DNA of 61,824 bases from an uncultured Eubacterium sp. Its GTDB lineage: Bacteria > Bacillota > Clostridia > Lachnospirales > CAG-274. The stretch covers positions 1 through 61,824 of the forward strand of contig URXK01000010.1 in assembly GCA_900551755.1 (NCBI GenBank), given 5' to 3'. Under the pieces are notes generated by a model that saw only the letters and a program-made list of their open reading frames with translations, searched no databases and had not been told where the DNA came from. A program made the position numbers and the translations under genes. Below, in pieces: positions 1-61,824 of the stretch (the first letter of the stretch is position 1; each line of letters begins with the position of its first letter).

Positions 1-110
1 GTGGAAGTAAATTCCACCTGCGGATTAAAGTCTGCGACGCTTTAAGTTTTTGCAATAACATTTTCATTAATTGCAAATTTTTTCACTTTTGATGTTTTTA
101 GACAAACTAA

Positions 111-147
111 AGGGTACTGGATTATATCCAATACCCTTATTTTTATT
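111..147. terminator. Hairpin terminator, probably bidirectional
   Basis: A 10-bp stem with one mismatch (GGGTA.TGGA against TCCA.TACCC) is followed on the plus strand by TTATTTTTATT. It sits directly after the stop codon of the minus-strand gene at 143-1714. The better T-run lies on the plus side, so it may also end a plus-strand transcript entering from outside the window. Confidence 0.6.
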
Positions 148-1714
148 GAACACTATTTACTGTATTGTAGCTTATTCCTTCAGCATAATTAAATTTAACA
201 GTTGAACCAACTCCATAATTTAATATACCAATATTATCAACTACACTAACATCAAAAAGTTTATCACTACTATTTAATTTAATAAAATAATGACTATTTC
301 CGTCAACAATAACCTCAGAAATTTTTTGAATAACACCTTGAATTTCGTTAGTTTCGGGTGCAACTTTATCAGCAGAGTCTACTCCACTATTATTCATTAG
401 CTTAATATAATTCTGCTCACATTCAAGTATAGAATTTCCGACTGCAACAATTTGATACTTCTCAATATTAACCATTGCATAATCTTTAACAAGTCCTGCA
501 TCGTCCTTTAATGCCATAAAATATGTTGGCTGATTAGCAATATTTAAAAGAAGTGGAAATGTTGCTTTATAGCCTAAATTTTGAACTTGACCTTCAGCAG
601 ATGCCATAGCCGAATATTCTTCAGCACCAGCTATAGAATAATATCTTGTTTCTGCCGTTCTTTGGTTCATAAGAACAAAACCAACATTAGATTGGTCACC
701 AGCAACTGATGTAACGCCAGTGTAAACCCACACATCATCATCAAGAGCAATATAATTATAACCTGCTGTTGTTTGCAAACAACCCTTTTGACCAATTATG
801 CTATTAATATAACCACCACTTAATTTGCCATAATATTCATAATAATTAATTAACAAATCAGCTGAATAAACTCTATCAACCCAGTTAGGTACTTCATCAA
901 TGTTGTAAAGGCTTGTTGTGCCGTCAATAGCATTAACTATAACTACCTTTTTTATTTTAACACCACCAAATAATCCGATGGTGTAATCTCTCACTGGGCA
1001 AATCCAAACAGGAGTACCATTGTCATCAATTTCAAAGGAAATACTGTCAAATATATATGTTGGATAATTAAATCTCAAATGTCTATATATATTCCTATTA
1101 AAAATCTCTGATGTAGAATACTTAATACCTTCATTAAGTCTAACACATTCAACATCTTGAGTTGTCATATCAATTCTAATATAAGCAGGTATACCATTTT
1201 TTCTATTTGTAAGCCACTTAAAGAAATCGCCATAATCAAGAGGTGTAACTCTAACTGGTTTATTTTGATAGTTAATTTGTGAGTATAAGTCATTAACTTC
1301 AAACTGTGACACAAGGTCACCCATAGTACCCATTTTTCTTAAACCTAGTTTTTCAGCAGAGTCTTTATCAAGACTAGGTATTTCGTTATAATTAACCTCC
1401 TTAATATCTTCACTAAAATTTCGTTCTGATATATTAACAAGTTGAGAATATTTTTTAGCATTTATAATTTGTGATGACAAAATCCAGCCAACAGCAAAAA
1501 TTAATATTACAGCAACAATAATGCCTAAAACACTATTTTTAACTGCTCTATATGGAGCTTTAGTAACAACAAAAACACCTATAACCAACAACAAAACTAT
1601 AATAAATGACCACATTCCTGGTGAATGTAAATTAATAGCAGGCAAAGCTACATAGTAATAAACACCAGCTACAACAAGTAACAACAATACAAGTGCTACA
1701 ATAAGTTTTTTCAT
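143..1714 (-). CDS. Conserved membrane-anchored protein of unknown function, third gene of the smc-ftsY operon
   Basis: This 523-aa protein has three hydrophobic segments in its first about 85 residues (around 3-25, 36-50 and 62-82). A long region of about 430 residues follows, rich in Tyr, Asn and Asp, without a recognised enzymatic motif. The large C-terminal part is predicted to lie on one side of the membrane. The gene starts 10 bases after the ftsY stop codon with a GGGGAG ribosome binding site, so it is probably co-transcribed with smc and ftsY. That position suggests a role at the envelope or in protein insertion, but this is inference. I do not recognise the family with certainty. Confidence 0.8.
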   Translation of the reverse strand: MKKLIVALVLLLLVVAGVYYYVALPAINLHSPGMWSFIIVLLLVIGVFVVTKAPYRAVKNSVLGIIVAVILIFAVGWILSSQIINAKKYSQLVNISERNFSEDIKEVNYNEIPSLDKDSAEKLGLRKMGTMGDLVSQFEVNDLYSQINYQNKPVRVTPLDYGDFFKWLTNRKNGIPAYIRIDMTTQDVECVRLNEGIKYSTSEIFNRNIYRHLRFNYPTYIFDSISFEIDDNGTPVWICPVRDYTIGLFGGVKIKKVVIVNAIDGTTSLYNIDEVPNWVDRVYSADLLINYYEYYGKLSGGYINSIIGQKGCLQTTAGYNYIALDDDVWVYTGVTSVAGDQSNVGFVLMNQRTAETRYYSIAGAEEYSAMASAEGQVQNLGYKATFPLLLNIANQPTYFMALKDDAGLVKDYAMVNIEKYQIVAVGNSILECEQNYIKLMNNSGVDSADKVAPETNEIQGVIQKISEVIVDGNSHYFIKLNSSDKLFDVSVVDNIGILNYGVGSTVKFNYAEGISYNTVNSVQ

Positions 1715-1724
1715 TTAATCTCCC

Positions 1725-3173
1725 CTATTCTTCGTCAAATAAAGCCTTTGAAAAATCTTTTGAATTAAATGGCTGTAAGTCATTAATCTGCTCACCAACA
1801 CCAATATATCTAACAGGTATGTTCATATCGTGCTTAATAGCAAGAACAATACCACCCTTTGCTGTACCGTCAAGTTTAGTCAACACAAGACCAGTAATAT
1901 TAGCAACCTCTTTAAACAACTTAGCTTGCTGAATAGCATTTTGACCAGTTGTAGCATCTAAAACGAGAAATACCTCTGTATGTGCTTCTGGATACTCTCT
2001 ATCTATTACCTTAGCTATCTTTCTAAGCTCCTCCATAAGATTTTTCTTGTTATGAAGTCTACCAGCTGTATCGCAAATAAGAATATCTGTCTTTCTTGCC
2101 TTTGCAGCATTTACAGCATCAAATACTACTGCTGCTGGGTCAGAATTTTCTTGGTGCTTTATAACCTCACAGTTATTTCTGTCACCCCAAATTTGAAGCT
2201 GGTCAATAGCAGCAGCTCTAAATGTATCAGCAGCAGCCAAAAGAACAGTTTTGCCTTCTGTCAAATAGTTGTGAGCAAGTTTACCAATAGTGGTAGTTTT
2301 ACCAACACCATTAACACCAATTACTAATATAACAGTTGGGCTTGGCATATTAAGAGGCTCATCATCTTTTTCAAGTATTTCAGATATTACATTAACTAAA
2401 AGACCTTTAACCTCTGATGGGTCAGTTACTCTTTCATCTTTAACCTTTTCTCTTAACTTTTCAATGATGTAAAGTGATGTTTCAACGCCAATATCTGCCA
2501 TAATAAGAGCTTCTTCAAGCTCCTCAAATAAGTCCTCATCAATCTTTACAAAAGATTTAAGTACATTATCAACACTTGATAAAATGTTATCCCTAGTTTT
2601 GCTTAAGCCTGATTTAATTTTAGCAAAAAAGCCTAATTTCTTTTCCTGCACAGGTTCTTCTACTGTTGGCTCAGCCTCTATTGGTTCTTCTTCTACTACT
2701 GGCTCAGTTTCTACTAATTCTTCTTTTAGTTCTGGTTCAACCTCTACTGGTTTTTCCTCTACCACTGGTTCAACCTTTACTGGTTCTTCTTTTACTTCTG
2801 GTTCAACCTTTACTGGTTTTTCCTCTACCACTGGTTCAACCTTTACTGGTTCTTCTTTTACTTCTGGTTCAACTTCTGTTGGTTCTTCCGCTACCACTGG
2901 CTCAGCCTGTATTGGCTTTTCCTCTACCACTGGCTCAGTCTCTGTTGGTTCTTCTTCTATTTCTGCCTCAACCTCTAGTGGCTTTTCTTCTACTGCTGGT
3001 TCAACCTTTACAGGTTCTACAACTTTTTCAATTGTTTCAATAGTTTCAGTATCAGTATTGCCACTTTCATCACTATTGATAACAGCCTCTTTTCTTACTT
3101 CTTCCTTTACATTACTTACAGCATTTTCCTGTGCTGTATTTTTTTTCTTTTTTAAAAAATCAAAAAGTCCCAT
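1725..3173 (-). CDS. ftsY: Signal recognition particle receptor FtsY
   Basis: FtsY is the membrane-associated SRP receptor GTPase that docks ribosome-SRP complexes at the Sec translocon. The 482-aa protein has an unusually long acidic N-terminal A-domain (about residues 30-175) made of Glu/Pro/Val repeats, then the N and G domains. GTPase motifs are clear: GVNGVGKTT (G1), DTAGRL (G3) and TKLDGTAKGG (G4). The start codon overlaps the smc stop by one base (TAATG), with a strong AAGGAGGAG upstream inside smc, so translation is coupled. The acidic repeat is coded by a 66-bp DNA repeat (2761-2875). Family identity is certain; the A-domain role in lipid or translocon contact is known from the family. 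Confidence 0.97.
   Translation of the reverse strand: MGLFDFLKKKKNTAQENAVSNVKEEVRKEAVINSDESGNTDTETIETIEKVVEPVKVEPAVEEKPLEVEAEIEEEPTETEPVVEEKPIQAEPVVAEEPTEVEPEVKEEPVKVEPVVEEKPVKVEPEVKEEPVKVEPVVEEKPVEVEPELKEELVETEPVVEEEPIEAEPTVEEPVQEKKLGFFAKIKSGLSKTRDNILSSVDNVLKSFVKIDEDLFEELEEALIMADIGVETSLYIIEKLREKVKDERVTDPSEVKGLLVNVISEILEKDDEPLNMPSPTVILVIGVNGVGKTTTIGKLAHNYLTEGKTVLLAAADTFRAAAIDQLQIWGDRNNCEVIKHQENSDPAAVVFDAVNAAKARKTDILICDTAGRLHNKKNLMEELRKIAKVIDREYPEAHTEVFLVLDATTGQNAIQQAKLFKEVANITGLVLTKLDGTAKGGIVLAIKHDMNIPVRYIGVGEQINDLQPFNSKDFSKALFDEE
2650..3020 (-). repeat. Coding tandem repeat in the FtsY acidic domain
   Basis: The region codes for about eleven imperfect units of roughly 11 residues of the form VEEKPVKVEPE. 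Two neighbouring 66-bp units starting at 2761 and 2827 are almost identical, so copy number probably changes by slippage or recombination. The period is a multiple of three, so gain or loss keeps frame. Confidence 0.8.
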
Positions 3174-6100
3174 TATAATTGAACTCCTCCTTCATTAAAT
3201 TTAACAGATACTAACTTAGAAACACCCTGCTCCTGCATTGTAACACCATAGAGAATATCAGCTGCTTCCATAGTACCCTTTCTATGTGTAATAACAATAA
3301 ATTGAGTATCATTAATAAAATTGCTTAAATAATTTGCATATCTATTTACATTAGCATCATCAAGTGCAGCCTCAATCTCATCAAGTATACAAAATGGTGA
3401 TGGCTTCATCTTAAGAATAGCAAAAAGCAAGGCCATAGCTGTAAGTGCTTTTTCACCACCAGATAAAAGCATCATATTTTGCAAAGACTTTCCAGGTGGC
3501 TGAACAACAATATCAATTCCACAATTTAAAATATCATCAGTGTCACCTAATTTAAGCTCTGCTGAACCTCCGCCAAACATTTCAGCAAAAGTCTTAGTAA
3601 AGTTTTCACTAATTATAGCAAACTGCTCTTTAAACTGAACCTCCATCATATTGTTAAGGTCGTTTATAATATTGGTCAATTCCTTTTCTGTTTTAATAAT
3701 ATCATCTCTGTTATTTTTTAAGAAATCATATCTTTCCTTAACTTCTGCATATTCCTCAACAGCGTTAAGATTAACATTACCTAAGGCTCTTATTTCATTA
3801 CGAAGTTTCTTTTCTTCTTTTTTTAGTTCCTCTGTACTATCGTTTAACTTTTCAGAGTCCCTAGCAGCAACATAAGTAATTTCATATTCTTCCCACATTG
3901 AGTCATAAAGCTGACGACACTTGTTATCTGTGTTTTCCTTGCGAAGTTCAAGTCTATCAAGTTCTTTTTCAAGTCTTGACTTAGTTTCAAGCTGTTTCTT
4001 AATATCCACATCAAGTTTTTCTAGTTTTGTATTAATATTATTTTTTTCAGCAATATATTCTTGATTATCTCTAACAAGCATATCATACTTTTCAGTAATA
4101 TCTGCAATATTAATTTCAAGCTGACTAGTTTCAAAATTCTTTTCAGCTATTTTATTTTGATATTCTTCAATTAAATTTTTACTATTAAACATATTACTTT
4201 CAACTTCATTAATTTCTTCGTTAATACGCTTAATATCAACATTAAATGTATAAATATTATTTTCAAGCTGATTAATTTCAACTCTCATAGATGAAAGAAC
4301 TTCATTACTACTTTCTCTAATATCTCTGTCAGATTGTATCTGACTTTGGAAATCATTAAGCTTATTATTAGTATCATTAATCTCAGCATTAATTTCATCA
4401 AGAGCTTTATTTAACTCCTCAATTCTAGCATTACCAACATTAATAGTATTTTCAAGCTGAGTAAGCTCCTCATTAAAGTTATTTATTCTGCCACTAATAT
4501 CTTGAGCATACTCTTTAGTTTGTGACAACTTTGTTAATGTTTCAGTTTTGCTAATAGCCAACCTTTGAAGTTCTTCTTTTGACTCATTAATCTTATATCT
4601 AAGATTTTCATATATTTCAGTCATTTTTTCTATGTCATTATTAATAGCCGATTGTTCTTCAAAAAATTCCTTTAAAGCATTTCTAAGTTCAGTGATTTCT
4701 CTACCTCTTGAAAATATACCAGTAGACTTTTTATTAATAGAGCCACCAGTCATAGAACCACCAGCATTTAAAAGTTCGCCTTCAAGGGTAACAATTTTAT
4801 AAGCATACTTTGTTTTTCTTGCAAGAAGTACAGCATTATCCATATTATCAGCAATAATAACTCTTTCAAGGAGAGATGACATAATATTTTCATATTCTGG
4901 TGAATATTCAATAAGTTCTTTAGCAATGCCAATAACACCTTTTTCATTAATAATGTTATACTTTTCATTACCTAATGACTTAGGCTTAATAGCTGTCATT
5001 GGGAAAAATGTGGCTCTACCTTTATTATTTTTCTTTAAATAATTAATAGCCTTTTTAACATCATCTTCAGTCCTAGCAATAATATTCTGAACAGCAGAAC
5101 CTAAAGCAATTTCAATAGCTGTTTCGTATTTTTTATCACAATTAATTGCCTCACCAACAGCTCCACAAATACCCTTAAAATCTGGGTTTTTGTTATCTCT
5201 TTGATTTAATACAGCCTTAACACCAACAAAATAGCCTTCATAATTTTTTTCAAGGTCAGACAAAGCTCTTAATCTAGCATTTTTTTCTTGAATAGTTTTA
5301 GTCACAACCTGTTGCCTATTATTTGCATCAGTTAAATGAGCCTTAATATCACTAAGCTGTTGAGTATTTTTTTCAATAGTCGCTGTAATTTCTTTAGCCT
5401 TAGTATTAATATTATCTATTTCATTTTCAGCATCTTCAAGTATATTATTTCTCTCACTTTGCTGTTTCAAAAGTGCTGAAAGCTCTTCATCAAGTTTGTC
5501 CTTTCTTTTTTTAACCTGACCAACCATAGCCTCTGACTTACTTATTTCATTTTTAACATCTGTTGCATTATTCATTTTGTCAATAATGATGTTGTTAAAA
5601 TGATTAAGCTGTTCTTCATTTTCACTTACTCTTGAACTAATTTTTGAAAACTCATCAATTTTATTATTATATGCAGTTTGCTTATTTTTTAATTCATTTT
5701 CTTTATCAGCAAGTTTATGTTGTATATCATCAATTAAGGCTTTTTTGTCATTAATAGACTTAACCCCTTGAGAATTTTCTTCATTAATTCTATTAATATT
5801 TTCATTAAAATGTTCTATTTCCTGATTACAAAGTCTAATATCATTTTCTTTTTGCTCTTTGGCAGAACGCATATCAGCTATACCACTTGTATGCTCATCT
5901 AATCTAATTTCAATTTCATTAAGATTATTCTTAAGTTCTAGCTTTTGATTATTATACTTTTCTTCAGTTCTAGCCTCTGTCTCAATATCAATATTAAGCT
6001 GATTAATATGTACATTTAATTCCTTAAGTTCTTTTTCATATTTTTCAGCATCTCTAACAAATATATTAACTTGAACAAGTTTCATTCTGTCAGCAAGAAC

Positions 6101-6748
6101 AATACACTTTTTAGCCTTTTCTGCTTGTATTGCTAAAGGACCAACCTGTTTTTCAAGTTCATCAATAATGTCATTTACTCTAACAAGGTTTTCTTGCTCC
6201 CTAGATAATTTATTACTAGCCTCAACACATCTAGTTCTATACTTAACTATACCAGCAGCTTCCTCAAAAAGCTGTCGTCTATCTTCAGACTTACTTGATA
6301 AAATTTCATCAATTCTACCCTGACCAATAATAGAATAGCCTTCCTTGCCAACGCCAGTATCCATAAAAAGTTCAAATATGTCCTTTGCTCTGCACTTAGA
6401 ACCATTAATAAGATAGTCACTATCACCAGAACGAAAAACTCGTCTTGTAACAGTTATCTCACTATAGTCTAAGTTTAACTTTCTATCCTCATTGTCAAGG
6501 ACAAGGGAAACTTCAGCAAAACTTAGAGGCTTTCTATTTGCAGTACCATTAAATATAACATCTTCCATTTTAGTACCACGAAGACTTTTGGCACTTTTTT
6601 CACCTAGAACCCAACGAACAGCATCTGAAATATTGCTTTTGCCGCTACCATTAGGTCCAACAACAGCAGTAATGCCCTTATTAAATTCCAGCTTGATTTT
6701 ATCAGGGAAAGACTTAAAGCCCTGCAATTCTAATCGTTTAAGATACAT
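3173..6748 (-). CDS. smc: Chromosome segregation protein SMC
   Basis: SMC is the coiled-coil ATPase of bacterial condensin, working with ScpA and ScpB on chromosome compaction and segregation. The 1191-aa protein shows Walker A GPNGSGKSN near residue 32, a hinge around residues 510-640 flanked by two long coiled coils, the ABC signature LLSGGEKAL and Walker B FCILDEIEAALDD near the C-terminus. An upstream in-frame ATG at 6817 is rejected: the ATG at 6748 has GGAGAAA at the right distance and gives the canonical start MYLKRLELQGFKSF. It is the first gene of an operon with ftsY. A promoter with an extended -10 lies at 6788-6816. Confidence 0.97.
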   Translation of the reverse strand: MYLKRLELQGFKSFPDKIKLEFNKGITAVVGPNGSGKSNISDAVRWVLGEKSAKSLRGTKMEDVIFNGTANRKPLSFAEVSLVLDNEDRKLNLDYSEITVTRRVFRSGDSDYLINGSKCRAKDIFELFMDTGVGKEGYSIIGQGRIDEILSSKSEDRRQLFEEAAGIVKYRTRCVEASNKLSREQENLVRVNDIIDELEKQVGPLAIQAEKAKKCIVLADRMKLVQVNIFVRDAEKYEKELKELNVHINQLNIDIETEARTEEKYNNQKLELKNNLNEIEIRLDEHTSGIADMRSAKEQKENDIRLCNQEIEHFNENINRINEENSQGVKSINDKKALIDDIQHKLADKENELKNKQTAYNNKIDEFSKISSRVSENEEQLNHFNNIIIDKMNNATDVKNEISKSEAMVGQVKKRKDKLDEELSALLKQQSERNNILEDAENEIDNINTKAKEITATIEKNTQQLSDIKAHLTDANNRQQVVTKTIQEKNARLRALSDLEKNYEGYFVGVKAVLNQRDNKNPDFKGICGAVGEAINCDKKYETAIEIALGSAVQNIIARTEDDVKKAINYLKKNNKGRATFFPMTAIKPKSLGNEKYNIINEKGVIGIAKELIEYSPEYENIMSSLLERVIIADNMDNAVLLARKTKYAYKIVTLEGELLNAGGSMTGGSINKKSTGIFSRGREITELRNALKEFFEEQSAINNDIEKMTEIYENLRYKINESKEELQRLAISKTETLTKLSQTKEYAQDISGRINNFNEELTQLENTINVGNARIEELNKALDEINAEINDTNNKLNDFQSQIQSDRDIRESSNEVLSSMRVEINQLENNIYTFNVDIKRINEEINEVESNMFNSKNLIEEYQNKIAEKNFETSQLEINIADITEKYDMLVRDNQEYIAEKNNINTKLEKLDVDIKKQLETKSRLEKELDRLELRKENTDNKCRQLYDSMWEEYEITYVAARDSEKLNDSTEELKKEEKKLRNEIRALGNVNLNAVEEYAEVKERYDFLKNNRDDIIKTEKELTNIINDLNNMMEVQFKEQFAIISENFTKTFAEMFGGGSAELKLGDTDDILNCGIDIVVQPPGKSLQNMMLLSGGEKALTAMALLFAILKMKPSPFCILDEIEAALDDANVNRYANYLSNFINDTQFIVITHRKGTMEAADILYGVTMQEQGVSKLVSVKFNEGGVQL

Positions 6749-6787
6749 TATTATTTCTCCATCTATAATCAATTGTATATACATATT

Positions 6788-6816
6788 ATTATAACAAAAA
6801 TTTATATAAATTTCCA
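6788..6816 (-). promoter_or_regulatory. Sigma-A-type promoter of smc
   Basis: On the minus strand TGGAAA, a 17-bp spacer and TATAAT occur, with an extended -10 (TGTTATAAT). The -35 is weak (4 of 6). It lies between the upstream gene's terminator and the smc start. Confidence 0.5.
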
Positions 6817-6829
6817 CATAAAATTAGAC

Positions 6830-6860
6830 TAAAAAAGCTCCACAATTAATCTGTGAAGCT
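6830..6860 (-). terminator. Terminator after the Cys-rich gene
   Basis: Minus strand: a 9-bp stem (AGCTTCACA against TGTGGAGCT, one G-U pair) is followed by six T. The stem overlaps the last codons and stop of the gene ending at 6846, and it separates that operon from smc. Confidence 0.75.
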
Positions 6861-7100
6861 CTTACTTATTTCTTCAATTATTTTGTCATAGTTTTTAGGT
6901 ATATGAGGGAAAAGACAATCTGAACAATCTTTTATTCTCTTATCCTTTACATTAATATATTTTGGATTACCTAAACATTTTTCATCTCTGTAAAAAGGAC
7001 AATAGCAAAACATACAGTTAAAGTCATTAAGACCTTTATGGCAAGGATAATATTCACATTCCTTATTTGCAAAAAATTTATAAGAATTTTTCATAATCAT
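6846..7100 (-). CDS. Small cysteine-rich protein, probable metal-binding domain
   Basis: This protein of about 84 residues carries nine cysteines in pairs: CEYYPC, CMFCYCPFYRDEKC and CSDCLFPH. The pattern NSYKFFANKECEYYPCH resembles the Cys-rich small domain family (Pfam Cys_rich_CPCC/PF04071 type), found alone or beside cobamide genes. No function is established and none can be shown here. The chosen ATG at 7100 overlaps the stop of the upstream metallo-beta-lactamase gene by one base (TAATG); an ATG at 7094 is equally possible. No strong ribosome binding site is visible, which fits translational coupling. It ends in a terminator at 6830-6860. Confidence 0.8.
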   Translation of the reverse strand: MIMKNSYKFFANKECEYYPCHKGLNDFNCMFCYCPFYRDEKCLGNPKYINVKDKRIKDCSDCLFPHIPKNYDKIIEEISKSFTD

Positions 7101-8221
7101 TATTGAGGCTTGCAAATTCCACAAGGCGAATATCCCTTGTTTTTAAGGTCAACTGCATTGCCAACATACTCCTCTTTATTATTATCATTCATCTTACTTA
7201 CACTAGAACAGCTAGGCTTATGAAATTTCATTGAACCTGTGTTTAAAATATATGTATTGCTACTAGTTTTTGAATTTGTTGACTTAACTTCAGCAGTTGT
7301 ATTCTCTACTGCATTATCAGTAGTTGCAACAGCCTTAGTTTGCGTATCACTAACAATATTATTACCATATTTCATATTAATTCCATTGCCACTACATTCT
7401 GCAATAATTGTACCCATTGTGTCAGTTCTATACATTTTAATATTATGTTTATTAAATCTGGCAACAGTTTCCTTGTGTGGGTGACCATAGTCATTATTTT
7501 GACCACAGCTAATAACAGCTATTTGAGGATTAACTGCACTAACAAAGGCTTCAGTTGATGAAGTTGAACTACCGTGATGACCTGCCTTTAATAAATTGGC
7601 AGAAATATCAGCACCACTATTTAAAATATCACTTTCTTCTCCCTTGCTACAATCACCAGTAAGTAAAATACTATCATTTAAGTAACTTAATTTAATCACT
7701 ACTGAATTATCATTTGTTTCATTTGTTATTTTAATAGGACCAACTATTTTACAATTAAAATTACCTACACTAAAGTCATTGCCAGCCTTAGCCTCAATAA
7801 CATTTACATTATTGTTTTCAACAGCATCAAGCATTTTTTCAAAGCATCTAGTTGAAGTAGACTGATTAGGCATAATAATATTATCAACCTTAACACTATT
7901 AATTACATCGTCCATACCACCGATATGGTCAGAATGTGGGTGGGTTGCTACAACATATTTAAGCTCTTTTATGCCTAAGCTATTAATATAATTTACTACT
8001 GTAGTTCCTTGGTCCTCTTCGCCAGCATCAACAAGCATATATTCGCCATTACTTTCAACTAATATGCTATCACCTTGGTCAACATCAATAAAGTGAACCC
8101 TGTTATCTGTTGATGTTGTATTTTGTGTTGTTTGTGTAGACTCAGCAACATTGTATGAATTTGAACAACCCATTAAAAATACAAATGCAAATATAGCTAT
8201 AAAACTTTTTAAACTTTTCAT
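7100..8221 (-). CDS. Secreted ComEC/Rec2-like metallo-beta-lactamase lipoprotein
   Basis: The 373-aa protein begins with a lipoprotein signal (hydrophobic stretch, then FLMGCSNS), so it is probably anchored outside the membrane. The metallo-beta-lactamase fold is shown by FIDVDQGDSILVE, THPHSDHIGG and GHHGS, as in the nuclease-like C-terminal domain of the competence protein ComEC. After a Thr/Ser linker, a C-terminal module (about residues 325-373) has KFHKPSCSSV and SPCGICKP. These match the short HxxxC...CxxC domain often found at the end of secreted nucleases. A role in extracellular DNA breakdown or uptake is inferred. Its start overlaps the upstream ORF by four bases (ATGA), so the three genes at 6846-8670 form one coupled unit. 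Confidence 0.88.
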   Translation of the reverse strand: MKSLKSFIAIFAFVFLMGCSNSYNVAESTQTTQNTTSTDNRVHFIDVDQGDSILVESNGEYMLVDAGEEDQGTTVVNYINSLGIKELKYVVATHPHSDHIGGMDDVINSVKVDNIIMPNQSTSTRCFEKMLDAVENNNVNVIEAKAGNDFSVGNFNCKIVGPIKITNETNDNSVVIKLSYLNDSILLTGDCSKGEESDILNSGADISANLLKAGHHGSSTSSTEAFVSAVNPQIAVISCGQNNDYGHPHKETVARFNKHNIKMYRTDTMGTIIAECSGNGINMKYGNNIVSDTQTKAVATTDNAVENTTAEVKSTNSKTSSNTYILNTGSMKFHKPSCSSVSKMNDNNKEEYVGNAVDLKNKGYSPCGICKPQ

Positions 8222-8670
8222 AATTTCTCCTTTTTGTCTGCGGTATTAATACATTCAACAAGTTTGTTATCATTATTATAAAAGTTGACCTTAATAGATG
8301 CGTCATTTTGAGGTATACCACTTATAACCTGATAAGTCGCACTAGCAATTTGCAAATCAAAAACTATGTCTTTTCTTTCTTTTTTAGTCAACTTACTAAA
8401 AACAATATCAAATACTGTATAATCTGAATTATATTTTACACTAAGGACACCTTTATACTTATCTACCAAAGAATTAGCAATATTTTCAACCCTTTTCTTT
8501 AATCCAAAAACAAAATCGTCATATTTATCTTGAGTAATGAAAGCAGATACAAAGCCGGTTTCTTCATCAATAGTCACACCATAAGCACCTAATCTTTTAA
8601 TCTGTTCTCTTATGTCCTTTTCTTTGTCATTGTTACCAAAATATTCTGGAGATATAACCATTTTAATCAT
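8218..8670 (-). CDS. Protein of unknown function, first gene of the metallo-beta-lactamase operon
   Basis: This 150-aa soluble protein has no signal peptide or membrane segment and no motif I recognise. It is mixed alpha/beta by composition, with several basic/acidic helices in the middle. It starts at ATG 8670 with AAGGAG seven bases upstream. Its stop overlaps the start of the metallo-beta-lactamase lipoprotein (ATGA). The 5' leader is very short because its promoter lies within the terminator hairpin of the upstream efflux operon. Function is unknown. Confidence 0.8.
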   Translation of the reverse strand: MIKMVISPEYFGNNDKEKDIREQIKRLGAYGVTIDEETGFVSAFITQDKYDDFVFGLKKRVENIANSLVDKYKGVLSVKYNSDYTVFDIVFSKLTKKERKDIVFDLQIASATYQVISGIPQNDASIKVNFYNNDNKLVECINTADKKEKL

Positions 8671-8683
8671 ATAACCACTCCTT

Positions 8684-8722
8684 AAAAAAACCTCTCTCTT
8701 AGTATACCCTAAAGAGAGAGGT
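8684..8722 (-). terminator. Terminator of the RND efflux operon
   Basis: Minus strand: a nearly perfect stem (AACCTCTCTCTT against AAGAGAGAGGTT) is followed by seven T. It lies 33 bp after the TolC-like gene. The same hairpin contains the promoter elements of the next gene. Confidence 0.85.
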
Positions 8723-8729
8723 TTTTCAA
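8701..8729 (-). promoter_or_regulatory. Promoter nested inside the terminator hairpin
   Basis: Minus strand TTGAAA (8724-8729), 17-bp spacer, TATACT (8701-8706): five of six matches in each box. The -10 sits in the hairpin loop and the expected start (about 8694) in the 3' arm of the stem. Only about 20 bp separate the T-run from the start codon at 8670, so no other promoter position is available for that gene. Confidence 0.7.
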
Positions 8730-8754
8730 TATATTAAATAATTATATTTACTAA

Positions 8755-9948
8755 CTACATAATTAAATTAGAATTCTGGAACTGTCTTACAGACAAATCG
8801 TGATTATAAGCAGCTGTAGTCATAGTATTTTTAAGATTATCAATAGAAAGTTTGTAAGCATCAAGTTCAAGCTCTGTAATCTTACCTAAGCTATACTGAG
8901 TTTCCTTAACCTTAAGCTGTTCTTCCATTGTAGCAAGTTCAGCAGCATTATCCTTATAAGTTCTTTCAGCCTCTCTAATTTCATCATAAAGAGAAGTCAT
9001 AGAAACCTTTAAGCTAGTTTTAGTATCAGCAAGAGTTCTAGTAGCCTGGTCATAAGCAGTTTCAGTTGACTTTCTATCACTACTTCTTTTTGAACCATCT
9101 ACAAAAGTATCAAGGCTGTACTTCTTAAGGTCAACAGAATCCTGAGCAGACTTAACTGTACGATTAGTTGCAATAGCCTTGTTAATCTCATTATCAAGAG
9201 ATACATCTTCCATATTTGTAAATTCAATATCTTCAACTACAAGATTGTATTCCTGATTAATAGGCTTACCCATTAACTGATTAAGAGTTCTATAAGCAGA
9301 TGCAATCTGAGTTTCAACAGACGCTCTATTTGACACTAATGTATCATAAGTCTGCTTGTAATTGTTATATTCAACCTGACTTAACTTACCAAGATTAAGC
9401 ATAACCTCATAAATCTTCATCTGTCTAGCCTGAATATCAATTTGCTCATCATAAAGAGCAAGGCTACTTTCTGCATTATGAATACTATAGAAAAGTTTTC
9501 TAACATTGTATTCTATCTTCTGCTTAGCTAATTCCTTGTTATCACTATATGTTTCAAGAGCTACAGCAATTTCTCTTAAACTAACAGCAAGAGAATGAGT
9601 TGTTTGATAATCACCACTTATCATAATGTTACCCATTGCATCTTCTGCACCAGCATTCTGGAAATTTTCTCTAACAGCAATCTGATTATCTTCTGCAACA
9701 TCAATGCTATCATCAAGGTTTTTAATATCTCTACTAAAAGCAATAGCATTAGTAGTTGCATCTTCCATAGTCAAATCTTTCTTGTCAGTTAATTCATCAT
9801 AAGTTGCACCAGAGGTATTAGAGCCAATAGTCTTAGTTTCACTACTAATTTGACCCTTAACCTTACCTACAGTACCATCAGCATAAGCAACAGTTGGCAT
9901 AAGCATAGCTGCTGCAATAATACCACAAATAAATCTCTTTCTATTCAT
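8755..9948 (-). CDS. TolC-family secreted protein of the efflux operon
   Basis: The 397-aa protein has a signal peptide (cleavage likely after VAYA), followed by mostly alpha-helical coiled-coil sequence. Two related halves have the Outer membrane efflux protein pattern: KLSQVEYNNYKQTY and KITELELDAYKLSIDNL close each half. In Gram-negative bacteria this family forms the outer membrane duct of tripartite pumps. Here it is shorter than TolC (about 490 aa), and the cell is probably single-membraned, so it may act as a wall-spanning or adaptor component (inference). Its start overlaps the RND gene stop by eight bases, and it is the last gene of the operon. Confidence 0.85.
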   Translation of the reverse strand: MNRKRFICGIIAAAMLMPTVAYADGTVGKVKGQISSETKTIGSNTSGATYDELTDKKDLTMEDATTNAIAFSRDIKNLDDSIDVAEDNQIAVRENFQNAGAEDAMGNIMISGDYQTTHSLAVSLREIAVALETYSDNKELAKQKIEYNVRKLFYSIHNAESSLALYDEQIDIQARQMKIYEVMLNLGKLSQVEYNNYKQTYDTLVSNRASVETQIASAYRTLNQLMGKPINQEYNLVVEDIEFTNMEDVSLDNEINKAIATNRTVKSAQDSVDLKKYSLDTFVDGSKRSSDRKSTETAYDQATRTLADTKTSLKVSMTSLYDEIREAERTYKDNAAELATMEEQLKVKETQYSLGKITELELDAYKLSIDNLKNTMTTAAYNHDLSVRQFQNSNLIM

Positions 9949-12900
9949 TAGTTGTTACCCCTTTCTTAAACGCTTTTTTTGCATCTCTTCTTCTTTTTTT
10001 TGCCTCATCTCTAGGCGAAACACTTCTTGAATGTCTTCTTCTTAATCTATTCTTAACAGAATTTACTAAAGAATAAAGTACAGGAATAAATACAAGTGTA
10101 ACCAAAGTACCAATTGTAAGACCAAAGCAGATTACAATACCCATACCCTGATTAGTTTCCATACCTGAACCAATAGCTAAAGCTACAGGAATCATACCAA
10201 TTACAGTAGTAAGTGTTGTCATAAGAATAGGTCTTAATCTTGAACGACCAGCTGTAACAAGGGCATCATCAACGCCAAGTTTACTATCCTTTTCAAGGAG
10301 CTGATTAGTATAGTCAACAAGTACAATACCATTATTAACGATTGTACCAACAAGCATTATAAGACCCATATAAGCTGTTGATGTAAGACTCTTGCCTGTA
10401 ATAAGCAAACCAACAATACCACCAGTAATGGCAATAGGCATTGAGAACATAATGATAAATGGATATACAAAAGACTCAAACTGTGATGCCATAACCATAT
10501 AAACAAGTAATATAGCTACAATAATACAAGTAAATAAGTTTGAGAATGTATCTTGCATCATTTCCATCATACCACCAAACTCATAGCTGTAACCATCTGG
10601 AAATACATAGTTATCAAGTATCTGCTGAACCTGTGCCTGCTGAGCTGACATATCAAGGCCACCAATTTCACCAGTTAATTCAATATAAGTCTGCTGATTT
10701 TCTCTAGTAATTGTTAAAGCACTTTCACCCATTTCAATACTAGCTACTTCTGTAAGAGGAACTACAACACCCTGTGAATTAGTAATTGTAAGGTTATTTA
10801 AGTCCTTAATATACTTAATATCATCATCAGGATACATAATTCTTACATCAATTTCAGTACCATCTGTTTTATACTCTGTTGCTACTGAACCAGAGTTTGC
10901 ATTACTTACGGCTGTAGCAATACTTCTTGTTGAAAGTCCATATTGAGCAGCCTTAGCTCTGTTAATTACAATACTAGCTTCTGTTGATGCATCGTCAAGT
11001 GATGACTCAACATTCTTAGCATCTGGTAACTTTTCAATTTCAGCAATAAGCTCATTACTTATTTCTCTAAGAGTGTCATTATCATCACCCTTAATCATAA
11101 CATCAAATCCGTTACCACCAAGCGAACCCATAGCATTACCACTATCGCTAACTTCAATTTCACAGCCAGCTATATTTTGGAGCTTAGATTCAATATCGTT
11201 TTTAATTTCTGTTGTACTTCTTTTTCTATCTTCCTTGTCACCAACATCATAGTTAATAGTAACAGTAGTAGCACTACTTGCTCTCATACCGCCGCCACCA
11301 ACATTGGCATTCATTTTTTGCATTTCAGGTACATCACCAATTCTATCAAGGAGAGTATTAAGCATAGCCTCACTTGTGTCATAATCAGTACCATTTGGCA
11401 ATGTAGCAGTTACACTGATTGAACCTTCATCAGTTCTTGACATAAGGTCAGAACCTACTGTACTAGAAAGAACCATTGATACAACGAAAACAGCAATAAC
11501 AACTAAACAAGTTCTAACTCTGTGATTAAGACAAGCTCTAATAAGTTTAGAATAGCCATAATCCATTTTATCAAGCATAGTACCAACAGCATTATCGACC
11601 TTAGTAACAATTTTACCAATACCATTGTTGTTTCTAATCTTATCTTCGTGACGCATAAGTACAGCAGCAGCCATAGGAACAAATGTAAGGGCTACAACAA
11701 GAGATGCACCTAATGCGTAACAAACTGTGTAAGAAATTTCCTTCATTATATCGCCCATTGTACCAGGCATAAATGCAAGAGGAAGGAAAACGGCAACTGT
11801 AGTAAGAGTAGAAGCAAAAATAGCCATTGCCACTTCCTTAGCACCTTCATAAGCTGCATCAGGTCCGCTCATACCCAAGTCTTTTTTCTTAAATATATTT
11901 TCCAGTACAACTGTAGAGTTATCTACCAACATACCAATGGCAATAACTACACCACCAAGGGACATCATATTAAGTGACATACCAGTAAGGTACATAAGAC
12001 CAAATGTAGCCATAATAGATGTTGGAATAGATACACCAATAACAAGAGCAAGTCTAAGACTTCTTAACATAATAAGAAGTACAAGTACGGCAACAAAGGC
12101 AGCCTGGAAAGCTGTTGATACCATATTATCAAGAGAAGTCTTGATATAATCAGCAGTATCAGATAACATTGTAAATTCAAAATCTGGATACTTTTCTTTT
12201 AAAGTAGCAATAGTTTTATTAATATTATCTGTAACTTCTACTATGTTAGAGTCACTCTGCTTAGATAAAGAATACATACAACCTTCCTTACCATTAATAA
12301 GAGCAAGAGATTCCTTATCCTTAGTAGTTTCCTTAACTTCAGCAACATCCTTAATCATAATGTTGTTGCCTTTGCTTGTTGTTATATAAGTATTCTTAAT
12401 GTCTTCAATAGAACCAAATTCACCCTCAGTTCTAAGAGAAATATCAGTTGTACCCTGCTTAAGCTCACCAGAAGGTAAGTTAGTATTTTCAGCTGAAAGT
12501 GCAGCTGATATACTGCTCATTGTTACACCGTAATTATCCATTTTGTTCTGGTCAACAATAATTCTAACTTCGTTGTCAGAACCACCAGATAATGAAACTG
12601 ATGAAACACCATCAACCTTTTCAAAATATGTTGAAACATTATCATCAAGAAGGTTGTAAAGAGCATTTACATCATACTTATCACTAGTTACACCAACATT
12701 AATACTTTCAGAGTTCATATCCATCTTCATAATTGATGGGTCATCAGCATCATCAGGAAGCTGTCTTTTAACTCTATCAAGTTTATCTCTCATATCGTTT
12801 GTAGCAACATCAATATCAGTACCATCTACAAACTGAATCATAACCATTGATGAACCATTAGATGTACTTGATGTAATTTTATCTACACCAGTAATTGTTG

Positions 12901-13108
12901 CAAGGCTTTCTTCAATTGGCTTAGTTACAAGGTCCTCCATTTCCTCAGGAGCAGCACCAGTGTAAGTACAACTAACCATCGCTATTGGCAAATCAATATC
13001 AGGAGTCATAGCAAGGTCAAGAGAGTTGTAAGCAATAGTACCACCTAAGAGAACCATCATTGTTACCATAACAACAGTAACAGACCTCTTAATACAAGTC
13101 TTTATCAT
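9941..13108 (-). CDS. RND-family efflux transporter permease (AcrB/SwrC type)
   Basis: The 1055-aa protein has the twofold RND plan: TM1, a large extracytoplasmic porter loop, TM2-6, TM7, a second loop, TM8-12. TM4 carries the proton-relay region GMLVDNSTVVLENIF, with one Asp of the AcrB D407/D408 pair and Asn at the second place. TM10 has MLVGTIVNNGIVLVDYTN. This pattern is common in Firmicute RND pumps such as SwrC/YerP. It exports amphipathic compounds by proton antiport; the actual substrates are unknown. The start overlaps the adaptor stop by four bases (ATGA), and the C-terminal tail is very basic. Confidence 0.95.
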   Translation of the reverse strand: MIKTCIKRSVTVVMVTMMVLLGGTIAYNSLDLAMTPDIDLPIAMVSCTYTGAAPEEMEDLVTKPIEESLATITGVDKITSSTSNGSSMVMIQFVDGTDIDVATNDMRDKLDRVKRQLPDDADDPSIMKMDMNSESINVGVTSDKYDVNALYNLLDDNVSTYFEKVDGVSSVSLSGGSDNEVRIIVDQNKMDNYGVTMSSISAALSAENTNLPSGELKQGTTDISLRTEGEFGSIEDIKNTYITTSKGNNIMIKDVAEVKETTKDKESLALINGKEGCMYSLSKQSDSNIVEVTDNINKTIATLKEKYPDFEFTMLSDTADYIKTSLDNMVSTAFQAAFVAVLVLLIMLRSLRLALVIGVSIPTSIMATFGLMYLTGMSLNMMSLGGVVIAIGMLVDNSTVVLENIFKKKDLGMSGPDAAYEGAKEVAMAIFASTLTTVAVFLPLAFMPGTMGDIMKEISYTVCYALGASLVVALTFVPMAAAVLMRHEDKIRNNNGIGKIVTKVDNAVGTMLDKMDYGYSKLIRACLNHRVRTCLVVIAVFVVSMVLSSTVGSDLMSRTDEGSISVTATLPNGTDYDTSEAMLNTLLDRIGDVPEMQKMNANVGGGGMRASSATTVTINYDVGDKEDRKRSTTEIKNDIESKLQNIAGCEIEVSDSGNAMGSLGGNGFDVMIKGDDNDTLREISNELIAEIEKLPDAKNVESSLDDASTEASIVINRAKAAQYGLSTRSIATAVSNANSGSVATEYKTDGTEIDVRIMYPDDDIKYIKDLNNLTITNSQGVVVPLTEVASIEMGESALTITRENQQTYIELTGEIGGLDMSAQQAQVQQILDNYVFPDGYSYEFGGMMEMMQDTFSNLFTCIIVAILLVYMVMASQFESFVYPFIIMFSMPIAITGGIVGLLITGKSLTSTAYMGLIMLVGTIVNNGIVLVDYTNQLLEKDSKLGVDDALVTAGRSRLRPILMTTLTTVIGMIPVALAIGSGMETNQGMGIVICFGLTIGTLVTLVFIPVLYSLVNSVKNRLRRRHSRSVSPRDEAKKRRRDAKKAFKKGVTTNE

Positions 13109-14535
13109 TTCTTCTTAGCCCCCTTATCATCTGCAGGAGCTGTTGTTGCCTCTGTTGTTACTTCAACATCAACACCGTTGTCAGAAACAACATTTATCTT
13201 GTCACCATCAGCAAGATATGTTTGACCCTTTGTAACAACCTTATCATTTATAGATACACCTGATGTTATCTCTATTGTATCACCAGTGTCAATACCTACA
13301 GTAACATCAACTTTCTTAACTGTGTTCTTGTCATCAGTTACGAATACATAGTAACCACCGTTGTTATCATCAAGAACTGCATCTCTAGGAACAATAACAG
13401 CATTGTTACTTGTTGACTTAGCAAAGTAAACCTTAGCAAACATACCAGCTTTTAATTCACCGTTGCCATTAGGAATGTTAATCTTGATAGTATATGTACC
13501 ATCAGAGTTAGAGCCTGGTGGAATTTCTGTAATAGAACCCGTAAATGTACTATTTGACATTGAAGGAATTTCAATAGTAACAGCATCTCCAACCTTAACG
13601 CTTGTAGCAACCTGTTCAGAAGCATTAACCTCAACATTAAGTGATGATAAATCAACTATTTGATAGCCAACACCATTAGCCATAGCACCAGTTGTAACAT
13701 TCTTAGAAAGAACAGTACCACTAATAGGGCTTGTTACAGTACAGTAAGCAATCTGCTGTTTAGCACTATCTACAGCTACTGATGCACTCTTTTGAGATGC
13801 AAGGGCTGAATTGTAAGAATCTTTAGCCTTTCTTGTGTTCTCAGCAGTAGTCTTTTTAGCGAGAATATCATAACTAGTCTTAGCCTGTGTAAGTCCATCT
13901 TGAGCACTCTTAACATTAAGCTGTGCCTTTGTGTAAGAGTTCTGTGCATTATCAAGAGTGTTCTTATAAGTATTTAATGTGTCATCAGATACACCACCAA
14001 CTTCATTAAGCTGTTTGTTAATGTCATAATCACTTTGAGCCTTATCTAAAGCAATCTTAGCGTCATCAAGAGTTTTGTTAGCTGTGTCAAGAGCTGTCTG
14101 TGCATTAGTTATAGCATTATTAGCACTTGTGAGCTGTGACTCCATTGATGCACCATTAGCTGTGTCTACACCAGTTTTAGCAGACTGAACACCTGCATTT
14201 GCTGAGTTAAGAGATGCCTGAGCACTCTTTAAATTGTTCTGATAATCTGTGTCATCAATTTTGTAAAGTACAGCACCCTTTGATACCTTGTCACCAACTT
14301 CATAATAAGTAGCTGAAACAGTACCAGATACCTTTGCACTTACATCAACAGTTTCAGCAGCCTGTATTGTACCAGAATACATATACTCGTCCTTAACTGT
14401 ATTAAGTGTTGGGTTAGCAATTTCAACACTTGTTATACTTTCCTCCTGTGCTTGTGGCATATCCTTTTTACCACCACAGCCTACAAGCATTAAAAAACAT
14501 AATGCTACAGCTGTTAATCTAACATACTTTTTCAT
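13105..14535 (-). CDS. Efflux adaptor lipoprotein (HlyD/AcrA-type membrane fusion protein)
   Basis: This 476-aa protein has a lipoprotein signal (LMLVGCGGKK). A biotinyl-lipoyl-like half (VDVSAKVSGTVSATYYEVGD) precedes a long Ala/Ser/Asn-rich coiled-coil hairpin (about residues 95-255). The second lipoyl half (ITSPISGTVLSKNV) and beta-barrel domains follow. It should link the RND pump to the TolC-like partner across the periplasm-like space or wall. The hairpin is long, which fits docking to a tip-to-tip TolC-type partner. It is separated from marR by about 110 bp of AT-rich DNA containing the 12-bp palindrome TATATTAATATA (near 14555-14566), with AGGAGG upstream of the start. Confidence 0.93.
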   Translation of the reverse strand: MKKYVRLTAVALCFLMLVGCGGKKDMPQAQEESITSVEIANPTLNTVKDEYMYSGTIQAAETVDVSAKVSGTVSATYYEVGDKVSKGAVLYKIDDTDYQNNLKSAQASLNSANAGVQSAKTGVDTANGASMESQLTSANNAITNAQTALDTANKTLDDAKIALDKAQSDYDINKQLNEVGGVSDDTLNTYKNTLDNAQNSYTKAQLNVKSAQDGLTQAKTSYDILAKKTTAENTRKAKDSYNSALASQKSASVAVDSAKQQIAYCTVTSPISGTVLSKNVTTGAMANGVGYQIVDLSSLNVEVNASEQVATSVKVGDAVTIEIPSMSNSTFTGSITEIPPGSNSDGTYTIKINIPNGNGELKAGMFAKVYFAKSTSNNAVIVPRDAVLDDNNGGYYVFVTDDKNTVKKVDVTVGIDTGDTIEITSGVSINDKVVTKGQTYLADGDKINVVSDNGVDVEVTTEATTAPADDKGAKKK

Positions 14536-14646
14536 ATAAACCTCCTAATAATATATTATATTAATATATAGTATAATACAAATACTTTAAAGAAAAATGA
14601 ACTTAAGATTAAAAAACAATTAGAAAATAATAATAATTAAATAATA

Positions 14647-15069
14647 TTACACCAATTTTATTAATGTTTTAATAAGTCTGTCTTTCTCTTCTTCAGACAA
14701 GTGACCGTAAATTTCCCTTTCAATTTGACCTTTGGTATTTTTCAATACCTCAATTATTTCATTTCCCTTGTCTGTCAATTTAATTATGTAATTTCTACCG
14801 TCCTCTTTACTTTGCTCCTTAAATATGAAGCCATTTTTAATCATAGTCTTAACTAAGCTAGAAACAGAGGACTCCTTTACTTGCATTTCTTTGCTTATAG
14901 TTTTTTGATTAATGCCATTATCTTTGCCTAAAAACACAATCATACCTAAAAGTGCAGCTTGCTGTGCAGATATAGAATAATCTTTAAGCTTTTCATTTTG
15001 CATTAAAATACACTTATGAGCAACCTTATATAACAATGGTGTTATACCCATATCAATAGTATATTCCAA
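14647..15069 (-). CDS. MarR-family transcriptional regulator of the efflux operon
   Basis: The 140-aa protein has the MarR winged-helix layout. The recognition-helix region is NQKTISKEMQVKESSVSSLV, the wing contains SKEDGRNYIIKLTDKG, and C-terminal dimer helices follow. MarR proteins usually repress an adjacent efflux operon and are released by small amphipathic ligands. The start is TTG at 15069 with AAAGGAGG 11 bases upstream. The only nearby ATG (15051) is too far from that site. It lies first in the order marR, adaptor, RND, TolC-like. Its own promoter overlaps an inverted repeat, so autorepression is likely. Confidence 0.92.
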   Translation of the reverse strand: MEYTIDMGITPLLYKVAHKCILMQNEKLKDYSISAQQAALLGMIVFLGKDNGINQKTISKEMQVKESSVSSLVKTMIKNGFIFKEQSKEDGRNYIIKLTDKGNEIIEVLKNTKGQIEREIYGHLSEEEKDRLIKTLIKLV

Positions 15070-15097
15070 ATTTAATTTATCCTCCTTTCAAAAAACT

Positions 15098-15121
15098 TAG
15101 ATTTCTAACCTTTTTAGATTT
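15098..15121 (-). promoter_or_regulatory. Probable MarR operator
   Basis: A perfect inverted repeat TCTAA-n5-TTAGA (15104-15118) overlaps the -10 box. The octamer TTAGATTT also occurs twice 16 bp apart on the plus strand (15098 and 15114). Position and symmetry fit a MarR-family repressor site. Confidence 0.6.
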
Positions 15122-15146
15122 TACTCCTCTTTTCCTAATATGTCAA
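15118..15146 (-). promoter_or_regulatory. Sigma-A promoter of the marR-efflux operon
   Basis: Minus strand TTGACA (15141-15146), exactly 17 bp, then TAAAAT (15118-15123). The -35 is a full consensus match. Confidence 0.8.
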
Positions 15147-15225
15147 CAGATTTTTTCATCACTTAATAAAAACTTCATAGTTTATTTGTTTTAATATAAA
15201 TAGTTATTTTTTTATCAATATTTCA

Positions 15226-15260
15226 ATAAAAAATACTCCCTTAAATTAAGGAAGTATTTT
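15226..15260 (-). terminator. Terminator of the carbohydrate-binding lipoprotein gene
   Basis: Minus strand: stem AAAATACTTCC against GGGAGTATTTT, small AT loop, then a T-rich tail. It lies 12 bp after the stop. Confidence 0.8.
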
Positions 15261-15272
15261 CATTAACATTAC

Positions 15273-17384
15273 CTATTTAGTTGTTGTAGTAGTTGTTTCT
15301 GTCATATTAGGTCTTTCAAAGTTTTCTCTTCTGCCACCCATACCTCTTGACCTGTTATTTTCACCATACTTAGTTACACCACTTTCAGCAGTAAGTGTTA
15401 CAGCCTTTTCTCCATTAATATAAACTGTGTATGTGTTGCCAGTCTTTATATCAGCTGATGAGAAAATTATATTCTTAAATTCCTTATCAGAAACAGCCTC
15501 ATATATAGTCTTGTTATTGCTATCCATTATAACAATTGAACTATTAGCCTTTTGAGTTTCCTCAAGAGTAATATTGAATATGTTCTGTCCCTCTGACTTA
15601 GGACACTCAACCATACCATCACTACCTATTGCAAACAATGTTCCTCCATAAAGTGTATTTTCTGCTGAGGAGTCTAAAGAACCATCACCACCACTTGTTG
15701 GACCATTAACAAGTATTTCACCACCAAAGAAGTATAAATTGCCGTTTGAGTCAAGTCCATCACCTTGAGAATTTACAACTATCTTGCCACCATTTATAAC
15801 TATCTGATGTTGGTCGCCGTCTTTAACATTATTCATCATTGTTGCACCAGAACCACCTCCAGTATTTATGCCATCGTCCTGAGATTTAATATTTATGTCA
15901 CCACCATTTATTGTAACAGTAGACTTTGACTCAATACCCTCGTCTTTTGTATCAATATCAATATCTCCACCATTAATAAATAAACAGCCTACAGCCTTTA
16001 TGCCCTTGCTAATATCAGACTTTAAACTAATATTGCCACCATTTACTACAATTAAATTATCGCATTTAATGCTATGGTCAGTTGAATTAATATCTATTGA
16101 ACCACCGTTTATAGTAATTAAATTGTCAGACTTAATTCCCTTACTACTTACACTATTTTCATCTTCAGTTGTTGTTTCGGTTGTCACCTCATTTACAGTT
16201 TTTTTACTATCATCAGTATTTTGTTGCTTATTATTATCGCCTTGTGACATTTCTGGTGGCTGCTGACCATTTTCACCCTGCGGCATCTCTGGTGGTTGCT
16301 GGCCATTTTCGCCCTGTGGCATTTCTGGTGGTTGCTGACCTTCTTCGCCTTGTGGCATCTGAGGTCTTCCTCCTCCAAATCCACCCATTGGTGGTTCATC
16401 TTTGTTTGTTTTTTCAGCAATTTCACCCTTTGTAGTTATGTTCACAGTGCCAGCATTTATTTCAACATATTTTTCACCATTTATGCCGTCACCCATTGTT
16501 TCAATATTTACTGTACCTGATTTAACATTTACACCGTCATTTGCATTTATAGCATCACCTACAGTTGTTGTTATATTAATTGTACCACCGTCAATTTTAA
16601 TATCATCATCACTAGCTATGCCGTGATTATAATTAGCATTTATTGTTATAGTACCTTCACCCTGAATATCCAAATCATCATTAGAAAATACACAACCCTT
16701 AGCATCAACATTGTATTTAGAACCGTCAGTTAATGTATTTGTACTATCCTTAACACTTTCAATTATGCCTTTTTTACTATTTTTAAAATAAATTGCAGGA
16801 CCGTTTTCATTTGTAATATTTACACCGTTTAAAATCAATTTAACTTTGTCTGAACTATCAACACATATCATACCTTTGTAAGTGCCAGTCAATGTGTAAA
16901 TACCACCCTTAGTAATAGTATAGGTAGAACCACTTACTTCATTTAAGTTTACACTAACCTTGTTATCTTTCCAAGTATCGTCAGTTGACTCATCAGTAGT
17001 TATAACTGTACCGTCTGAATTAATATCCTCACCAGTTAATGCCTCCATACTTGCAACAGTTGCAGAAAGAGAACCATTAACAATAGTCGCTGGCTTATTC
17101 ATTTTAATATTTTCATCATTTAAAACAGCTATGTCAGAATTTGTTGTAATAGCAATTACTCTTTTCTTTTTGCTTGCATAAAGAGTTTTGTTAGTTTTTT
17201 CCCAATTAATATTATAACCTAATTGTTCTAACACGCCTCTAATAGAAACCATATCATCACTACCTGTTACCTGCTGTGTAATTTCAACATTTTCATTAGT
17301 TGATGTACTTGCTAATACTCCACTGCAACCTACTGAGCTAAAAATTAATATTGTACTTAATAATATAGATAAATTCTTTTTCAT
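15273..17384 (-). CDS. Surface lipoprotein with beta-helical carbohydrate-binding domain (Cthe_2159-like)
   Basis: This 703-aa protein starts with a lipoprotein signal (FSSVGCSGVLAS). An N-terminal stretch (about 45-115) resembles the copper-amine-oxidase-N stalk domain. The body is a series of short repeats of the type INGGxIxIxSxDxGI, typical of right-handed beta-helices of the Cthe_2159 / DUF4353 carbohydrate-binding family, known to bind acidic or cellulosic polysaccharides. A Gly/Pro/Gln insert (about 335-395) is built from four 12-residue units like PPEMPQGENGQQ. ATG at 17384 is chosen over a TTG six bases upstream because AGGGAG lies nine bases before it. It is a single-gene unit, divergent from yhaM, with a Thr tail at the C-terminus. 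Confidence 0.85.
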   Translation of the reverse strand: MKKNLSILLSTILIFSSVGCSGVLASTSTNENVEITQQVTGSDDMVSIRGVLEQLGYNINWEKTNKTLYASKKKRVIAITTNSDIAVLNDENIKMNKPATIVNGSLSATVASMEALTGEDINSDGTVITTDESTDDTWKDNKVSVNLNEVSGSTYTITKGGIYTLTGTYKGMICVDSSDKVKLILNGVNITNENGPAIYFKNSKKGIIESVKDSTNTLTDGSKYNVDAKGCVFSNDDLDIQGEGTITINANYNHGIASDDDIKIDGGTINITTTVGDAINANDGVNVKSGTVNIETMGDGINGEKYVEINAGTVNITTKGEIAEKTNKDEPPMGGFGGGRPQMPQGEEGQQPPEMPQGENGQQPPEMPQGENGQQPPEMSQGDNNKQQNTDDSKKTVNEVTTETTTEDENSVSSKGIKSDNLITINGGSIDINSTDHSIKCDNLIVVNGGNISLKSDISKGIKAVGCLFINGGDIDIDTKDEGIESKSTVTINGGDINIKSQDDGINTGGGSGATMMNNVKDGDQHQIVINGGKIVVNSQGDGLDSNGNLYFFGGEILVNGPTSGGDGSLDSSAENTLYGGTLFAIGSDGMVECPKSEGQNIFNITLEETQKANSSIVIMDSNNKTIYEAVSDKEFKNIIFSSADIKTGNTYTVYINGEKAVTLTAESGVTKYGENNRSRGMGGRRENFERPNMTETTTTTTK

Positions 17385-17477
17385 AATCAATTTCTCCCTT
17401 CTTTTGATTTATCTATACTATACACCCCATTTTTTAAATTATAATAAGTAAAATATTAAAAAATGATTAAAAAAAAG

Positions 17478-17505
17478 TTGTTTTTTATATTATTTGTGAT
17501 AAAAT
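17478..17505 (+). promoter_or_regulatory. Promoter of yhaM-rlmD
   Basis: TTGTTT, 16 bp, TAAAAT with an extended -10 (TGATAAAAT). AGGAGG and the yhaM start follow about 20 bp later. Confidence 0.6.
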
Positions 17506-17535
17506 CTAATTATATTGATTTAACAGGAGGCACTT

Positions 17536-18480
17536 ATGCGTTATATAAATGAATTAACAGACGGTGAAAGAATTGTAGACTTTTATTTTTGCAAGCAAAG
17601 ACAAAGTATGAAGTCACAAAAAACAGGCAAAAATTATCTTTCATTAGTTTTATCTGATAAAACCGGCACAATAAATGGTAAGGTTTGGGATATTTCAAGG
17701 GATATACAGTCATTTAATGAAGGTGACTACATTAAAATAGATGCAAATGTACAAACATTCAATAACGACCTTCAGCTTAATATTAAAAAGATAAGAAAAG
17801 CACAGGAAGGCGAATATGACGAGGCAGATTACATACCTACAACAGATAAAAATGTAAATGACCTTTGTGCTAAATTAAATAATTACATTAACTCAATTAA
17901 AGACCCATATATCAAAAAATTGCTTAACAATATATTTGTAGAAAACAAAACAATAGCAGAAAACTTTAAAAAGCATACAGCAGCAAAAGCAATGCACCAC
18001 AACTATATGGGTGGACTTATTGAGCATACTATATCAGTAACTGACATTTGCGACTTTTTCGCTAGCCACTATGATGATGTAAACAGAGATGTACTTATTG
18101 CCTCTGCCCTTTTACACGATATTGCTAAAATCAAGGAGCTTTCAGAATTTCCTAATATTGATTACACAGATGACGGCGAGCTTTTAGGTCACATTGTTAT
18201 GGGTTCTGAATTTATAGGTAAAGAGGCTGATAAAATAGAAGGATTTCCTCATCAGTTACGCTCTCTTATTCAGCACAACATTCTTTCTCACCACGGTGAA
18301 TATGAATATGGTTCTCCTAAACTTCCTAGAACTATTGAAGCCTTTATTTTACACTGTGCTGATGATACAGATGCTAAGGTTAAAATGTTTGAAACAGCCC
18401 TTGCAGACAGTCCTTCAAATGCTGTGTGGGCAGGCTACAACAGAATATTAGCCAGAAATATTAGAAAGACAGAGTTTTAA
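17536..18480 (+). CDS. yhaM: 3'-5' exoribonuclease YhaM family
   Basis: YhaM degrades RNA from the 3' end and contributes to mRNA turnover in Firmicutes. The 314-aa length equals that of the B. subtilis enzyme. An N-terminal OB-fold (residues 10-95, with GTINGKVWDI and GDYIKIDANVQ) precedes an HD phosphohydrolase domain with HHNYMGGLIEHT and ALLHDIAKIKE supplying the metal-binding His and Asp residues. AGGAGG precedes the ATG, and rlmD starts two bases after its stop. Confidence 0.93.
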   Translation: MRYINELTDGERIVDFYFCKQRQSMKSQKTGKNYLSLVLSDKTGTINGKVWDISRDIQSFNEGDYIKIDANVQTFNNDLQLNIKKIRKAQEGEYDEADYIPTTDKNVNDLCAKLNNYINSIKDPYIKKLLNNIFVENKTIAENFKKHTAAKAMHHNYMGGLIEHTISVTDICDFFASHYDDVNRDVLIASALLHDIAKIKELSEFPNIDYTDDGELLGHIVMGSEFIGKEADKIEGFPHQLRSLIQHNILSHHGEYEYGSPKLPRTIEAFILHCADDTDAKVKMFETALADSPSNAVWAGYNRILARNIRKTEF

Positions 18481-18482
18481 TT

Positions 18483-19847
18483 ATGAAAATAAAGAAAAAT
18501 GATATTTACAATATTAAAATAACAGATTTAGGTACTCACGGTGAAGGTATCGGTAAAATTGACGGTTATACCCTCTTTGTGAAAAACACATTACCTGATG
18601 AAGAAGCTAAAGTTGTTGTTGTTAAAGCAAACAAGAATTATGGCTATGGCAAGGTTATTGAATTAATAAAGCCATCACCAAACAGAATTACACCTCCTTG
18701 TGCTGTTGCAGGCAAATGTGGTGGTTGTACAATACAACACCTAGACTACAAAACACAGCTTGAACTAAAACAAAACAAGGTTAAGCAAAATATTATGCGT
18801 ATTGGAGGCTTTGACAATGTTCAGGTTGAGCCTACAATAGGTATGGAAGAACCTTTTCACTACAGAAATAAGGCTCAATATCCTGTAAACACTGACAATA
18901 AAGGCTTAAATATTGGTTTTTATTCTTTAGGTAGTCACAAGATAGTTAATAATGACGATTGTTTAATTGGCAGTAAGTTAAATAAAGATATTTTAAAAGC
19001 TGTTAGAAACTTTATCGAAAGCAACAATATTTCAACATATAATGAAGAAACTAATAAAGGTCTTGTTCGTCATATATTAATTAGAGAGGGTTACTATACT
19101 AAGGAGCTTATGGTCTGTCTTGTTGTAAATAGCCATAGCTTTAAGTATAAAAACCAGTTGCTTAATGCACTTAAGGGTATTGAAAATATTACCTCTGTTG
19201 TTATTAATTACAACACAACAAAGTCAAATGTTATATTAGGCAACAAATGTGAAACTATATTTGGTAATGATTATATAACAGATAAAATTGGAGATATTTT
19301 ATTTAAGATTTCTCCTCTTTCATTTTTCCAGGTCAATCCAATTCAAACTTATAAGCTCTACTCAAAAGCTCTCGAATTTGCTCAGCTTAAAGGTAATGAA
19401 ATTGTAATTGACGCTTATTGTGGCATTGGTTCAATATCACTGTTTCTTGCTCAAAAGGCTAAATATGTATATGGTATAGAAATTGTGCCAGATGCCATAA
19501 AAAATGCAAATGAAAATACTAAACTTAATAACATAAATAATGCAGAATTTTATGTGGGCAAATCAGAAGATATTGTGCCACAGCTTTATACCGAAAAAGG
19601 TGTTAAACCTGATGTAATGGTTGTTGACCCTCCAAGAAAAGGCTGTGATGAAAGTCTGTTAAAACTTATGCTTAATATGAAGCCAGAAAGAATTGTGTAT
19701 GTTTCTTGCGATAGTGCTACATTGGCTAGAGATTTAAAAATACTCTGCTCTAATAATCAGTACGAAATAACTAAGGTTCAGCCAGTTGATATGTTTCCTC
19801 ACAGTTATCACGTGGAAACGGTAGTTTTATTATCAAAAGTTAGTTAA
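18483..19847 (+). CDS. rlmD: 23S rRNA (uracil-5-)-methyltransferase, RlmD/RlmCD family
   Basis: This 454-aa SAM-dependent enzyme methylates C5 of uracil in 23S rRNA. It has an N-terminal TRAM domain (about 8-60) and an iron-sulfur cysteine set C-x5-C-x2-C (CAVAGKCGGC). The SAM site is DAYCGIGSISLFLA, followed by the DPPRKGCDE motif and the catalytic Cys in YVSCDSATLARDL. It is co-transcribed with yhaM (2-bp gap) and ends in a terminator at 19867-19904. In Firmicutes one enzyme often modifies both U747 and U1939, so exact site specificity is not fixed by sequence alone. Confidence 0.95.
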   Translation: MKIKKNDIYNIKITDLGTHGEGIGKIDGYTLFVKNTLPDEEAKVVVVKANKNYGYGKVIELIKPSPNRITPPCAVAGKCGGCTIQHLDYKTQLELKQNKVKQNIMRIGGFDNVQVEPTIGMEEPFHYRNKAQYPVNTDNKGLNIGFYSLGSHKIVNNDDCLIGSKLNKDILKAVRNFIESNNISTYNEETNKGLVRHILIREGYYTKELMVCLVVNSHSFKYKNQLLNALKGIENITSVVINYNTTKSNVILGNKCETIFGNDYITDKIGDILFKISPLSFFQVNPIQTYKLYSKALEFAQLKGNEIVIDAYCGIGSISLFLAQKAKYVYGIEIVPDAIKNANENTKLNNINNAEFYVGKSEDIVPQLYTEKGVKPDVMVVDPPRKGCDESLLKLMLNMKPERIVYVSCDSATLARDLKILCSNNQYEITKVQPVDMFPHSYHVETVVLLSKVS

Positions 19848-19866
19848 ACAAGTCTAAATATAATAT

Positions 19867-19904
19867 AGCTCCTTATCACCATACCCATTGATGAGGAGCT
19901 TTTA
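19867..19904 (+). terminator. Terminator after rlmD
   Basis: Stem AGCTCCTTATCA against TGATGAGGAGCT with a 10-base loop, followed by TTTT. It separates the yhaM-rlmD unit from the accessory island. Confidence 0.85.
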
Positions 19905-20014
19905 CCATATAAGCCCTATCCTTCTACAAGTCCAACACCAAATTTAAAGTAATTATAACAAAAAACATCTATTTAACCAACTTTTATCAAAGTTCTATAA
20001 AAGAATTTTATATA

Positions 20015-20043
20015 TTGAAAATTATACCAATTTTTGATATATT
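20015..20043 (+). promoter_or_regulatory. Promoter of the LytTR-sigma island
   Basis: TTGAAA (20015-20020), 17 bp, TATATT (20038-20043) with extended -10 TGATATATT. This is a housekeeping-type promoter. It leaves a leader of about 85 nt before the TTG start. No clear LytTR direct-repeat site is visible beside it. Confidence 0.65.
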
Positions 20044-20134
20044 ATATATACCATAAAACAGTAATCAAAAAATTTAACCACAAACTATTACGCAACAGTT
20101 TTACATCTTCCCAAAGAAAAGAAGGTTATCAAAT

Positions 20135-21025
20135 TTGACGGACAACAAATATATTACACTTGTTTCAAACAATAGAAAAATAGTAATTGATATAAACACT
20201 ATTCTTTATATACTTATAATAGATAAAATCGTTCAAATACATATTTCAGACGGCAAAGTATATGAAGATACTTCAATCTTTGACAAACTTAAAGATTGTC
20301 TTAACGAATATTTTATAAAAATACATCAAGAATGTTGGGTGTCAGTTATAGCAATACACACCATTAACACAAATATTATACTTAATAACGGTGAGGCTTT
20401 AACATATTTATCAGAAAATAGAGAAAACATTATAAATGAGTATACTTCAAAACTAAAAAATATTATCAACCAAATATCTGATGAAGACGCATACCAATGG
20501 TATCTAAAAGGCGAAAAAAGAGCTGCCAATAAACTTGTTGAAAAATACGGTGATATGCTAATATTATATATTAACGGTTATATTAAAGATATTAACGAAG
20601 CAGAAGATTTAATGATAGAAGCCTTTTCAAGATTATTTGCAAAGCAAAGAAATATCAATGGTGACGGTCGCTTTAAAGCCTATTTATACAAAACAGCTCG
20701 TAATTTAGCTTTGCGACACAAACAAAAGCACCACATCCTCTTTCTTAATTTTGATGAATTAAAATTTGAACCTCAAAGTGATATGTTAACTGATGCAGCA
20801 ATTATCAATAATGAACGGGACCGCCAGCTTTACACTGCAATGGAAAAACTAAAAACAGAATATCGAGAGGCTCTATATCTCGTATATTTTGAAAATATGA
20901 GCTATCGTAATGCAGCAACAATTATGGCAAAAACTGAATCTCAAATCACAAAACTAATTTATCGTGGAAAGCAAAGATTAAAAACTATTTTGGAACAGGA
21001 AGGATTTATATATGATGACAAATGA
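20135..21025 (+). CDS. LytTR DNA-binding domain fused to an ECF-type sigma factor
   Basis: This 296-aa protein joins two domains normally found apart. Residues 1-115 match a LytTR domain (ILYILIIDKIVQIHISDGK, FIKIHQECWVSV, IILNNGEALTYLSENR), which in response regulators binds paired direct repeats. Residues 118-195 are sigma-70 region 2 (AEDLMIEAFSRLFA, FKAYLYKTARNLALRH) and residues 232-290 are region 4 (YREALYLVYFENMSYRNAA, ITKLIYRGKQRLKTIL). No receiver domain is present. The start is TTG at 20135 with GAAGG nine bases before it. The next gene starts 14 bases before its stop. It is likely to direct transcription of the island's own genes, with the LytTR part adding promoter choice or control (inference). 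Confidence 0.87.
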   Translation: MTDNKYITLVSNNRKIVIDINTILYILIIDKIVQIHISDGKVYEDTSIFDKLKDCLNEYFIKIHQECWVSVIAIHTINTNIILNNGEALTYLSENRENIINEYTSKLKNIINQISDEDAYQWYLKGEKRAANKLVEKYGDMLILYINGYIKDINEAEDLMIEAFSRLFAKQRNINGDGRFKAYLYKTARNLALRHKQKHHILFLNFDELKFEPQSDMLTDAAIINNERDRQLYTAMEKLKTEYREALYLVYFENMSYRNAATIMAKTESQITKLIYRGKQRLKTILEQEGFIYDDK

Positions 21026-21365
21026 AGAACGAATATATCTTATTCATAAAAAAACAGCAGAAATAAAACTAAAAAATCAAAAAAAGAAATATAAAATAAT
21101 AAGCACAACCTGCCTTGCAATATGTCTACTTATAATAATAAACACAGGAGCTTTTATGCCTGACTTAATGCAAATAGTTTCTAATAACAGAGTAAACTGT
21201 ACTACTACAGGAGCAGCAAGCCTTTTAGTAAACAGCTCTGCACTTGGCTATATTTTAATTGGTATTCTTGCGTTTTTATTAGGTATATGTGTAACTATAC
21301 TTTTATATCGTTTGCGTAATAGAAATAAATATAAAAAGCAGGAGGAAGAAAATGCCAAACTTTGA
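21012..21365 (+). CDS. Two-TM membrane protein, candidate anti-sigma factor
   Basis: The 117-aa protein has a basic cytoplasmic N-terminus (about 1-30), TM1 (about 31-50), a short outer loop with two Asn and one Cys, TM2 (about 78-98) and a charged tail. It has no zinc anti-sigma motif. It overlaps the sigma gene by 14 bases with AGGAAGG upstream, so the two proteins should be made together. A second protein of the same layout (22753-23064) aligns in the loop-TM2 region (SLL, Y.L.G..AF..G...TI, RL). Position beside an ECF sigma and a PrsW-like protease makes it a candidate cleaved anti-sigma factor; this is inference. Confidence 0.78.
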   Translation: MMTNEERIYLIHKKTAEIKLKNQKKKYKIISTTCLAICLLIIINTGAFMPDLMQIVSNNRVNCTTTGAASLLVNSSALGYILIGILAFLLGICVTILLYRLRNRNKYKKQEEENAKL

Positions 21366-21978
21366 GTTAATAGATAACTTTTTTCAAGTTACTGTACTAG
21401 GTTTTACTGCCTTTATTGCCCTTATTCTTGCATATTTGCACAAAAGCCGTCGCTGTCTTATTCTTTCTCTAGCATACGCCTGCTTTTTTATGGGAACATT
21501 GTATTATGTATTGTGCTTATGTATTACAGGTGATGTTCCTCAAGTATTTTATGTAGCAGAAATATCGTGGATTGCATCATATTTTTTCTTTTTCTCACTT
21601 CAAATTGTGAGAACAGAGAATATAAGACTACATTTTTCTCCTATTCCTGCCCTATGTTCAGTATTTATTGCAGCTACAATACTTATTTTCCGATTTGCTG
21701 GTCCGTCATATCTAGTGTCTGGATTATTTGCAATTCCAACAAGCGGAATTATGTATTTGTCTGTTTTTAGACTTCAATGCAATATGAAATATTGGCTTAC
21801 TGACTTTTGTTTTGTAATTTGTATAATACTACAAGTGCTTTTATATATTGTATCTATGTTTATAAAAGATTACACCCGATTTAACCTCTACTTTGCAATT
21901 GATATTTCACTAACAATTTCTTTAGTAACATTATTGGTACTTAACTTGCAGGAGGTAATTAAAAATGACATACATTGA
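21352..21978 (+). CDS. Multi-pass membrane protein, putative sensor component
   Basis: The 208-aa protein has six or seven hydrophobic segments and very short loops, and no enzymatic motif. The layout resembles seven-TM sensor modules of histidine kinases without the kinase. It starts 14 bases before the end of the preceding gene, with AGGAGG upstream, and itself overlaps the protease gene by 14 bases. Strict coupling suggests equal production with its neighbours and perhaps a complex in the membrane. I do not recognise a named family. Confidence 0.78.
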   Translation: MPNFELIDNFFQVTVLGFTAFIALILAYLHKSRRCLILSLAYACFFMGTLYYVLCLCITGDVPQVFYVAEISWIASYFFFFSLQIVRTENIRLHFSPIPALCSVFIAATILIFRFAGPSYLVSGLFAIPTSGIMYLSVFRLQCNMKYWLTDFCFVICIILQVLLYIVSMFIKDYTRFNLYFAIDISLTISLVTLLVLNLQEVIKNDIH

Positions 21979-22603
21979 AAATATCTTTATCTGTCTTGCT
22001 ATTCCTCCACTTCTTTCATTATTTTTCACTAAAGGACACACAAGATGCTTTATGCTATTTCTTGTTATTGGTATGGGTATTTGTCTTTTGAGTGCATACA
22101 TAAGCAGCTTCTTTATGGGATATTATGGTGTTAATACTACAGTTACTGTTATTGAAATTACACCTGTCTGCGAGGAATTAATGAAGCTACTTCCATTGCT
22201 GTTATATTTTTTAATATTTGAGCCAAATCCTAAAGAGTTTCCAACAGCAGCAATTGCTATTGCCATTGGCTTTGCAACTTTTGAAAATGTTTGCTATTTA
22301 ACAGAAAACGGTGCTAGTGACTTTACATTTCTTCTTATCCGAGGAATTTCTGCTGGTGCTTTACATATTTTATGTGGCATTTTAACAGATTTAGGCTTTT
22401 CTTATGTATTTCAACGCCAATGGTTGACTTTGACTGGCACAGTAGGTATTTTAGGAGCTTGCACAGGTTTTCACGCAATCTATAACTTGCTTATTACAGC
22501 AGACCATTTATGGAAAATAGCTGGTTATCTCTTCCCTTCAATATTAATCACTTGTTTAATTATATTAAAACAAGTATTACTAAAATCAAATACCTTCTTA
22601 TAA
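21965..22603 (+). CDS. PrsW-family intramembrane metalloprotease
   Basis: The 212-aa integral membrane protein shows the PrsW/CPBP-like motif order: EELMK at 70-74, FATFENVCYL around 103-112, H133 in ALHILCGI and H170 in GFHAIYNLL. PrsW of B. subtilis makes the first cut in the anti-sigma RsiW and so activates sigma-W. Here it is encoded in the same transcript as an ECF-type sigma fusion and a two-TM protein, which strongly suggests an equivalent release step. AGGAGG lies eight bases before the ATG. A terminator follows at 22617-22650. Confidence 0.85.
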   Translation: MTYIENIFICLAIPPLLSLFFTKGHTRCFMLFLVIGMGICLLSAYISSFFMGYYGVNTTVTVIEITPVCEELMKLLPLLLYFLIFEPNPKEFPTAAIAIAIGFATFENVCYLTENGASDFTFLLIRGISAGALHILCGILTDLGFSYVFQRQWLTLTGTVGILGACTGFHAIYNLLITADHLWKIAGYLFPSILITCLIILKQVLLKSNTFL

Positions 22604-22616
22604 TAATTTTTTGCAA

Positions 22617-22650
22617 AAGCTGTTCATTAATTGAGCAGCTTAATTTTTTT
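22617..22650 (+). terminator. Terminator of the LytTR-sigma operon
   Basis: Stem of about 10 bp (AAGCTGTTCA against TGAGCAGCTT), small loop, then TAATTTTTTT. It ends the four-gene operon, so the next small gene needs its own promoter. Confidence 0.85.
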
Positions 22651-22752
22651 ATATTTTTTAATATTTAGGTGGAAGTTTTTCCAATTTTTTGTATTTATAA
22701 TAGTATAGGGATATAAAACATCTAAAAATAAAAAGAAAGGAGATTTTTAACA

Positions 22753-23064
22753 ATGAACAATAGAATTGATATTCGGATACAAGAGATACACCACAGAACA
22801 CAACAATATAAACAAAAGTATAATAATTGTGCAATTTATATTATGTCAACGCTTAGCATATTTCTTCTCTCAGGCATTTGTATTCTCTTAAAAAGCCTTC
22901 ATACTTGCGAAGCTTTCTCTATGTCAAAAGGCTATTGCTCATTACTGCTATACGAAAATACAGGGGCATATACTATAGTTGGTACTATTGCTTTTGTAGC
23001 AGGTGCAGTACTGACTATAATACACACACGATTAAAGCAGAAAAAATGCAAGCAACTACTGTGA
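22753..23064 (+). CDS. Two-TM membrane protein, paralogue of the 21012 product
   Basis: The 103-aa protein has a basic N-terminus, TM1 (about 27-48), a short outer loop with three cysteines, TM2 (about 73-91) and a basic tail. The region GYCSLLLYENTGAYTIVGTI aligns with the loop and TM2 of the 21012 product, so the two are paralogues. AAGGAG precedes the ATG. Upstream, TATAAT occurs at about 22697 without a good -35; GGAAGTTTTT further upstream looks ECF -35-like, but this is weak. It may be a second target or a decoy for the same sigma/protease pair. Confidence 0.75.
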   Translation: MNNRIDIRIQEIHHRTQQYKQKYNNCAIYIMSTLSIFLLSGICILLKSLHTCEAFSMSKGYCSLLLYENTGAYTIVGTIAFVAGAVLTIIHTRLKQKKCKQLL

Positions 23065-23171
23065 ATATTATTTAATGTATCATAAACAAAATTAATCTTA
23101 ATACTTTTGTATTATGGGGTGTATTTGGATTTTTATATTTCCACAAAAAAGTAAAATTAAGGAGGAATTTT

Positions 23172-26084
23172 ATGTTTAAAAAATTTAGAAAACCACTTGC
23201 ATTTTTATTAGCAGTGGTAATGACGGTTCTGCCTATTTATTCATATAACGGAATTTTTAATGATATAGGCTTTATACAAACAACTAATGCAGCAGAAGAT
23301 AACATATCATTTACAGCAATTAGTGGTACTGCAAGTGTAAGAGCAACCGAAAATTATGAGAAACTTGTTGATGGAAAATATTCCAGCACTAACGCTAATG
23401 ATTACTCAAAATGGTGTGTTGAAAACTTTTCAAATGCCTACATTATTTTCAGTTCATCAGAGCCAATACATATTAAAGGCTATTCTATTGTAACTGGAAA
23501 CGATAATCAAACTTATAAAGGAAGAAATCCAAAAGATTGGAAATTGTATGGCTGTAATGATGAATCAGCTGATAGAAATTCTGATAGTTGGGAAGAAATC
23601 CATAGTGTTACTAATGATACTATATTAAAAGATATTAATTACACAAAATATGATTACACATTAGATACTCCAACAACAAAAAAGTATCAATATTTCAAAC
23701 TTGAAATCACAGCATTACAAAGTGACGACACAATGCAGATGAGCGAGTTTATACTACAACCTTGCCAACATAATTGGATAGTTAAGGATACTGTTTCTGC
23801 TGACTGTACTACAGCTGGCTATGAAATTCAAGAGTGTTCTCTTTGCACAGAGGAACAAACTGTTCCAGACGGTACATCTGCCCTTGGTCATAACTGGATA
23901 GATGATAATATAGTTGCACCAACTTGTACTAATGAAGGATATACAACTCAAATATGTTCCAGATGTCAAGAAACAAGAAATGTTAATATTACTTCTGCCC
24001 TTGGTCATTCTTATGTTGATGGAGTTTGTAGTGTTTGTAAAGAGGTAAATCTCAAAGAACCTGCACTTTTAAATGGATATTATCAAATTTCCAATGTTAG
24101 TGAGCTTTACTGGTTTGCAGGACTTGTAACTGGCACTCTTACAGACGGCACAGAACAAAATACATCTGCAAATGCAGTTCTTACAGCAGATATTGTTGTA
24201 AACAAGAATGTTTTTGACGAAAATGGCAATCTTATTAGCAATACAGATAGTTTATTAGTTTGGACACCTATTTCTGGCGATTCTTCTAATTATTATACAG
24301 GTATATTTGACGGACAAAATCACACGATTAGTGGATTGTATTTTAACGATGAAAATGCTCAATGTGTTGGCTTGTTTAATAGAATTGAAAGCAGTACAAT
24401 TCGTAATTTAGGTGTTATTAATTCATATTTTAATGGCAATGTTGAAGTTGGTAGTATATGTGGTTATAGTCACTACAGTACAATCGAAAATTGCTACAGT
24501 ACAGGAACTGTCAACGGTAGCAATTATATAGGCGGTATATGTGGTAGAAAATATTATGGTACAATTACTAACTGTTTTAACAATGGTAAAGTAACTGGTA
24601 CATCTAACGCCTCTGGTATATGTGGTTTTGGTTATGGTGAAATATCAAACTGTTATAACACAGGAATAGTAAGCGGAAATGCTATTTGTGCAAGGGACAG
24701 TTATTTAAAAGTTACAAACAGTTATTATCTTGAAGGTACAGCTACTGACAGCAATGCAACAGCTAAAACAGCAGAACAGTTTGCAAGTGGCGAAGTATGC
24801 TATCTCCTTTCAAAGGGTAATAGTAATTCTGTGTGGGGACAGATTATAACTGGGGACAATAAGCAAGCATACCCTACTTTTAACAGTACAGCTGTATACT
24901 ATGGCACAAATTGTAAGGGTGAAAATCTTTATTCAAATGAACCAATTAGTTCTGAACACGATTTTACTGATAACAATGGTTTTTGTAAATTATGTGGTAG
25001 CTATGAAACTCCAACACAAAATTCAGAAGGTGCTTATGAAATATCAAATGCTGGTGAGCTTTACTGGTTTGCAGGACTTGTAAACGGTACTCTTACAGAC
25101 GGCACAGAGCAAAATACATCTGCAAATGCAGTTCTTACAGCAGATATTGTTGTAAATAAGAATGTTTTTGACGAAAATGGCAATCTTATTAGCAATACAG
25201 ACAGTTTATTAGCTTGGATACCTATTTCTGGCGATTCTTCTACTGCTTATGTTAACTATGTAGGTACATTCGACGGGCAAAATCATACTATTAGCGGTTT
25301 ATATTTTAATAACAGCAATACACAATGGGTTGGCTTGTTTGGTAAAATTGGATTAGAAAGTCAAAGTAGCACAATTCGTAATTTAGGTGTTATTGATTCA
25401 TATTTTAATGGCAATATTGAAATTGGCAGTATATGTGGTTATAGTTACTACAGTACAATCGAAAATTGCTACAGTACAGGAACTGTCAACGGTAGCAATT
25501 ATATAGGCGGTATATGTGGTAGAAAATATTATGGTACAATTACTAACTGTTTTAACAATGGTAAAGTAACTGGTACATCTAACGCCTCTGGTATATGTGG
25601 TTTTGGTTATGGTGAAATATCAAACTGTTATAACACAGGAATAGTAAGCGGAAATGCTATTTGTGCAAGGGACAGTTATTTAAAAGTTACAAACAGTTAT
25701 TATCTTGAAGGTACAGCTACTGACAGCAATGCAACAGTTAAAACAGCAGAACAGTTTGCGAATGGTCAGGTGTGCTATCTTCTTAACAATGGCAAAACAG
25801 ACGGTACACAGGTTTGGTATCAAACTATAGACACAGATACTTATCCTTTATTTGAAGGTGCAATAGTATTTTATAGCCAAAGCACAAACCCTCAGTATTT
25901 CAATGGTATATTAGGTGATGTGAACAATGACAAGATTATAAATAATGTTGATGCAGCACTTACATTAAATCATATAAGTGGTATATCTTCACTTGATGAA
26001 AAAGCTCTTATATTGGCTGATGTAAATAATGATAACAAAGTTGATATACTTGATGTAATTAAAATTCTTAATTTAGTAGCTTGA
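23172..26084 (+). CDS. Large secreted multi-domain protein with discoidin-like, GLUG-repeat and dockerin domains
   Basis: The 970-aa protein has a signal peptide (cut likely near TNAAE). Residues about 40-195 resemble an F5/8 type C (discoidin) module. Two Cys-rich repeats follow (about 196-290, CSLC and CSRC with ALGH). Two near-identical halves (about 308-540 and 625-865) contain GLUG-type repeats (GGICGRKYYGTITNC). The C-terminus is a type I dockerin with two Ca-binding DxNxD loops (GDVNNDKIINNVDAAL, ADVNNDNKVDILDVI). Dockerins bind cohesins on scaffolds or the cell surface. AGGAGG precedes the ATG and a strong terminator follows. Position suggests it is the effector or target of the sigma island (inference). 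Confidence 0.88.
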   Translation: MFKKFRKPLAFLLAVVMTVLPIYSYNGIFNDIGFIQTTNAAEDNISFTAISGTASVRATENYEKLVDGKYSSTNANDYSKWCVENFSNAYIIFSSSEPIHIKGYSIVTGNDNQTYKGRNPKDWKLYGCNDESADRNSDSWEEIHSVTNDTILKDINYTKYDYTLDTPTTKKYQYFKLEITALQSDDTMQMSEFILQPCQHNWIVKDTVSADCTTAGYEIQECSLCTEEQTVPDGTSALGHNWIDDNIVAPTCTNEGYTTQICSRCQETRNVNITSALGHSYVDGVCSVCKEVNLKEPALLNGYYQISNVSELYWFAGLVTGTLTDGTEQNTSANAVLTADIVVNKNVFDENGNLISNTDSLLVWTPISGDSSNYYTGIFDGQNHTISGLYFNDENAQCVGLFNRIESSTIRNLGVINSYFNGNVEVGSICGYSHYSTIENCYSTGTVNGSNYIGGICGRKYYGTITNCFNNGKVTGTSNASGICGFGYGEISNCYNTGIVSGNAICARDSYLKVTNSYYLEGTATDSNATAKTAEQFASGEVCYLLSKGNSNSVWGQIITGDNKQAYPTFNSTAVYYGTNCKGENLYSNEPISSEHDFTDNNGFCKLCGSYETPTQNSEGAYEISNAGELYWFAGLVNGTLTDGTEQNTSANAVLTADIVVNKNVFDENGNLISNTDSLLAWIPISGDSSTAYVNYVGTFDGQNHTISGLYFNNSNTQWVGLFGKIGLESQSSTIRNLGVIDSYFNGNIEIGSICGYSYYSTIENCYSTGTVNGSNYIGGICGRKYYGTITNCFNNGKVTGTSNASGICGFGYGEISNCYNTGIVSGNAICARDSYLKVTNSYYLEGTATDSNATVKTAEQFANGQVCYLLNNGKTDGTQVWYQTIDTDTYPLFEGAIVFYSQSTNPQYFNGILGDVNNDKIINNVDAALTLNHISGISSLDEKALILADVNNDNKVDILDVIKILNLVA
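24472..24762 (+). repeat. Internal duplication, copy 1
   Basis: These 291 bases recur at 25447-25737 (offset 975) without a mismatch that I could find. The wider duplicated half runs from about 24095 to 24790 and is more diverged outside this block, including a 21-bp insertion in copy 2. Confidence 0.85.
25447..25737 (+). repeat. Internal duplication, copy 2
   Basis: Second copy of the 291-bp block; the wider duplicated half runs from about 25045 to 25765. Full identity at synonymous sites points to recent gene conversion or a recent duplication of this part. Confidence 0.85.
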
Positions 26085-26097
26085 TAGTTAGCTCTAT

Positions 26098-26140
26098 AAT
26101 ATTGGTGTGGTTTTAAATAAAACCACACCAATATTTTTGT
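26098..26140 (+). terminator. Strong terminator after the dockerin protein gene
   Basis: A perfect 18-bp stem (AATATTGGTGTGGTTTTA and its complement) with a two-base gap is followed by TTTTG. One of the most stable hairpins in the window. Confidence 0.9.
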
Positions 26141-26302
26141 GTAAAAAAGCACTCTTTAACTTCAAAAGTACATTTAATCTAACACAATTTTGTCAGCTAT
26201 TTCATTTAATGATTTACCATAAAAACGATACATTAAATAGATTTAGCTGTCATAGTATCATCACAATTTCCCCATCAACATTTTCATATAATAAATAATT
26301 AA

Positions 26303-26560
26303 TTAATCAACAATATAAGGTTCTGCAACTTTACGACCATCGTCATACGCAAGTTCATCTATAACATAAGGGCATAAATACCATCTATCTTCTTCTGATA
26401 ATTTATCAAGTTCTTTCACAAGTGTTTCATCATCAAGGGCTCTAAACTTTTCAAGTATAGCATCTAACATTTCATAACAAATTGGAGCCTCTCCATCAAA
26501 ACTAGGGGCTGAAGAACACTTCCAGTTTTCTTTTAATGTTTTCAATTCTTTACTTATCAT
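26303..26560 (-). CDS. Small acidic protein of unknown function
   Basis: This 85-aa soluble protein is rich in Asp, Glu and Leu, with predicted helices (DAILEKFRALDDETLVKELD, LSEEDRWYLCPYVIDELA). No known motif is seen. ATG at 26560 is preferred because GAGGGG lies eight bases upstream; the ATG at 26581 lacks a ribosome binding site. It is isolated between the dockerin protein gene (opposite strand) and a long AT-rich stretch. Confidence 0.65.
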   Translation of the reverse strand: MISKELKTLKENWKCSSAPSFDGEAPICYEMLDAILEKFRALDDETLVKELDKLSEEDRWYLCPYVIDELAYDDGRKVAEPYIVD

Positions 26561-26581
26561 ACAACTTTCCCCTCTTTCCAT

Positions 26582-27300
26582 TGACTATAGAAAAAAACAT
26601 ACAAATAAGAAAGCTTGCTACCTATAATACATTCGTAAAACAGATAACAAGCTATCTCATTGATTCGTCAATCATTTTAATATTCACTTTCTTTAATATA
26701 AAACTTTTTGTTTTTTGATTAATTATTCTTTATAACATCACTGTTACAACTAATTAATTTTTAATTGCTTAATATTGTATGCAAATTTAATTTAACATAT
26801 TAATTATACTCTTCTCTATAATCCCCATTATTAATAACATTAAACCTCAGCTCTAAACTTACACAAATATTAATTAATATAAACTATATATTCAATTTTA
26901 ACTTTAGATTTTTTATATTCAAGTATTAAAACATATTCTATTTTGCGACCTTAACTTTTTAAATTGGTTATTGTTTTTTACCAATCGTTTTATTACTTTT
27001 CAATAAATAAATCTTTTTACATTTACAAATACGGCTTACAATACTTCCTTACCATCTATGTAAATATTTCCTGGTCTTTATAACTCCATCAAACTGTAAT
27101 GTATATATGCTATTTTCTACACGATTTTGAACATTTATTTTTCATTACTCAAACAATACCAAGAATCATTTGTTACTAAAATATGTTTAAATACTTTTGT
27201 AAATGTTACAGTTTTTAAGTTATAAGACTAAACTCATACTTCTGGTGGACTCAACCCCTTTCATTTATTTGTTATAACTCATTGGTTATCTTGTATATAT
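26582..27300. other. Gene-poor AT-rich stretch with possible coding relics
   Basis: About 720 bp have no intact gene. On the minus strand short fragments look once-coding: 27036-27132 reads as ENSIYTLQFDGVIKT and, after a frameshift, GNIYIDGKEVL with a stop. A second fragment upstream (about 27140-27220) reads KTVTFTKVFKHILVTNDSWY. A consensus promoter at 27301-27329 points into the stretch. An imperfect 12-bp inverted repeat lies at about 26611-26653. Either a decayed gene or an untranslated RNA is possible. Confidence 0.35.
27036..27240 (-). pseudogene. Possible remnant of a small secreted-protein gene
   Basis: Two short reading frames on the minus strand carry protein-like sequence interrupted by stops and a frameshift. 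They are preceded by a GAAAGGGG motif and a consensus promoter. The original function is unrecognisable. The short length makes this a low-confidence call. Confidence 0.25.
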
Positions 27301-27329
27301 ATAATAACCTATATGTTCTATTTTGTCAA
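27301..27329 (-). promoter_or_regulatory. Consensus promoter without an intact gene
   Basis: Minus strand TTGACA (27324-27329), 17 bp, TATTAT (27301-27306). An inverted repeat ATAAC-n6-GTTAT lies just downstream. It reads into the gene-poor stretch. Confidence 0.65.
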
Positions 27330-27397
27330 TAGTTTTTAAAAATTTTCTATTCAAAATCTTTCACAATTTATTCAGGTACTTTTTTAGCACATTATAC

Positions 27398-27438
27398 AAA
27401 AACAGCCTCAAAAATCATAAGACTTTCAAGGCTGTTTC
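27398..27438 (-). terminator. Terminator after the 53-aa peptide gene
   Basis: Minus strand: AAACAGCCT, an inner stem of G-U and A-U pairs, a TTAT loop, then AGGCTGTTTTT. It lies three bases after the stop of the 27441-27602 gene. Confidence 0.85.
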
Positions 27439-27440
27439 AA

Positions 27441-27602
27441 TTATTTCAAAGTTTTAAGTTTTGTACTGGATAAATATCCATTATCACTAAAACTATTTTG
27501 TACAGCAGCACCATAATTACTACTCATAGTAAGCTGACTAACTCTATTATTGATATTAAAATTTCGTATATTAATATTAGGCTTTACATATTCTCTTTTC
27601 AT
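27441..27602 (-). CDS. 53-aa peptide of the KxYxxPxI type, co-transcribed with the large secreted protein
   Basis: A short open frame starts at ATG 27602, with AGGGGG seven bases upstream and 12 bases after the stop of the 987-aa secreted protein. It ends directly before a strong terminator. The N-terminus MKREYVKPNINI has the KxYxxPxI pattern seen at the start of many short precursor-like proteins of gut Firmicutes. The rest is Asn/Ser-rich and polar, without a signal peptide, membrane helix or Cys. No peptide-modifying enzyme is encoded nearby, so a modified-peptide role is not supported. Position, ribosome binding site and terminator make it a real gene; function is unknown. Confidence 0.7.
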   Translation of the reverse strand: MKREYVKPNINIRNFNINNRVSQLTMSSNYGAAVQNSFSDNGYLSSTKLKTLK

Positions 27603-27614
27603 TGTATTGCCCCC

Positions 27615-30578
27615 TTACGCAGAATATGCTGTTGTATACAATGATGGTGTAGATATAAGTATCCATTCACCATAATAATCTGAGTTACCATTGCTACCAA
27701 CATAATGCTTTCTAGCCCAAATTTCTACATTACCTGATATATTTTTAATTTCAGCACCAAAGAAACCTATGTTATCACCCCATTTAACATTACCATACTT
27801 GGAATCTGAAACATCACCGTTTAGATAATTGCTATAATTACCTGCAACTGATGCCCCAACAATAGGATTTACAGATTTTACATCATACACTGCTTCTTGA
27901 TTAGTTACAGCTTGTCCATTCCACCATATGCCCTTATAATACATTGTCGATGTTTTGATATAAACAGCATTTGATGGATTGTCAGAAGGTTTATCACCTT
28001 GAACACAAATGTCAAACCCTACATAATCATATTTTGCTAACATTTTTTCTTGTGAAGTTTCATTATCATAGCCCCACTTAAAACCACCTGTTAAAACAAT
28101 ACCATATCTAGCAGTATCTTCACCTATAGCATCGTTTTCTCTATAAATATGAGAATCTCTAGTTATTTTAGAAAATTTCAAAGTTACTGTATTAGCATCA
28201 TCATCACTATCTGTTGCACCATCTTCTTTTTCAACTCTGTAATAAATTCCCTCAAGTTTTAATAAAAAGTTAGAATTAAAATCAGGATTTACATTATAAT
28301 CACTATTGGATTTAGTTAAGTAAATATTCAATTTATTTGTGTCATTTGTTGCACCATCTAAACCTAAGCTATTAACTACAACAGTAATTGAATTTTTATT
28401 TTTCAAACTAGCATCACCCATTATTTTAACTTTAGTATCACTAATTCTAATTTCACCTATTTCAACACTACCTTTTAAAGTAATATCACTATTTGCATAA
28501 ATATCACTTCTTGATGCTCCAGAATTTCCATTATTATCATAATTATTATTTGACCTTATCTGTGCATCACAATTTTCATTAAATACTAGATTTGAACCAT
28601 TTAATACTGATAATGCACCACTCATACTAATGTCCTTTGTTGCATTGTAATAAATATCCACTTTATCAATAACAATTTTACAATAATCATTAGCACATAT
28701 TAAACCATTACAATAATTTTGAGTAATATCAGCACCATTTATTGTTACTGTTGATAAGCCTGTACCTTGCAAAGGTTCAATTACACCATAATAGCCACCA
28801 TTATGCCACTTTTGATAATGGTCAACAACATAATTTCTTACAAAGGCTACCTTTTCCTTTATATTAACATTACCATCTTTAACTGCAATAAATGCACCAA
28901 ATTCACTACCCATATCTATACCATTTATAAGAGGGCTTAATGTTCTTGTTGCAGCATCAAACTTAAAGCCACCATCAAATATTACAGCATCATTGCCATT
29001 ATCTGAACCGATTGTTAATGTAGCTCCATTAGTTACAGCAATAAAATTTTCTAAATAATAGGTAGTCCAATCGTTAAGTTTATAACTATAATTTTCCGTA
29101 TCTCTTATTATTGAATATCTTATATCTCCGGCAGATTTTAAAGTTACATTAGTATTTTCACCACTTAATATTGGAGCTTTATAATAATAATTTCTATATA
29201 AATTTCCTGTTGTTGGTATATCATCAGCACCAATGTAATAATTATCATTAAGCAAAATAGTTGCCCTATGACCATTAGCCAATGTTACTGCCTCAAGAAA
29301 AGTCATACAATTAGTTTCTGTGCCATCTTCTAAAACAACTGTAAACATTGGATATTCTTTTATTTCATTGCCACCTGTTCCATTTTCAATAAAACCAATA
29401 CCATATATTTTTACCTTTGAACCCTCTGAATATATGTAATAAGTTTTTCCCATCTCTACTTGAAAACTTTCATTTATTATTACATCACTAGTTCCTGTAT
29501 TTTTATAAACATAATTGCAAATATGTGTTGTTTTTCCCTTACCAACACTAGCTTTTACTATGAGTTTACCATCTGAAGGAGCAGTAAAACCAACATAAGC
29601 ACCAGATTTTGGATTATGATTTTTAATCACAGGGTCACTTGTACCTTGAGCATACTTACCCTTTTCATAATATGTAAACTTCTCACCTGCATATAATGTA
29701 TTATTAACATCAGTATCAATGCCATTAGTTAAATCCCAAGTAGTTGCTTCAACAGGAGCTTCTGTTGTTGCTTCTGTTGGTTCCTCATAATCATCACTAT
29801 CTGGTACAAATTCAAGATAATAAATTATTATCTTTGAACCTGTTAAATATGTCTTGTATTCTGTACCATTTGTTATGTCATAAGTAGCCTTAATATATTT
29901 TGTTGCACCAGAACTATTGCTTACATTTTCATTAAATATAACGCCACTTTTGCCATTATTTATTTTATAAGCAATAGTAAATTTGCCATCACAATAAGCA
30001 TTAAATGTGACACCATTGCCATTAGATGTAGCAACTATACTATTTGAATAGACATTCCCATCAAAAGTTGCTCCACTACCTTTAAGAAAACTACCATTAA
30101 ATTTAAGTCCAGCATCATAATCGCCATCATTTCTGTCTGACATTGCCCAAATGTAAGGTGTACCGTGACTTTCTTCTGTAGTTGTTTCTGTCAATTCCTC
30201 TGTTGTAATTTCAGTTGTTGTTTCGGTACTTTCTTCATCACCAACTATTATTACATCAGCATTTGTACTTTCTTCAACTGTAGCATCATCAGCATCAATT
30301 ACAGTATCATCTGCTATAGGAGCAAAAGTTTCTCCCTCTGTTATTTCCTCTGACGATTCTTCAGTTAATTCTTCTGACAATTCTTCAGAATTTTCATTAT
30401 ATAACACAGTATTATCATCAGCTATAGCTTCATCACCAGTTGTATCATTTTCTTCAAGATAATCCATTATATCTTGAAAGTCAACTACAGTTGCTGAGCC
30501 TGTGTCATCAGCCATAGCCATAAGACAGACATTAAATGTCATAAGTATTGATAAAAATAAAGCACATAATCTTTTCAT
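27615..30578 (-). CDS. Large secreted beta-helix-type protein of unknown function
   Basis: The 987-aa protein has a signal peptide (cut likely near AMADD), then an acidic Thr/Glu-rich linker (about 50-140). Two related jelly-roll-like segments follow (about 148-265 and 285-400; KGSGATFDGNVYSNSIVATS and AGEKFTYYEKGKY regions). The middle (about 410-780) is repetitive and beta-helix-like with short turns (GALSVLNGSNLVFNENCDAQ). The C-terminal 200 residues have no sorting signal, dockerin or anchor, so it may be released. It is the first gene of a two-gene unit with the 53-aa peptide. Its promoter overlaps a perfect palindrome at 30653-30667. Confidence 0.82.
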   Translation of the reverse strand: MKRLCALFLSILMTFNVCLMAMADDTGSATVVDFQDIMDYLEENDTTGDEAIADDNTVLYNENSEELSEELTEESSEEITEGETFAPIADDTVIDADDATVEESTNADVIIVGDEESTETTTEITTEELTETTTEESHGTPYIWAMSDRNDGDYDAGLKFNGSFLKGSGATFDGNVYSNSIVATSNGNGVTFNAYCDGKFTIAYKINNGKSGVIFNENVSNSSGATKYIKATYDITNGTEYKTYLTGSKIIIYYLEFVPDSDDYEEPTEATTEAPVEATTWDLTNGIDTDVNNTLYAGEKFTYYEKGKYAQGTSDPVIKNHNPKSGAYVGFTAPSDGKLIVKASVGKGKTTHICNYVYKNTGTSDVIINESFQVEMGKTYYIYSEGSKVKIYGIGFIENGTGGNEIKEYPMFTVVLEDGTETNCMTFLEAVTLANGHRATILLNDNYYIGADDIPTTGNLYRNYYYKAPILSGENTNVTLKSAGDIRYSIIRDTENYSYKLNDWTTYYLENFIAVTNGATLTIGSDNGNDAVIFDGGFKFDAATRTLSPLINGIDMGSEFGAFIAVKDGNVNIKEKVAFVRNYVVDHYQKWHNGGYYGVIEPLQGTGLSTVTINGADITQNYCNGLICANDYCKIVIDKVDIYYNATKDISMSGALSVLNGSNLVFNENCDAQIRSNNNYDNNGNSGASRSDIYANSDITLKGSVEIGEIRISDTKVKIMGDASLKNKNSITVVVNSLGLDGATNDTNKLNIYLTKSNSDYNVNPDFNSNFLLKLEGIYYRVEKEDGATDSDDDANTVTLKFSKITRDSHIYRENDAIGEDTARYGIVLTGGFKWGYDNETSQEKMLAKYDYVGFDICVQGDKPSDNPSNAVYIKTSTMYYKGIWWNGQAVTNQEAVYDVKSVNPIVGASVAGNYSNYLNGDVSDSKYGNVKWGDNIGFFGAEIKNISGNVEIWARKHYVGSNGNSDYYGEWILISTPSLYTTAYSA

Positions 30579-30639
30579 AAAATCTCCCCCTTTTCGTTTA
30601 ATATATTATTATATGCAAATTATTATCTACACAAACACT

Positions 30640-30668
30640 ATTATATAAAATATGATAACTGTTATCAA
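30640..30668 (-). promoter_or_regulatory. Promoter of the 987-aa secreted protein gene
   Basis: Minus strand TTGATA (30663-30668), 17 bp, perfect TATAAT (30640-30645). Leader of about 55 nt with AAAGGGGG before the start. Confidence 0.75.
30653..30667. promoter_or_regulatory. 15-bp palindromic operator (Fur-family-like)
   Basis: TGATAAC-n-GTTATCA is a perfect 7-1-7 palindrome overlapping the -35 box. It agrees with the Fur-family half-site pattern TGATAAT at six of seven places in each arm. The regulator is not known. Confidence 0.5.
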
Positions 30669-30734
30669 TAGTAAATAATTACAATATTCTTAATATTTTA
30701 GTGGGATTAATTTACATTTTATACATAAACTACA

Positions 30735-30773
30735 CAAAAAAATAAAAGTCCGAGATTTCAGACTTTTATTTTC
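30735..30773 (-). terminator. Terminator after the NCS2 permease gene
   Basis: Minus strand: a 15-bp stem (AAAATAAAAGTCTGA, one G-U pair) with a four-base loop, then a T-run. Confidence 0.85.
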
Positions 30774-30789
30774 TAATTATAACTATTTA

Positions 30790-32142
30790 TTAATTATTTT
30801 CACTTGAATTATTTTCTGAGTTTCCTTTTTTAACTTCCATATTCTTTGGAAGCACAATATTTAAGAATATAGCAACAATAAATACAACAGCAACGCAGTT
30901 TTCTGCAAATACATTTTGTACAATCTGAGGGAATACATTAAATAATTCCTTAACCTGTGTAAAACCAATACCTGTACTTAATGAAAGAGCTACAATAGTT
31001 ATGTTTCTTTGTGAATAGCCACAATTGCCAATCATTTGAATACCACTAACTACAATTGAACCAAACATCATTAATGTACAGCCACCAAGAACTGCATTTG
31101 GAAGTGTAGCAAGAACAGCACCAAACATAGGGAAAAGACCAGCTAACACCATAATAATTGCACCCATAAGTATAGTAAATCTATTTACAACCTTAGTCAT
31201 TGCAATAAGACCAACATTTTGAGCAAATGAAGTAATTGGTAAACAACCAAATAAACCAGAAATAGCACTTACATAACCGTCACAAGCAATAGAACCTGCT
31301 GTTTCCTTATGAGTTGAATTTCTATTTAAGCCGGCATTAGCAAGGGCTGATGTATCACCTATTGTTTCTGTAGCAGAAACAAGGAAAATCAAAGTAACTG
31401 ACACAATAGCACCAATGTTAAATTCAGGCTTAAATGGTAAAAGCTCTGGTAATGAAATAAATCCGGCACTTTTAATAGCCGAAAAATCAACCATACCCAT
31501 ACATATTGCAACTATGTAACCTACAGCTAAACCAAATAAAACAGAAAGTGGCTTAAGTTTATCCTTTGCAAATATGTTAAAACCAATACAACATAAAAGA
31601 GTAAATGTACCCAAGAACCAGTTCTTTAATGAACCAAAATCAGCAGCACCAGAACCACCACCAAATGAACTTGCACCAACTGACAAAAGAGAAAAACCAA
31701 TTGCTGTAACTACACTAGCAGAAACAATAGGTGAAATAATTTTAATCCAATATTTTGCAAGTAAACCTAATGTACCTTCAATCAAACCACCAATAATAAT
31801 TGCTCCTGTTATAGCACCATATCCATAAGTTGGTCCTATATAGCAAAATACAGAAACAAATGTAAAGCTAATACCCATAACTATAGGAAGTCCTGAACCA
31901 ATTTTCCATAATGGAAATAACTGTACAATTGTACCTAAACCTGCAATAAGCATTGCACACTGAATAAGCATTGCTGTTTTATCTGCTGGCAAGCCACAAG
32001 CACTTGCTACTATAATTATTGGTGAAATATTAGCAACAAACATTGCTAATACATGTTGTAAGCCAAAAGGTACAGCATTTTTAACAGGTACTCTGCCCTC
32101 TAGCTTGTAAATGTTATCTATTGAATAATTTTTACTACTCAT
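30790..32142 (-). CDS. NCS2-family nucleobase permease, probably xanthine/urate
   Basis: The 450-aa protein with about 14 membrane segments belongs to the nucleobase-ascorbate transporter family (NCS2). The conserved TM8 acidic motif SATETIGDTSA and the NAT signature FAQNVGLIAMTK in TM10 are present. The Q-N-x-G form of the signature favours purine substrates such as xanthine or uric acid over uracil. It starts 25 bp after a small membrane protein gene that itself follows polC, so it could be the distal gene of the long housekeeping transcript. No purine riboswitch is seen. A strong terminator follows. Confidence 0.92.
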   Translation of the reverse strand: MSSKNYSIDNIYKLEGRVPVKNAVPFGLQHVLAMFVANISPIIIVASACGLPADKTAMLIQCAMLIAGLGTIVQLFPLWKIGSGLPIVMGISFTFVSVFCYIGPTYGYGAITGAIIIGGLIEGTLGLLAKYWIKIISPIVSASVVTAIGFSLLSVGASSFGGGSGAADFGSLKNWFLGTFTLLCCIGFNIFAKDKLKPLSVLFGLAVGYIVAICMGMVDFSAIKSAGFISLPELLPFKPEFNIGAIVSVTLIFLVSATETIGDTSALANAGLNRNSTHKETAGSIACDGYVSAISGLFGCLPITSFAQNVGLIAMTKVVNRFTILMGAIIMVLAGLFPMFGAVLATLPNAVLGGCTLMMFGSIVVSGIQMIGNCGYSQRNITIVALSLSTGIGFTQVKELFNVFPQIVQNVFAENCVAVVFIVAIFLNIVLPKNMEVKKGNSENNSSENN

Positions 32143-32167
32143 TTTTTCCTACCTTTACTTTTGTATA

Positions 32168-32449
32168 TTATTTATTTTTTTCAATTAAAATATTTAAACT
32201 AATTGTAATTATTAATGAAATAATAGAAACACAAATCAATGCTCCCATTGTATCCATAAGTGCTGTAAAATCTCCATTCACAACTCTGCTATTTATATCT
32301 AAAAACTGTAATATAAATGCAGTTGCACAAAAAGTCATACTCATAATTTGATATTTTCCAATTGATTTATTGTTTTTATTTTTGACAATCAATATTAATG
32401 GTATAGCCCAAGATATAAGCACTAATACAACACTCAATATATTATACAT
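32168..32449 (-). CDS. Small three-TM membrane protein of unknown function
   Basis: The 93-aa protein has three hydrophobic helices (about 3-22, 36-50, 68-90). There are no catalytic motifs. Its AAGGAGG ribosome binding site overlaps the polC stop codon, so it is translated from the polC transcript. The NCS2 permease gene follows after 25 bp. Whether it assists the permease is unknown. Confidence 0.75.
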   Translation of the reverse strand: MYNILSVVLVLISWAIPLILIVKNKNNKSIGKYQIMSMTFCATAFILQFLDINSRVVNGDFTALMDTMGALICVSIISLIITISLNILIEKNK

Positions 32450-32458
32450 AGTACCTCC

Positions 32459-35400
32459 TTATACAAATAATGTAAGCTGGTCGGTTTCTCTCATATTGCC
32501 AAGTACACCAGCATCTTTAAGCATTTGTATATTACTCTGACCTAAACCAGTTCTTTTTTGCAATTCCTCAATTGTTTCAAATGTGCCATCATCTCTTGCA
32601 TTTACTAATGATTCTGCAGCAGTAACACCAAAGCCTGATATTGTACAAAATGGAGGTAATATATATTTTCCATCATCTTTATCGATTACTTTAAATTTAG
32701 TCGTTCCAGATTCATACAAATCTATTGGAGCAAACTTTATACCTCTTGCATAAAGTTCTATAACTAATTTAAGCATATCAGCTGTTGTCTTATCCTTAGC
32801 ACTAGCCTCTTTACCCATAGCCATAATAGAGCTATAAGTTTCTCTTGCCTTATTTTCGCCAAAGCACATTATTTGATAATCAAAATCATCATACTTTACT
32901 GAAAATGTTGCAGCATAAAAAGCCTCTGGATAATTTATTTTAAAATAGCCTATTCTAAAAGTGTTAGTACAATAAGCCACAGCGTGTCCCTTTGGGAACA
33001 TATACTTTATTTTTTTACAACTGCCAATATACCAATCTGGTACATTATGTTCACGCATAAGTGCTTCCTCATCACCAGTTAAGCCCTTGCCCTTTCTAAC
33101 GTGTTCCATTATTGAGAAGGCATCTTTATTAGGCAATCCGTGAAGCTGGAGATAAACCATAATATCATCTCGAGTTGGTATAACCTCGTTAAGAGTACAA
33201 GTACCATTAGCAATAAGTTCCTGTGCATTACCATTCCAAACATCAGTACCGTGAGAAAGTCCAGAAATCTTAACTAAACCAGAAAAAGACTGTGGCTGTG
33301 TTTCAACAAGCATACCAATAACAAAAGGTGTACCAAATTCAGGCAAACCTAAAGAACCAGTGGGACAACCATTAATATCATCAGGCTTTAATCCAAGTGC
33401 CTCTGGACTAGTAAATAATGACATTGTTTCTTTGTCATTCATAGGTACTTTTAATGGGTCAAACCCTGTTATATCGTGAAACATTCTTAATATTGTAGGC
33501 ACATCGTGACCAAGCATATCAAGTTTTAACAAACAACTATCAATTTTGTGATAATCAAAGTGAGTTGTCTTAACTCCCGATTCGGCTTTGTTAGCTGGAT
33601 GCTGAACTGGGCAAAACTCATAAATATCAGTATAATCAGGTACAACTACAAGACCACCTGGGTGCTGACCTGTTGACCTTTTAACACCAACACAGCCATT
33701 AACAAGCCATCGTTTTTTAGCACCTTTCATATTTATACCTTTTGCCTCACAATATTTCAAAACATATCCAAAAACAGTTTTATCCTGAAGTGTAGCAATA
33801 GTACCAGCCTTAAATACGTGACCTTCACCGAAAAGCTCCTCACAATATCTATGGGCTCTTGTTTGGTCCTCACCAGAGAAATTAAGGTCAATATCTGGCT
33901 CTTTATCACCATTAAAACCTAAGAAAGTTTCAAAAGGTATTGCCTGCCCGTCCTTGTTCATATCAGCACCACAATGTGGGCATTTTCTATCTGGAAGGTC
34001 AAAGCCTGAGTTACCAGCAACCTTTTGTACTTCTTCAGATGTAAAATCTGAGTATTTGCAATTAGGACAAACATAATGTGGGTCAAGAGGATTAACCTCT
34101 GTAATACCAGCCATAGTTGCAGCAAAGGAACTACCTACAGAACCTCTTGAACCTACAATATAACCGTGTGCATTAGAGTCCCAAACAAGTTTTTGAGCAA
34201 TAATATAAAGCACAGCATATCCATTACCAATAATAGAATCAAGTTCTCGATTTAATCTATCCTCTATATTAGGTGGCAATGGGTCACCATATATTGACTT
34301 AGCTTTATTTGTTGTTATTTCCCTTAACTCATCATCAGCACCTTCAATAACTGGAGGACATTTCCTATTAGGTACAGCATAAATATCATCATCTATCATA
34401 TCTGCAACTAAATTTGTATTTGTAACAACTATTTCGTATGCCTTTTCTGGTGGAATATACTTAAATTCATCAAGCATTTCCTTAGTTGTTCTAAAATACA
34501 AAGGTGGCTGATTTTCTACATCTTCAACCTTATAGCCTTCGCCTACTTGAACTATTTTTCTAAAATCTGCATATTCTGGGTCAATAAAATGAACATCACC
34601 TGTTGCTACAACTGGTTTATTATATTTATCGCCAAGGTCAATGATTCGTTTGTTAAGACGCTCAAGGTCCTCCCAGCCATTAACAGTTTTACCATTTTTC
34701 TTAGTATTTCCAATCATATACTGGTTATTGCCTAAAGGCTGAACTTCAAGATAATCATAAAAATCTACAATTTCCTTTATATCCTCATCTGGCAAGTCAT
34801 TATAAACAGCCTCATACAAGTCACCAGCCTCACAAGCTGAGCCAAGTATAAAATTATCTCTATATTTAATAATTTCAGATTTAGGAAAATGAGGTCTACC
34901 ACCTCTAACACCAAAATATTTAATATGTGCATCAGATACAAGCTGATATAAATTTTTAACGCCTGCTTGATTTTTAGCAAATATTATAATATGGTATCTT
35001 TTTCTTATTTTAGATTTATCAATATTCTTAGCACCAAGTTCATTTAAACTATCAACAGTTTCTTCACCTAAATCTTTAAGCATATCTATAAATTTAATAA
35101 AACATTCAGCAGTAGCTTCTGCATCATCAACAGCTCTGTGATGATTTTCAAGAGAAACACCCACAGCCTCACATATTGTATCAAGTTTAAAATTATTTAA
35201 CTTTGGCAAAAGAGTTTTACCAAGTTCCACTGTATCAATAATAGTGTTATCAAATATTATGCTGTTAGCCTTAGCATATCTTTTAAGAAAAGCTGTATCA
35301 AATCCAGCATTATGAGCAACAACAACACTATCACCTATAAAGTCAAGAAATTCTGGTAAAATTTCATTTTCAATAGGTGCATTTTCAACCATATCATCAT

Positions 35401-36838
35401 ATATACCGGTCAATTTTGAAATCTTTTCAGTTATATGTTCTTGTGGATTGACGAAAGTAGAATACCTATCTACTATTTCACCATTAGTTACCTTAACAGC
35501 ACCTATTTCAATTATTTTATCAACATTAGTATTTAAACCCGTAGTTTCAAGGTCAAAAACAACAAATGTTGAATCAAGACTTTGTCCTTTTGGTATTTTA
35601 ACAACTGCACCAATATCATTTACCATATATCCTTCACAGCCATAAAGGACTTTTATGCCAGCTTTTTTGGCTGCACTCATAGCCTCTGGGAAAGCCTGAA
35701 CAACACCGTGGTCAGTTATAGCTATAGCTTTGTGTCCCCACTTTGATGCCCTATTTATATAATCAGCAGCCGGATTTATAGCATCCATCATACTCATATT
35801 AGTATGTAAATGAAGTTCAACTCTCTTTTCTTCAGCATCATCTATTTTCATTTCTGGAGGTGTACCTTCATTTAAAGCATTTATAATAAGCACCTGTTCA
35901 TTATTTTCATACTTATCATAATCTAAGTTGCCCTTAACTTTTACATAACAACCTTTTTTCATAAGAGATTTAAAGTTTTCTTTAAAATCTTCAGGTGAGC
36001 AAAAAAGTTTAACAGGAACACAGTCTGTACCATCATAAAGGTCATTTTTAACAATGTATCCACCTTTTCTAGTTTCTGTAATTTCTGTTTCAGAATAAAG
36101 TTTGCCTTCAACAGCTACATTACCACTTCTAGTACAAGCCTCTTTAATAGTGATAATATCTTCTGTAATTTCCTCTGTTTTGGCTGTGCCAACTTTTTGT
36201 CTCTTTTTAAACTTACTGTCATTTACAACTGGAGCAGAGGTTGTGGCTGGCTCATTATTTTCCTTAGTTTCTGCAACTATTTTACAATATTCTCTAACCC
36301 TTATTTCTTGAGCCTTTTTAAACTTTTCCGCTTCCTCTTTAGTAAAAGGTCTATCCACAAACTTAACTCTATATTCAAGTTTTAACCTATCTTTTAATGC
36401 CTTTTCAATTACATTGTCAATGCCCAATATATGAAAGGTTTTATATGTATTGTTTGCAACTTCAATAATAAGACTATTATCCTTTATATGCCAATTAGCT
36501 TTTTTAAACACAGGTGAACAACATATACTTTTTTTATAAACAAGTTCAGAAAGTTTATGCCAATATTTTTCTATTTTCTCCTCTGGCGTTAAATTTTCCA
36601 TTGGATAAGAAATAGAGGCATCTACATTTTCAACACCAGGAAAAGACTCTATAATATCCTTTTCTAAATCTTCAAGACAACTTTCATCTACAAATTTGTC
36701 AGATTGCAAAGCTATTTCCATAGTTTTAGTTTGAAACCAAACCTTAACATTAGACACTATTGAATTTTTTAAATTGCTTTTTACATTTGCAGACAAGTGC
36801 ATTTTACCAAATACATCTTGAAACAAAGCATTTTCCAT
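32459..36838 (-). CDS. polC: DNA polymerase III alpha subunit, PolC type
   Basis: PolC is the essential replicative polymerase of low-GC Firmicutes, with built-in proofreading. The 1459-aa protein has an N-terminal domain and an OB-fold (about 225-330). A PHP domain starts at RVELHLHTNMSMMDA (about 338) and is split by a DEDD exonuclease insertion (VVFDLETTGLN near 428). The polymerase core carries a zinc-binding CPNC...CPHC segment and the catalytic aspartates in EPDIDLNFSGE. A helix-hairpin-helix region and C-terminal QLTLFV complete it. The length agrees with the family (about 1440). It is downstream of ispG with a 16-bp gap. Confidence 0.98.
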   Translation of the reverse strand: MENALFQDVFGKMHLSANVKSNLKNSIVSNVKVWFQTKTMEIALQSDKFVDESCLEDLEKDIIESFPGVENVDASISYPMENLTPEEKIEKYWHKLSELVYKKSICCSPVFKKANWHIKDNSLIIEVANNTYKTFHILGIDNVIEKALKDRLKLEYRVKFVDRPFTKEEAEKFKKAQEIRVREYCKIVAETKENNEPATTSAPVVNDSKFKKRQKVGTAKTEEITEDIITIKEACTRSGNVAVEGKLYSETEITETRKGGYIVKNDLYDGTDCVPVKLFCSPEDFKENFKSLMKKGCYVKVKGNLDYDKYENNEQVLIINALNEGTPPEMKIDDAEEKRVELHLHTNMSMMDAINPAADYINRASKWGHKAIAITDHGVVQAFPEAMSAAKKAGIKVLYGCEGYMVNDIGAVVKIPKGQSLDSTFVVFDLETTGLNTNVDKIIEIGAVKVTNGEIVDRYSTFVNPQEHITEKISKLTGIYDDMVENAPIENEILPEFLDFIGDSVVVAHNAGFDTAFLKRYAKANSIIFDNTIIDTVELGKTLLPKLNNFKLDTICEAVGVSLENHHRAVDDAEATAECFIKFIDMLKDLGEETVDSLNELGAKNIDKSKIRKRYHIIIFAKNQAGVKNLYQLVSDAHIKYFGVRGGRPHFPKSEIIKYRDNFILGSACEAGDLYEAVYNDLPDEDIKEIVDFYDYLEVQPLGNNQYMIGNTKKNGKTVNGWEDLERLNKRIIDLGDKYNKPVVATGDVHFIDPEYADFRKIVQVGEGYKVEDVENQPPLYFRTTKEMLDEFKYIPPEKAYEIVVTNTNLVADMIDDDIYAVPNRKCPPVIEGADDELREITTNKAKSIYGDPLPPNIEDRLNRELDSIIGNGYAVLYIIAQKLVWDSNAHGYIVGSRGSVGSSFAATMAGITEVNPLDPHYVCPNCKYSDFTSEEVQKVAGNSGFDLPDRKCPHCGADMNKDGQAIPFETFLGFNGDKEPDIDLNFSGEDQTRAHRYCEELFGEGHVFKAGTIATLQDKTVFGYVLKYCEAKGINMKGAKKRWLVNGCVGVKRSTGQHPGGLVVVPDYTDIYEFCPVQHPANKAESGVKTTHFDYHKIDSCLLKLDMLGHDVPTILRMFHDITGFDPLKVPMNDKETMSLFTSPEALGLKPDDINGCPTGSLGLPEFGTPFVIGMLVETQPQSFSGLVKISGLSHGTDVWNGNAQELIANGTCTLNEVIPTRDDIMVYLQLHGLPNKDAFSIMEHVRKGKGLTGDEEALMREHNVPDWYIGSCKKIKYMFPKGHAVAYCTNTFRIGYFKINYPEAFYAATFSVKYDDFDYQIMCFGENKARETYSSIMAMGKEASAKDKTTADMLKLVIELYARGIKFAPIDLYESGTTKFKVIDKDDGKYILPPFCTISGFGVTAAESLVNARDDGTFETIEELQKRTGLGQSNIQMLKDAGVLGNMRETDQLTLFV

Positions 36839-36854
36839 AGTTTTACCACCTTAT

Positions 36855-37913
36855 TTATAGCTTTTCTATTTCCTCCATAAGAGCATCAAGAAGCTCATTT
36901 TCAGGAAGTTTTTTAAGTATTTCTCCCTTTTTAAATATTAAGCCATAACCATTACCACCAGCAATACCAATATCTGCTTCTCTTGCTTCGCCAGGTCCAT
37001 TAACGGCACAACCCATTACAGCCACCTTAATATCTTTGTTTATGTTTCTACATTTTTCTTCAACCTTATTAGCAAGGCCAATTAAGTCAATTGAAGTTCT
37101 ACCACAAGTTGGACAAGACACAAATTCTATACCAAATTTTCTAAGTCCCAAATCCTTTAATATAGCCTTAGCAACCTTAACTTCTTCAACTGTTGAACCT
37201 GTTAAGGATACTCTAATTGTATCACCGATACCCATAGCAAGTATAGCACCAATGCCTACAGCAGACTTAATTGTACCAGACCATTCTGTACCAGATTCAG
37301 TAATACCTAAATGAATAGGATAATCTACCTCTTTTGACAAAAGGCTATAGGTAGCAAGTGAAAAAGGTACATTAGATGCTTTAATAGAAATAACAATATC
37401 GTGAAAATCTAATTTTTCAAGTATTCTAACGTGTCTTAAAGCACTTTCAACAAGACCTTCAGGTGTTACTTCGCCATATTTTTCAAGAATATCTTTTTCA
37501 AGAGAACCAGAGTTTACACCTATTCTTATTGGAATTTTTTTTGCTTTGGCAGCTTCAACAACAGCCTTAACTCTGTCTTCGCCACCAATATTTCCAGGAT
37601 TAATTCTAAGTTTGTCTACACCACTTTCTATAGCCTTTAACGCAAGTCTATAATCAAAGTGAATATCAGCTACTAAAGGTATGTGAATTTGTTTTTTTAT
37701 CTCAGCAATAGCCTCAGCAGCCTTCATATCTGGAACGGCAACTCTTATTATTTCACAACCAGCAGCCTCAAGTTCAAGAATTTGCTTAACTGTAGCATCA
37801 ACATCTGATGTTTTTGTATTACACATTGATTGAATAGCAATAGGATTGTCGCCACCTATAAGTACATTTCCAATTTTAACAACTCTTGTTTTTCTTCTTT
37901 TTATAAATCCCAT
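36855..37913 (-). CDS. ispG: 4-hydroxy-3-methylbut-2-en-1-yl diphosphate synthase (flavodoxin)
   Basis: IspG (GcpE) is the [4Fe-4S] enzyme that makes HMBPP from MEcPP in the non-mevalonate isoprenoid pathway. The 352-aa protein has the family start [16 protein letters not shown], the TIM-barrel motif [12 protein letters not shown], and the cluster ligands in SCPTCGRTS and [11 protein letters not shown]. Together with dxr and uppS in this operon it links isoprenoid synthesis to undecaprenyl phosphate for cell-wall building. Confidence 0.97.
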
Positions 37914-37926
37914 ATTTTTTTCTCCT

Positions 37927-38988
37927 TTATAACAGCTTTAAAACATCATTAAAAGCAATATAAACACCAAATCCCATTAATAATACAAAGCCAGCAAAAT
38001 GAATAAAGCCTTCTATTTTTTCTGGAACTTTTCTTCTAGTAACAAGTTCAATTAAACTAATTACAATTCGTCCTCCGTCAAGAGCTGGCAAAGGAAAAAG
38101 ATTAAGTACACCTAAATTAGCACTCAATAATACAGTTAAACTAGACATAGATAAAACTACAGCACTTAGTCCATAGCTTATACTTTGTGAATATTCTTGA
38201 CCAACTACTGATGTAACACCAATAGGTCCAGAAAGTTCTGTAACAGCAACCTTAGCTGTAATAAGTCTAATAAAGCTAATAACTGTAACCTTAATTAAGA
38301 ATATAACAGACCAAAAAGCACCTGCAATATATTCCCAAAGTTCACCTTTTACCATATTTCCATAATCCCTATGAAAAACATTAATATAAGGTGCTTTATA
38401 TGTTAAAGAAACACCATAAATATATCTGTCACCAGACTTAGCTGGAGTAATTGTGTAGCTGATTTTTTCGCCGTTTCTTTTAATAACTAATTCATCAGCC
38501 TTACTTCCGCCATTCTTAAAAAAGTCAATTTCATTTATACTATGAACACTATGACCGTTTACAGCCACAATTTTATCTCCAACCTCTAAGCCAATTTCAG
38601 ATGCTGGAGAGCCATCACTTATATTAGTTATGCCTGTTCCTAAAACAGGACCACACAAACTAATAATAGCCATAAGAACAAAAGCAAGTACAAAATTCAT
38701 AAATGGCCCAGCAAAACAAATAAGTATCTTCTGAATAGGAGTAGTATCATTAAAAGAAATAACATCATCTCTACCTTCGACTTCTTCCTCCATTCGGCAA
38801 AAGCCACCTAAAGGTAAAAGTCTTATGTTATAAGTTGTGTCACCTTTTTTAAATCCCCATAATTTAGGACCCATACCAATAGCAAATTCAGATACAAGAA
38901 CATTAAACTTTTTAGCTACAACCATATGGCCAGCTTCGTGAATTACAACAATAACAGTAAAAATTAATAAAGTCAATATTATAGACAA
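37927..38988 (-). CDS. rseP: RseP/RasP-type site-2 protease
   Basis: This intramembrane zinc protease cleaves trimmed anti-sigma factors and signal peptide remnants. The 353-aa protein has HEAGH in TM1 (residues 17-21), a PDZ domain (about 110-180, [14 protein letters not shown]) and the second metal site LPALDGGRI near residue 300. In PrsW-type cascades this protease performs the second cut after PrsW, so it may also serve the island at 20-23 kb (inference). It lies directly next to dxr (no gap). Confidence 0.96.
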
Positions 38989-40134
38989 TTATTTCACCTC
39001 TAAAGTCTTAGTATATTCTCTAGCCCACTTGTCAGCCTCAAGAACATCTTCAATAGTATAATTATATTTTACAGTATATGCGTTCATTGCCATTTCTATA
39101 AGTTTAGGAATATCAGTAAATGAAATTTCTCTATTAATAAATCTTGCAACAGCAATCTCGTTAGCTGCATTTAAAACAGTTGGCATAGTTCCTCCTGTCT
39201 TAATAGCTCTATAGGCAAGAGAAAGACAAGGAAATTTATCAATCTTTGGCTTTTCAAAAGTTAGATTATTATATTCAAAGAAATTAATCTTAGGGAAAGA
39301 ATTTTTAACTCTCTTAGGATATGTAAGTGCGTATTGTATAGGCACCTTCATATCTGGCAAACCAAGCTGTGCAATTACTGCACCATCTTCATAGCCAACC
39401 ATTGAATGAACTATGCTTTGAGGATGAACTACAACTTCAATCTGGTCAAGTTCAACATCAAAAAGCCACTTTGCCTCTATGACCTCAAGACCTTTATTCA
39501 TAAGTGTGGCTGAATCAATTGTTATTTTTTTACCCATATTCCAATTAGGGTGCTTTAAGGCATCATCAACAGTAACTTTAGACACATCGTCCCAAGTTCT
39601 AAAAGGTCCACCTGAAGCTGTAAGGAAAATTTTATCTATTTTATTACCCTCATTACCTTGTAATGACTGAAAAATTGCAGAGTGTTCACTATCTACAGGA
39701 TACATTTTTACATTATTTTCTTTTAAAAGTTTCATTACAAGTTCGCCAGATGTAACAAGAGTTTCTTTATTAGCAAGGGCTATATTTTTCTTAGCTTTTA
39801 TTGCCTCAACTGTAGGAACAAGACCAATATTTCCTACAACAGAATTAACAACTGTATCAGTACCAGCCATTGTAGCAACTTCAATAAGTCCTTCCATACC
39901 TGTTGTAACCTTAACATCAAGGTCTGCAATTCTTGATTTAAGCTCCTGTGCTTTTTCATTATTCATTACACAGACAAGTTCAGAATTAAACTCTCTTATC
40001 TGTTTTTCAAACAAATCAATTCTTGTATTAGTGCTCATTGCTTTAACATTGATACCACCAATATCTCTTATTACATCAAGAGTTTGAGTACCTATTGAAC
40101 CAGTTGAGCCTAATATAGCTATATTCTCTGTCAT
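38989..40134 (-). CDS. dxr: 1-deoxy-D-xylulose 5-phosphate reductoisomerase
   Basis: Dxr (IspC) converts DXP to MEP with NADPH and a divalent metal, the committed step of the MEP pathway. The 381-aa protein has the NADPH-binding start ILGSTGSIGTQTLDVI, the metal and substrate residues in PVDSEHSAIFQ, and LTASGGPFR. The substrate loop HPNWNMGKKITIDSATLMNK is intact. Its stop is adjacent to the rseP start. Confidence 0.98.
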   Translation of the reverse strand: MTENIAILGSTGSIGTQTLDVIRDIGGINVKAMSTNTRIDLFEKQIREFNSELVCVMNNEKAQELKSRIADLDVKVTTGMEGLIEVATMAGTDTVVNSVVGNIGLVPTVEAIKAKKNIALANKETLVTSGELVMKLLKENNVKMYPVDSEHSAIFQSLQGNEGNKIDKIFLTASGGPFRTWDDVSKVTVDDALKHPNWNMGKKITIDSATLMNKGLEVIEAKWLFDVELDQIEVVVHPQSIVHSMVGYEDGAVIAQLGLPDMKVPIQYALTYPKRVKNSFPKINFFEYNNLTFEKPKIDKFPCLSLAYRAIKTGGTMPTVLNAANEIAVARFINREISFTDIPKLIEMAMNAYTVKYNYTIEDVLEADKWAREYTKTLEVK

Positions 40135-40150
40135 TTTTACACCTCTATAT

Positions 40151-40948
40151 TTATATATAAATATATAATATTAAACTAAATACTAACGCTGTATAAGGTA
40201 ATGTAAATAAAACAGAATCAAATCTGTCTAAAACACCACCGTGACCTGGCATTAATTTGCCATAGTCCTTTATACCAACATATCTTTTTATACTTGATGC
40301 TGCTAAATCTCCAAACTGAGCAAATACTGAGCCTATTGCACCAACTAAAGCCATTACAGCAATTTGAATAGCAGATAAATCTAAAACAATAGCTGAATAA
40401 ATAGCAGTAATTATAGCAACAGTAACAACACCACCTACAGCACCTTCAATAGACTTTTTAGGACTAAGCTCAGGTGTTAATTTATGCTTACCAAACTTAG
40501 AACCAACAAAATAAGCTCCAGTATCACTACCAAAAGCAAATATAAATGGTAACCAAACTACGACTAAGCTAGCATTTCTAATATACCAAGTAAAGCTAAG
40601 TAAAACACCTAAATAGAAAAATCCAAATACAGTAATAGCTCCATCGTGAATATTATTAGTTTTATGACATACTACTAATATAAACATAATCAAAATAACA
40701 GCCATAGATAAGCCCATAAGGAGCATATTTGTGTTTATTTCCTTAAACCAACTGGCAAAATATGCTATTTCTATAGCAAATCCTACTATATGCACAATTT
40801 TAATCTTGCCTGAAACGGCTTTATAAAGTTCATACATACCAATAAGAGAAAGAACAAGGATTGCACACTGTAAAGGTAAGCCACCATAAATAATAAAAAA
40901 TAAAAGTAAAGGAATTGCTACTAAAGCAGATATAATTCTAACAGCCAT
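40151..40948 (-). CDS. cdsA: Phosphatidate cytidylyltransferase
   Basis: CdsA makes CDP-diacylglycerol, the common precursor of phospholipids, in the cytoplasmic membrane. The 265-aa protein has about eight TM segments. Its family signature region is GDLAASSIKRYVGIKDYGKL followed by MPGHGGVLDRFDS, including the metal-binding Asp residues. Its start overlaps the uppS stop by one base (TAATG), so the two are coupled. Confidence 0.96.
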   Translation of the reverse strand: MAVRIISALVAIPLLLFFIIYGGLPLQCAILVLSLIGMYELYKAVSGKIKIVHIVGFAIEIAYFASWFKEINTNMLLMGLSMAVILIMFILVVCHKTNNIHDGAITVFGFFYLGVLLSFTWYIRNASLVVVWLPFIFAFGSDTGAYFVGSKFGKHKLTPELSPKKSIEGAVGGVVTVAIITAIYSAIVLDLSAIQIAVMALVGAIGSVFAQFGDLAASSIKRYVGIKDYGKLMPGHGGVLDRFDSVLFTLPYTALVFSLILYIYI

Positions 40949-41667
40949 TACTTCGCCTCATTTCTTCCGCCAAAGCGTCTATCTCTGTTTTGATAACTAT
41001 TTATGGCTTCCTTAAGGTCATCAATATTAAAGTCTGGCCATAATTTGTCAGTAATATAATATTCTGAATAGGCACTTTGCCACATAAGGAAATTACTTGT
41101 TCTAAGCTCACCACTAGTTCTAATAATAAGCTCAGGGTCAGGAGTGCCAGCACTATCAAGATGGTTTGATATTAATTCTTCTGTTATATCCTCTGGTTCA
41201 ATTTCACCAGCTTTAACCTCTTGAGCAATTTTTTGAACAGCTCTCCTTATCTCATCTCTACCGCCATAATTCATAGCTATAGTAAGGTGAATACCTGTTC
41301 TGTCTTTTGATACTTCCTTTAATTCAGCAATATCCTTTTGTAAATCTGGAGCAAGGGCTGATAAATCACCTATAGAGTCAACTCTAAAGTCGCTATTAGC
41401 ATAATCTCTAAAGTATTTATTTATGTATTCTCTTAAAATACCCATAATACCACTTACTTCTTCTTCAGCTCTTTTCCAGTTTTCAGTAGAAAAAGCGTAA
41501 ACAGTAATATGCTCAACTCCAAGACCTTTAGCATCGTTAAGAAGTTTATCAAGAGCCTTTGCACCTTGTTTGTGACCTAAAACTCTAGGAAGCAGTCTTT
41601 TTTTTGCCCATCTTCCATTACCGTCCATTATAATACCTATATGCTTAGGCACTTCTTTTGTCGCCAT
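40948..41667 (-). CDS. uppS: Undecaprenyl diphosphate synthase (isoprenyl transferase)
   Basis: UppS extends farnesyl diphosphate with isopentenyl diphosphate in cis to make the C55 lipid carrier for peptidoglycan. The protein is 239 aa from ATG 41667. The catalytic region HIGIIMDGNGRWAKKR is at the start, YAFSTENWKR is in the middle, and the C-terminal signature is ELIIRTSGELRTSNFL. The upstream in-frame ATG at 41679 is rejected because GAGG lies at the right distance only before 41667. A hairpin at 41698-41738 precedes the gene. Confidence 0.97.
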   Translation of the reverse strand: MATKEVPKHIGIIMDGNGRWAKKRLLPRVLGHKQGAKALDKLLNDAKGLGVEHITVYAFSTENWKRAEEEVSGIMGILREYINKYFRDYANSDFRVDSIGDLSALAPDLQKDIAELKEVSKDRTGIHLTIAMNYGGRDEIRRAVQKIAQEVKAGEIEPEDITEELISNHLDSAGTPDPELIIRTSGELRTSNFLMWQSAYSEYYITDKLWPDFNIDDLKEAINSYQNRDRRFGGRNEAK

Positions 41668-41697
41668 AATATACCTCATTTCTGCATTTTTTACATA

Positions 41698-41738
41698 TTA
41701 AATAAGGCTGTCAAAAATGCAAAAACACTTAGACAGCC
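41698..41738 (-). terminator. Hairpin between frr and uppS, possible partial terminator
   Basis: Minus strand: GGCTGTC and GACAGCC bound a loop of about 19 bases, followed by TTATTTAAT. The T-run is poor, so it may lower rather than stop transcription into uppS, or act as a processing site. Confidence 0.5.
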
Positions 41739-41760
41739 CATATTTTAAGTTTATAGGAAC

Positions 41761-42315
41761 TTAAATTGACATAACCTCTTTGCACTTAGCATCAATAGCC
41801 TTGTCAACAGATTCAATATTCTTGTCTGTAAACTTCTGAATTTCAGTTTCAAGATTTTTCTTTTCGTCTTCTGTAATGTCGCCATTCTTTTCAAGCTTCT
41901 TAGCTGTATCCATAGCATCTCTTCTGATGTTTCTAATAGCAACCTTACAATCCTCACCAAGTTTCTTAACATCCTTAGTAAGTGACTTTCTTCTTTCCTC
42001 ATCAAGCTCAGGGAAAACAAGTCTAATAACCTTACCATCACTATTAGGATTGATACCAATATCAGCTGCATTGATACCTCTTTCAATAGCCTTAAGAGTA
42101 GTAGCATCAAATGGCTGAACATTAATAACTCTAGCCTCTGGAACAGAAATATTAGCTAACTGGTTAAGTGGCATTTCTGTACCATAAGCCTCTACCATTA
42201 CCTTATCAAGTACGTGAGTATTAGCTCTACCAGCTCTAATACCTAAAAGTTCATTTTTTAAATTATTGATAGACTTCTCCATCTTTTCTTCAAACACCTT
42301 AGTATGTTCTGACAT
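41761..42315 (-). CDS. frr: Ribosome recycling factor
   Basis: RRF splits the post-termination ribosome together with EF-G. The 184-aa protein has the family length, the start VFEEKMEKSINNLKNELLGI, the conserved RAGRANTHVLD, and the three-helix bundle ending in KFTDKNIESVDKAIDAKCKE. It follows pyrH by 24 bp with AGG-rich ribosome binding site, as in most Firmicutes. Confidence 0.98.
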   Translation of the reverse strand: MSEHTKVFEEKMEKSINNLKNELLGIRAGRANTHVLDKVMVEAYGTEMPLNQLANISVPEARVINVQPFDATTLKAIERGINAADIGINPNSDGKVIRLVFPELDEERRKSLTKDVKKLGEDCKVAIRNIRRDAMDTAKKLEKNGDITEDEKKNLETEIQKFTDKNIESVDKAIDAKCKEVMSI

Positions 42316-42339
42316 AATAAACCTCCAATTTTTTTAATA

Positions 42340-43041
42340 TTAAACGGTAACAACTGTACCGATTTTTTCGCCCTTAGCAGCCTTAACAATACCATTATCT
42401 TCAGCAAGACCAAATATAACAACAGGTATCTTATTTTCATAGCAAAGGTTAGCAGCTGCAATATCAATAACCTTTAAGTTCTTTTCTACAATATCCTTGC
42501 AAGGAATTTCATCAAACTTCTTTGCGTTAGGATTAGTTGCAGGGTCGCTATCATACACACCATCAATAGCCTTAGCAAATAAAATAGCATCAGCCTCAAG
42601 TTCGCAAGCTCTTAAAGCTGTTACTGTATCAGTTGAGAAGAATGGGTGACCGATACCAGCAGCAAAAATAATTACCTTACCTTCATTAAGTAATTTATTA
42701 GCTAAATCCTTAGAAAATTCCAAAGTTACAGTACCAATTTTAATAGGTGTCATAACAACAGCATCAATACCCTTTTGTCTACAACAATCAGCTACATATA
42801 TAGCATTCATAACTGTAGCAAGCATACCAATCTGGTCAGCCTTAACTCTGTCCATATCAGGATTTGCACTTCTACCTCTCCAGAAATTGCCACCACCAAC
42901 AACAAGAGTTGTCTTAGTACCCATTGAAATGATTTGCTTAATCTGGTCTATAATAGAAAATATTGTTTCATTATCAAAATTTTTGCTTGTTTCGCCAGCA
43001 AGAGCCTCGCCACTAAGCTTAAGAACTACTTTGTTATACAT
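42340..43041 (-). CDS. pyrH: UMP kinase
   Basis: PyrH phosphorylates UMP to UDP with ATP and is allosterically controlled by GTP and UTP. The 233-aa protein has VVLKLSGEAL at the N-terminus, the GGGNFWRGR glycine-rich loop and the DPATNPNAKKF region. AAGGAG precedes the ATG. It is the first gene of the cluster reaching to polC; rpsB and tsf, which often precede it, are not here. Confidence 0.97.
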   Translation of the reverse strand: MYNKVVLKLSGEALAGETSKNFDNETIFSIIDQIKQIISMGTKTTLVVGGGNFWRGRSANPDMDRVKADQIGMLATVMNAIYVADCCRQKGIDAVVMTPIKIGTVTLEFSKDLANKLLNEGKVIIFAAGIGHPFFSTDTVTALRACELEADAILFAKAIDGVYDSDPATNPNAKKFDEIPCKDIVEKNLKVIDIAAANLCYENKIPVVIFGLAEDNGIVKAAKGEKIGTVVTV

Positions 43042-43137
43042 ATCTATACGCTCCTTCCAATTTCAACAACATAATTGTAACATATATTTTTCTTTTTGGC
43101 TATACTATTTTATCAAAATTTGAAATTTTTTTATACT

Positions 43138-43175
43138 AAAAAAAACTGACGACACATTAATCGCCAGTTTTTTTC
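43138..43175 (-). terminator. Terminator of csoR-copA
   Basis: Minus strand: a 12-bp stem with one mismatch (AAAACTGGCGA against TCGTCAGTTTT) is followed by a run of T. It separates the copper operon from pyrH. Confidence 0.85.
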
Positions 43176-43185
43176 ATTATAAATA

Positions 43186-43386
43186 TTATTCTATGCCAAC
43201 AACTTCATAGCCTGCATCAATTACAGCCTTCTTAAGTGCTTCATTATCAGCACTACCTGTTACTTCAGCACACTTGTTTTCAAGTGAAACATTTACGCTT
43301 TCAACACCATCAACAGCCTTTAACGCCTTTTCAACGTGAGCAACACAGTGTCCACACATCATACCTTCAATATTAATTTTAGTCAT
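43186..43386 (-). CDS. copZ: Internal in-frame start producing a free CopZ-like copper chaperone
   Basis: Within copA, ATG 43386 is preceded by AAGGAGG exactly eight bases upstream, as good as any start in this window. It would yield a 66-aa protein (MTKINIEGMMCGHC start) with the length and motif of CopZ chaperones. The same codons also form the C-terminal domain of the full CopA, because no stop separates them. Two products from one gene are therefore expected, comparable in outcome to the free chaperone made by frameshifting in E. coli copA. The alternative is that a stop codon between separate copA and copZ genes was lost. Independent translation is inferred. Confidence 0.65.
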   Translation of the reverse strand: MTKINIEGMMCGHCVAHVEKALKAVDGVESVNVSLENKCAEVTGSADNEALKKAVIDAGYEVVGIE

Positions 43387-45702
43387 TTCTTTTTCCTCCT
43401 TAACATTATTTGAAATATTATTATTTTTCTTAGCCTTTATTTTGTGGTCTTTATTAGTGCTATAAACATTAAATAAATTAAGTCTTAAAGCATTAGACAC
43501 AACGCAAAAGCTAGATAAACTCATAGCAGCAGCACCAAACATAGGATTTAACTTCCAGCCAAATATACCTATAAATACACCTGCTGCTAAAGGTATACCT
43601 ATAACATTATAAATAAATGCCCAGAAAAGATTTTCGTGTATATTTCTTAAAACAGCTCTGCTAAGTCTTATTGCTGCTGGTACATCAGTTAAATTATTTT
43701 TCATAAGAACTACATCAGCAGCATCAACTGCTATATCTGCACCTGTGCCAATAGCTATACCTACATCAGCACTAGTAAGAGCTGGAGCATCATTTATTCC
43801 ATCACCAACCATAGCAACCTTGCCGTTTTCTTTTAACTTTCTTATTACTTTTTCCTTACCTTCAGGCATAACACCAGCTATAACCTCATCAACACCAACA
43901 GTTTTGCTTATAGCATTGGCAGTTTTTTCGTTGTCACCAGTAATCATAACTACACGAATACCCATATTTTTAAGTTCTTTTATAGCCTGTACACTATCAT
44001 CTTTTATTACATCAGCAACAGCTATAATACCAACAAGTTTATTATCCTTTGCAAATAATAAAGGTGTTTTTCCATTTTCAGCCAATATTTCGGCTTGCTT
44101 AACAGTATCCTTGTCTAAATCAATGTTATTATTTATAAATTTTAAACTACCACCAATAACATTGCTACCATTTATTATACCCTTAAGACCATTGCCTGCA
44201 AGTGCCTTAAATTCTGTAACTTCATATTTAACAGTTGAAGTTTCTTCTGCCTTTTCAATTACAGCCTTTGCTAATGGATGCTCACTATTTAACTCAATAG
44301 AATAAGCTAAAGAAAGAAGTTCATCTTCACTTATACCCCCACTAGGTATAATATCTGTTACCTTTGGTTCACCCTTAGTTATTGTACCTGTTTTATCAAG
44401 AGCAACAACATTTGTGTTTCCAGTTTGTTCAAGAGCAGATGCTGTCTTAAATAAAATACCATTTTTTGCACCCTTACCATTACCAACCATAATTGCAACA
44501 GGTGTAGCTAAACCTAAAGCACAAGGACAACTAATAACTAACACAGATATACCTCTTGCTAAAGCAAAGCCTACACTTTCACCCATTAAAAGCCAAATTG
44601 CAATAGTTATAATTGCAATAGTTATAACAACAGGTACAAAAACACCAGATACCTTGTCAGCTATTTTTGCAATAGGAGCTTTTGTAGCTGATGCATCACT
44701 AACCATTTTAATAATTTGTGAAAGTGTTGTATCTTCACCTACTCTTGATGCTTGGCAACGAATATAACCAGATTGATTTATAGATGCTGATGTTACACTA
44801 TCACCTACAGTCTTATCAACAGGTATACTTTCACCAGTTAAAGCAGATTCATTGACAGCACTTTCACCATAAACAACAACTCCATCAACAGGTATTGTTT
44901 CTCCTGGCTTAACTACAAAAATATCATCCTTTTTAACCTGTTCAATAGGTACTGTAACTTCCTTATCATCTTTGTAAAGAACTGCTGTTTTAGGTGCAAG
45001 TTTCATTAAGCCTTTTAAAGCATCAGTTGTTTTGCCCTTTGAATAAGCCTCAAGCATTTTACCAACAGTAATAAGTGCAAGAATCATAGCAGCAGACTCA
45101 AAATAAAATTCGTGCATATATTCCATAGCTGCATCACTACCTCCATTTAACTGTGCAGTAGTCATAGCAAATAAAGCATAAACACTATATACAAAAGATG
45201 CACCAGAGCCTAAGGCAACAAGAGTATCCATATTAGGTGCTTTATGAATAAGTCCTTTAAAACCATTAATAAAAAACTTCTGATTTATAACCATAACAGC
45301 TATAGTAAGCAAAAGCTGAACAAGACCCATTGCTATATGATTGTCATTAAAATAGCTAGGCAAAGGCCAGCCCCACATCATATGACCCATTGAAAAATAC
45401 ATTAACACAACTAAAAAAATTAATGAAGAAATAAGTCTTTTTTTCATTAATGGTGTTTCCTTATCTTCAAGAACATCACTATTATTAGTTGCAGCCTTTT
45501 CAGCACCTTTTAATGATGCCCCATATCCTGCATTTACTACAGCTTCAATAATTTTTTCTGGCGTTGCTGTACCCTCAACAGACATTGAATTAGTTAAAAG
45601 GCTAACTGCACAAGATGTTACACCATCAACCTTATTTACTGCTTTTTCAACTCTAGTACTACAAGCTGCACAGCTCATACCAGTTACATTATATTGTTCC
45701 AT
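43186..45702 (-). CDS. copA: Copper-exporting P1B-type ATPase with a C-terminal CopZ-like domain
   Basis: CopA pumps Cu(I) out of the cell using ATP. The 838-aa protein has an N-terminal heavy-metal domain (GMSCAACS), eight TM segments with SCPCALG in TM6, phosphorylation site DKTGTITKGE, and GDGINDAPAL. After the last TM pair (NAL and MFGAAAMSLSSF) a 30-residue linker leads to an extra heavy-metal domain (GMMCGHC) at the C-terminus. That position is unusual, since extra domains are normally N-terminal. The last domain also has its own ribosome binding site and ATG. AGGAGG precedes the start, right after the csoR stop. Confidence 0.96.
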   Translation of the reverse strand: MEQYNVTGMSCAACSTRVEKAVNKVDGVTSCAVSLLTNSMSVEGTATPEKIIEAVVNAGYGASLKGAEKAATNNSDVLEDKETPLMKKRLISSLIFLVVLMYFSMGHMMWGWPLPSYFNDNHIAMGLVQLLLTIAVMVINQKFFINGFKGLIHKAPNMDTLVALGSGASFVYSVYALFAMTTAQLNGGSDAAMEYMHEFYFESAAMILALITVGKMLEAYSKGKTTDALKGLMKLAPKTAVLYKDDKEVTVPIEQVKKDDIFVVKPGETIPVDGVVVYGESAVNESALTGESIPVDKTVGDSVTSASINQSGYIRCQASRVGEDTTLSQIIKMVSDASATKAPIAKIADKVSGVFVPVVITIAIITIAIWLLMGESVGFALARGISVLVISCPCALGLATPVAIMVGNGKGAKNGILFKTASALEQTGNTNVVALDKTGTITKGEPKVTDIIPSGGISEDELLSLAYSIELNSEHPLAKAVIEKAEETSTVKYEVTEFKALAGNGLKGIINGSNVIGGSLKFINNNIDLDKDTVKQAEILAENGKTPLLFAKDNKLVGIIAVADVIKDDSVQAIKELKNMGIRVVMITGDNEKTANAISKTVGVDEVIAGVMPEGKEKVIRKLKENGKVAMVGDGINDAPALTSADVGIAIGTGADIAVDAADVVLMKNNLTDVPAAIRLSRAVLRNIHENLFWAFIYNVIGIPLAAGVFIGIFGWKLNPMFGAAAMSLSSFCVVSNALRLNLFNVYSTNKDHKIKAKKNNNISNNVKEEKEMTKINIEGMMCGHCVAHVEKALKAVDGVESVNVSLENKCAEVTGSADNEALKKAVIDAGYEVVGIE

Positions 45703-45712
45703 AACTATCCTC

Positions 45713-46021
45713 CTATTTCATCAATTTTTGTAATGTAGCCACAAGCTCATCAATAACCTCATCTTTTCCTGCTCTAATATCATTTGCAACGCAAGATTTA
45801 ATATGATTAGCTAAAAGCTCTTTATTAAAAGCATTTAATGCTGCATTTGCAGCTGCAACCTGAACAAGAATATCAGGGCAATAGGCATCTTTTTCAACCA
45901 TACCCTTTATTCCTCTTATTTGACCTTCTATACGATTGAGTCTGTTAATAAGAGATTTGTATTCTTTAGGTGTTCTTTCCTTTGTCTTATGACAACACTC
46001 CGTTTTATGGCAACACTCCAT
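45713..46021 (-). CDS. csoR: Copper-sensing repressor CsoR
   Basis: CsoR represses copper export genes until Cu(I) binds. The 102-aa helical protein keeps the Cu(I) ligands Cys48 (AYCPD), His73 and Cys77 (ANHIKSC). The N-terminus has an unusual doubled metal-binding motif, ECCHKTECCHKTK. ATG 46021 is chosen because AAGGAAG lies upstream; the GTG at 46039 has no site. The copA ribosome binding site follows directly after its TAG stop, so the two genes form an operon. The operator lies inside the promoter spacer. Confidence 0.95.
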   Translation of the reverse strand: MECCHKTECCHKTKERTPKEYKSLINRLNRIEGQIRGIKGMVEKDAYCPDILVQVAAANAALNAFNKELLANHIKSCVANDIRAGKDEVIDELVATLQKLMK

Positions 46022-46045
46022 TGTATCACTTCCTTTCACAAATAT

Positions 46046-46074
46046 ATAATATACCCCCAGAGGGTATTTGTCAA
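46046..46074 (-). promoter_or_regulatory. Promoter of csoR-copA
   Basis: Minus strand TTGACA (46069-46074), 17 bp, TATTAT (46046-46051). The spacer is filled by the CsoR operator. Confidence 0.9.
46051..46067. promoter_or_regulatory. CsoR operator
   Basis: ATACCC-n5-GGGTAT is a perfect inverted repeat with the G/C tracts typical of CsoR sites. Repressor binding here would block RNA polymerase. Confidence 0.88.
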
Positions 46075-46116
46075 GAGTTAATTTAAGCTAACTAAAAAAA
46101 CTTATTTCCTATCACA

Positions 46117-46148
46117 ATAAAAAAGCCGATGGCACAAAACCATCGGCT
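46117..46148 (-). terminator. Terminator of the amidase gene
   Basis: Minus strand: perfect 9-bp stem AGCCGATGG / CCATCGGCT with a seven-base loop and six T. Confidence 0.9.
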
Positions 46149-46165
46149 CTAAACATTTATGTAAC

Positions 46166-47728
46166 TTATCTTACAGGTGGATACGCATTAAAGAGATTTA
46201 CAACGCCATCATATATAGCTTGACCAACCTTGTCATATCCTTCCTGATTTCCCATTATAGCAGCATCACCTGAATTAGTAATAAAACCAATTTCAATCAA
46301 TGTTGCTGGGACTTTAGACTGTCTTAAAACAATCCAATTTTCACTTTTAACCTTTCGGTTATTAGTTCCGAGCTTACTAAGAAGCTGATTAAGCATTTCT
46401 TCAGCAAGTCTGTAGCTTGTTAAACCATTGCCTTGGTCATTAGCATACAAACTATATGTTTCTGTACCACTTGCTTGAGTTGACGCAGCGGCATTTATAT
46501 GGATTGATATAAATGCGTCACCTACTTCATTAGCTAAATCAGTTCTATCATTAAAGCTAGGATACATATCCGTACTTCTTGATACATAGCACTTAATATC
46601 ACTATTATCAAAACGCTTTTTAGCAGCTAAAAGCATATTTAATGTCAAATTCTTTTCAACTAAGTTATTACCAGATGCACCTGGGTCGCTACCACCGTGA
46701 CCAGCATCTAAAACAATAATTTTAGAATATTTTTCCTTAGGTAAAACTGGCTTTATGTAAACATAATATCCTGACTTTTGAATATCCATAGCCATTATTT
46801 GAGTTTCATTAAATGTAATTTTAACATCATTTTGTGAAACCAATACATTTACACCGCTTATACCCTTAGATGTAGCCTGAAAACTACTTGTTGACAACAA
46901 ATCTTGATAATTACCATTTAAAACCAAAGCATAGCTTAAGTTATAATAGTCATCGTAATGAACAAAATCATCAACATTTATTTTGTTTTCAAGGTCTTTA
47001 ATATAAAATCTACCATTACTATTATCAAAACCAAAATTATCTGTATAATTAACATTGGTATTTGTGTTAGTATTTTGAGCAACAGTTGTAGTAGTAGCTA
47101 CAGCAGATGTAGTTGGCTGTGTAGTAGTTTCTATTGCTTTAGTTGTTGCTTCAGTTGTTGTTTCTGTAGTGGTTGTTGTAGTGGTAGTTGTTGTCGTTGT
47201 AGTAGTAGTCGTAGTTGTTGTGGTAGTAGTTGTTGTAACTTCAGCACTAGTGACAATATTTGCAATTCTTGTTGTTTTATTCCACTCAATATTGAAACCT
47301 AAAGCTGTTGTAACAAATCTCAAAGGAATCATTGTTTTGTTATTAATGATTTTAGCCTTTGTTTGCATACTAGTTGACTTGCCGTTTAAATAAGCCTTTG
47401 TACTGTCAATTGGAATAACAACTAAATTATCATTGTATTTAACATAAACCTGTTCAAGGTCCTTCTTCCATTCAACATCAGCACCTACACCTTCAAATAC
47501 CTCTCTGGCAGGCACTAAGGTATAGCCGTTTAATATAATAGGAGGCATAGTAAGATTTGTTAATTTTTTGCCATTTATAGCCACAAATACTTCCTCAGCA
47601 TTATAATTATGATTAGTATAATCATATCTTAATGTCATATTAACATATTTATTTGCAGCACCTACAGTTGAACTTAATATTAATACAAATAATAATAAAA
47701 TAGCTGTTATTTGCGATTTGATTCGCAA
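46166..47728 (-). CDS. Secreted N-acetylmuramoyl-L-alanine amidase with a poly-threonine linker
   Basis: This enzyme cuts the bond between MurNAc and L-Ala in peptidoglycan. The 520-aa protein has a signal peptide and an N-terminal copper-amine-oxidase-N-type stalk domain (about 45-165). An uninterrupted run of 24 Thr leads into a longer Thr/Glu linker, then an AMIN-like region and an Amidase_3 catalytic domain. Zinc ligands are visible in DAGHGGSDPG, VEKNLT and SIHINA, and the catalytic Glu in LIEIGF. The start is TTG 47728, with AAAGGGG eight bases upstream. The upstream in-frame TTG at 47746 lacks a site. The start lies in a perfect hairpin. Confidence 0.92.
   Translation of the reverse strand: MRIKSQITAILLLFVLILSSTVGAANKYVNMTLRYDYTNHNYNAEEVFVAINGKKLTNLTMPPIILNGYTLVPAREVFEGVGADVEWKKDLEQVYVKYNDNLVVIPIDSTKAYLNGKSTSMQTKAKIINNKTMIPLRFVTTALGFNIEWNKTTRIANIVTSAEVTTTTTTTTTTTTTTTTTTTTTTTTETTTEATTKAIETTTQPTTSAVATTTTVAQNTNTNTNVNYTDNFGFDNSNGRFYIKDLENKINVDDFVHYDDYYNLSYALVLNGNYQDLLSTSSFQATSKGISGVNVLVSQNDVKITFNETQIMAMDIQKSGYYVYIKPVLPKEKYSKIIVLDAGHGGSDPGASGNNLVEKNLTLNMLLAAKKRFDNSDIKCYVSRSTDMYPSFNDRTDLANEVGDAFISIHINAAASTQASGTETYSLYANDQGNGLTSYRLAEEMLNQLLSKLGTNNRKVKSENWIVLRQSKVPATLIEIGFITNSGDAAIMGNQEGYDKVGQAIYDGVVNLFNAYPPVR
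47165..47236 (-). repeat. Poly-threonine coding tract
   Basis: Twenty-four consecutive Thr codons using all four synonyms, so it is kept at protein level rather than being a pure trinucleotide slippage tract. Confidence 0.9.
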
Positions 47729-47730
47729 AT
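47709..47730 (-). promoter_or_regulatory. Hairpin covering the amidase start codon
   Basis: ATTTGCGA-n6-TCGCAAAT is a perfect 8-bp inverted repeat; on the mRNA its 5' arm contains the TTG start codon. It could limit initiation. Confidence 0.6.
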
Positions 47731-47754
47731 TTATCACCCCTTTCAAACAATTAA

Positions 47755-47782
47755 ATTATAACACATTTTAAGGAGTTTGTAA
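47755..47782 (-). promoter_or_regulatory. Promoter of the amidase gene
   Basis: Minus strand TTACAA, 16 bp, perfect TATAAT with extended -10 (TGTTATAAT). Confidence 0.65.
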
Positions 47783-47827
47783 TGTTTTTTCCCCTATTGT
47801 AATAAAATCGTAAACATTGAAAGAAAA

Positions 47828-49228
47828 TTAATTGAATGTTACAGTAAATGTACTACCCTTTCCTATTTCAGAATCAACAGTAATAACTGAATTAATCTTT
47901 TTAGATATGCTCTTAGCTATAGATAAACCTAAACCATTACCCTCAATTTTTTTATTTCTTGACTCATCATATCTATAAAATCTATCAAATATTTTATTAA
48001 AAGCATCTTTTTCAATACCAATACCGTTATCAGACACTGAAAAATACGGCTTATTATCGTTATTATATCCAACCTTTATTGTAATATGGCATTGTTCTTC
48101 CCTTGAATACTTTATTCCATTTTCAGCAAATATCCATATAAGCTGTTTTAAAATATGAGCATCTGATTGAATAATAATATTATCATTAGCTTCATTAATA
48201 TAAGTAGTTACAATATCAGGATTAGATATTTCTATTTCTTTATTTACTTCTTCGGCAATTTCAACAAGGCTGACCTCCTCAATATTTAAGCTATTTCTTC
48301 CTTGTGTATCCCTAGCCAAATATAAAAGCTGTTCTATAAGTTTGCTCATATGCTCTGACTCTGACTTAATTGAATCAATAGACTCTTTTAATATTTCAGC
48401 ATCATCTTTACCCCATCTATCAATCATATTAATATAGCCTTGTATAATAGCAATTGGTGTTTTTAACTCGTGGGAAGCATCTGAAATAAATCTATTTTCT
48501 TTGACAAAACCTTCCTGTAATCTGTCAATCATATCATTAAAAGTCACAACTAAAGTTTGTATTTCATCTTTAGTTTCAGGCACTTCTATTCGCTGGCTTA
48601 AGTCATACAAACTTATATTTTCTGCTGTTTCTGTAATTTCTCTAATAGGCTTTACGATTTTTTTACTAATAAACTTACCTATTAATAACGCAACCAAAAT
48701 TGAAGTAAGGTTTGTAACAATAATTATACCTAAACATAATGCTAAAGCCCTATTTTCGGCTGTATTTTTTCTAAAAATAAGAATGTCATAAACATCGCCA
48801 TCATATTCAAAAGTTCTGTGCATAAACATATATGGCACATCGTCTACATTTTTACTTCCAAAGGCATCTCCTCTATCAGAAGGTTTTGTTGCATCTGGAT
48901 TAGGAAACATATCCGGCTCTTTCATAGTGCCAAAGTTTTTGTTAGGATTTTGATTTCTATTAAAAATCTTAACATCAATATATGGATTATCAATTACTTT
49001 TTCAATCTGGTCCCTTTCAAGTGTTTTGCCTGATGTAATATAATCTTCAATTTTGTTTGCAGCTGCACTTATTTCATTTTTTGATATACTTCTATATGAA
49101 ATCCACATATTAAACACAGCTATAATAGAAACAATTACTGTCATAACCATAAATACACAGGTATAAACAAATGTTATTTTTCGTGAAATTGGCATTTTAT
49201 TGTAAATGCTTTTTAACTTAGTCCTCAT
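47828..49228 (-). CDS. Sensor histidine kinase
   Basis: The protein of about 466 residues has two TM helices enclosing an outer sensor region of about 110 residues with several Pro, Asn and Asp. A HAMP domain, a HisKA domain with phosphoacceptor His in ISDASHELKTPI, and a HATPase_c domain (DNGIGIEKDAF, GNGLGLSIAKSI) follow. It forms a two-component system with the OmpR-type regulator, whose gene overlaps it. The exact start is uncertain: ATG 49228 overlaps the regulator stop by 11 bases; a GTG at 49249 and an ATG at 49195 are alternatives, none with a strong site. Signal unknown; the nearby amidase hints at the cell envelope (inference). Confidence 0.93.
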   Translation of the reverse strand: MRTKLKSIYNKMPISRKITFVYTCVFMVMTVIVSIIAVFNMWISYRSISKNEISAAANKIEDYITSGKTLERDQIEKVIDNPYIDVKIFNRNQNPNKNFGTMKEPDMFPNPDATKPSDRGDAFGSKNVDDVPYMFMHRTFEYDGDVYDILIFRKNTAENRALALCLGIIIVTNLTSILVALLIGKFISKKIVKPIREITETAENISLYDLSQRIEVPETKDEIQTLVVTFNDMIDRLQEGFVKENRFISDASHELKTPIAIIQGYINMIDRWGKDDAEILKESIDSIKSESEHMSKLIEQLLYLARDTQGRNSLNIEEVSLVEIAEEVNKEIEISNPDIVTTYINEANDNIIIQSDAHILKQLIWIFAENGIKYSREEQCHITIKVGYNNDNKPYFSVSDNGIGIEKDAFNKIFDRFYRYDESRNKKIEGNGLGLSIAKSISKKINSVITVDSEIGKGSTFTVTFN

Positions 49229-49910
49229 CTTTTGCAAAATAACCAACACCTCTTATAGTATGTATTAACTTAACACCAAATTTATCATCAATTTTTGTTC
49301 TTAAATATCTAACATAAACATCAACTACATTAGTTTCGCCAATATAATCATATCCCCACACTTGATTTAAAATCTGTTCTCTTGAAATTACAATATTTTT
49401 GTTTTTTACAAGGTACACTAAAAGCTCAAATTCTCTTTTTGTAAGCTCAATTTCATTTTTACCATAATGTACCATTCTTCTTGCTAAATCAATTTTTAAA
49501 TCTTTTAAAACAAGCACATTATCGCTTTCAGTAGTAGTTGTTCTTCTTCTTAAAACAACTCTCATTCTAGCAAAAAGTTCTTCAATAGCAAAAGGTTTTG
49601 TCATATAATCATCAGCACCACTATCAAGACCAGCAATTTTATCCATAGTTTCACCTTTTGCTGTAAGCATAATAATAGGAACATTTGACTCTTTTCTTAT
49701 TCTACGGCAAACTTCAATACCATTTAACTGTGGAATCATAAGGTCAAGGAGAATTACATCTGGCTCTTCCTCAAAAAATTTTTCAACAGCAGTTCTTCCG
49801 TCCTCAGCTAAAACAACATCATAGCCTTCGTGTTTCAATTCCAATTCTATAAATCTAGCCAACTTAGATTCATCTTCAACTACTAAAACTTTTCCTAAAC
49901 TTTCGCTCAT
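49218..49910 (-). CDS. OmpR-family response regulator
   Basis: The 230-aa protein has a receiver domain with phospho-acceptor Asp56 (ILLDLMIP) and Lys105 (TKPF). A winged-helix DNA-binding domain follows (LTKREFELLVYLVKNKN, DVYVRYLRTKIDDKFG, IHTIRGVGYFA). AAGGGGTG lies before the ATG. It is the partner of the overlapping histidine kinase gene. A stable hairpin directly upstream (49930-49962) doubles as the end of the cyclophilin operon. Confidence 0.96.
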   Translation of the reverse strand: MSESLGKVLVVEDESKLARFIELELKHEGYDVVLAEDGRTAVEKFFEEEPDVILLDLMIPQLNGIEVCRRIRKESNVPIIMLTAKGETMDKIAGLDSGADDYMTKPFAIEELFARMRVVLRRRTTTTESDNVLVLKDLKIDLARRMVHYGKNEIELTKREFELLVYLVKNKNIVISREQILNQVWGYDYIGETNVVDVYVRYLRTKIDDKFGVKLIHTIRGVGYFAKDED

Positions 49911-49929
49911 AATTACACCCCTTAATACA

Positions 49930-49962
49930 ATAATACGGACGCATTTACCTCGTCCGTATTAT
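49930..49962 (-). terminator. Hairpin between cyclophilin and response regulator genes
   Basis: Perfect 12-bp stem ATAATACGGACG / CGTCCGTATTAT with a nine-base loop. The following T-run is weak, so it may be a partial terminator or a leader hairpin of the regulator mRNA. A TATAAT on the minus strand (49958-49963) overlaps the base of the stem. Confidence 0.6.
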
Positions 49963-50018
49963 AATCTAATATATTCGATTTAAAAACTTATTAATTAAAG
50001 ATTAAAATTTAATTAAAA

Positions 50019-50540
50019 TTATAATGTTTCTGGTTCTGGATACTCAACACCGTCAGTATCAACAGTTACAGACTTAATAACAACATCCATAATAGGTCTG
50101 TCAGAAAAATCAGTTGGTATTCTAGCAATGTCATTAACAACATCCATACCCTCTGTAACCTTACCAAAGGCTGCATACTGACCATCAAGATGAGGAGAAG
50201 TCTTGTGCATAATAAAGAACTGTGAACCAGCAGAATCTGGGTGCATAGCTCTAGCCATAGATAAAACACCCTCTGTGTGCTTTAAATCATTCTTAAAGCC
50301 ATTCATACTAAATTCACCCTTAATGCTATAGCCTGGACCACCTGTACCAGTACCATTAGGACAACCACCCTGAATCATAAAGCCTGGAATAACTCTGTGG
50401 AAAATAAGTCCATCATAAAAGTTGTGATTAATTAAGCTAATAAAATTGTTTACAGTATTTGGAGCAATTTCAGGATAAAGCTCCGCAACAATTTTCTTAC
50501 CATCTTCAAATTCAAATGTTACAATAGGATTTTTTGCCAT
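50019..50540 (-). CDS. ppiB: Cyclophilin-type peptidyl-prolyl cis-trans isomerase
   Basis: The 173-aa cytoplasmic protein catalyses proline isomerisation in folding. Cyclophilin core motifs are present: [13 protein letters not shown] with the catalytic Arg, [16 protein letters not shown], and [19 protein letters not shown]. No signal peptide is seen. It is the third gene after the alarmone synthetase and the phosphoesterase, 12 bp downstream of the latter. Confidence 0.96.
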
Positions 50541-50552
50541 TTTTGTATCTCC

Positions 50553-51257
50553 TTATAAAATTTTTATTGGTTTAAAATTCAAATAATCTGCCGAAACTAA
50601 CGAATATTCAATACCATTAACATTTCCAAGCAAACTATTGTTATATTTATTAGCACCGTGAAGGTGACCATAAATAACTCTTTTAATATTGTAGCTTTTA
50701 AGTATATCTGTAAAAAGAGAATTTTCTTGACTATCATTAGTAGGCGGAAAATGAGTTGCTACAATTATATTACTTTCATTATATCCATTTTTAATAGCCA
50801 TATCAAGAGAAAATTTAAGTCTGCCAGCTTCTCTTTTATATATTTTGCTGTCGTGGTCAGTGTATCTTGTATCATTAGGACAAATCCATCCCTTAGTACC
50901 ACAAATAGCATAATCTTCATAAACAGCATAGTTATTTTTAATAAAAAACATATTGCTGTACATATCATTAAGTTTTGATGTGGAATTCCAATAATAATCG
51001 TGATTGCCTTGTACAATAATTTTATTACCATTTAAGGCATATATAAAATCCAAATCAGGTTTAGCTTCTTCCATAGCCATACCCCAAGACAAATCACCAT
51101 TTACAATAACTGTATCATCACAAGAAACTATTTCATTCCAATTTTTGAGTATTTTTTCTGTATGATTGTGCCATATTTCATCAAAAATATCCATAGGTTT
51201 TTCTTTAAAATGGCTCAAATGTAAATCAGACATTGCATATAATGACATTTTACTCAT
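50553..51257 (-). CDS. Calcineurin-like metallophosphoesterase
   Basis: The 234-aa protein has the full dimetal site of the superfamily: DLHLSH, NGDLSWG, QGNHDYYW, ATHFPP and GHLHG. The related family in Firmicutes is annotated only as a predicted phosphohydrolase. Its physiological substrate is unknown. The start overlaps the alarmone synthetase stop by eight bases, with AAGGAG four bases before the ATG. Confidence 0.88.
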   Translation of the reverse strand: MSKMSLYAMSDLHLSHFKEKPMDIFDEIWHNHTEKILKNWNEIVSCDDTVIVNGDLSWGMAMEEAKPDLDFIYALNGNKIIVQGNHDYYWNSTSKLNDMYSNMFFIKNNYAVYEDYAICGTKGWICPNDTRYTDHDSKIYKREAGRLKFSLDMAIKNGYNESNIIVATHFPPTNDSQENSLFTDILKSYNIKRVIYGHLHGANKYNNSLLGNVNGIEYSLVSADYLNFKPIKIL

Positions 51258-52044
51258 CTATCTCCTTAAGTATATTCTCAAGGTCGGTATTATATTGTTT
51301 AAGTTTTTCAACATTACCTTCTTGATATAGCTTTATAAATTGATAATTATATTCATTTTTATTTTCTATTGTTGTATTGTTATAAATATTATGAATATTA
51401 TGTATTATTTTATCAATTAATTCTTCTCTATTTTCCATAAACTGTTGAGATTCCATTAATTCATCTTTGATTTTATCCATTTCTTCATCAAGTTTATAGG
51501 CTGCCTCTGCACAGACTTTAAGTCTATTTTTAATTTCAGCAGGAACATTTTTATCAAACTTATATCTTAAAGAATGTTCAATAGTTGCCCAAAAGTTCAT
51601 AGCAAGGGTTCTAATTTGCAATTCACACTTAATTTTTCTATATTCACCTTGAACAAACATAGGATAATTAATAGTGATATGGTAGCTTCTGTAGCCACTA
51701 GTTTTAGTATTAGTTATGTAATCTTCTTCCTCAATTACTTCCATATCATAGCCGTGACGCTTTCTAATAAGTTTGATAACCTCTTGAATGTCATCAACAA
51801 ACCTACATATAATACGCACACCAGCTATATCCTCTAAAACATCAAGAGCCTTATCAAGAGGAATATTTCTTCTATTTGCTTTTTCAATTATACTTGCAAC
51901 AGTTTTAACTCGTCCAGTAACATCTTCAATTGGAGAAATTATATTAGCTGTACGATACTCCCTCATTATCCCCTTAAATTTAATTATTAATTCGTCAACA
52001 GCTTGTTCATAAGGAAGCAAAGCCTGTTTCCAATCAACTAACAT
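51250..52044 (-). CDS. Small alarmone (p)ppGpp synthetase, RelA/SpoT domain only
   Basis: The 264-aa protein carries the nucleotidyltransferase-like RelA_SpoT synthetase domain without hydrolase or TGS domains, as in YjbM/RelQ and YwaC/RelP. Motifs seen are DIAGVRIICRFVDDI, TSGYRSYHI (G-loop and substrate Tyr), ELQIRTLAMNFWATIEHSLR and a C-terminal helix pair. It makes (p)ppGpp from ATP and GDP/GTP, usually under envelope stress. GGAGGTG precedes the ATG and a good promoter lies at 52066-52094. It leads the operon with the phosphoesterase and cyclophilin genes. Confidence 0.93.
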   Translation of the reverse strand: MLVDWKQALLPYEQAVDELIIKFKGIMREYRTANIISPIEDVTGRVKTVASIIEKANRRNIPLDKALDVLEDIAGVRIICRFVDDIQEVIKLIRKRHGYDMEVIEEEDYITNTKTSGYRSYHITINYPMFVQGEYRKIKCELQIRTLAMNFWATIEHSLRYKFDKNVPAEIKNRLKVCAEAAYKLDEEMDKIKDELMESQQFMENREELIDKIIHNIHNIYNNTTIENKNEYNYQFIKLYQEGNVEKLKQYNTDLENILKEIDE

Positions 52045-52065
52045 ATTTACAACACCTCCATAGTT

Positions 52066-52094
52066 ATTTTAACATAATTATCCTTAGTTTTCAA
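52066..52094 (-). promoter_or_regulatory. Promoter of the alarmone synthetase operon
   Basis: Minus strand TTGAAA, 17 bp, TAAAAT with extended -10 (TGTTAAAAT), about 20 bp before the start. Confidence 0.75.
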
Positions 52095-52142
52095 CTTCAA
52101 TAAAATAATTAAAATTATTTTGATATTTTTTGTAAAAAGTTA

Positions 52143-52171
52143 TTGACAAATAACACATTTAATGTTAATAT
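52143..52171 (+). promoter_or_regulatory. Promoter of reverse rubrerythrin
   Basis: TTGACA (52143-52148), 17 bp, TAATAT (52166-52171) with extended -10 (TGTTAATAT). Confidence 0.75.
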
Positions 52172-52182
52172 AGATTTGTAAG

Positions 52183-52197
52183 TAATAATAATTATCA
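52183..52197. promoter_or_regulatory. PerR/Fur-type box in the rubrerythrin leader
   Basis: TAATAATAATTATCA agrees with the 7-1-7 pattern TGATAAT-n-ATTATCA at 13 of 14 positions and with the PerR box at 13 of 15. It lies between the expected transcription start and the ribosome binding site. PerR control of reverse rubrerythrin is known in Clostridium. Confidence 0.65.
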
Positions 52198-52213
52198 TTT
52201 GGAGGTAAATAAT

Positions 52214-52756
52214 ATGAAAAAATTTGTATGTTCTGTATGTGGTTATGTTCACGAAGGTAATGAAGCTCCTGACAAATGTCCATTATGTGGTGCTCCAGCT
52301 TCTAAGTTTAACGAAGTTAAGGAAGGTCTTACTTTCGCTTGCGAACACGAAGTAGGTATTATTGATGGCGTTGACGAAGAAATCGTACAGGGTTTAAGAG
52401 AAAACTTTGCTGGCGAATGTTCAGAAGTTGGTATGTACTTAGCAATGAGTAGAGTAGCTGACAGAGAAGGCTATCCTGAGGTTGCAGAAGCTTACAAGAG
52501 AATTGCTTTTGAAGAAGCTGAACACGCAGCTAAATTCGCTGAAATGTTAGGCGAAGTTGTTACTGATTCAACTAAGAAGAACCTTGAATTAAGAGTAATG
52601 GCTGAACACGGTGCTACTCAGGGTAAGCTTGATTTAGCTATTGCTGCAAAGAAGGCTAATCTTGATGCTATTCACGACACAGTTCACGAAATGGCTAAGG
52701 ACGAAGCTAGACACGGTAAGGCATTTGCAGGTCTTTTAAATAGATACTTTAAGTAA
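52214..52756 (+). CDS. Reverse rubrerythrin (NADH peroxidase type)
   Basis: The 180-aa protein reduces hydrogen peroxide and protects anaerobes from oxygen. The rubredoxin-like iron site comes first (Cys6, Cys9, Cys22, Cys25: CSVC and CPLC), then the ferritin-like diiron domain with ENFAGE, EEAEH and DEARH. This reversed order defines the family. ATG 52214 has GGAGGT seven bases upstream; the ATG at 52199 lies before the site. Codon use is unusually biased towards frequent codons, which suggests high expression. A terminator follows. Confidence 0.96.
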
Positions 52757-52767
52757 TATAACTTTTT

Positions 52768-52797
52768 AAGGGCAGAAAGTAAATTCTGCCCTTTTAT
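52768..52797 (+). terminator. Terminator of reverse rubrerythrin
   Basis: Perfect 10-bp stem AAGGGCAGAA / TTCTGCCCTT with a six-base loop, then TTATTT. It also lies at the end of the opposite-strand gene. Confidence 0.9.
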
Positions 52798-53358
52798 TTA
52801 TTTGTTATCTTCTTCTGGATACCAGTCACTATCCCATTTTATAAATCCATCATTATCACCATTAGACACCCTAACCATATAAGATGGTGTAAGATTTGTT
52901 CTAAGTATTACAACATCATCATCTATCATATCCCATTCTTTTATTACCTTGTAACCACCTTCATAAAGTTCTTTAGGTCTTGCACAAAGAACATCAATTT
53001 CCGTATCCTTATATACAGGAATTATAATTTGATAAAAATCAGAACCTTCTCTATACTCCATTGGCACTTTATAATATCCTCTGCTGCCAAACTCCTTAGC
53101 TATATCCTCAGCCTCGCCTCTGTCATAAACTGTAGAAGTCATTGCTACAATATTTCCTTTGTCATCATAAACACCGTGCCAATCATTTTTATTTTTATCA
53201 GTTGCTACATAATAATTTATGCCTTCTTTTTTAGGGTCAACTTCTGTAATTAATTTATCAAGTTTATTGTAAGCATCTGTTTTACCTGATGCCAAAACAT
53301 TAGGAGAAACAATTGATACAACAACACCAGTCAAGAGTAAAAGTCTATTAATTTTCAT
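52798..53358 (-). CDS. Secreted protein of unknown function
   Basis: The 186-aa protein has a signal peptide (cut likely at VLASG), then a compact acidic domain rich in Tyr, Asp and Trp, ending in WDSDWYPEEDNK. No family is recognised. AAGGGAG precedes the start, and an extended -10 (TGATAAAAT) lies about 60 bp upstream. It stands alone between reverse rubrerythrin and ftsH. Confidence 0.75.
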   Translation of the reverse strand: MKINRLLLLTGVVVSIVSPNVLASGKTDAYNKLDKLITEVDPKKEGINYYVATDKNKNDWHGVYDDKGNIVAMTSTVYDRGEAEDIAKEFGSRGYYKVPMEYREGSDFYQIIIPVYKDTEIDVLCARPKELYEGGYKVIKEWDMIDDDVVILRTNLTPSYMVRVSNGDNDGFIKWDSDWYPEEDNK

Positions 53359-53454
53359 AAAATCAGCTCCCTTCCAAAAACAATATATAGCATATTAACT
53401 ATATTTTATATATATTTTATCATATAATTCAACAAAAGAAAAGATAAATTTTCA

Positions 53455-53492
53455 ATAAAAAAGACACACAAGAAACATATCTTGTGTGTCTT
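53455..53492 (-). terminator. Terminator of ftsH
   Basis: Minus strand: 13-bp stem AAGACACACAAGA / TCTTGTGTGTCTT, six-base loop, then TTTTTTATT. Confidence 0.92.
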
Positions 53493-53499
53493 AACATTA

Positions 53500-55413
53500 T
53501 TATTCTTCAGTTGTATTATCTGTGTTATCTGTATTATCAGCTATATCATTAAGTACAGACTCTGGAGCAAATTCTCCTACCTGATTAAGACAAGCTCTAA
53601 ACACATCACCAGACACCTTTTCTCTTTCAATAAGAAGTTTAGCAGTTCTATGGAGAGCATCAATATCAGATGAAAGAATTTCCTTAGCCTTGTTGTAAGA
53701 CTCAGATATAATTCTCTTAATTTCATCATCAATTTCTGTAGCAGTTTTTTCACCATAATTTCTGCCGTGTCCAATATCCTTACCTAAGAATACATCGTGA
53801 TTTTCATCACCATATAAAATAGGTCCAAGCTTTTCACTCATACCATAACGCATAACCATCATTCTAGCAGCCTTAGATGCCTGTTCAATATCTCCACTTG
53901 CACCCTGTGTATAATCACCAAATATTAATTCTTCGGCAACACGACCACCAAATGTAGCTACGATATGTTCTTCCATTTCCTTTTTAAATTCAAAGCCCTG
54001 GTCCTTTGGCATAGGCATTGTGTAACCACCAGCTCTGCCAACAGGAATAGTTGAAACAGTGTGAACAGGACTAAGCTGTGGAAGTTTTTCAAATAAAATT
54101 GCGTGACCAGCTTCGTGATAAGCAGTAATCTTTCTTTCCTTTTCAGTAATTACCTTAGACTTCTTTTCAGTACCTAAAGCAACCTTAATAAATGAATCTT
54201 TAATATTCTGCTGAGTAATAACCTTCTGATTATGTCTAGCAGCAAGTAAAGCAGCTTCATTAAGTAAATTTTCAAGGTCAGCACCAGTAAATCCCTGTGT
54301 AGTTTGAGCAATTTCTTTAAGGTCAACATCAGAAGCCATCTTCTTGCCTCTTGCGTGAACCTTTAATATTGCTTCTCTACCTCTAACATCAGGAGCACCA
54401 ACAACAAGCTGTCTATCAAATCTACCTGGTCTTAAAAGAGCTGGGTCAAGAATGTCTGGTCTGTTAGTTGCAGCAATAATTATAATGCCTTCATTAACAC
54501 CAAAACCGTCCATTTCTACAAGAAGCTGATTAAGAGTTTGCTCTCTTTCATCGTGTCCACCACCAAGACCAGCACCTCTCTGTCTACCAACTGCATCAAT
54601 TTCATCAATAAATACAAGACAAGGTGTATTTTTCTTAGCTTGGTCAAATAAATCTCTAACTCTTGATGCACCAACACCAACAAACATTTCTACAAAGTCT
54701 GAACCAGAAATAGAGAAAAATGGAACGCCAGCTTCACCAGCAATAGCCTTAGCAAGTAAAGTCTTACCTGTACCTGGAGGGCCTACCATAAGCATACCCT
54801 TTGGAATTCTTGCACCTAAGTCAGTAAACTTTTTAGGTTCTCTTAAAAATTGAACAACTTCTTCAACTTCAGCCTTTTCTTCATCAAGACCTGCAACATC
54901 ATCAAAAGTGTACTTTTTATCAGCGTCAGTGTGGAGTTTAGCTCTTGACTTACCAAAAGTCATAACCTTTCCACCACCGCCGCCACCTCTCATCTGTTGC
55001 AAAAGGACAAACATAAGAGCTGCAACAATAATAATTGTTACAACAGTAGCACCAATTGAAAGCAAGCTACCAGTTTTAGATGGTGTAATTGTCTTAACCT
55101 TAATAGCATTTTGTGCTGCAAGGCTATTAACAATATCCATAACACCAGACACACTAGGAAGCTGTACTGCATAAGTTTCGCCCTTAGCTGTGTGAACAAT
55201 AGCTAAGCCAGAATCACTTACTTGTGAATCTTTTTGAATTTCCACAGTATCAATTTCAGAATTAACCATCTGAGAAATCATATCATTGTATGAACGCTGA
55301 ACTTGAGTTTCTTTTGTAGTGCTAATACCATTTTTAAGTATAATAACTACTATAATAACAGCAAGAATAGCAAAATACAATAAAACACTTCTAAATTTAT
55401 TGTTATTATTCAA
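53500..55413 (-). CDS. ftsH: ATP-dependent zinc metalloprotease FtsH
   Basis: FtsH is a membrane-bound AAA+ protease that removes damaged membrane proteins and regulators. The protein is 637 aa from TTG 55413, with two N-terminal TM helices around an outer domain. A GGGGGG-rich joint, Walker A GPPGTGKT, Walker [10 protein letters not shown], the second region of homology ([19 protein letters not shown]) and zinc site HEAGH follow. AGGAGG lies seven bases before TTG; the ATG at 55440 lies upstream of that site and is rejected. The C-terminal DNTDNTDNT tail is Asp/Asn/Thr-rich. Single-gene unit with its own promoter and terminator. Confidence 0.97.
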
Positions 55414-55446
55414 GTCATAACCTCCTTTTTTATCATACATTTTATA

Positions 55447-55475
55447 ATAATAACATATATTTCAAGTTATTTCAA
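55447..55475 (-). promoter_or_regulatory. Promoter of ftsH
   Basis: Minus strand TTGAAA, 17 bp, TATTAT with extended -10 (TGTTATTAT). Confidence 0.8.
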
Positions 55476-55616
55476 TACTTTAAAATTTTAATATTAAATA
55501 AAATTTAATACACTATTTTCTATAATTTGACAATACACATCAACAATTATTTTACCACAAAATATATTAAATGTTTCTCACTTCATAAAATTGTAATTAA
55601 AAATTAAGCATTATGT

Positions 55617-55645
55617 TTGTAAAATACTTAATTTTGTGTTATAAT
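55617..55645 (+). promoter_or_regulatory. Promoter of pth-mfd
   Basis: TTGTAA, 17 bp, perfect TATAAT with extended -10 (TGTTATAAT). Confidence 0.7.
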
Positions 55646-55684
55646 TCATTGGCAATAAAATATGTGTAATGAAGGGAGATTTAT

Positions 55685-56263
55685 ATGAAAGCTATAATAG
55701 GTTTAGGTAATCCAGGCAGAGATTATAAATGGACAAGACACAATGTAGGCTTTGAAGTAATAAACAAACTTGCCTATGACTATAATATTGATATGAATAA
55801 AGAAAAGTACAAGGCTGTAACTGGTGAAGGTAGAATTGGCTTTGAAAAAGTTATATTTATTGAACCTCTCACATATATGAATTTAAGTGGAGAAAGTGTG
55901 AGAGAATTTGTAAATTTTTATAAACTTGAACCAGAAGATATAATTGTTGTATGCGATGACATTAACTTACCTGTTGGCTCTATTAGAATAAGAACAAAAG
56001 GCAGTGACGGCGGTCAAAAAGGCTTAAGAAATATAATATATCAGCTTGGATATGACAACTTTACAAGAGTTAGAGTTGGCGTTGGTGAAAAGCCAGCTCA
56101 ATGGGACTTAGCTAAGTATGTTTTAAGCAAGTTTACTGACGAAGAACACGATGACATTATAAAAGGTATTACTGATGCTGGTGATGCCGTAACTATGATT
56201 GTAAAAGACGGCGATGCCCAAAAAGCTATGAATACCTTTAACAAAAAAGGAATAGGCAAATAA
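55685..56263 (+). CDS. pth: Peptidyl-tRNA hydrolase
   Basis: Pth frees tRNA from prematurely released peptidyl-tRNA. The 192-aa protein has the family start IIGLGNPGRDYKWTRHNVGF with the catalytic His, the active-site stretch EPLTYMNLSGES and VVCDDINLPVG, then GSDGGQKGLRNI. AAGGGAG precedes the start. mfd starts one base after its stop, the standard pairing in Firmicutes. Confidence 0.97.
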   Translation: MKAIIGLGNPGRDYKWTRHNVGFEVINKLAYDYNIDMNKEKYKAVTGEGRIGFEKVIFIEPLTYMNLSGESVREFVNFYKLEPEDIIVVCDDINLPVGSIRIRTKGSDGGQKGLRNIIYQLGYDNFTRVRVGVGEKPAQWDLAKYVLSKFTDEEHDDIIKGITDAGDAVTMIVKDGDAQKAMNTFNKKGIGK

Positions 56264-56264
56264 A

Positions 56265-59200
56265 ATGAATATTTTTTATGATTTTTTAAAAGAAAACAAA
56301 AATTTCAACAAATTAAAAAATTATATTTCTGACAAATCACACACACCTGTTCTTGCATCAGGTGTTATTGACACGCAAAAAGCCCATCTTATTGCTGGAT
56401 TAAATTTAGAGTTTAATAATAGCTCTATGGTTATTACTAACTCTGAACTTAAGGCAAAAGAAATATACAATGACCTTAAATTTTTTATGAAAGACAAGGT
56501 AATGCTCTACCCTGCAAAAGATGTTATTTTTTATTGGGCTGATGTTAAAAGTCTTGATATTATAAAACAGCGTTTTGAAATAATATCAAAAATATTAAAC
56601 GGAGAAAAAATTACTGTTGTACTTTCAGCAGAGGCTCTTTTTGATAGACTAGTTCCAGCAGATATATTCAAAGAATTTATATTTGATATAAATACTGGTG
56701 ACCAAATTGATATAAATGAAGTATGTCAAAAGCTAGTATTAATGGGCTATGAAAGATGTGAAATGGTTGAAGGACAAGGTCAGTTTGCATTAAGAGGTGG
56801 TATATTAGATATTTTTTCTTCTGTAAATACTCACGCAGTAAGAATTGAACTGTGGGGTGATGAAGTTGACTCTATAAGAATACTAGACACAGTTTCGCAG
56901 CGTTCCATTGAAAATGCTAAGTCAATTAAAATTTACCCTATGCGTGAACTTGTATACCACAACGAAGATGTGGAAAAAGCTATTTACAACATAAAGTCTG
57001 AATTAAAAGCAATAAAAAATAAATCCGACCAACTTAAAATTAGCACAGATGAAGCTATTGAGAAATTAAGCACATTGCGAAGTTTTAGTGGTGTCGAAAA
57101 ATACTTTACTTATTTTTATAGTGAAACTTCTACACTCATTGACTACTTTGACAATCCAATAATATTTGTTGATGAACCTAATAGAGTGCAAGAACACTGC
57201 AAATTTATTACCAATGAATTTGTAAATAGTATTGAAAGCAGAATTGACAAGGGTACTATGTTGCCTAATCAGCTTAATATGATATATACTTATGACGATA
57301 TAATTGTTAAGGTAGAAAATAATACTTCTGTATTAATGACAAGCCTTATGACTACATTAAACGATTATAAGCCAAAGGAGCTTGTTGATTTTCAAGTTAA
57401 GGCAACTGCCCTAGTCAAAAATGATATGAACTTAATTGCTGAGGATTTAGGCTATTTGTGCAAGAATGATTATAAAATAATATTCCTTGCTGGTGGTCAC
57501 ACCCACTGCGAAAGAATGTTGTTAGACTTGCAAGAAAGAGGCTTAAGTGCTGTATACCTTGAAAACATAGAAAATGTTCAAATACAACAAGGTATTATAT
57601 ATATAACAAGGGGTAGCCTTTCTCACGGCTTTGAATATATACGAGATAAATTTGCTGTTGTATCTGAAAAAGATGCTTTTAGTGAAAGCAAGAAAAGCAA
57701 AAGAAAGCAAAAAAACAAAAGTAAAGACGGCGTTGCAATACAAAACATATCTGACCTTAAAGTTGGTGACTATGTTGTACACGAAAATCACGGTATAGGT
57801 ATATTTAAAGGTATTGAGCAAATTATTACTGACGGTGTAAGCAAAGATTATATTAAAATCGGTTATGCTAAAGAAGATGTTCTTTATGTTGCCATTAACC
57901 AAATGGATATGGTACAAAAATATATAGGTGGCGAAGCAACAAAGCCAAAACTTAACCGTTTAGGTGGTGCAAGCTGGGAAAAAGCAAAAGCTAGAGCAAA
58001 ACAAGCTGCCTATATTTCAGCTAAGGAACTTGTTGAGCTTTATGCAGAAAGACAAAAAGTTCACGGCTTTAAATACTCTGCTGATACATTGTGGCAAAGA
58101 GAATTTGAAGAAGAGTTTGAGTATGACGAAACAGATGACCAGCTTACTTCTATTGCCGAAATAAAAGAAGATATGGAATCTGGAAAAGTTATGGATAGAC
58201 TTCTTTGTGGTGATGTTGGCTTTGGAAAAACCGAAGTTGCTATAAGGGCTGCATTTAAAACAGTTCAAGATAGCAAGCAGGTTGCTTATTTAGTGCCAAC
58301 TACTATACTTGCTAGACAGCATTATATGACTTTTGCTGAAAGAATGGAAAACTACCCTATTCATATTGAAATGATGTCAAGATTTAGAACACCTAAACAG
58401 CAAAAGGAAACAATTGAAAATCTTAAAACTGGTAAGACTGATATTGTTATAGGTACTCATAGAATATTAAGCAAGGATATGAATTTTAAAGATTTGGGAC
58501 TTGTTATTATTGATGAGGAGCAAAGATTTGGTGTTAAACACAAGGATAAACTTAAAGAGTTGAGAAAAAATGTAAATGTTCTCACACTTTCAGCTACGCC
58601 TATTCCTAGAACACTCCATATGAGTATGACAGGAATAAGAGATATGAGTGTTTTGGCTGAACCACCTAATGAAAGAATACCTATACAAACCTATGTTCTT
58701 GATTATGACCCTGAATGTATAAAAGACGCTATACACAGAGAGCTTGCAAGAAATGGTCAGGTTTATTTTCTTCATAACCGAGTAACAAATATAGCAGAAA
58801 CTACGGCTAAATTGCAAGCCTTAGTTCCAGAGGCTAGATTTGCTTTTGCTCACGGTCAAATGAGCCAAAGAGAGCTTGAAGATATAATGATGGACTTTAT
58901 GGACGGTGAAATTGATGTACTTGTTTGTACGACTATTATCGAAACAGGTCTTGATATTCCTAATGTAAATACAATCATTATTTCTGATGCTGATAGAATG
59001 GGCTTAAGTCAGCTTTATCAGCTTAGAGGTCGTGTAGGCCGTTCCACTCGAACTAGTTATGCTTATCTAATGTATGCTAGAAACAAGGTGCTTAATACTG
59101 ATGCCGAAAAAAGACTTCAAACTATTAAGGAATTTACAGAGTTTGGCTCTGGCTTTAGAGTAGCTATGAAAGACCTTGAAATTAGAGGAGCTGGTAATCT

Positions 59201-59750
59201 TTTAGGTGCTGAACAACACGGACATATGGATTCAGTTGGTTATGAACTTTATTGCAAACTTTTAAATGAGGCTGTTATGGAATTAAAGGGTGAAACTGTT
59301 GTTACAGAATTTGAAACTCTTATTGATATTAAACTTAATGCCTTTATACCACCGGCTTATATAGCTAGTGAGGAGCAAAAGCTAGAAATGTATAAAAAGA
59401 TTTCTCTCATTTCAAATCTTGATGATTATTATGATGTTCAAGAAGAACTTGAGGATAGATACGGTGACATTCCAAGAGCTGTAAACAACCTTATTGATGT
59501 AGCCTATGTTAAGGCTGAAGCTCACAAAATTGGTGCTGTAAATGTTAAGCAAATCAAAGATAAAGTCCTCATATATTTTAAAACTGACGCCAATGTTTCA
59601 GGCGAAAAACTTATGAAACTTATAGGCGAAAGTCGAGGACGAATTTTATTTACATCAACAGGCGGAGAGCCTTATTTAACATATAAGCTAAAAGACGAAA
59701 AACACATTCTTGATGAAATAAAAACTTTAATAAAAGAAATATCAGCATAA
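56265..59750 (+). CDS. mfd: Transcription-repair coupling factor Mfd
   Basis: Mfd removes RNA polymerase stalled at lesions and recruits UvrA. The 1161-aa protein has the UvrB-homology N-terminal module (GQFALRGGILDIFS), an RNA polymerase-interaction domain of CarD type (VGDYVVHENHGIGIFKGI), and the RecG-like translocase. Motifs are GDVGFGKTEVAIRAAF, DEEQRFGV, SATPIPRTLHMSM and QLRGRVGRS. The C-terminal UvrA-masking domain follows. The length is normal for the family. Confidence 0.97.
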   Translation: MNIFYDFLKENKNFNKLKNYISDKSHTPVLASGVIDTQKAHLIAGLNLEFNNSSMVITNSELKAKEIYNDLKFFMKDKVMLYPAKDVIFYWADVKSLDIIKQRFEIISKILNGEKITVVLSAEALFDRLVPADIFKEFIFDINTGDQIDINEVCQKLVLMGYERCEMVEGQGQFALRGGILDIFSSVNTHAVRIELWGDEVDSIRILDTVSQRSIENAKSIKIYPMRELVYHNEDVEKAIYNIKSELKAIKNKSDQLKISTDEAIEKLSTLRSFSGVEKYFTYFYSETSTLIDYFDNPIIFVDEPNRVQEHCKFITNEFVNSIESRIDKGTMLPNQLNMIYTYDDIIVKVENNTSVLMTSLMTTLNDYKPKELVDFQVKATALVKNDMNLIAEDLGYLCKNDYKIIFLAGGHTHCERMLLDLQERGLSAVYLENIENVQIQQGIIYITRGSLSHGFEYIRDKFAVVSEKDAFSESKKSKRKQKNKSKDGVAIQNISDLKVGDYVVHENHGIGIFKGIEQIITDGVSKDYIKIGYAKEDVLYVAINQMDMVQKYIGGEATKPKLNRLGGASWEKAKARAKQAAYISAKELVELYAERQKVHGFKYSADTLWQREFEEEFEYDETDDQLTSIAEIKEDMESGKVMDRLLCGDVGFGKTEVAIRAAFKTVQDSKQVAYLVPTTILARQHYMTFAERMENYPIHIEMMSRFRTPKQQKETIENLKTGKTDIVIGTHRILSKDMNFKDLGLVIIDEEQRFGVKHKDKLKELRKNVNVLTLSATPIPRTLHMSMTGIRDMSVLAEPPNERIPIQTYVLDYDPECIKDAIHRELARNGQVYFLHNRVTNIAETTAKLQALVPEARFAFAHGQMSQRELEDIMMDFMDGEIDVLVCTTIIETGLDIPNVNTIIISDADRMGLSQLYQLRGRVGRSTRTSYAYLMYARNKVLNTDAEKRLQTIKEFTEFGSGFRVAMKDLEIRGAGNLLGAEQHGHMDSVGYELYCKLLNEAVMELKGETVVTEFETLIDIKLNAFIPPAYIASEEQKLEMYKKISLISNLDDYYDVQEELEDRYGDIPRAVNNLIDVAYVKAEAHKIGAVNVKQIKDKVLIYFKTDANVSGEKLMKLIGESRGRILFTSTGGEPYLTYKLKDEKHILDEIKTLIKEISA

Positions 59751-59756
59751 TTATAA

Positions 59757-59795
59757 AGGGTGGTATAGCAAGTATGCTAAGCCACCCTCTTATAG
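59757..59795. terminator. Hairpin after mfd, probably bidirectional
   Basis: A 14-bp stem with one mismatch (AGGGTGGTATAGCA against TGCTAAGCCACCCT). T-runs are short on both sides. It lies between convergent mfd and the 163-aa ORF. Confidence 0.65.
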
Positions 59796-59806
59796 CTAAA
59801 AAGCCA

Positions 59807-60298
59807 TTAAAATATATTTTTAATATGAATTTTATTCAACAATTCAATCAAAAGTTTATTTTCTATTATCGCTTTCTTTAACAATTCATTATTGCTAGAA
59901 AAATATTGATAATTTTTAGTTTTCTCACACCAAATATAATAACCTTTATCGCAAGATGATTTAAAATAATTTACACCCTTATATTCAAATTCTATTTCAT
60001 TGTTCATTAATGATGCAGCAATAAATTCATTTTTAATATTGCCATCAATTGACAATATTTTTACATCATTTAAAACATCTAATAAAGGCTTTTGCTCTAT
60101 AATACCGTTATTTACTATTTCATCTACAGTATCAAAAAACTGATATTTATTATTTTCTTTATTTAATAAATAAAATTTATTATTAGCATATTCTTTATCA
60201 TCAATATTAACATCAATAACATAGCTTACATTATTATACCTAAATGTAATTTTTTTAAAATAGTAGCAAGCATTTTTAAAAATCAACACATTATTCAT
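59807..60298 (-). CDS. Two-repeat protein downstream of the RHS gene, putative immunity protein
   Basis: The 163-aa protein has no signal or TM. It consists of two related halves of about 60 residues. Each has a strand-rich FxYxxVxY start, then YQFF/YQYF, a helix (DEIVNNGIIEQKPLLDVLND and NELLKKAIIENKLLIELLNK) and an end in KI. The YF-S-EL-II-K-L-I pattern is typical of short cytoplasmic proteins beside polymorphic toxin genes. Its place on the same strand after an RHS toxin-like gene supports an immunity role, but the 580-bp gap is larger than usual, and it seems to have its own promoter. GGTGGG precedes the ATG. Function inferred. Confidence 0.65.
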   Translation of the reverse strand: MNNVLIFKNACYYFKKITFRYNNVSYVIDVNIDDKEYANNKFYLLNKENNKYQFFDTVDEIVNNGIIEQKPLLDVLNDVKILSIDGNIKNEFIAASLMNNEIEFEYKGVNYFKSSCDKGYYIWCEKTKNYQYFSSNNELLKKAIIENKLLIELLNKIHIKNIF

Positions 60299-60331
60299 AT
60301 ACTACCCACCATAAAAATAAACTCTTTTTTA

Positions 60332-60367
60332 TTAAAGATGTTAGGCAAAAACACCTAACATCTTTAA
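60332..60367 (-). promoter_or_regulatory. Leader hairpin of the two-repeat ORF
   Basis: Perfect 14-bp stem TTAAAGATGTTAGG / CCTAACATCTTTAA with an eight-base loop, about 30 bases before the start codon. No T-run follows on the minus strand, so it is more likely an RNA structure than a plain terminator. Confidence 0.65.
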
Positions 60368-60379
60368 TAATATAAAATA

Positions 60380-60442
60380 AGGAATTGAATATAAACAAAC
60401 GAAATGAATAAGAGCGTAAAAAAGCTCAACAATTCAATTCCT
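60380..60442 (-). ncRNA. Inverted-repeat-bounded element B (possible small RNA)
   Basis: An 11-bp terminal inverted repeat (AGGAATTGAAT on the minus strand and its complement) encloses about 40 bases with an inner hairpin GAGC-n8-GCTC. A TTGTTA-17-TATTAT promoter-like pair lies at 60444-60472. It shares outer arms and inner layout with element A. Confidence 0.4.
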
Positions 60443-60491
60443 CATAATACCATAATAAATGATTAATAACAAAAACTTTGTCAATGATTTT

Positions 60492-60565
60492 ATGTAAGGA
60501 ACTGACCATTTATAAAACGATATTTTAAAGTGATAAGTCAACTAAAATAATTCAGTTCCTTACAT
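60492..60565 (-). ncRNA. Inverted-repeat-bounded element A (possible small RNA)
   Basis: A perfect 14-bp terminal inverted repeat (ATGTAAGGAACTGA and its complement) encloses about 46 bases with a small inner TGA-TCA hairpin. The expected start of the promoter at 60572-60599 falls on the first base of the 5' arm. No T-run terminator follows. Confidence 0.45.
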
Positions 60566-60571
60566 AAATAT

Positions 60572-60599
60572 ATAATACACTATTTTAAAAAATTTTCAA
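60572..60599 (-). promoter_or_regulatory. Promoter upstream of element A and the two-repeat ORF
   Basis: Minus strand TTGAAA (60594-60599), 16 bp, TATTAT (60572-60577). Confidence 0.65.
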
Positions 60600-60605
60600 G
60601 TACTT

Positions 60606-60634
60606 TGGTGCGAAATGCACATATATGGTGCGAA
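60606..60634 (-). promoter_or_regulatory. Pair of 9-bp direct repeats, probable activator site
   Basis: TTCGCACCA occurs twice on the minus strand (60626-60634 and 60606-60614), 20 bp apart, ending six bases before the -35 box. Spacing of about two helix turns on one face and the position are those of an activator site. LytTR-type and ComE-type sites have a similar layout. Confidence 0.5.
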
Positions 60635-60798
60635 CTGTCAATTTTTAATATATTTAGTATTGTTAAAACACTACTTATATCAGTTTTGTCGATTAATGTA
60701 GTTTTTCAATCTTTTAGAGCTGTTATTTTATTTATGTTTTATATTCAACAATGTTTTGGGATGCTTATACTAAAAAAATGACCTTTTTAAAACTTTCT

Positions 60799-60836
60799 TA
60801 AAAAAAAGAGAGGTAGAACTAAATTAATCTACACCT
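60799..60836 (-). terminator. Terminator of the RHS gene
   Basis: Minus strand: stem AGGTGTAGA against TCTACCT with one bulge, followed by CTCTTTTTTTT. Confidence 0.7.
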
Positions 60837-60880
60837 ATATGATTTTTATAAAACTACACCAGTTGATAAAGAGTCAATAT

Positions 60881-61824
60881 TTAACTTAAATTTCCTTTAA
60901 CAATGTCATAAACCCTGTTCCAAAAAGAATAAAATGTTGTATTCAAATCTCTACTACAAACATAATACCAATTATCCATACCATCAATTTGCTCATCAAA
61001 ACAGACTGTGAAACTATCAGAAATTATCCAAGCAATACTATTATGAGATTCAACAGTTTCAGTATGTACTAATTTATCATACTTTAAACCTATGTATGTA
61101 TTGCCTACACCTACATTTTCAGTAAAAACAAAACTTAATCCTTTATTATCAGGATAATTATCAATATGTATTGAATGTATGTTCAATTCCCTTGATAAGA
61201 AAATATTTTTTGTATAATTCCCCCCTGAAATAACAATCTCTTCTAATCCGTATAAATCATTGTACATAACTGGATTTCCACTACAATAGCTATACCAGTT
61301 ACCACCGCTCCTTGCTGGGTCTTCATTTATAAATCTACCTGTTTCACTATCATAGTATCTATTTCTAAGATAAATAAGTCCACTTTCTTGGTCTATATAT
61401 TCACCACAGTATTGCCAAGGGTTATAAGTGCTTGCGTTTGTTTCATTTTCAATGTTACCAAAGGCATCATATTCATATTCCTTTGACTTTGAACCATTGT
61501 CATTCAATATTGAAGTAACACTGCCGTGAGAGTCATAAACATAATTATTACCCTTACTATCTCTTACAAGGTTATTACCTCTGTATAAAACATCAGTAAC
61601 ATTACCATTTGCATCATATTCAGCACCTATTTCGTCGCCGTCCCATATAAAGTAACTTTCAACACCCTTTACATTTTTATAACATCTATAACCGTTTGAC
61701 AAGTATTTATATGTAGTATACTTACCAATTGTTGTAGAATAATAAGTTGAAAGCTGGTTAAATACTAACCCTCTTTTGTTATCAAGGTAATTATAGAAAT
61801 ATTTGAAATAATTGTCATTCTGTT
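60881..61824 (-). CDS. C-terminal part of an RHS-repeat polymorphic toxin-like protein (5' end outside window)
   Basis: The frame is open to the window edge, so the gene is partial; the TTG at 61702 is only an internal codon. About 313 residues are visible. YD-type RHS repeats (GEYIDQESGLIYLRNRYYDS, TGRFINEDPARSGGNWYSYC, NPVMYNDLYGL) mark the conserved end of the RHS core. A variable tip of about 115 residues follows, starting near EEIVISGGNY and ending YDIVKGNLS. The tip is rich in aromatic residues and has no toxin motif I recognise. RHS proteins deliver such tips as toxins in contact competition. A terminator follows the stop. Confidence 0.88.
   Translation of the reverse strand, partial: QNDNYFKYFYNYLDNKRGLVFNQLSTYYSTTIGKYTTYKYLSNGYRCYKNVKGVESYFIWDGDEIGAEYDANGNVTDVLYRGNNLVRDSKGNNYVYDSHGSVTSILNDNGSKSKEYEYDAFGNIENETNASTYNPWQYCGEYIDQESGLIYLRNRYYDSETGRFINEDPARSGGNWYSYCSGNPVMYNDLYGLEEIVISGGNYTKNIFLSRELNIHSIHIDNYPDNKGLSFVFTENVGVGNTYIGLKYDKLVHTETVESHNSIAWIISDSFTVCFDEQIDGMDNWYYVCSRDLNTTFYSFWNRVYDIVKGNLS

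Follow-up and report, generated by a model that had tools for sequence, protein, structure and literature searches.

The locus described here is most readily interpreted as a sigma switch dedicated to a single exported protein, a reading to which we assign a probability of roughly 0.6. It was found in a 61,824-nucleotide stretch of DNA from an uncultured Eubacterium sp. (hereafter the window), where it is surrounded by genes read as housekeeping. The interpretation is based on the fixed gene order at 49 loci, the gene overlaps, the retained PrsW motifs, the promoter, terminator and exoprotein counts, and as well on the co-occurrence of sigma and PrsW in the same genomes, the location of genome-wide promoter matches at cassettes and a tm2 module found in a sister sigma clade.

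Four regulator genes, sig, tm2, mtm and prsW, occupy positions 20135-22603 and overlap by 14 nt at each adjoining pair (Table 1), confirming the chain of four genes given in a preliminary description of this DNA. That description presented the interval 20135..23064 as a candidate self-contained signalling system of four genes; its architecture was upheld, but the fifth gene of the interval, tm2b, had been left undescribed and the output, comprising a separate promoter, a terminator, tm2b and a giant exoprotein, had been missed. The separation of the regulator operon from the output operon by a terminator and a conserved ECF-type promoter is newly recognised here. All five reading frames, the PrsW motifs, the promoter, the terminator and the exoprotein gene are intact in the window.

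Table 1. Features of the cassette and of the unlinked rseP gene, with positions in the window.
Feature	Position	Strand	Description
Regulator operon promoter candidate	20015..20043	+	Housekeeping sigma-type, TTGAAA-17-TATATT
sig	20135..21025	+	LytTR fused to ECF sigma factor, 296 aa, TTG start
tm2	21012..21365	+	117 aa, two TM, basic N-terminal stretch of ~28 residues; candidate PrsW substrate and anti-sigma factor
mtm	21352..21978	+	208 aa, seven-helix membrane protein; candidate sensor
prsW	21965..22603	+	PrsW-family intramembrane protease; PF13367 6e-15; EExMK, FATFEN, H134, H170
Intrinsic terminator ending regulator operon	22617..22641	+	10-bp stem, T run
Conserved ECF-type promoter, output operon	22668..22705	+	-35 GGTGGAAGTTTTT, -10 TGTATTTATAATAGTA
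tm2b	22753..23064	+	103-aa tm2 paralogue (alignment), first output-operon gene; candidate feedback inhibitor
Exported protein, presumed output	23172..26084	+	970 aa; signal-peptide-like N-terminus, GLUG repeats, C-terminal dockerin type I (Pfam)
Terminator-like hairpin after exoprotein gene	26098..26135	+	17-bp stem, T-rich tail
rseP	37927..38988	-	Site-2 protease candidate, unlinked; Peptidase_M50 4.2e-57 and PDZ

The order sig-tm2-mtm-prsW-tm2b is repeated in Clostridia and Erysipelotrichales. Co-occurrence of the families in related genomes, a check set beforehand, was clearly evident: among 49 cassette loci chosen by PrsW, sig was present in 47, tm2 in 45 and tm2b in 41, in a fixed order, and the cassette was found at none of the 27 loci examined that carry weaker PrsW relatives. 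As dozens of genomes share this gene order, the arrangement cannot be attributed to chance. Sigma matches of at least 180 bits were obtained in seven of 391 Clostridia genomes, all of them among the nine with a strong PrsW match; plasmids gave no PrsW match. Less in keeping with a switch are locus L122, which has no room for tm2 and yet carries tm2b, and loci L106, L132 and L138, in which tm2 was not detected.

Pfam analysis of the sig product revealed LytTR at residues 14-88 (4.5e-7; 30.4 bits against a curated cut-off of 22.6, profile positions 2-82 of 98), Sigma70_r2 at 134-199 (1.1e-9) and Sigma70_r4_2 at 230-282 (8e-12). With sigma2 and sigma4 above the Pfam cut-offs and no region 3 match, the protein is classed as an ECF sigma factor, and it scored 73.9 bits with the NCBIfam sigma70-ECF model (TIGR02937; cut-off 42.9). 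By these matches the sigma fusion reported earlier is a LytTR-ECF protein. It is a local variant, since nearly all relatives among the best 120 of 1058 listed are plain sigma factors of ~184 aa. Only cluster P0001 (45 member sequences) matched the full-length fusion among these 120; its representative, 98% identical, has an open fusion frame, and the LytTR part in a region search matched its own cluster only. The AF2 model of the fusion had a mean pLDDT of 55.8, with block means of 30-47 over residues 1-110. An HTH gene lies upstream of sigma in nine of 47 loci, and a DNA-binding domain, judged by eye, is fused to sigma in P0003, P0004, P0006 and P0023. A scan of viral contigs with sigma found no relatives.

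The candidate promoter of the regulator operon matched 10 of 12 consensus positions, with TG before the -10, and must be considered weak because the consensus scan yielded 50 sites where 48.1 were expected. A terminator hairpin between the regulator and output operons was detected in 37 of 41 cassettes and in none of 41 shuffled regions. Downstream of it, an output promoter was identified in 36 of 41 cassettes, 26 of them with type A and 10 with type B. With a matrix from whose training the window had been excluded, the window promoter scored 30.3 bits, the next independent site reaching 11.8; in the pattern search it showed one mismatch. In 21 whole genomes the type A pattern gave 18 matches, 17 of them at cassettes. 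The diverged sigma is found at the ten type B loci; the mtm profile match was missing in nine of them and amounted to only 20 bits in the tenth, L130. The type B pattern occurred in 0 of 2050 shuffles and had no other match on either strand of the 606 kb covering the 49 loci. Two results tell against a switch: five of 41 cassettes had neither promoter type by the tests used, and the cassette promoter preceded sig at none of 45 loci, so that the autoregulation usual for ECF operons is absent.

In 31 of 41 cassettes (29 of 39 scored by script directly after tm2b, and L121 and L136 by eye) the output operon consists of tm2b and a large exported protein, whose length ranges from 600 to more than 2,800 aa, and domain content varied among the seven exoproteins scanned. 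Ten cassettes had no adjoining large exoprotein as called, some of them at a contig end or with a broken-looking gene, which also weighs against the switch. Three cassette copies from Lachnospirales, Eubacteriales and Erysipelotrichales are ~98% identical in DNA sequence. This identity breaks off within the exoprotein gene, a few dozen bases from its start, and therefore exoprotein bodies seem to have been swapped behind a constant switch. A broader picture, to which we give slightly less than an even chance, is that of a horizontally moving plug-in module: a private sigma/promoter pair, controlled by a GPCR-like 7-TM receptor driving an intramembrane protease, would be inserted ahead of interchangeable giant surface proteins, an anti-sigma-like brake being co-made with the product. 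As regards conjugation genes that would mark the cassette as cargo of an integrative conjugative element, genes for a sortase and a CHAP-domain protein lie upstream at L001.

No Pfam family passed its cut-off with tm2, tm2b or mtm, and no known anti-sigma domain, zinc or class I, was matched in tm2 or tm2b by Pfam or NCBIfam, in agreement with the zinc domain having been described as absent. Evidence on the role of tm2 came from a sister sigma clade (loci L084-L101), whose sigma factors are related to sig at 99-166 bits. Their partner is the next gene, overlapping in most cases, and encodes a single-TM protein, usually with a large ectodomain; in three sister sigmas from two genomes, a TM segment and ectodomain are fused to the sigma factor itself. 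Compared with these partners, the N-terminal module of tm2 scored 24.5, the best of 200 column shuffles reaching 15.5. Owing to this resemblance, tm2 is a candidate short, zinc-free anti-sigma factor, and the earlier proposal that the two-TM protein plays this part is sustained as far as a non-zinc candidate with a shared module, its binding to sigma being presumed. The match of tm2b to the same module was weak (13.3 against a best shuffle of 13.0) and, to our knowledge, the cytoplasmic part of tm2 (~28 aa) is shorter than any familiar anti-sigma domain, both of which count against the switch. In an excerpt of PMC7406223, anti-sigma domains under 50 residues are set aside as possible class II.

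The PrsW-like protease with its motifs and two histidines, as previously noted, was corroborated by Pfam and by conservation of EExMK, FATFEN and His134/His170 in nine of nine aligned sequences including the window, F-T-F-E-N being invariant. With the NCBIfam PrsW equivalog NF033739 it scored 28.7 against a cut-off of 225, a further point against the switch. PrsW is a candidate site-1 protease for tm2, and the intact rseP noted elsewhere in the window was verified. The AF2 model of mtm consists of seven helices (mean pLDDT 93.2, pTM 0.89); its fold matches correspond to a rhodopsin/GPCR-like bundle, at a level that common helical bundles can reach, and do not tell rhodopsins from GPCRs apart. 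Microbial rhodopsins carry a Schiff-base Lys in helix 7, a feature lacking in mtm, whose helix 179-206 has a Lys only near its end, at residue 204. Of the sensor role put forward for the multi-TM protein, the helix bundle is confidently modelled, and on that model mtm could sense a signal. Neither the PrsW nor the mtm profile had a match at E 0.1 in PDB sequence searches.

In the proposed mechanism, the regulator operon would be expressed at a basal level, and the short cytoplasmic N-terminal helix of tm2 would hold the ECF part of sigma at the membrane. A signal at the 7-TM mtm may enable PrsW to cleave tm2 within either the short outer loop or the second TM, after which RseP would complete the release. 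Free sigma would then act at the one conserved promoter, leading to transcription of tm2b and the giant exoprotein. As tm2b is tm2-like, including its N-terminus, it would probably re-capture sigma, making shut-off proportional to exoprotein synthesis. The LytTR DNA-binding domain added in this lineage might, speculatively, fix sigma near its promoter.

An unlikely alternative is that sigma drives tm2b and the exoprotein while being controlled otherwise, by its level or by a LytTR/HTH domain, PrsW and mtm acting instead in the processing, export or anchoring of the exoprotein or tm2b. Processing proteases are known within the PrsW superfamily, and the adjoining exported protein in 31 of 41 cassettes would suit such a role, as would the DNA-binding domains upstream of or fused to sigma in several lineages. 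However, prsW and mtm are linked to the sigma genes by overlaps and cut off from the exoprotein by a terminator in 37 of 41, the varied domains of seven exoproteins are easier to reconcile with a regulator than with a dedicated processor, and the tm2 module is common to partners of sister sigmas. The last observation also bears on a somewhat less probable scheme in which sigma binds mtm or PrsW directly, tm2 and tm2b being small accessory subunits in a membrane complex of PrsW and mtm: the module recurs next to sister sigmas with neither PrsW nor mtm nearby (0 of 18 loci), and tm2 overlaps sig. The meagre cytoplasmic portion of tm2, the likeness of tm2 and tm2b, much of which lies in the second TM helix of the alignment, and L122 without tm2 speak for that scheme. 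Broken or partial copies (L119, L125 and L138) and the near-identical copies in different orders might even indicate a decaying mobile element remnant, functionless in this genome; we regard this as very improbable, given the intact window features and the open fusion frame of the P0001 representative.

If the dedicated sigma switch is correct, gut commensals possess a ready-made circuit in which one sigma and one promoter site (at the stringency used) toggle one giant protein, either secreted or at the cell surface. It would offer a small system for asking what activates a PrsW protease, a 7-TM candidate being encoded alongside, how long a minimal anti-sigma segment must be, and why the product operon opens with a second inhibitor copy. 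The cassette is also a sequence signature for regulated surface proteins in metagenomes. No literature on such a cassette was found in titles and abstract starts, and the 2021 ECF reclassification may already list the group; PRSW in the excerpt of PMC10636175 is an unrelated abbreviation for a heart measure.

The closest known systems are SigW-RsiW-PrsW-RasP of Bacillus subtilis and the PrsW-dependent ECF sigmas of Clostridioides difficile, work on the latter being cited in PMC7438776. An ECF sigma, a membrane inhibitor, a PrsW-family protease and a site-2 protease are common to these and the cassette, which differs in that no zinc anti-sigma domain was found, the inhibitor candidate has two TM, a 7-TM protein and prsW lie inside the operon, the NCBIfam PrsW equivalog cut-off was missed, and the target operon is a dedicated one that includes a further copy of tm2. 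The sister clade resembles the cassette in its related sigma and the N-terminal module of the next gene, whereas its partner is single-TM, usually with a large ectodomain, and prsW and mtm are absent nearby. In the SigI-RsgI system of Clostridium thermocellum, RsgI carries its own sensor ectodomain; unlike there, sensing in the cassette would fall to a separate 7-TM protein and a protease. The two systems would be alike in having an alternative sigma for exported proteins and a membrane anti-sigma factor, as far as an excerpt of PMC4711584 describes SigI-RsgI. Finally, tm2 differs from the class II anti-sigma factor CnrY, the partner of CnrH, in its two TM helices and ~28-residue cytoplasmic part, but may be likened to it in relying on short helices rather than a class I domain, as CnrY is portrayed in the excerpt of PMC7406223.

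The first gene of the regulator operon codes for a LytTR domain and an ECF sigma factor in one protein (sig), the second for a 117-amino-acid protein with two transmembrane (TM) segments (tm2), the third for a multi-TM protein (mtm) and the fourth for a PrsW-family protease (prsW); the preliminary description of these as four chained genes is upheld by their boundaries and overlaps. The EExMK and FATFEN motifs of the protease and the two histidines noted earlier (His134 and His170) are intact and were conserved in 9/9 aligned sequences, and the rseP gene said to lie elsewhere in the window was located. The range assigned to the four genes also takes in a fifth, tm2b. The flanks of the cassette in the window were read by eye as chromosomal housekeeping genes.

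Features of the cassette and other observations in the window
Feature	Position	Strand	Remarks
Regulator operon (sig-tm2-mtm-prsW)	20135-22603		four genes, each neighbouring pair overlapping by 14 nt
Type A promoter-like site	22668		30.3 bits
tm2b	22753-23064		tm2 paralogue
Exoprotein	23172-26084		Pfam: GLUG and dockerin; long near-identical internal duplication around the GLUG blocks (translation)
RseP	37927-38988	minus	Peptidase_M50 and PDZ domains
FtsY-like (by reading)	1725-3173	minus	degenerate EPVVEEKP-type repeats over a long N-terminal stretch
987-aa protein	27615-30578	minus	signal-peptide-like start by eye; no Pfam match at E 0.001
RHS-repeat protein, 273 aa	60881-61702	minus	close to the window end; Pfam RHS_repeat 6.3e-6

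A scan of genome contigs with the sigma factor yielded 14 loci, in all of which the LytTR part was unmatched, the matches starting at residue 101 or later. Three sets of genomes were searched with the PrsW profile, and strong copies (at least 170 bits) turned up in 9 of the 391 sampled from Oliverpabstia's class, in 27 of the 400 from Oscillibacter's family (30 copies) and in 3 of the 148 from Holdemania's order; reading of the surrounding genes gave the order sig-tm2-mtm-prsW-tm2b. The 49 cassette loci comprise the window, 10 from the sigma scan and 38 more, near-identical ones included (L005/L006, L001-L003); a further strong PrsW copy on a short contig (G531), which carries sig, tm2, mtm and prsW, was omitted. 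PrsW being present in all 49 by choice, 47 cassettes have sig, 45 tm2, 41 tm2b and, by profile, 39 mtm; in the 10 cassettes without a profile match the mtm slot holds an ORF of 258-340 amino acids with 4-7 predicted TM stretches. Both sig and tm2 are missing from L106 and L138, tm2 from L122 and L132, and tm2b from L004, L009, L080, L111, L119, L124, L125 and L138, L009 and L080 stopping near prsW. The searches of the Oliverpabstia class and Oscillibacter family also gave 36 weaker PrsW places (142 bits or less), and at the 27 inspected (L024-L044, L072-L074, L081-L083; most with 1.5 kb per side only) no same-strand tm2, mtm or sigma match was detected, L081 having a 22-bit sigma match on the opposite strand. 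Co-occurrence of the four families across genomes, proposed earlier as a check, was thus observed. A PrsW relative (47-48% identity over 92% of the query) was also seen in two faecal phage records labelled Bacteriophage sp. (MT838012.1 and MT835688.1).

When the top 120 of 1058 proteins were compared with the fusion, a full-length match was seen for cluster P0001 alone (representative 98% identical, 45 members), and the LytTR part by itself as query likewise returned P0001 only. Elsewhere, an HTH gene precedes the sigma gene in 9/47 loci, HTH fusions were recognized by eye in P0003, P0004, P0006 and P0023, and P0002 has a different N-terminal extension. Because the full-length match is limited to P0001 within that set and other N-terminal arrangements occur elsewhere, the LytTR fusion is, as judged from these protein comparisons, a lineage feature outside the core system.

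A terminator-like hairpin lies between prsW and tm2b in 37/41 cassettes and in 0/41 regions shuffled once each, and is followed, before tm2b, by a conserved promoter-like element of ECF type that takes two forms, A and B. With a two-block type A matrix built from 16 training sites, window excluded, the window contains one high-scoring site, at 22668, the next independent site reaching 11.8 bits and the best scores of block shuffles (n=100) averaging 14.8 with a maximum of 27.1. With training sets that excluded the site of the locus under test and a few nearly identical to it, type A was found in 26/41 cassettes, the threshold being passed by 4/820 shuffles. Type B, a TGAGAA-N16-CGACTAA-like pattern written after seeing the loci, was found in a further 10/41 cassettes and 0/2050 shuffles, and on both strands of the 49 loci (606 kb) it occurs at those ten places only; neither type was detected in L110, L122, L123, L135 and L136 (5/41). 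It is the ten type B loci that carry the diverged sigma factor (75-150 bits, one incomplete), the sigma factors of the 25 type A loci having sig scoring 171-316 bits, and thus promoter and sigma change together. The mtm profile match is absent from 9/10 type B loci, L130 giving only 20 bits.

When up to two mismatches were allowed, 15 of 21 whole genomes matched the type A pattern, at 18 places in total, of which 16 lie before tm2b, one before an inserted gene (L003) and one inside prsW (G354), the reversed control pattern giving three; at this stringency the element is nearly unique to the cassettes. Such cassettes being the source of the pattern, only its absence elsewhere is informative, and as six of the 21 genomes have no match at their own cassette, diverged sites elsewhere would also escape. 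Up to three mismatches, the window holds only 22668 (one mismatch) and 60627 (three). The inserted gene in L003 (5597-6715, Oscillibacter) belongs to the choloylglycine hydrolase family and is preceded by a cassette promoter copy of its own. Neither type was detected upstream of sig (0/45 regions), which suggests that sig is not under positive autoregulation; since the promoter precedes tm2b, an inhibitor-like gene, the loop would be negative.

Immediately 3' of tm2b, a script called a protein of 600 to >2,800 amino acids with a signal-peptide-like start (exoprotein) in 29/39 loci, and in 19 of these the two genes overlap by 4 nt; L121 and L136, omitted by the script, were added by eye, giving 31/41. 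Only a hydrophobicity rule was used to call signal peptides, and many exoprotein ORFs extend past the fetched stretch. No large exoprotein was called beside tm2b in L078, L105, L106, L108, L110, L113, L120, L127, L128 and L137; in L113 and L137 an exported start is present, broken or reaching the contig end. In L128 (4731-6161) its place is taken by a protein with a LytTR domain (Pfam 1.6e-14), together with a gene read as response-regulator-like. Seven exoproteins were scanned with Pfam; besides that of the window, L001 has List-Bact repeats and a dockerin, L003 SLH and beta-helix, L008 fn3, FG-GAP and Ig-like domains, L112 and L116 SLH and repeats, and L013 nothing above the cut-off. The loci L001 (Holdemania), L002 (Oliverpabstia) and L003 (Oscillibacter), from three orders, share a main piece of 98.1-98.9% DNA identity whose start coincides with that of the upstream HTH gene or lies a little before it and, L003 having an insertion, a second piece of 96.0-97.3% in comparisons with L003. 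As the identity reaches only the first 28-48 nt of the exoprotein ORF and no match was detected beyond the shared pieces among these loci, the switch seems to travel without fixed cargo.

In the 391 genomes, the sigma profile found 32 places in 28 genomes with an E-value of 1e-20 or below. Seven of the matches reached 180 bits or more, all of them in genomes carrying a cassette. Neighbourhoods were retrieved for 18 of the 25 weaker places, and none contained a prsW or mtm match (0/18). At 14/18 of these sister loci, the next gene encodes a protein that has a short charged N-terminus and, by a hydropathy rule, a single TM segment; in L098, L099 and L100 (two genomes) the sigma factor is fused to a TM segment and ectodomain, and L095 is ambiguous. 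The three fusions, with a TM helix and a large ectodomain (545-694 amino acids), are apparently membrane-tethered sigma factors, and in L088, L090, L091 and L092 a secreted gene read as serpin-like, not a profile match, follows sigma and single-TM partner. Comparison of the N-terminal 30 residues of tm2 with 13 sister partners, start Met picked by eye, gave an hhalign score of 24.5 (probability 90.5), against a maximum of 15.5 in 200 column shuffles and 5.7 for the reversed alignment. With tm2b the match to the same set was weak (13.3 versus a shuffle maximum of 13.0). The N-terminal module shared by tm2 and the sister partners is the best evidence here for tm2 as a short, zinc-free candidate anti-sigma factor.

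In the literature consulted, anti-sigma factors are divided into class I and class II (PMC7406223), N-terminal ECF extensions are noted without known mechanism (PMC8103513) and ECF sigma factors of C. difficile are treated (PMC7438776). By title or the opening of the abstract, no description of this cassette was found, the main ECF reclassification lying outside the comparison. PrsW activates SigW through RsiW; in the cassette, sigma would be kept bound by tm2, PrsW cleavage may be set off through mtm and RseP would complete the release, upon which sigma would use the 22668 promoter and tm2b might act as a brake.
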